A stretch of DNA of 11,135 bases from Nitrospinota bacterium (lineage in GTDB: Bacteria > Tectomicrobia > Entotheonellia > J063): assembly GCA_003696125.1 (NCBI GenBank), contig RFHZ01000490.1:1-11135 (forward strand), read 5' to 3'. Positions 1-11,135 of the stretch are shown here, piece after piece. Position numbers and translations under genes: made by a program. Position 1 is the stretch's first letter; the number at the start of each line of letters is the position of its first letter. Under the pieces are notes generated by a model. The model made no database searches, had not been told where the DNA came from, and was given only the letters and a program-made list of their open reading frames with translations.

Positions 1-234
1 GACTATCTACGGCACTTCACGCCGTTACGTGCCTGACTACGAACGGCACTTCGTTGCGCTCCGTGCCTCACTACGAGCTGCGTTACGTGCCTGACTACGG
101 ACTAGCTACGGCACTGCGCTGCGCTCCGTGCCTGACTACGAGCTACGTTACGTGCCTGACTACGGACTGGCTACGGCACTGCGCTCCGCTCCGTGCCTGA
201 CTACGAGCTCCGCTCCGTGCCTGACTACGAGCTG
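1..234. repeat. Tandem array with 65-bp higher-order unit and regular hairpins
   Basis: The 13-mer GTGCCTGACTACG (one copy has a single change) starts at 29, 63, 87, 128, 152, 193 and 217. The intervals are 34, 24, 41, 24, 41 and 24, so the last two full periods are exactly 65 bp (41+24) and the first is a shortened variant. Inside the long sub-unit the inverted repeat GGCAC-N13-GTGCC recurs at 11, 45, 110 and 175, always with a 13-nt loop, so a transcript would form a row of similar hairpins. The array runs off the left edge. Its last unit overlaps the end of the minus-strand gene that stops at 225, and each complete unit contains CTA, which is TAG on the minus strand. I do not recognise the family, and it has no CRISPR-like alternation of identical repeats with unique spacers. 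Confidence 0.85.
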
Positions 235-1358
235 CGGGCAATGCGCTCGATCTTCTCTGCGGTCAGCGGCAATTCTGCCTGCTCCAGGACTGCGGTGAGC
301 ATGCAGAGGTTTTCGTTCGATACCAGATTCTCCGTAGACATGGTCACGACCACCCTGTCGCCCGGCCCTATCTCCCTGAGCAGATCCAGGGCGTACCGTT
401 TCGTTGCCTCCGGTCCCATCGCATATATGGAGGCGGGAAACCCGATCCAGATCACCTTGTCCTTCCAGAGGGAGAGGGCTTCGCCGATAGGGAGATTCCC
501 CATGGGTGGGGGATGAAGGGCCTCGATGATGTCGATGGAGGTCTGGGCGATGAGCTCTTTCAGCACCCCGACCCGGCCATCCATGTGTACGGCCATCAGC
601 TTGCCATGAGCGTGCAGGATCTGAGCCTGTTTCTCGTACTCGGGCATGAAGTACTTCTCGAAGAGCTTGGGGTTGACCAGCACACCATCGACATTATCCC
701 CGCACAGCACAATCGGGGCCGGTGATTGGGCCGCAATCTCGTAGAGGGGTTCTCGACTCTTGCAGATGGCCTGGTAGAGGTCCTCAACCAGGTCTGGATA
801 ATCGGCATGATGGTAAAAGAAGCGTCCCCCTTCGCTACCGATCCAGTCGATCATCAGCATCTGCATGGGGGAGTGGGGCAGGGTATCGAGCACCACGCCG
901 TCCTCACCCAGCCACTCCATGGCCTGTTCAATCGGAAAGTAGTCAGCCGTGTATTCCGTGTGTTCCACGATGTATTTGAGCACGGCATAGTCTTCCGGCC
1001 GCTTGATCAGGCGCGAGGTGTTCCAGGGGGTCACATCTCGCCAACTGCGCAACGCATGCCACTGTCCCACCCCCGGCTCCCGCTTCTCCTCCTCATAGAT
1101 ACTCCCTACCGGGGTAGAATAGGTGCGGCGGAGGAAGACCTGACCACCGGAGACGACCCGGGTTTCGCTGATATCGACATCGTGTATCGTCACGGCATAG
1201 CTGGGCCTGAGCCAGTTTATCCCCATGCCTCTATTGCGGCATTCCCGCTCTGCCCAGCCGATCTGGCAGTGTCTCCAGTAGTGGAAAAAGGGGAGCTTGT
1301 CTGCCCGCTCTTTTCGGCTTGCCGCCATGATCCGCTCACGTCGAGTCATCTCGGCCAT
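225..1358 (-). CDS. Uroporphyrinogen decarboxylase (URO-D)-fold protein, corrinoid methyltransferase-like
   Basis: This 377-residue protein resembles the large URO-D/MtaA superfamily, whose members are true haem-pathway decarboxylases or methyltransferases that move methyl groups between corrinoid proteins and thiols. Recognisable parts are the barrel strand PIVLCGDNVDG (about 215-225), then NPKLFEKYFMPEYEKQ (229-244), HGKLMAVHMDGR (251-262), and E279 followed by PPP and a Gly. The thiol-activating methyltransferases have a zinc site of the type H-x-C...C. Here the equivalent stretch reads H258-M-D260-G, so the Cys is absent and neither haem synthesis nor classic MtaA activity can be assumed. 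The start at 1358 is chosen over an upstream in-frame start at 1421 because AGGAG lies 7 nt before it. It follows the patatin gene by 85 nt on the same strand and may be co-transcribed. The last codons and the TAG stop lie in the tandem array. The substrate is unknown. Confidence 0.8.
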   Translation of the reverse strand: MAEMTRRERIMAASRKERADKLPFFHYWRHCQIGWAERECRNRGMGINWLRPSYAVTIHDVDISETRVVSGGQVFLRRTYSTPVGSIYEEEKREPGVGQWHALRSWRDVTPWNTSRLIKRPEDYAVLKYIVEHTEYTADYFPIEQAMEWLGEDGVVLDTLPHSPMQMLMIDWIGSEGGRFFYHHADYPDLVEDLYQAICKSREPLYEIAAQSPAPIVLCGDNVDGVLVNPKLFEKYFMPEYEKQAQILHAHGKLMAVHMDGRVGVLKELIAQTSIDIIEALHPPPMGNLPIGEALSLWKDKVIWIGFPASIYAMGPEATKRYALDLLREIGPGDRVVVTMSTENLVSNENLCMLTAVLEQAELPLTAEKIERIARSS

Positions 1359-1443
1359 CGTCCTTCTCCTCTTTAAGTAACCCCTTACGATGCACTCAGA
1401 TTTCTCCTCACCTGCTGGCAAGGCTGACCTCGACTCCCCACCC

Positions 1444-2850
1444 CTATTCCTGATTCATAGACTGCAGGAAGCGCTGGAACTCGGAGGACTGGTCCAGCAG
1501 TTCTGGTCCCACGGCAATGAGAGCCTGCACGGCATCAGAAGGCAGGGCAAAGCTGGTAGGGAGGTTGAGGAAGAAGTGGCGTCGCTCCTCATCCCGGATC
1601 GCCTCGAAATTCACCTCGATCACGTAGATACGTACCTGCACCGGAAAGGTGGGAAGGGGAGGACCACCCGGACAGCGCTCTTCCAGGAGGCGTTGACAGG
1701 CCTCGATCACCCGCTGGGCTTGCAGTCGCTCCCTCTGCAAGTCCTTCATCAGCTCTACGGTTTCAAAGCTATAGTTGTCCAGGCTGATCGTTGCCGTCTT
1801 GTACCCTACCGTGACCAGGCCAGGGGGACGCTCCTGCTGGCTCAGCCTTTCCTGGGGAGCGGTGCGTGCATTGACCACCAGGAGGGCAAGGGTCTCGATC
1901 TCACCGGCGTTGAGCAACATGCGGATAAAGCCGTTGCTCCGCCGGTAAGCATTCTCGATGGCCCGCAACCCGATGTTGTCGGCCAATCCTCCATCCATGA
2001 GGTGGAGGTAAGGACGACGCGTTGCGTCCAGGTAGGCGATCTGGTTGCGGGCCCAGTGGAAGCGACGCCGATTCGTCTCGTAATCCTGCAGGGCGTTTTT
2101 ATACTCGTCGGGCAGGGAGTAGTCGAGGGGAGGGGGGTAGTTCTGGAGACTGATGGGACTGAGCAGAAAGGGAAAAGCAGAGGAGGCGGCCACGGCCCGT
2201 GCCACAGGATAGGAGGAAAGATCAGAGCCGAGGAAGTCAAACTGATCCTGGGTGAACTCAAACCGCTCTCCATTGGCCAGATTGGTGGCATTCAGGATGA
2301 GGAAAGGCCGGTCCCCGCGGGCAAGCAGGTCGGCAAAGGTCTTCTGGTCAAAGATGGTGGTATGGTACAGCTCGGCTGCCAGATCGATCCGGCTAAAATA
2401 GGGAGAAAGGAGTCGAAACAGGTTGGCCGGGGAGAAGAGCTGGAGCTTGAGCTCATGCTCGATGTTTCGTTCCAGGAAGCGGGTACGGAAATCGGTAAAG
2501 AGGCGCTCGTGGAACAGCGCGTAGTAGGCAGCGGTGAAGGAGCCTCCTGATACGGCCGAGATGCAGTCCACCTCGTCTAAGAGCCGCTTTTCCTTTCCTT
2601 TCCAGGTGATCGGCGTGTCTTTCAGTTTCTGCAAGACCCCGTAGGCAAGGGCTGCGGCCCGCGTTCCTCCCCCGGAAAAGGTGAGACAGAGGAAGAGGGA
2701 GTTGGTATTCCCATCGGTGCGCAAGGCCGCGAAGCGATAGCCCTGGGTGGGCTGGTAGCGGGAGAGGGGGGCATTTAACGGGTAGTGCGCGCACCCGCTC
2801 CCTATCCAGAAGAGAAGAACACCGCTCCACAGCAGTCGCCACCCGCTCAT
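1444..2850 (-). CDS. Patatin-like phospholipase lipoprotein
   Basis: A 468-residue predicted lipid acyl hydrolase anchored to a membrane on the periplasmic side. Residues 1-20 form a lipoprotein signal peptide: a charged start, a hydrophobic stretch, then IGSGC with C20 as the lipidation site. The patatin domain follows. SGGGTRAAALAYG (59-71) is the glycine-rich oxyanion element. S101 in AVSGGS is the predicted nucleophile, with Ala in place of the first Gly of G-x-S-x-G. D286 in DGGLADNIGL completes the Ser-Asp dyad. All three elements are intact, so activity is likely; the natural lipid cannot be read from sequence. The region after about 340 is a family-specific extension. The start ATG overlaps the stop of the preceding PEGA-like gene as ATGA, with GGAGGAG just upstream, which indicates translational coupling. 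Confidence 0.9.
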   Translation of the reverse strand: MSGWRLLWSGVLLFWIGSGCAHYPLNAPLSRYQPTQGYRFAALRTDGNTNSLFLCLTFSGGGTRAAALAYGVLQKLKDTPITWKGKEKRLLDEVDCISAVSGGSFTAAYYALFHERLFTDFRTRFLERNIEHELKLQLFSPANLFRLLSPYFSRIDLAAELYHTTIFDQKTFADLLARGDRPFLILNATNLANGERFEFTQDQFDFLGSDLSSYPVARAVAASSAFPFLLSPISLQNYPPPLDYSLPDEYKNALQDYETNRRRFHWARNQIAYLDATRRPYLHLMDGGLADNIGLRAIENAYRRSNGFIRMLLNAGEIETLALLVVNARTAPQERLSQQERPPGLVTVGYKTATISLDNYSFETVELMKDLQRERLQAQRVIEACQRLLEERCPGGPPLPTFPVQVRIYVIEVNFEAIRDEERRHFFLNLPTSFALPSDAVQALIAVGPELLDQSSEFQRFLQSMNQE

Positions 2851-3077
2851 GATCTCTCCTCCCGCTTTTGCAAATGGAAGGTCACCTCACAGGGGGAGAG
2901 GGGAGAGGTCTCCTGCAGGAGGACCGTCTGCTCCAGCGGGGTGAAATTCGCAGGCGGACCCAGGGTGACGGTGTGTGTGCCCGCTTCCAGTTCGAGCAGC
3001 TCGTTGGTCCGTCCCTGAAATGCGCCATCCACCTTGACCCGGCGGGACCGGGGGAAGTGGACCAACAGATATTCCAT
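2847..3077 (-). CDS. Small PEGA-like domain protein
   Basis: This 76-residue protein has the PEGA-type pattern VKVDGAFQGRTNELLELEAG (15-34) followed by HTVTLGPP (35-42): a V-DG-x-x-x-G-T turn, then G-x-H-x-V-x-L. PEGA modules are small beta domains often found in surface or envelope proteins, where they appear to have binding or structural roles. This one has no signal peptide or membrane segment, so where it acts is unclear. I place the start at ATG 3077 because AGAGGGG sits just upstream. A TTG start at 3101 would run into the repeat element and add eight residues of repeat-derived sequence. The stop overlaps the patatin start by 4 nt, so the two are probably made together. The PEGA assignment is by pattern only. 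Confidence 0.65.
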   Translation of the reverse strand: MEYLLVHFPRSRRVKVDGAFQGRTNELLELEAGTHTVTLGPPANFTPLEQTVLLQETSPLSPCEVTFHLQKREERS

Positions 3078-3088
3078 GTACCCCTCTG

Positions 3089-3234
3089 AGTAACTTGACA
3101 ATGTTACATTTGCCTTTTACCGCAGAGCACGCCGAGGTCGCAGAGGATATTTCTGGGATGAATTGCAAAGAGACACTGTTCCTCTCCGCGTTCTCTGCAA
3201 ACTCTGCGGTGAATTTAACATTGTCGAGGTAACT
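3089..3234. mobile_element. Palindromic MITE-like element with inverted ends
   Basis: The left end (AGTAACTTGACAATGTTA, 3089-3106) and right end (TTAACATTGTCGAGGTAACT, 3215-3234) are imperfect inverted repeats sharing GACAATGTTA exactly. Inside them a second inverted pair starts with ACCGCAGAG at 3119 and ends with CTCTGCGGT at 3210, and the arms share several GCAGAG-type blocks. The element is about 146 bp, encodes nothing convincing, and would fold into one long hairpin. Palindromes with this ACCGCAGAG / CTCTGCGGT core are, to my knowledge, dispersed in many environmental bacterial genomes. A related half copy is at 6988-7046. I see no clear target-site duplication, so 'MITE-like' is descriptive and not proof of transposition. 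Confidence 0.7.
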
Positions 3235-3387
3235 ATGGCGAACATTTGCGGGTTGCTGCGTTTCTCGTGAGACCGGTACTCGCGAATGCCCGCATGACGG
3301 AACAGGCTAGAGATAACGGCTTTACTATAGGGTTTTTGTCCGGTGTATGTCAATCCCAATCTCTTCTTTACATCCCAGATTTTTCTC

Positions 3388-3416
3388 TTCACAGATGCCA
3401 GGACATGGCGTATAAA
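3388..3416 (+). promoter_or_regulatory. Sigma70-type promoter for the selenoprotein gene
   Basis: TTCACA (3388-3393, 5 of 6 to the -35 consensus) and TATAAA (3411-3416, 5 of 6 to the -10 consensus) are separated by exactly 17 nt. A start site near 3423 would give a leader of about 90 nt to the ATG at 3513. The stretch between the repeat element and this promoter (3235-3387) holds no gene I can support. Confidence 0.65.
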
Positions 3417-3512
3417 TGTATTAGGACCGAGTAATGATGAGTTTAGGGATCGAGGAATCGATGTGGCCTGGAGGTCTTCGCCATGCACGAGGAACAGAGA
3501 AAGGAGGGAGAG

Positions 3513-4022
3513 ATGGCAGAAAAGACCAGGCAACAGTTGATCGAGGAGATCGGCATACGGGCACGCGATTACGACATGCAGTACACGGGGTGAACGCAGG
3601 CGGTTCTTGCAGCTTTGCAAGAAACGTTGTCGCTGGGAGATGGTCAGGTCTTCAAGGCAGCCACGGCGCTGGCCGGTGGGGTAGCGCGTCATGGGGAGAC
3701 CTGTGGAGCCCTGACCGGGGCGATCATGGCCATCGGGTTGGTCGTGGGGAGAGAGAGGCTGGAAGATGTCGCCCAGTACAATGCAGCCATGGCCCCGGCC
3801 GAAGAAGCCTATCTCCGCTTTCAGAAGGAGGTCGGCCATACCTGCTGTGCCGAAATCCACCGCCTGCTCTACGGCCGTACCTACCGGTTGCATATTCCGG
3901 AAGAACGCCGCGCCTTTCATGAAGCAGGAGGGCATAGCGCCACCGGCTGCCCCAGTGTCTGCGAAAAGGCGGCCCGGATCGCTGCCGATATCATCCTGCG
4001 CCTGCAGGACAGGCAGGCATGA
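3513..4022 (+). CDS. C_GCAxxG_C_C family redox protein, probable selenoprotein (TGA 3591-3593 read as Sec)
   Basis: Reading through one TGA gives a 169-residue protein, close to the usual 140-170 of this putative thiol redox family. The N-terminal helix EEIGIRARDYDMQYTG is followed by codon 27 = TGA, then TQAVLAALQETL. In Cys homologues this site reads roughly Y-N-C-A-Q-A-V-L, so TGA replaces the first conserved Cys. The rest is intact: GETCGALTGAIMAIGL with C64 in the CGAxxG motif, HTCC (C111, C112), and GCPSVC (C146, C150). AAGGAGGG lies 4 nt before ATG 3513. An in-frame ATG at 3483 (GGAGG 8 nt upstream) would add ten residues and cannot be excluded. A hairpin right after the TGA fits a bacterial SECIS. 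TGA is a normal stop in neighbouring genes and ends this one too, so general reassignment is unlikely. No signal peptide is seen, so it is probably cytoplasmic. An automatic caller would start it at TTG 3615 and lose the Sec site. The alternative is a recent nonsense mutation. Confidence 0.85.
3594..3628 (+). promoter_or_regulatory. Candidate bacterial SECIS element
   Basis: TTCTTGCA (3604-3611) pairs perfectly with TGCAAGAA (3616-3623) around the loop GCTT (3612-3615). Below one G/A mismatch, four more pairs (G3602-C3625, C3601-G3626 and two G-T) extend the stem. The loop begins with G, 18 nt after the TGA. Bacterial SECIS elements recognised by SelB lie in the coding region just after the UGA, with a G in a small apical loop about 16-37 nt away. 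The apex TTGCAGCTTTGCA resembles my memory of the E. coli fdhF apex. SelB binding is inferred. Confidence 0.75.
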
Positions 4023-4033
4023 TCTGGCCTGCC
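4012..4033 (+). terminator. Inverted repeat over the selenoprotein stop codon, possible weak terminator
   Basis: GGCAGGC (4012-4018) and GCCTGCC (4027-4033) form a perfect 7-bp GC-rich stem around an 8-nt loop that contains the stop codon. No T-run follows, so it is not a standard intrinsic terminator. It may simply slow or stabilise the transcript end. Confidence 0.3.
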
Positions 4034-4324
4034 GGGAAGAGGATTGTCTGATTGATTCACTTATCCCCTTCTTTGGGGGCTTGCTTCCTAGTCAGGGGCC
4101 CGGCTGGTTATCTCCCAGGGGAGAGGAGGCAGCAGCATCTCCGTTTTTCCCTGTGGACGGCAGTGTATAACCAGAGTTCAAAGCAAAGGGGAGAGCAATC
4201 TCCGAAGGGAGAGGTGATACTTATGTAAAGACAGGCACGAACGCCGCCCAGCCATTGACAAGCGTCTCTTCCTGTGCTAGTTTTTCTAGGGGGAAACGGG
4301 AAACGAGGTGGAAGAGGGATATCG
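4023..4324. other. Intergenic region without a supported gene
   Basis: I find no convincing coding frame here. It contains the second arm of the hairpin at the preceding stop, a small hairpin GGAGA-GCAA-TCTCC (4190-4203) with a GNRA loop, and a similar purine-rich stretch ending ATCTCCG at about 4119-4143. A promoter lies at 4255-4283. I recognise no known riboswitch or RNA family. Confidence 0.5.
4255..4283 (+). promoter_or_regulatory. Sigma70-type extended -10 promoter upstream of the membrane protein gene
   Basis: TTGACA (4255-4260) is a perfect -35. After 17 nt comes TAGTTT (4278-4283), only 3 of 6 to the -10 consensus but preceded by TGC, which gives the extended TGn motif. The start site would be near 4290, about 35 nt before the ATG at 4325. 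It would serve the membrane protein and the lipoprotein behind it. Confidence 0.5.
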
Positions 4325-4771
4325 ATGGAGTGGTTACTGAGTAAGAAGCTTCTCCCTTACCTGCATCCCTTCTGGCAGGGGGCCATGCTTGCCCTGGGAT
4401 TCCTGACCTGGAAAATCGGCCTGGATCTGCGACGACAGCGTCTCCGTACCCTGACCCTGGATGACCGTCCAGCCTGGGTGGCCAGGCATGTGCGCTGGGG
4501 TACCCGCTTCATGATCGGTATCTCCATCGGGTATATCATCGGGGTGGTAGAGCTCATCTATGTGCTGGATGAGCTGGCCTTCCGCTCCTCGCACTTCTAC
4601 TTCGCCACCATAGCCTATGTTCTCTTCCTCTGTGGCTGGTTCTACGGCTATCAGTTGCTGCAGAGAAAGGGAAAGCGGCAGGAGATGCGGGAAACACATA
4701 CGTTTTGCGTCACCTGGGCCCTGTTTATCTCCTTGGGAGCCGCGATCATGGGATTTATTCTCTTGCCGTAG
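4325..4771 (+). CDS. Four-helix membrane protein with four edge histidines, possibly DUF4079/b561-like
   Basis: A 148-residue integral membrane protein with predicted helices at about 17-35, 61-81, 90-112 and 126-146. H14 (LHPFWQG), H55 (ARHVRWG), H90 (SSHFYF) and H125 (ETHTFC) each sit near the start of one helix. Small four-helix proteins with paired His often bind haem, and the HP...G and RH...G patterns recall DUF4079 and cytochrome b561-like families. Haem binding is inference. The start ATG 4325 is preceded by AAGAGGG with 6 nt spacing, and a longer in-frame start at 4274 would lie upstream of the predicted transcript start. The next gene begins 11 nt after the stop and its ribosome-binding site overlaps that stop, so the two form an operon. 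Confidence 0.75.
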   Translation: MEWLLSKKLLPYLHPFWQGAMLALGFLTWKIGLDLRRQRLRTLTLDDRPAWVARHVRWGTRFMIGISIGYIIGVVELIYVLDELAFRSSHFYFATIAYVLFLCGWFYGYQLLQRKGKRQEMRETHTFCVTWALFISLGAAIMGFILLP

Positions 4772-4782
4772 GGAGAAGAGCG

Positions 4783-5211
4783 GTGCTAAGGGAACACAGG
4801 CAACCTGGTCACAAGACCCCTCCCTGGTTCCGCTGGGGCTGGCTGCTCTGTCTCCTCCTGCTCAGCGCCTGCTCCCGGGAAAAACCCCCGTCCATTACCC
4901 TGCCGGAAGATTACAAGCCCTTGAGCAATATGGTGGGCCAGACCTTTGTCTTTGACCAGGAGATGGGATTCCCGGCCGTGATGTTTGTGCAGGATCGGAA
5001 TAAAGACGGGTACATCGACCTGGTCGAGTACCGGGTGAGGACCCTGCAGGGCTGGGAGCCGCATACCTATAAGCTGATCATCGACGACGATTACAACGGG
5101 TACGCCGATCGCAAGGTGCTGAGCAGCAAGCGCAACGGGGTCTTTGACCAGGAGATCAACATCCAGCACGAAAAAGTGATCATGCAGGAGATCTATTCTG
5201 CGGCCCGGTAG
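4783..5211 (+). CDS. Small EF-hand lipoprotein
   Basis: A 142-residue protein starting at GTG 4783, with AGGGAG overlapping the preceding stop codon. Residues 17-30 (RWGWLLCLLLLSAC) form a lipoprotein signal ending in a good lipobox, L-S-A-C30. The mature part carries a textbook EF-hand loop, DRNKDGYIDLVE (71-82), with D71, N73, D75, I78, D79 and E82. A second loop-like segment, DDDYNGYADRKV (101-112), has D101, D103, N105, G106 and D109 but lacks the final Glu, as dockerin-like or incomplete loops do. Calcium binding in the periplasm or at the envelope is likely. I do not recognise the rest. Its coupling to the four-helix membrane protein suggests a joint envelope function. The stop is separated from the convergent DUF4340 stop by one base. 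Confidence 0.8.
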   Translation: MLREHRQPGHKTPPWFRWGWLLCLLLLSACSREKPPSITLPEDYKPLSNMVGQTFVFDQEMGFPAVMFVQDRNKDGYIDLVEYRVRTLQGWEPHTYKLIIDDDYNGYADRKVLSSKRNGVFDQEINIQHEKVIMQEIYSAAR

Positions 5212-5212
5212 C

Positions 5213-6967
5213 TTACCCCTGTAGCGCGCTTACCTCGGTGGGAAGCGCTTTCAGAAAGTCGGCCTTAATGGTGTACACCTGCCCCGCCGCATCCCTGGCA
5301 TACCGGTACTCCTGATTCTCCAAAGACTTGCCCACGGTGAGGGTGGCCAGCTCTTTCCCCTCCTTGTCCCACAGGGTGATCTTCACCGCAGGGGTATCAA
5401 AGCCGTAATCGGCAGCAGAAGAGGAGGGGGCGACTTTCTCGACAAACGAGAGATTGCGGATCTTGTAGAGAAGGCTACTCACCTTCCAGTAGGTGGAAGA
5501 AGCGGCTTCTGGCTCGACAACTCTCCATTTGCCCTTCTCTTTTTCCAGAACCAGCGTTTTCTCCGGATAGGTCAACCGGAACCTGGCCACCTGGTCGGTC
5601 TCAAAGCTCAGGATCCGTTTGTCTTGCAGGTCGGCAGCACTCTTGGACAGGGCGGTCACATCCTTTTCCCGCAACAGGATCACATTACCCTGTGTCTCTA
5701 CCCGGGCATAGCTCCCCTCCTTCCCCTCGGCTTTCTTCCCGATCAGGAGGGTAAGCGGTTTCTCCTGATCCTTAGCCCAGAGACGGATACGCCGGACCGG
5801 GGTGTCGAGCCCGTACGCGGCCAGGTCTGGAGCCGCTTCGGTGATGAACTCCTTGACCTTGAGCCCGTACAGGTCCCAGAGCAGGTTATTGATCTTGTCC
5901 TTGTCTGCCCGGGCCACAAAGGGCTGGGTCAGCTCCCACCTCTCCTCCCCCTTTTTCTCGACCACCACCGTCTCCTGGTCCGAGGCCAGCTCCAGTTTGG
6001 TAATCTTCTCCTTATCAAAGACGAGTACGGTGCGGTCACGCCAGTCGTCTACCCGCTCAGGGATAGATTCCGGGAGCCGGGGTTCCACGAAAAAGACGGG
6101 AGATTTTTCCTCTCTCTTGGCATAGACCCATCCCTTTTCCTGGTCCTTCTTCCCGAACAGGAGCGTCTTTTGGGCCTTGTCTTCCCCCAGGAACAGGGTC
6201 ACCCGCTTCTCGGCCGGCTGGAGAGCATACGGGGTCAGATCGGCCGGTTCTTCTTCCACAAAGGCCTTGACCTTGGCGCTACGCAACAGATCGAGGAAGG
6301 CACGGATCTTCCTGCCATCTGCTTTGGCCGTGAGGGGCGAGATGATCTGCCAGTCCTCTCCTTGCTGTTCCACAGTCAGGTGAAGAGACGGGGTGGCAAT
6401 TTCGATCCTGGTTACCCGATCCGTGGCCCAGGAGATCACCGTCTTGTCTCGCAGATCAAAGAGGCTTTTGTCGATCCCTTCCTTCAGGAAGTTGCTGATC
6501 AGAAAGAGGCCCGGCTCCTCTTTGCGCATGGCGTAATAGCCGGTCCGGGTCGGGTTCTGCATGCCGACGAGGAGGGTTTCACTTGTCTGGTTATCCGCAA
6601 GCAGGGTGAGGCTCAAAGACGGGTTTTTCAGGCCAAAGGCTTCCAGATCCGGGTTTTTCTCCTCCAGCATGCGCTCGCGGGTGGCCCCCAATACGGTCGA
6701 GAGGAGCTGGTCGTTGGCCTGATAGTCCCCTTCGGCCTGCACCGGTTCGGCAATACGCCAGGTCTTATCCTGCCTGACCACCCGGATCGACTCCTCACCC
6801 CTGGTCAGGATGAAGCCGGTGACCTCTTCTTTCTGCAGGTGAAAGATCTTTTCTGCCTCTGCCTTGGCCTTTTCGCGTTCTGCTCCCCTTTTGATCTCGT
6901 AATAGTAGTAGAAGGCCCCTAATACGAGGAGAACCAGCAGGAAGATACCCGTCTTCTTCACACTCAT
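5213..6967 (-). CDS. DUF4340 protein with four tandem repeats and an N-terminal membrane anchor
   Basis: This 584-residue protein has one N-terminal hydrophobic helix (about 8-23, ending FYYYYE), a short charged linker, and four copies of a beta-rich module. The copies are marked by W70, W206, W344 and W481 (W-x-x-x-x-P; spacing 136, 138 and 137), by YGL/YGF-type motifs near 111, 248, 385 and 521, and by G-K-type strands ending in YA near 145, 282, 420 and 557. DUF4340 proteins are often encoded beside ABC-type transport or gliding-type genes, but none is in this window. The module face is probably periplasmic. Start ATG 6967 is preferred because the GTG at 6979 abuts AGGAGG with no spacing. 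A half copy of the palindromic element begins about 20 nt upstream. It is downstream of the hydratase on the same strand (103-nt gap). Function unknown. Confidence 0.85.
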   Translation of the reverse strand: MSVKKTGIFLLVLLVLGAFYYYYEIKRGAEREKAKAEAEKIFHLQKEEVTGFILTRGEESIRVVRQDKTWRIAEPVQAEGDYQANDQLLSTVLGATRERMLEEKNPDLEAFGLKNPSLSLTLLADNQTSETLLVGMQNPTRTGYYAMRKEEPGLFLISNFLKEGIDKSLFDLRDKTVISWATDRVTRIEIATPSLHLTVEQQGEDWQIISPLTAKADGRKIRAFLDLLRSAKVKAFVEEEPADLTPYALQPAEKRVTLFLGEDKAQKTLLFGKKDQEKGWVYAKREEKSPVFFVEPRLPESIPERVDDWRDRTVLVFDKEKITKLELASDQETVVVEKKGEERWELTQPFVARADKDKINNLLWDLYGLKVKEFITEAAPDLAAYGLDTPVRRIRLWAKDQEKPLTLLIGKKAEGKEGSYARVETQGNVILLREKDVTALSKSAADLQDKRILSFETDQVARFRLTYPEKTLVLEKEKGKWRVVEPEAASSTYWKVSSLLYKIRNLSFVEKVAPSSSAADYGFDTPAVKITLWDKEGKELATLTVGKSLENQEYRYARDAAGQVYTIKADFLKALPTEVSALQG

Positions 6968-6987
6968 CTCGTCATCCACCCTCCTCT

Positions 6988-7046
6988 AAGTGACTTGACC
7001 ATGTTTTTGCATTTTACCGCAGAGAACGCTGAGGTCGCAGAGGATA
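6988..7046. repeat. Half copy of the palindromic element
   Basis: This stretch aligns with the left half of the element at 3088-3149: shared blocks are ACTTGAC, ATGTT, TTTTACCGCAGAG, ACGC, GAGGTCGCAGAGGATA, with a few substitutions and a 2-3 base gap. No right arm or matching inverted end follows, so it is a solo half, either a decayed element or a distinct short form. As in the other copy, its outer end runs into the AGAGG-type ribosome-binding stretch of a minus-strand gene. Confidence 0.75.
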
Positions 7047-7070
7047 CAGGTTGTGGTAAAGCCCCTCAGT

Positions 7071-7862
7071 TTACCGTCCCTTAAACTCCGCCTTTCGCTT
7101 TTCCAGAAAGGCGGTGGTTCCCTCGCGCATATCCTCGGTGGTGCAGACCAGCCCAAAGAGGCTGGCTTCCAGGTGGAGTCCTTCTTCCAACGTGGTATTC
7201 AACCCATGATTCACCGCTTCCAGAGCCAGTTGCAGGGCCACAGGGGCTTTGGAGAGGAGGAGCCTGGCCAGCGATTCTGCCGTAGACATAAGCTCCTCTG
7301 GTTTGGTCACCCTGTTCACCAGGCCGATACGGTACGCTTCCTGGGCATCGATCATCTCCCCGGTCAGGATCAGCTCCAGCGCTTTTCCCTTCCCCACCAG
7401 GCGGGGGAGTCGCTGCGTGCCGCCAAAGCCGGGGAAGAGGCCGAGATTGATCTCTGGTTGCCCGATACGCGCCTTTTCCGAGGCGATACGGAGATGGCAG
7501 GCCATGGCCAGCTCACACCCTCCTCCCAGGGCAAAACCGTTTATCGCTGCGATAACCGGTTTACGGGAGTGTTCGATCAGGAGCAGGAGTCGATGTCCCT
7601 GTTCGGCAAACGCCTTTCCCGTGGCCGCATCACCGGCGGCCAGTTCCTTGAGGGTATTGATGTCTGCACCGGAGACAAAGGAGCGGTCTCCGCTTCCGGT
7701 CAGGATCGCCACCCCCACCCCGGGGGCCTCCTGGATCGACCAGAAGATCTGGTACAGCTCCTCTACCGTTTCCCGGTTTAAGGCGTTCAGGACCTGAGGG
7801 CGATTGATCGTCACATAGCCGATGCGGTCTTTGACTTCATAGATCACGTTTTGATAGGCCAT
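7071..7862 (-). CDS. Enoyl-CoA hydratase (crotonase family)
   Basis: A 263-residue crotonase, the usual length, predicted to add water across the double bond of a 2-enoyl-CoA in the cytoplasm. Key signatures are NRPQVLNAL (20-28), SGADI (64-68) for the oxyanion hole, GFALGGGCELAMACH (109-123) and QPEINLGLFPGFGGTQRLPR (135-154). Both catalytic glutamates of true hydratases are present, E117 in GGGCE and E137 in PEI, with the same 20-residue spacing as E144/E164 of rat crotonase. This argues for real hydratase activity, although isomerase or other CoA substrates remain possible. The ATG at 7862 is preceded by AAGGAGAGG; the reading frame stays open upstream but matches no family sequence. No other fatty-acid oxidation gene is visible. 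Confidence 0.9.
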   Translation of the reverse strand: MAYQNVIYEVKDRIGYVTINRPQVLNALNRETVEELYQIFWSIQEAPGVGVAILTGSGDRSFVSGADINTLKELAAGDAATGKAFAEQGHRLLLLIEHSRKPVIAAINGFALGGGCELAMACHLRIASEKARIGQPEINLGLFPGFGGTQRLPRLVGKGKALELILTGEMIDAQEAYRIGLVNRVTKPEELMSTAESLARLLLSKAPVALQLALEAVNHGLNTTLEEGLHLEASLFGLVCTTEDMREGTTAFLEKRKAEFKGR

Positions 7863-7892
7863 CGCTCTTATCCTCTCCTTGGGGTTGATTCT

Positions 7893-7937
7893 CGCAGCAG
7901 GGAAGCAGTATCTCCTGTAGAATACCTCTCTGCTGCG
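7893..7937 (-). promoter_or_regulatory. Hairpin in the leader of the enoyl-CoA hydratase gene
   Basis: CGCAGCAG (7893-7900) and CTGCTGCG (7930-7937) are a perfect 8-bp inverted repeat, extended by a G-T pair and two further pairs, with GTAT/ATAC pairing possible inside. It lies between the predicted minus-strand promoter and the ribosome-binding site, so it would be in the 5' leader or could be an operator. Which one is unknown. Confidence 0.35.
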
Positions 7938-7963
7938 CCTCAGCGCACCACCTCTCCCTGTTG

Positions 7964-7992
7964 GATATAACACAAACCGGCTGGGGATGCAA
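7964..7992 (-). promoter_or_regulatory. Putative promoter for the enoyl-CoA hydratase gene
   Basis: On the minus strand, TTGCAT (7992-7987), a 17-nt spacer and TATATC (7969-7964) preceded by TGT form a plausible extended -10 promoter. The -35 is weak (TTG only). The predicted start near 7957 gives a leader of about 95 nt. Confidence 0.4.
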
Positions 7993-8005
7993 GCCCATAG
8001 GCGTC

Positions 8006-8034
8006 TTGACCTGGGACGACAGGTTTGCTACGTT
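8006..8034 (+). promoter_or_regulatory. Putative promoter for folP
   Basis: TTGACC (8006-8011, 5 of 6) and TACGTT (8029-8034) are separated by 17 nt, with TGC directly before the -10. The layout matches the promoter at 4255-4283. A start near 8041 gives a leader of about 30 nt with GAGGAGGGG before the ATG. Confidence 0.45.
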
Positions 8035-8071
8035 GAGGAGGCGGGTGAAAGAACAGAGAGGAGGGGTTCGC

Positions 8072-8899
8072 ATGGCTATCGACTGCAGGCAGGAAACGAA
8101 GATCATGGGCATCTTAAACGTTACGCCCGACTCCTTTTATGACGGTGGGAAGTATCAGGACCCTGAGCAGGCCGTAGCGCATGGACTGGCCCTGGCCGCC
8201 GCAGGGGCGGATATCATCGATATCGGTGGGGAATCGACGCGTCCTGGTGCTCACTATATCGATGAAGAGGAGGAGTTACGACGCGTCATGCCGGTGATCG
8301 AGCGTCTCGTCGATCAGGTGCAGGTGCCGCTGAGTGTGGATACCCGCAAGGCAGGGGTGGCCCGGCGGGCCATTGCCGCCGGGGTGCAGATCGTTAACGA
8401 CGTTTCTGCCCTGCGCAGCGATCCCCGGCTCGCTCCCCTCATCGCCGAAAGCGGGGTCTCTGTGGTGTTGATGCACATGCAGGGCGACCCGCTCACCATG
8501 CAGCAAAACCCGACCTATACCGATGTGGTAGAGGAGATCCTGGCCTTCTTCCGGGAGCGGATCGCCTATGCCCTTGCCCAGGGCATCTCCCCGGAGCAGA
8601 TCATCATCGACCCGGGGATCGGGTTTGGCAAACGCCTGGTCCACAACCTGGAGATCCTGCGTCATCTCCCCCGCTTTCGCCAGCTCGGCTTTCCCGTCAT
8701 GCTCGGCCATTCTCGCAAGGGATTCATGTACAAGGCGCTGGGACTCCCCCCTGCTGAGCGGCTGGCTCCCACCATCGCCATTGCCGTCCTGGCCATGCTC
8801 CAGGGGGTGAACATCCTGCGGGTACATGATGTCAAAGAGATGGTCCAGGCCCGCAACATGATAGCCATGATCCTCGATCCTGGCAGGCGTCCCCGGTGA
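8072..8899 (+). CDS. folP: Dihydropteroate synthase
   Basis: A 275-residue cytoplasmic enzyme of folate synthesis that joins p-aminobenzoate to 6-hydroxymethyl-dihydropterin pyrophosphate. All hallmark segments appear in order: MGILNVTPDSFYDGG near the N-terminus, ADIIDIGGESTRPGA, PLSVDTRKA, IVNDVSAL, VVLMHMQGDP, IIIDPGIGFGK, MLGHSRKGFM and RVHDV near the end. These cover the pyrophosphate loop, the pterin pocket and the pABA/sulfonamide site (S-R-K). The length is normal and no key residue is missing. Start ATG 8072 has GAGGAGGGG with about 5 nt spacing; the frame is open further upstream but that part is promoter. No other folate gene is adjacent; it is divergent from the hydratase and its stop is 6 nt from the convergent stop of the PLP enzyme. 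Confidence 0.97.
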   Translation: MAIDCRQETKIMGILNVTPDSFYDGGKYQDPEQAVAHGLALAAAGADIIDIGGESTRPGAHYIDEEEELRRVMPVIERLVDQVQVPLSVDTRKAGVARRAIAAGVQIVNDVSALRSDPRLAPLIAESGVSVVLMHMQGDPLTMQQNPTYTDVVEEILAFFRERIAYALAQGISPEQIIIDPGIGFGKRLVHNLEILRHLPRFRQLGFPVMLGHSRKGFMYKALGLPPAERLAPTIAIAVLAMLQGVNILRVHDVKEMVQARNMIAMILDPGRRPR

Positions 8900-8905
8900 G
8901 GGCTG

Positions 8906-10078
8906 TCAGGCACCTGCCGCCAGGATGCTCTTCAGGCGTTCGGCAATCACCTGCTCTTCCCCCTCGTTCAGGGTCTGTACATTCACGGCAAAGGTGTCCG
9001 GACCATCCTCCTCGTACATGCGTACCCAGATCGGGGGATTGCCCGCAGCCAGGGTCTCCAGAATGGTGGCCGCATCTTTTCCCACCACGGACTGGTCAAC
9101 GGTGATCCGCAGGCCGTAGGAGGGACCGACCGGCGGGGCAGTGGGCAGCGAAACCTTCACCCCCGGCAGATCCTGCACCGCCTGCGCGATCACCTGCATC
9201 TTGTCCCTGAGGACACGCAGGCGTTCCTCATGATCGATGGAGAACCAGAGTCGCAGGGCAGCAACCACTCCGATAACCTCTTGCCGGTCGACCTTGAGGG
9301 GACGGCCAAACGGGGTGGGGAGTCCCTGCTGGTTGGCCAGCTCAAAACCGATAAATCCCTGGGCCACTGCCGCCTGCACCAGCTCCCTCTTCCCGGTAAC
9401 GATGCCGGTGGAGTGGGGGGCGCCGAAGTACTTTGCTCCAAAGCAGACCAGATCGCCACTCTGGGCCATGGCGCGGAAATAGTCGAGCGGATAGATCTGG
9501 GAAGCGGCATCCACGATGAGGGGGAGTCCCTTGCGGTGGGCGATCTCCCGCACCTGTTCCAGGGAAAGGATGTTGGATCCCCAATCCGGCTTCTGATAAT
9601 AGGCTATCGCCGCTGTCTGGGGTCCGATCCCCTTTTCCATTTGCTCCACCGTGCAACCGGTCTCATCCCCGACCGCAACCAGTTTTCCGCCGGGGATGGT
9701 GAGACAGCGGGCGTACTTGTACTGTTGCGCCTTCTGGAACACGATCTCATCCTTCATGCCGGTGGTGTCGGGCAGGCGCCCGATCTTCTCCGGGTCGGTA
9801 CCGGCAATACAGGCCGCCGCGCTGAGGGCCAGTGCTGCCGCACAGCCTGAGGTGACGTACGCCGCTTCGGTGCCCAGGACCTGGGCGATGAACTCCCCTG
9901 ACTTGGCCAGCAACTCCTCCATCTCCACATAGGCGTGGTTGGCCTGCTCCATGGCGGCGAGCACTTCAGGAGCGAGAACCGAACCGCCCAGCAGGGTCTG
10001 GTTGCCCCGTGCATTGATGCCGATGCGGACCCCGAGTTCTTCGTAGAGATTGCCGGCAACACTCTGACTTTGGGCCAT
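8906..10078 (-). CDS. SelA/DgaE-fold PLP-dependent enzyme
   Basis: A 390-residue fold-type I PLP enzyme of the group often labelled 'selenium transferase' or 'aminotransferase class V'. Visible elements are YEELGVRIGINARGNQTLLG (12-31), TSGCAAALALSAAA (76-89) for the cofactor phosphate, LIVDAASQIYPL (187-198) with D190 for the pyridine nitrogen, and K216 in CFGAKYFGAP as the Schiff-base lysine. True SelA is about 450-470 residues with an N-terminal tRNA-binding domain that is missing here. Relatives of this length include DgaE-type ammonia-lyases of sugar-amine catabolism, so elimination or lyase chemistry on a small amino acid or sugar acid is more likely. ATG 10078 is preferred to ATG 10084, which abuts AGGAAG. 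It follows the Gfo/Idh/MocA gene by 55 nt on the same strand, suggesting one catabolic operon. Confidence 0.8.
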   Translation of the reverse strand: MAQSQSVAGNLYEELGVRIGINARGNQTLLGGSVLAPEVLAAMEQANHAYVEMEELLAKSGEFIAQVLGTEAAYVTSGCAAALALSAAACIAGTDPEKIGRLPDTTGMKDEIVFQKAQQYKYARCLTIPGGKLVAVGDETGCTVEQMEKGIGPQTAAIAYYQKPDWGSNILSLEQVREIAHRKGLPLIVDAASQIYPLDYFRAMAQSGDLVCFGAKYFGAPHSTGIVTGKRELVQAAVAQGFIGFELANQQGLPTPFGRPLKVDRQEVIGVVAALRLWFSIDHEERLRVLRDKMQVIAQAVQDLPGVKVSLPTAPPVGPSYGLRITVDQSVVGKDAATILETLAAGNPPIWVRMYEEDGPDTFAVNVQTLNEGEEQVIAERLKSILAAGA

Positions 10079-10133
10079 GGTCATCTTCCTGACTCCTTAC
10101 GCTAGGGGTTGACACTATCCTGGAAGAAAGCCG

Positions 10134-11135
10134 TTACGAGAGATCGGTTAAAGGGAGGGACACCATCTGTCCGGACCGGGCACTGCGATGCACCGCTTCG
10201 GTGAACTCCATATACTTCACTCCATCTGCAAAGGTGGTGAGACGGATCGGTTCCTGTCCCCGGATGGCACCGACAAACTCCTCTTCGACCCGCCATCTTC
10301 CCGCCTTTTCCGGGGCGATGGAGATCTCCTGCAGCTCCGTATCCCCTTTTTGCGCTCCCCACAGCTTATCCGTGCTGCGCTCGTAGTACAGCGTTCCCTG
10401 GCTGCCGAAGAGCCAGATACCAGAATCAGGAGCCAGACCGCACACGGCACTGAAGGTCAGGGTTGCCTGGGCTCCGATCTCCATCTGGGCGATGATATCG
10501 ACATGGTCGGGCACATCGACCGCAACCATGGCACCGGTAGCCGGGTCTCGACGCTGTGGGATCAGGATGCGGGTCTGGGCAAAGACCCGGGAAGCAGGTC
10601 CTACCCAGCGCATGAGCGCCTCGTACCAGATGCCCATGCTGAGGATGTTGAGCCCGCTCAGGTCCTGTCGCTGTCGCCAGTGGATAGGAGCATCCGGGTC
10701 GGCAAACTCTCCGCTGACCCCGCGCACGGTAATGGCGTAGAGGTCTCCCAGGTACCCGTCCGCGAGCAGGTCTTTTACCGTCTGATCGACGCGCAGGGTG
10801 AAGGGGGAGGGGACGATCTGGGTTACCAGTTCGGGATGCTCCTGGGCTTTGCGCAGCATGGTATGCGCTTCTGCTGCATTGCGCGCCATGCGGGCTTCAC
10901 ACATCACATGCTTGCCCGCATCCAGGGCGGCGCAGGTGACCTCGCAGTGCATGTAGGGCCAGGTCCCGATGACGATGGCATTGGTATCGTCTGCCGCCAC
11001 CAGCTCCCGCCAGTCTTCATAGATCTTGGGGATGTGAAACTCGTCTGCCACCCGCTGCGAGGATTCCCGGCTCCGGTTACACACGCTGACGATTTCTACC
11101 CCTTCTATGGCCTGCAGACCAGGAATATGCCTGAC
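10134..11135 (-). CDS. Gfo/Idh/MocA-fold protein, 5' end outside window, catalytic positions altered
   Basis: The reading frame is open to the right edge, so 333 C-terminal residues are visible and the N-terminal GxGxxG nucleotide loop is beyond the window. The visible part has the Rossmann continuation (EIVSVCNRS, AIVIGTWPYMHCEV, ALDAGKHVMCEA) and the C-terminal alpha/beta domain ending FADGVKYMEFTEAVHRSARSG. Active family members use NAD(P) to oxidise or reduce sugars and related compounds, with a Lys in E-K-P and a D-x-G-x-H-x-x-D motif. Here E-K-P reads E-A-R (visible residues 80-82), and the second motif reads S166-M-G-I-W170-Y-E-A173, so Lys, Asp and His are all replaced. It may belong to a subfamily with different chemistry or a non-catalytic role. 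It lies upstream of the SelA-fold enzyme in the same direction. Confidence 0.85.
   Translation of the reverse strand, partial: VRHIPGLQAIEGVEIVSVCNRSRESSQRVADEFHIPKIYEDWRELVAADDTNAIVIGTWPYMHCEVTCAALDAGKHVMCEARMARNAAEAHTMLRKAQEHPELVTQIVPSPFTLRVDQTVKDLLADGYLGDLYAITVRGVSGEFADPDAPIHWRQRQDLSGLNILSMGIWYEALMRWVGPASRVFAQTRILIPQRRDPATGAMVAVDVPDHVDIIAQMEIGAQATLTFSAVCGLAPDSGIWLFGSQGTLYYERSTDKLWGAQKGDTELQEISIAPEKAGRWRVEEEFVGAIRGQEPIRLTTFADGVKYMEFTEAVHRSARSGQMVSLPLTDLS

Follow-up and report, generated by a model that had tools for sequence, protein, structure and literature searches.

Evidence for a selenocysteine-encoding UGA in a C-GCAxxG-C-C family gene of a Nitrospinota bacterium

A gene of the C-GCAxxG-C-C family, which very probably encodes a selenoprotein, was found in a stretch of 11,135 nucleotides from a Nitrospinota bacterium (contig RFHZ01000490.1, hereafter the window). 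The in-frame TGA at codon 27 of this gene is almost certainly a genuine selenocysteine (Sec) codon. In the mechanism that we propose, a SECIS hairpin just downstream of UGA27 would recruit SelB with Sec-tRNA, and Sec would be inserted at residue 27, where it would stand in for the first of four conserved cysteines. With UGA27 decoded in this way, the product would be the full 169-residue protein and not a 135-residue fragment starting at the TTG 3615. The comparison of homologues strongly supports the decoding of UGA27 as Sec, while the chemistry of the site is inferred. The features of the gene and its start are as follows.

3500..3509, + strand: Shine-Dalgarno-like AAAGGAGGGA, assigned by sequence, 5' of the ATG 3513
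3513..4022, + strand: putative C-GCAxxG-C-C family selenoprotein gene, read-through translation of 169 aa with UGA27 as Sec, terminal TGA 4020-4022
3591..3593, + strand: TGA, predicted Sec codon (residue 27), aligned with the first conserved Cys of the family

The TGA at codon 27 is the only internal stop of the frame 3513-4022, which is otherwise open up to its terminal TGA. Without read-through, the ORF shrinks to 135 aa from the TTG 3615, the truncation that the original prediction had expected from normal gene calling. Its ribosome-binding site was likewise found intact, as AAAGGAGGGAGAG-ATG precedes 3513. A second in-frame ATG with its own GGAGG lies ten codons upstream, at 3483, and the start site is uncertain; 3513 appears the better candidate because of where the homologues begin. 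The ORFs flanking the Sec homologues (about 1.5 kb of flank for most) included no partner gene common with the window, and therefore the operon context gives no help.

The read-through product matched PF09719 with 85.3 bits (cut-off 27) from residue 27, which falls on profile position 3, to residue 160. The match to TIGR01909 (64 bits, cut-off 47.4) also begins at residue 27 and profile position 3. In an alignment of 31 homologues, four Cys/Sec positions were invariant and no others: residue 27, which is either Cys or TGA, and residues 64, 112, and 146. These results agree with the claims that the TGA falls on the first Cys of the homologues and that the later cysteines are preserved. The codons of the remaining cysteines are listed below.

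3702..3704, + strand: codon of Cys64 (TGT), in the GCAxxG motif TCGALTG, invariant
3846..3848, + strand: Cys112 codon (TGT), invariant
3948..3950, + strand: Cys146 codon (TGC), fourth and last conserved Cys of the family, invariant
3960..3962, + strand: Cys150 codon (TGC), fifth Cys, present in 12/12 Sec rows and 0/19 Cys rows of the alignment

The distribution of Cys150 makes it a possible partner for Sec27. The Sec rows with Cys150 form one clade, so its presence may go back to a single chance event.

The codon at column 27 was then compared among homologues. A first scan of species genomes gave three homologues, of which two are from Methylomirabilota (NC10) and the third is from Desulfobacterales. 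Their identity is 59-66%, and all three carried TGA27; the more distant matches with a readable column 27 had TGC or TGT. Further members were found with a four-row profile run against the phyla of the genomes behind these first homologues. Nine additional close relatives (L058-L060 and L071-L076) also had TGA27, and from L061 down in rank the codon was TGC or TGT. Together with the first three (L021-L023), TGA thus stands at exactly codon 27 in 12/12 close homologues. These come from twelve genomes other than the window's, Methylomirabilota and Desulfobacterales among them, belong to independent assemblies, and show about 50-66% protein identity. Codon 27 was the sole internal stop in the aligned close homologues, except for one in L072 at the upstream edge of the alignment. 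Protein conservation continued on either side of the TGA, as expected from the family-like frame described earlier, and the changes downstream of it were third-position-biased. Neither TAA nor TAG was seen at column 27 in any homologue of the collected set. Within the window's own phylum, no other copies were found in the 5 genomes searched.

Three family homologues showed other in-frame stops. In L069 (G067:C82:43900-44376), an in-frame TGA aligns two codons off column 27 and may be a Sec position that the alignment misplaced. L085 (G512:C30), whose column 27 is TGT, and G212:C297:19848-20225 each contain an in-frame TAA and are probably broken copies or errors.

When a tree was built with the Sec column masked, the 13 rows of the window's Sec clade formed a single branch (support 96/88), and its nearest neighbor was the Cys homologue L061. 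A second Sec group (L062-L068, from the Methylomirabilota search) lies far away in the tree. Its proteins are distant and shorter, with the motif YHUSEAVLLAV, and have TGA at the same column 27; in their own hairpin, the loop has five bases and follows the UGA at 20 nt. Since L067 carries TGA, two Sec/Cys changes suffice on the tree. The simplest reading would be a Cys-to-Sec gain once in each Sec group, with the tree alone silent on direction.

The stem-loop of SECIS shape noticed behind the TGA was borne out by the comparison of homologues.

3604..3623, + strand: putative bacterial SECIS hairpin, 8 bp TTCTTGCA/TGCAAGAA, loop GCTT 3612-3615, loop 18 nt after the UGA

In twelve Sec genes of the same register, including the window, the hairpin has 6-8 bp and a four-base loop and begins at the identical position; its loop lies 18 nt after the UGA and carries G as the first or second base. 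L060 differs in having a six-base loop on 8 bp, and its spacing is unchanged at 18 nt. Published bacterial SECIS constraints are a loop of 3-9 nt, a stem of 4-16 bp, a spacing of 16-37 nt, G in the first two loop positions, and a minimum free energy of -7.5 or lower (PMC13188914). The window hairpin agrees with every one of them (4 nt loop, 8 bp, G first, 18 nt, and -15.8 kcal/mol for the 45-mer). Over the 12 Sec genes, 96.9% of cells in the hairpin structure were paired, compared to 37-57% in slid controls. Four of the eight pairs are invariant and three vary on one side only, to GU, so that change on both sides is confined to one compensatory pair (UA in 7, GC in 4). For the window, an equally stable eligible hairpin arose in 0.15% (0.0015) of random synonymous recodings of the same peptide, and for the other clade members in 0 to 21%. 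Because the hairpin is unremarkable against synonymous shuffles in several single homologues (up to 0.21), the case for a SECIS element rests on the set. The Cys homologues had no eligible hairpin at the 18-nt spacing, and a few had weaker hairpins elsewhere. A search of 3400-4100 against Rfam at a permissive threshold gave chance-level matches only.

The hairpin also bears on the reading of UGA27 as Cys, through a tRNA-Cys with a UCA anticodon or otherwise, which would make the protein a Cys form like any other. Column 27 does tolerate Cys in the relatives, but a SECIS hairpin and SelB are features of Sec decoding, and there would be little reason for the clade to keep TGA and hairpin across phyla if Cys served equally. 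We therefore regard this reading as highly improbable. Even less can be said for a pseudogene or a sequencing error, in which the TGA would be a nonsense mutation of a TGC or TGT Cys codon and the product a downstream fragment or nothing. A single base change is enough for such a mutation, and the downstream ORF with the TTG start is open. This reading is strongly disfavored because TGA27 is conserved: the same codon recurs in the 12 diverged homologues from independent assemblies and other phyla, and the third-position bias downstream of it and the hairpin are common to the clade. Its probability is close to nil.

The machinery for Sec insertion was found in the same assembly, as the reading of UGA27 as Sec predicts. 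A profile match identified selB (385.9 bits), and selA (559.8 bits) adjoins it; an overlapping selA fragment lies on another contig, so that the gene is in two pieces. The tRNA-Sec gene selC scored 74 bits and was called by ARAGORN as tRNA-SeC with the anticodon tca (UCA). The start of selD (L018:3-299, - strand) contains an in-frame UGA in the motif ACAGUASKM, which we take to be the catalytic position of SelD, and this selD is probably a second selenoprotein of the genome. Profile coverage of selD stops at position 102, and in this fragmented assembly (990 contigs, contamination 7.98) not every machinery gene was recovered whole. SelB was also above the cut-off in two of the three genomes that supplied the first homologues. 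No selB above the cut-off was found in the Sec-carrying genome G061 (2.9 Mb), which may reflect incompleteness. The original prediction had named a complete genome lacking selB or selC, homologues lacking Cys at column 27, and relatives with TAA or TAG there as observations that would speak against it; all of these were looked for, and none was encountered.

TGA terminates the C-GCAxxG-C-C gene and, as had been noted before, three other frames of the window taken as genes: 2847-3101 (- strand), 7961-8899 (+ strand), and 8906-10084 (- strand). UGA is thus an ordinary stop for several window genes, and general recoding does not explain TGA27. A genome-wide reassignment of UGA or a suppressor tRNA, which would place Trp, Gly, or another residue at position 27 with no need for a SECIS, has next to no probability: in-frame UGA is indeed not confined to this gene, as selD has one too, but the ordinary UGA stops, the Cys at column 27 of other homologues, and the presence of tRNA-Sec with the UCA anticodon together with SelA and SelB are against it. 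The frame 8906-10084 encodes a SelA-like PLP enzyme that is easily confused with selenocysteine synthase. Its nearest family is that of the DgaE ammonia-lyase (TIGR01437, 211.5 bits against a cut-off of 385.3), and the true selA is on another contig.

The structure model of the selenoprotein is all-helical with a pLDDT of 95.4. Residues 27, 64, 112, and 146 are located at or beside the starts of the helices 27-39, 65-78, 112-120, and 146-168, an arrangement that would suit a shared redox or metal site. In the VIA comparison, the best solved match to the model was 1H21 (Z 13.8 over 144 residues), followed by an entry with Z 5.1; a Z near 13 may also arise from an arrangement that is common among helical models. 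A Foldseek search of the model against the PDB gave no significant match. 1H21 is a split-Soret cytochrome c, and the title of the entry reports a novel iron centre. A profile alignment pairs Cys64 and Cys146 with cysteines of 1H21, weakly (E 0.11), and the NCBIfam split-Soret model NF047622 matches the same protein segment (E 0.004). The window protein differs from the cytochrome in having no haem-binding CXXCH, and it scored 16.6 bits with NF047622 against a cut-off of 400. Given the fold match, the Cys alignment, and the NCBIfam match, the four residues may surround an iron or iron-sulfur site; a metal-free thiol/selenol redox centre is an equally open alternative. At such a site, Sec27 would most likely serve as a metal ligand or as a redox residue of higher reactivity. 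The more specific proposal, that Sec27 is a ligand or close neighbor of a split-Soret-like iron centre with Cys64, Cys112, and Cys146, and with Cys150 as an extra partner, is tentative, and we consider it rather unlikely than likely.

The gene had been put forward as a probable new selenoprotein. The selenoprotein assignment holds, but the newness does not, since Sec members of the family are already catalogued. NCBI names TIGR01909 the 'C-GCAxxG-C-C family (seleno)protein'. C-GCAxxG-C-C proteins also appear among the prokaryotic selenoproteins of two reviews, with one form in the first (PMC9312934) and two in the second (PMC13188914). The catalogued forms 1 and 2 are MGD8741185.1, cited to an Olavius algarvensis symbiont study, and WP_012158890.1 (PMC13188914, PMC9312934); they are listed there in the same Pfam family as the window protein, with one Sec each. 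The window protein lies above the curated cut-offs of both TIGR01909 and PF09719, in which Sec or Cys occupies the first of the conserved positions, and is distinguished by its particular Sec clade, its length of about 169 aa, and the extra Cys150. Two further NCBIfam models are related in sequence and far below their cut-offs, namely the DVU_1555 family C-GCAxxG-C-C protein (NF045669, 42 bits, cut-off 103) and the HUGP/GUXX-star fusion selenoprotein (NF045501, 34.6 bits, cut-off 325). The window gene is therefore a well-supported further member of a family already known to have Sec members.

Sec at the family's first Cys is kept across the window's small phylum, Methylomirabilota, and Desulfobacterota, and it recurs at this position in the second, distant Sec group. 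Because standard gene calling truncates such proteins, Sec forms readily escape notice in metagenome assemblies. The conservation of Sec flags residue 27 as chemically important in a family without an assigned function. If Sec27 does lie at an iron centre, the family would harbor a metal or iron-sulfur site that contains selenium, instead of being a plain thiol/selenol redox protein.
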